A DNA stretch of 5,865 nucleotides, from assembly GCA_016193065.1 (NCBI GenBank), contig JACPSX010000153.1:1-5865 (forward strand), in the 5' to 3' direction. The notes under the pieces were generated by a model. It saw nothing but the letters and a program-made list of their open reading frames with translations. It was not told the DNA's origin and made no database searches. Below are positions 1 to 5,865 of the stretch, piece after piece; position 1 is the stretch's first letter; every line of letters begins with the position of its first letter. A program made the position numbers and the translations under genes. The stretch is from Candidatus Tectimicrobiota bacterium. GTDB taxonomy: Bacteria; JACPSX01.

Positions 1-1356
1 CTCGCATCGAAGAAGCTCAACCTGGAGATGTTGATCGAGCGCCGCGCTCGGGCGCAGGAGCGCCGCCTGGTCCCGGAAACGATCGCGCGGTTCATCCGCG
101 AGGCCGCTGAGTACGTCCCGTTTAGCCTGAAAACCGTCTCTCAACTGCCCCACGCATTTGAGCCGGGCCGAACGCCCTCCGTCCTGCGGCGCTACGAGAG
201 AGACCCGGACTGGAAACTTCCAGCGCTTGCAACCAAGTACCCCCGTTGTTCCACGGATCGCGAAACCGCTGAGAAAAACAACCTGGAATGGGTCACCCCG
301 GGTCATCCCCTCTTCGAGGCAGTCCGGCGGCATACCTACCTGCAGGGCCTAGACCCATTCGGGAAGGGAGGGTGCTTCTATTCATTGCAGCACGATAAGC
401 CAGTCCGTATCGACTTCTATAAGGCTCGGGTGGTAGATGGACTTGGGCATGTGACCCACGAGAGGCTGTTTGCCGTGGAAACCTCGGAAGACGGAGAGCC
501 CCGATTACAGGAACCTAGCATGCTCGGGAACTTCACCCCGACCGAACCTCCGGATGCGATTCCCTCTGTTGCGACGGTTCCGGATGTGGGTGCATGGCTG
601 AACGAGCACGCTCTCACACCATTTCTGGAAGAGACCCGCGCTGAGCGCATCGTTGAGGTCGATCGGATTGCATCTCATGTGGAACTATCGCTGACGGAGC
701 TGCTCCAGCGGGCGGACGAGGAAATCGGAAGAGCGGCCGGTGAGGTCGAGCAGAAAGTCTCCGGTGCAGAAGGCCGCCTCGCCTTAGCCGAGACGCGGCA
801 CGCCGACCTTCTGAGCCGCCGGGATCGGCGAAGAAAGGAACTAGAGCAGCAAAGGTCTCTCTCTCTGCAGGCCGTGGAGCTCATTACAAGTGGCCTGATT
901 CTGCCCCATCCGGAGCGCGATACGCCGGAAGTCCAGCGTCTTCGCCCCAACCTGGAAACTGAAGCGATCGCAATGGATATGGTCATGGAATACGAGCGGA
1001 ATCAGGGCCGCCAGGTATATGATGTCCACGAGAAGAACCTAGGCTATGACATCACCAGTCTGGACTTGAATTCCGGCGAGCTCCGACTTATCGAGGTCAA
1101 GGGCCTGGGGGCGGCAAGCGGCACGATTCTTCTAACACCCAACGAATGCCGCGTGGCCGAGGACCGCCGCGATTGTTATTGGCTCTACGTTGTCACCCAC
1201 TGCGGTACGCAACCTCAACTACAGGAACCGATCAAAGACCCAGCCCGCTTCGAGTGGCACGAGGTCACGAAGGTGGCTCACTACTACTTGTCGGTGGACG
1301 CCTTGACGAAACCGATGCAGGTGCGAGAAGATACGCCAAGATACGGGGGACAATAA
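1..1356 (+). CDS. C-terminal part of a large helicase-associated protein with DUF3883 domain (5' end outside window)
   Basis: The frame is open from base 1 and the residues before the first ATG (base 28) read as protein, so this is the 3' part of a longer gene rather than a gene starting at 28. Numbering from that ATG: residues about 1-50 are a basic, charged helical stretch. Residues about 90-160 (TPGHPLFEAV, later DGLGHVTHERLFAVE) match the region that follows the helicase core in SNF2-type helicase/DUF3883 proteins. Residues about 215-285 form a long charged coiled coil. Residues about 320-435 are the DUF3883 domain, with GYDI and then IEVKG, which resembles a PD-(D/E)XK nuclease core, followed by a YWLYVV strand. 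The ATPase motifs would lie upstream and are not seen, so 'helicase' is inferred from family architecture. DISARM drmD-type proteins are one relative, but no other DISARM gene is present. The stop lies one base before the MNT start, implying co-transcription. Confidence 0.85.
   Translation, partial: LASKKLNLEMLIERRARAQERRLVPETIARFIREAAEYVPFSLKTVSQLPHAFEPGRTPSVLRRYERDPDWKLPALATKYPRCSTDRETAEKNNLEWVTPGHPLFEAVRRHTYLQGLDPFGKGGCFYSLQHDKPVRIDFYKARVVDGLGHVTHERLFAVETSEDGEPRLQEPSMLGNFTPTEPPDAIPSVATVPDVGAWLNEHALTPFLEETRAERIVEVDRIASHVELSLTELLQRADEEIGRAAGEVEQKVSGAEGRLALAETRHADLLSRRDRRRKELEQQRSLSLQAVELITSGLILPHPERDTPEVQRLRPNLETEAIAMDMVMEYERNQGRQVYDVHEKNLGYDITSLDLNSGELRLIEVKGLGAASGTILLTPNECRVAEDRRDCYWLYVVTHCGTQPQLQEPIKDPARFEWHEVTKVAHYYLSVDALTKPMQVREDTPRYGGQ
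1345..1350 (+). promoter_or_regulatory. Ribosome binding site of the MNT gene
   Basis: The G-rich stretch GGGGGA lies seven bases before the ATG at 1358 and inside the last codons of the DUF3883 gene. It supports the start at 1358 over the ATG at 1373. Confidence 0.55.
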
Positions 1357-1357
1357 T

Positions 1358-1999
<642 letters not shown>

Positions 2000-2000
2000 T

Positions 2001-2177
2001 CCCCAACAACGCAGACCGGAGGTGGTTAGAGACCCCGCCCGCTTCGAATGGCACGAGGTTATCAAGGTCGCTCACTACTACCTGTCGGTGGACGCGCTGA
2101 GCGGGCCGATGCAAGTGCGGGAGGACTCTACCCTTTATGGCAAAGGCCTCGAGTCTGGTGAAGGAGAGGATAAATGA
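2001..2177 (+). pseudogene. Remnant of a second DUF3883-protein C-terminus
   Basis: In the frame starting at 2001, translation gives PEVVRDPARFEWHEV, then HYYLSVDAL and PMQVRED, ending in TGA at 2175-2177. Across the 32 residues from DPARF to VRED it matches the end of the first gene at 29 positions. At DNA level 78 of 96 bases match (1237-1332 against 2031-2126) with no gaps. Most differences are at third codon positions, so this is a diverged homologue and not a fresh copy. Nothing of the rest of the protein remains: homology starts at about 2016, just after the HEPN stop. The tail after VRED (STLYGKGLESGEGEDK) differs from the first copy. A GTG at 2022 could act as a start, but I regard the piece as a remnant. 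Its stop overlaps the next start as ATGA, which suggests it was the upstream partner of the TIR-like gene. Confidence 0.8.
2161..2166 (+). promoter_or_regulatory. Ribosome binding site of the TIR-like gene
   Basis: AAGGAG lies seven bases before the ATG at 2174, inside the last codons of the DUF3883 remnant. With the ATGA stop/start overlap it indicates translational coupling in the ancestral operon. Confidence 0.7.
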
Positions 2178-2416
2178 TCAAGCGAAGGATATTTATAAGC
2201 TTCGACCATGCCGATACTGACAAAGTAAACGGATTTCTTGGCTTACGGAACATAATGGATGGTTTTGAGTTTTACAACCACAAGCTGGATCATCGAATCA
2301 AGAGCAGCAGAGAGGGACCCGATGGATGGTTGATCCAGATGTGCCACTTGCCGTCAATGATCTGTACGTATTGGTGCCAACGCATTCGCAACGGCGAGAA
2401 ATGTGCACAGGGCTGA
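2174..2416 (+). pseudogene. TIR-like (MTH538/DUF1863, ThsB-like) gene, 3'-truncated
   Basis: The start ATG is fixed by a strong ribosome site and the ATGA overlap with the preceding stop. Residues 1-45 carry the N-terminal signature of the MTH538 TIR-like family: a basic lead, the first beta strand RRIFISFDHADTDKVNGF, then FEFYNHKLDHRIKSS. In that family, which includes the Thoeris protein ThsB, a longer core of about 120 or more residues follows with strands ending in a hydrophobic VLIG-type segment. None of it is here. From about base 2309 the reading frame runs antisense into the end of the minus-strand cassette gene remnant, so the last 35 residues are not TIR sequence. The 80-residue product is therefore unlikely to work. 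TIR-like family assignment is from motif resemblance over a short stretch, so moderate confidence. Truncation is strongly supported by the junction. Confidence 0.72.
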
Positions 2417-2909
2417 ACAGAACGTGCTAGGCTCGCCCAAAATGAATCCCACGACTCACCCCACAACCCTGTAATGGACACCTGCGGCCATACCTTTGCC
2501 TCAAGATGCTTTCTGAGTTCACCAGCGCTTAGTCGTTCTTCGTTCCACTGATTCAACAGACGGACTTTATCGAGATCGTGGGAGATCCCAAGGGCCACAA
2601 GAGACAGCGCCTCAACGGCATCGCGCAGAAGACCCACGGCAACTGCGTGAGCACCGCCCTCATTAAGCCAGACGAGAGAGCCGGACGCTCTCAAGACAGT
2701 GCTTGCCAGTATAGTGCGGGATAAACTGCAACTGCAAATCGGACACAGGCGGTTGGTCGGCCCAAGTACCGCGTATAGTGCGGGATAAACTGCAACTGCA
2801 AATCGGACACAGGCGGTTGGTCGGCCCAAGTACCGCGTACGACGGATTGGAGCTCAACGTTTAGAGGCTCGTGCGTCTTCTTCCAATAATCCGGGTCTCC
2901 CTTTGGCAT
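2290..2909 (-). pseudogene. Broken integron-cassette gene of unknown function (tandem insertion plus 3' truncation)
   Basis: ATG at 2909 has GAGG (2918-2915) five bases upstream and lies 22 bases after the attC end, normal for a cassette. The first 24 codons read MPKGDPDYWKKTHEPLNVEL, then QSVV. Two identical 64-bp units (2710-2837) follow and shift the frame by two; the frame entered from the start ends in the bases after the insert. If the 128 bases are removed, QSVV joins cleanly to LASTVLRASGSLVWLNEGG and runs on through HAVAVGLLRDAVEAL, a charged stretch, VWP, then GLWGESWDSFWASLARSVQP. This looks like a soluble helical protein of a family I recall only as hypothetical, so I assign no function. 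Homology-like sequence ends near HIWINHPSG (about 2318). The last residues up to the stop at 2290 are antisense TIR-like gene. Expected C-terminal sequence and the cassette's own attC are gone. Confidence 0.75.
2710..2837 (-). repeat. Two perfect tandem copies of a 64-bp unit inside a cassette gene
   Basis: Copies 2710-2773 and 2774-2837 are identical over all 64 bases. The edges are ambiguous by up to three bases, because the flanks share G on the left and TA on the right. The unit contains a short internal direct repeat (CTGCAA twice) and a small inverted repeat (TTGG, five bases, CCAA). It has no stop codon in any of the three minus-strand frames. The insertion is flanked by TA on both sides, but I see no convincing terminal inverted repeats. 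Confidence 0.95.
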
Positions 2910-2931
2910 GATGTCCTCACATGATCCTGCG

Positions 2932-3033
2932 GCCCAACGCCGGCCGTAACCCGCGGCGGGCGCGAAACGTGCGCCATGAGCACAGCCGCCGCATGTGGGA
3001 ACGCACGCCGTCGGGTTCACGGCCTTGTTAGCT
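2932..3033 (-). other. attC: Integron attC site at the end of the helicase-nuclease cassette
   Basis: Read on the minus strand the site runs from R'' AGCTAAC (3033-3027) to R' GTTGGGC (2938-2932), about 102 bases. The arms fold: 3024-3006 pairs with 2958-2942 over 17 base pairs, leaving exactly two bulged bases (G and A) in the first arm. Bulged bases in one arm are the feature by which integron integrases recognise folded attC. The GTTGGGC end fits the GTTRRRY consensus. The site lies 43 bases after the helicase gene stop, the usual position. A central region with partial further pairing accounts for the length. Confidence 0.85.
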
Positions 3034-3076
3034 TGCCTGATGTGCACCTTCAGTTTCTGTGACTGCATCGTTCACT

Positions 3077-5560
3077 TCACGATTCTGACCGTCCGCGTCT
3101 CTTCTCGTAGGTGATCAAGACCCGCGTAGCGCAAGCACCTGGATGATGCTTGACCTCGGCTCCTGTGAAGACACTGAAGATCCAACCGAGTTCGGTCAGC
3201 TTGTTGCGCTGCCGCCAGTCCTTCTGCCAGCGATCGGGGCGGAGATGCCATTCGGCTCCATCGCAGTACACGGCGTACCGCAGCTCCGGAAAGGCGAAAT
3301 CAGCTCGGGTCACCAGGTGTCCCCCTTCGTCGCGGATCTCGTACTGGGTTACAACCTCCGCTAAGGCCTCGTGCTCGCGCATCGCAGCGAGGAGGGCTTC
3401 TTCGACCGGCGATTCGCACTCCCAGATCCGGGCCGGGGCGGGTATCGGCGCAGCCACCGTGACTTGCCGGCTAGGCTGCGTCCGAACCACCAGGTCCCAC
3501 AGCAACGGGTTGTGTTCGGGGCGAGCAACGCGTTGAAACCATGCTCGATCCGCGATGATGACAACCTTCCCGCGGGCGCGCGTGATTGCCACGTTCACAA
3601 GCCTGAGCCCTACATCTCCACGGAGTAAAGCCCCGAGCTCCGTCCTGCCCACGCCGTCTACGACGTCGAAAACCACGCAGTCCGCGTCGCTTCCCTGAAA
3701 CTGATGAACCGTACCCGCTTCAATTCGTCTGTAGGCGGGGTTCTCGGACCGCGCTTCGTGGCGAAGCCACTTTCTGAGAAGTCTGACCTGTGCTCGGTAG
3801 GGTGCAATGATCGCAATGGAAAGGTCCTGCTGCGCCTCGCCGACAGCGGCACAGGCAACTTCCATTGCAAGTTCGGCGGAAACAACGTTCCGCCAACTTT
3901 CGTGCGCCCTCTCACAGCGCGCGGCCAAGGCCGAAGTTTCGAGGAGCACTACGGACTCCCCCCGGCGAGGGGGAAGGTCCCTCAGCCACTCAAGGTCCGT
4001 TTCGTTGACGCCGCTGGAGACGTGAGGGTAGAGCGTCTGAACGCGCGCCCAGATTCCGGCGCAGCATCGTCGCTGCGCGTCGATGCGGGTTAGTCGATTG
4101 TCCGACAAGCGAATCGTCCTTGCCTCACCCTCGCCCTGTGAAATACCGGCCTTCTCGAAGATGTCCCGCCCCATCCACTCGATGGTTGGTGGCGAGCCCC
4201 CGTGTGACTCGAAGACCGGGCCAAGCTGACGCGGGTCTCCCGCTAGCAAGAACCGAGAGCGCGCGAGAGAGCCGAGAAATGCGCACTGGGCCGGGGGCAC
4301 CATGGTGACTTCATCAACCAACACGCTGGACCATGCTATGTCACTGATGGGGTTTGCTTCAGAGCTGAGATAGGCCAGCGTGCTCGTCGTGAAGACGACG
4401 GCACTTTGACGGATGTGTGCCTGAATGGCACCGCGAAGCTCCTCTTGGACGGTAAGAAGCTCGGCACGAAGGGTGGCGAGCTTCTCCTCCGGTTCCTGCC
4501 TTCGTTCTGCCTCGTGGATTCGCCGAGAAAGCTCCTTCACGGCGGTCGTCAACTCATTGAGATTCTCCGGGCCTAGCAATTCGGGCCGATCCATTACCTC
4601 TGGCTTCCGTGGGTAACCGAAGCGAAGGATTCGTCGATCGGCAAGGTAAGCCTGGAGAGTGCTTGCGCCGTCACAGTGCAGCAGAAACTGCAGGACAGCG
4701 ACGTCCACGGCGCGGTTGGAGGGAGCGACAACTAAGTGTTGTTCGTTTGGCGCGTGTTGAAGGAGCCCGGCCACAAGGCGGCCTATGGCGTAGGTCTTAC
4801 CGGCTCCCGGCGGCCCCCACAGGAATCTCGCCCACGGCGTAGGGAGACCGGCGAGCCGGTCAGCTAGCGCGATGGCATCATAGTCACACAGCGAGTCTCC
4901 GGGGGGCTGAACCGCGCCGTTCAGGAGCCTCCGGGCCAGCGGAGGCATCTCAGGAAGCCCAGCGAGCCGCGTCGCGAGCGAATGCAACAGGAAGGCGCGG
5001 TCGACCTGAAGAACACCTGGCACGCAATCTGGAAAGATTTCGTTCTGCAACGCGAGATAGACTGCGGCGCCGTCAGGCTCCTGCCCAACCACCTTGCCAC
5101 TGGTTCGCCAGCCACTTGGGGAGCGGAAGGTGACCGGGGTGTCGGTGGCGAAGGTCTCCTCTGAATCCACGAACAGCGCCTGGACAACTCGAGGGCCTAC
5201 ATGCGCACCTCGACTGACAGACTGGACGTGGAATGTGAGGGGTCTCAGAGTCGAGGCATACTCCTTGACAGCGTTGGCGATCTGGATGGTCACCTTCTCC
5301 GGGGGGACGGGAATTGTCGCAAGCCGATGGTAAACCTCCCACCCATGCGGGCTGAGTCTCACAACTCGCTCGTTCTTGCTGAAGAGCTGTGTCGCGTCCG
5401 GCAAGTCAGCCAACGCCTTGACGAGCTGTGTGAACTCCTCCGAACCCTCGAGCCTCCTGGCAACGCGCGCCCAGGGAACCCATCCATCCCTCGTAGTGGC
5501 CCCAAGCTCGGCGACGGCCCGAAGAAGGCGGAGAACGTCTTCTGTGATGGGGGTAGACAT
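3077..5560 (-). CDS. Superfamily-1 (UPF1/DNA2-like) helicase with C-terminal Vsr/DUF559-like nuclease domain
   Basis: I prefer the ATG at 5560 (827 aa), with AGGA at 5568-5565; the GTG at 5563 would add one residue. Residues are numbered from the GTG. A winged-helix-like N-terminus (about 5-82) and a beta-rich segment (about 90-195) precede the motor. Helicase motifs in order: Walker A GPPGAGKT (250-257), APSNRAVD (280-287), a coiled-coil insertion (about 337-384), Walker B DEVT (417-420), GDPRQLGP (442-449), AQRRC (496-500) where relatives have QYRM, APYRAQ (587-592), TVHQFQG (618-624) and VAITRAR (658-664). The C-terminus (about 717-812) looks like the Vsr/DUF559/MTES_1575 nuclease fold: SPVEEAL, RADFAFP (D755), YCDGAEWH (D768, E771, H773), then a basic helix and LGW. 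All motor motifs and likely nuclease residues are intact. It is shorter than the large DUF4011-type helicases with a similar nuclease domain. It is the only gene of its cassette. An antiviral, DNA-processing role is plausible but inferred. Confidence 0.93.
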   Translation of the reverse strand: MSTPITEDVLRLLRAVAELGATTRDGWVPWARVARRLEGSEEFTQLVKALADLPDATQLFSKNERVVRLSPHGWEVYHRLATIPVPPEKVTIQIANAVKEYASTLRPLTFHVQSVSRGAHVGPRVVQALFVDSEETFATDTPVTFRSPSGWRTSGKVVGQEPDGAAVYLALQNEIFPDCVPGVLQVDRAFLLHSLATRLAGLPEMPPLARRLLNGAVQPPGDSLCDYDAIALADRLAGLPTPWARFLWGPPGAGKTYAIGRLVAGLLQHAPNEQHLVVAPSNRAVDVAVLQFLLHCDGASTLQAYLADRRILRFGYPRKPEVMDRPELLGPENLNELTTAVKELSRRIHEAERRQEPEEKLATLRAELLTVQEELRGAIQAHIRQSAVVFTTSTLAYLSSEANPISDIAWSSVLVDEVTMVPPAQCAFLGSLARSRFLLAGDPRQLGPVFESHGGSPPTIEWMGRDIFEKAGISQGEGEARTIRLSDNRLTRIDAQRRCCAGIWARVQTLYPHVSSGVNETDLEWLRDLPPRRGESVVLLETSALAARCERAHESWRNVVSAELAMEVACAAVGEAQQDLSIAIIAPYRAQVRLLRKWLRHEARSENPAYRRIEAGTVHQFQGSDADCVVFDVVDGVGRTELGALLRGDVGLRLVNVAITRARGKVVIIADRAWFQRVARPEHNPLLWDLVVRTQPSRQVTVAAPIPAPARIWECESPVEEALLAAMREHEALAEVVTQYEIRDEGGHLVTRADFAFPELRYAVYCDGAEWHLRPDRWQKDWRQRNKLTELGWIFSVFTGAEVKHHPGACATRVLITYEKRRGRSES

Positions 5561-5563
5561 CAC

Positions 5564-5634
5564 ATCCTACTCAATCTCAATCATGAGGCGGCGTCCCCGG
5601 AGATGGCGCGTAATCGCCACGTGCGTCGTGGGCA
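5564..5634 (-). promoter_or_regulatory. Leader of the helicase cassette, no clear promoter
   Basis: This stretch lies between the attC core and the start codon. It holds a 5-bp inverted repeat TGGCG/CGCCA with a six-base loop, a direct repeat GATTGA GATTGA near the start, and the AGGA ribosome site. I see no convincing -35/-10 pair, so expression probably depends on upstream array transcription. A weak match is noted at 5737-5745. Confidence 0.3.
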
Positions 5635-5703
5635 AGCTAACGCGCACGTTGACCGGCCGCGGCGAGCGAAGGCGAGCCAGCGGTCCAGTCGAACGTGTTG
5701 TTC
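5635..5703 (-). other. attC: Integron attC site upstream of the helicase-nuclease cassette
   Basis: On the minus strand the site ends in R' GTTAGCT (5641-5635). The arms 5696-5677 and 5662-5646 pair as ACGTT, GAC, GG, CCGC, GG with single bulged bases C, A and T in the first arm and one C/T mismatch, leaving a 14-base loop. The R'' box is imperfect (GAACAAC at 5703-5697, or CTTGAAC three bases further out), so the outer edge is uncertain by about three bases. The arm pattern with bulges on one side and the 11-base match of its R' flank to the R'' flank of the next attC support the call. Confidence 0.72.
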
Positions 5704-5863
5704 AAGTAAGCCGCTTCGCGGCAGCGTGATCTTCCCATTGTAACAAACTTCCTTCCTCCTGCCGCCAAAAAACTCTGTAAAGGGCTTCCCGTACCCGCCG
5801 GTGATCTGCTTTCCTTCTCCTAGTCCACCCCGTCAACGGACCCCTCAAACCCCCAGAGAAGGA
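5702..5863 (-). CDS. Possible C-terminal end of the preceding cassette gene (partial, low confidence)
   Basis: One minus-strand frame is open from the window edge for 53 codons and stops with TGA at 5704-5702, inside the first box of the attC, a common place for a cassette gene to end. The translation is basic (TRRRKADHRRVREALYRVFW, then QEEGSL and AAAKRLT). The other two minus frames stop early. I recognise no family, and codon bias is weak (AGG, AGA, AAA mix with GC-rich codons), so the frame could be open by chance. Confidence 0.28.
   Translation of the reverse strand, partial: SFSGGLRGPLTGWTRRRKADHRRVREALYRVFWRQEEGSLLQWEDHAAAKRLT
5737..5745 (-). promoter_or_regulatory. Weak extended -10-like element reading towards the helicase cassette
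   Basis: On the minus strand TGTTACAAT is a one-mismatch match to an extended -10 (TGnTATAAT). No -35 match is seen at 16-18 bases upstream. It lies before the attC, so it could transcribe the cassette from outside, but a match this short can arise by chance. Confidence 0.2.
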
Positions 5864-5865
5864 GA

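Follow-up and report, generated by a model that had tools for sequence, protein, structure and literature searches.

A large integron gene cassette carrying a putative SF1 helicase–Vsr-type nuclease, a candidate one-gene defence system

The window, i.e., the whole 5,865-nt stretch of DNA analysed here, represents an entire contig of a 2.9-Mb MAG comprising 294 contigs (contig C62 of MAG G000). Its minus strand harbours one long gene, encoding a predicted helicase–nuclease of 827 aa, bracketed by two attC sites. The features of the locus are as follows:

2691–2931, minus strand: start of the next cassette, with an ORF running from an ATG at 2909 and broken by a 64-bp tandem duplication
2932–3033, minus strand: attC of the helicase–nuclease cassette, at its 3′ end in the gene direction (102 nt; covariance model R3, layout score 31)
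2938–5640, minus strand: gene cassette between two G^TT cut points (2,703 bp; supported by the alignment to a second genome, L013, and by end complementarity)
3077–5560, minus strand: gene for the 827-aa SF1 (UPF1-like) helicase with a C-terminal Vsr-type nuclease (AAA_11, AAA_12, MTES_1575; dN/dS 0.146)
3080–3439, minus strand: Vsr/DUF559/MTES_1575-type nuclease domain (MTES_1575 2e-8, Vsr 0.007; 37% identity to the end of the DruE-like protein L068)
3542–4825, minus strand: helicase core, approximately residues 246–673 (Pfam, SMUBP-2 and UPF1 in the PDB, SF1 motifs)
5635–5706, minus strand: attC of the preceding cassette (72 nt; covariance models R2 and R3, layout score 28)

Both attC sites display a common layout. 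Read along the minus strand from 3033 to 2932, the first site begins with R″ (AGCTAAC, 3033–3027) and a two-base spacer; two runs of six paired bases, set apart by one extra base, then lead to a long loop, beyond which stand the two return arms, a three-base spacer, and R′ (GTTGGGC, 2938–2932). The site at 5706–5635 matches this arrangement, with R″ reading CTTGAAC and R′ reading GTTAGCT (5641–5635). In a layout scan over ~180 kb, the two sites scored 31 and 28, respectively, while nothing at 26 or above was found in three shuffled sets. Pair counts on the attC alignment were set aside as proof, since the sites had been picked by their stem pairing.

An earlier note on this DNA had proposed two attC-like sites flanking the gene, with a covariance search as the check; this search matched both of them on the minus strand. 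Models R2 and R3, whose E-values are rough, were trained on sites from other contigs, with none taken from the window. The short-loop model R2 (eight training sites) retrieved 5635–5707 at E 9.5e-6 and missed the long-looped site 2932–3033; even a training site of its own of comparable length reached an E of only 0.37. Because of this miss, the long-loop model R3 was built from 11 long-looped attC sites. It matched 2932–3033 with 62.6 bits on the minus strand (E 5.9e-15) vs. 12.5 bits on the plus strand, and 5635–5707 on the minus strand with 21.7 bits (E 2.9e-4). As to specificity, model R1 reported no site in 17 of 20 other genomes at E 0.01, and nine sites in the window's own MAG. An Rfam search returned no attC match. 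Both sites are co-oriented with the helicase–nuclease gene. The opposite arrangement, a gene running against the attC direction, was rejected by the strand scores of model R3.

The limits of the cassette were set by the R′ cut between G and TT in each attC, and the interval 2938–5640 proposed earlier coincides with these cut points exactly. One attC lies 3′ of the gene in the gene direction and the second directly upstream. The interval contains one gene, as the earlier note had it, in the direction of the attC sites. GTTAGCTTGCC, the first 11 bases of the cassette, and GGCAAGCTAAC, at the R″ of the attC belonging to the cassette, are perfect reverse complements, as a circularising cassette should show. 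The statement that a 2.7-kb cassette stands at the large end of its class is likewise upheld: the median integron gene measures 402 nt, with a standard deviation of 308 (PMC7370490), and the gene in question, at 2,484 nt, is about six times that length.

The earlier note had also called for a search for homologues flanked by attC in other genomes, and one was found in an array of attC sites. Among 84,980 species (one genome per species), a single close relative came to light in L013, a groundwater MAG of Acidobacteria, with 95% identity at the protein level and 94% over the cassette DNA. The DNA alignment spans window positions 5642 to 3028 and then stops, the flanks being unrelated. On the start side, its end at 5642 lies within two bases of the cut point; on the opposite side, it breaks off within R″, since the attC hairpin is nearly lost in L013, where it has been reduced to AGCTAATCAATAGTTCGGC, i.e., R″-like and R′-like boxes with almost nothing between them. 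Thus, the limits fall at the R′ cut points and the neighbours differ in L013, with the 3′ end defined by this comparison only up to R″. L013 contains additional attC sites of the same orientation as well as other cassettes; the neighbouring cassettes encode DUF2281/PemK, an unknown 178-aa protein, a GNAT acetyltransferase, and PIN/Phd proteins. The upstream end of this array holds a group II intron reverse transcriptase (L013 positions 3–644), and an attC at 5420–5515 seems to be interrupted by a short element whose ends read TGTGTGAAAAC / GTTTTCACACA.

The covariance models, the strand preference, the end complementarity, and the second genome with the cassette among other cassettes together show that this gene is packaged as one large integron cassette. 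With hardly any doubt left, 2938–5640 is a mobile integron gene cassette.

A search for intI, attI, and further attC sites had also been suggested earlier. The window contig contains no integrase, and model R3 shows no further attC in the window; the L013 array has its further attC sites, and the L013 MAG encodes an integron integrase above the cut-off on another contig, along with ~30 attC sites. A complete integron is recognised by intI and attI beside the array; bearing two attC sites but lacking an integrase, the window contig is CALIN-like. MAG G000 yielded integrase fragments only (partial matches). Four of its contigs, C49, C131, C188, and C48 (loci L028, L036, L029, and L031), each carry such a fragment of the integron type, followed farther on by an attC of the same orientation. 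Apparently, these are several degraded integrons in one MAG, with intI co-directional with the cassettes.

The contig surrounding the cassette deserves a brief description as well. The gene of the next cassette is broken in frame by a perfect 64-bp tandem duplication at 2709–2836, which could be genuine or have arisen during assembly, and the closing attC of this cassette was not found on the contig. To the left of the array, positions 1–1979 and 2015–2125 encode the C-terminus of an HmaA-like protein (NO VEIN C-terminal domain) together with a nucleotidyltransferase/HEPN gene pair, and the same region retains a 78%-identical remnant of the end of the HmaA-like protein; these genes resemble a defence-like neighbourhood. 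At 2174–2335 on the plus strand, a ThsB-type TIR protein may be represented by a truncated N-terminus (12.7 bits, below the cut-off).

The two host MAGs seem to be only distantly related: their ribosomal protein L2 sequences share 67% identity (~71% in DNA); 16S rRNA is absent from both. Set against the L2 value, the 94% identity of the cassette DNA argues for horizontal movement: unless one contig is mis-binned, as could be the case for the window contig, the cassette has probably crossed from one distant lineage to another. Over 744 codons, the two copies differ with dS 0.163 and dN 0.024; the resulting dN/dS of 0.146 indicates that the protein has been under purifying selection. Only two copies of the cassette are known, and the one from L013 is frame-broken near the N-terminus, where 98 bp are missing. 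The likely start codon in the window is the ATG at 5560, because L013 has GCG in place of the GTG at 5563.

In 297 genomes of the L013 phylum, L013 itself set aside, the matches to the protein were confined to distant helicase cores and to nuclease domains standing alone. Plasmids offered only helicase-core relatives of 25–28% identity and no DNA match, and viral contigs, no close relative.

The earlier reading of the product as an SF1 helicase joined to a Vsr/DUF559-like nuclease proved right. Pfam models AAA_11 (8e-17), AAA_12 (2e-22), and MTES_1575 (4e-7) match the 827-aa protein; among solved structures, SMUBP-2 and UPF1 come nearest to it. The SF1 motifs of the helicase core (GPPGAGKT, VDE, GDPRQLGP, TVHQFQGS, and NVAITRAR) are intact and invariant in a six-sequence alignment. 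The MTES_1575 match stays below the gathering score (30.4 vs. 38.2 bits) and the Vsr match is weak (0.007), so the nuclease call rests also on the 37% identity over 103 residues to the end of the DruE-like protein L068. The nuclease domain of the DruE-like relatives passes the DUF559 cut-off, and it has in common with that of the cassette protein the residues E, D (ADF/PDF), CDG, and H. Taken together, the predicted helicase–nuclease identity is well supported. An N-terminal winged helix and an OB region are suggestions only, a structure prediction from two sequences having reached a mean pLDDT of just 32.5. The two DruE-like proteins, L068 and L069 from Acidobacteria, end in a nuclease of the same Vsr/DUF559 subtype as the cassette protein, which suggests that this type of nuclease is exchanged between unrelated helicases.

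What such a protein could do in the cell is a matter of weighing. Defence is, we infer, the likeliest role because of the company these domains keep and the known integron cargo. The reading of the locus as an integron cassette whose protein acts as a one-gene defence effector is somewhat favoured over its being otherwise. In the mechanism envisaged, an IntI integrase would have excised and inserted the cassette via the folded bottom strand of attC; the N-terminal part of the protein would recognise nucleic acid that is foreign or aberrant, or load on it; the UPF1-like helicase would use ATP to translocate along a single strand; and the Vsr-type nuclease at the C-terminus would cut whatever it is brought to, the target being DNA or RNA. 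The defence role is in line with the intact helicase motifs, the dN/dS of 0.146, the Mokosh-matching core, the DruE-like nuclease, and the CoCoNuT-type fusion, and the toxin–antitoxin and acetyltransferase cassettes beside the L013 copy speak for the cassette reading. A bolder version, whereby the protein (N-terminal recognition region, UPF1-like helicase, and Vsr nuclease) represents an unnamed stand-alone defence system spreading between distant lineages as one oversized cassette, seems plausible and is placed a little short of an even chance.

Against the defence role, UPF1-like helicases and Vsr are active elsewhere too, in the surveillance of RNA and the repair of DNA: Vsr serves as a mismatch-repair nuclease, while UPF1 and SMUBP-2 work in RNA surveillance. 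A genuine cassette whose helicase–nuclease serves nucleic-acid repair or quality control, not defence, would agree with the closest solved relatives, SMUBP-2 and UPF1, and with the name of the Vsr family. However, the occurrence of a close homologue in only one of ~85,000 species genomes fits a housekeeping role poorly, and the fused helicase–Vsr proteins have so far been assigned to conflict systems (PMC11090510, PMC3710099), so we consider a repair function unlikely. Somewhat less likely still is a selfish or stabilising cargo, i.e., a nuclease hitting other mobile elements or incoming plasmids and thereby keeping its own array. The cassette life-style and the toxin–antitoxin cassettes next to the L013 copy would suit such a cargo, and helicase–nucleases removing plasmids are known (DdmD, PMC12409362), but nothing separates plasmids from phages as the targets. 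Finally, the supposition that the flanking repeats are chance hairpins or parts of another element is already refuted for practical purposes: in plain folding energy, they surpass shuffles by no more than a modest margin (z −1.1 to −2.3), but the covariance-model E-values of 6e-15 and 3e-4, the strong strand preference, and the boundaries matching in a second array of attC sites stand against it.

Integrons are now regarded as stores of small defence genes, and a 2.7-kb helicase–nuclease cassette would widen their size range. Should the defence reading prove true, integrons can carry full-size helicase–nuclease defences and not only miniature ones. The cassette offers a ready single-gene defence candidate with matching boundaries in two distant bacteria, as well as what appears to be a clean case of cassettes being exchanged beyond the well-studied Proteobacteria.

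The cassette protein does not fully match any named defence system. Mokosh type II is a single helicase–nuclease protein, and the helicase core in question matches the MkoA and MkoC models of Mokosh (MkoA profile 7.8e-41). Still, this match is confined to the core shared by all UPF1-like helicases; the Mokosh nuclease is of the phospholipase-D type, whereas that of the cassette is of the Vsr/MTES_1575 type, and the cassette protein has no PLD match. Membership in Mokosh fails since the nuclease type differs. The DruE-like proteins of Druantia, L068 and L069, resemble the cassette protein in the C-terminal nuclease domain (37% identical), but they contain an SF2 helicase and are about twice as long, while the cassette protein belongs to SF1.

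In the Type III-B CoCoNuTs, a UPF1-like helicase is fused to a Vsr-like nuclease, accompanied by McrB/McrC-type partners, with RNA as the predicted target (PMC11090510). As compared by description, the cassette protein resembles their CnuH, where a UPF1-like SF1 helicase is fused directly to a Vsr-like PD-(D/E)xK nuclease (PMC11090510). Neither a CnuB/McrB-type GTPase nor CnuC partners were found in the cassette, the window, or L013, and a one-gene cassette has no room for the McrB- and McrC-type partners (CnuB and CnuC) that CoCoNuTs carry. The combination of an SF1 helicase with a Vsr nuclease and without a methylase is also seen in the MTES_1575-type HEPN/helicase/Vsr giants, proposed as methylase-free restriction factors (PMC3710099); those proteins reach ~2,000 residues, whereas in the cassette protein no HEPN or transglutaminase domain was seen.

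As for the carrier, integron cassettes are established carriers of defence genes (Darracq 2025, Kieffer 2025, and Getz 2025, as cited in PMC12409362 and PMC12444791); PMC12409362 also describes that testing integron cassettes gave many phage defence genes and that defence systems are smaller inside integrons. Like those defence genes, the cassette described here consists of one gene, flanked by attC, of a size and kind able to move and be expressed as a unit. It differs from the reduced-size systems in its 2.5-kb gene, its non-Vibrio, integrase-less array, and the putative status of its defence role. Overall, it is a variant of the kind of cassette known to bank defence genes, one that carries a large, unnamed helicase–nuclease.
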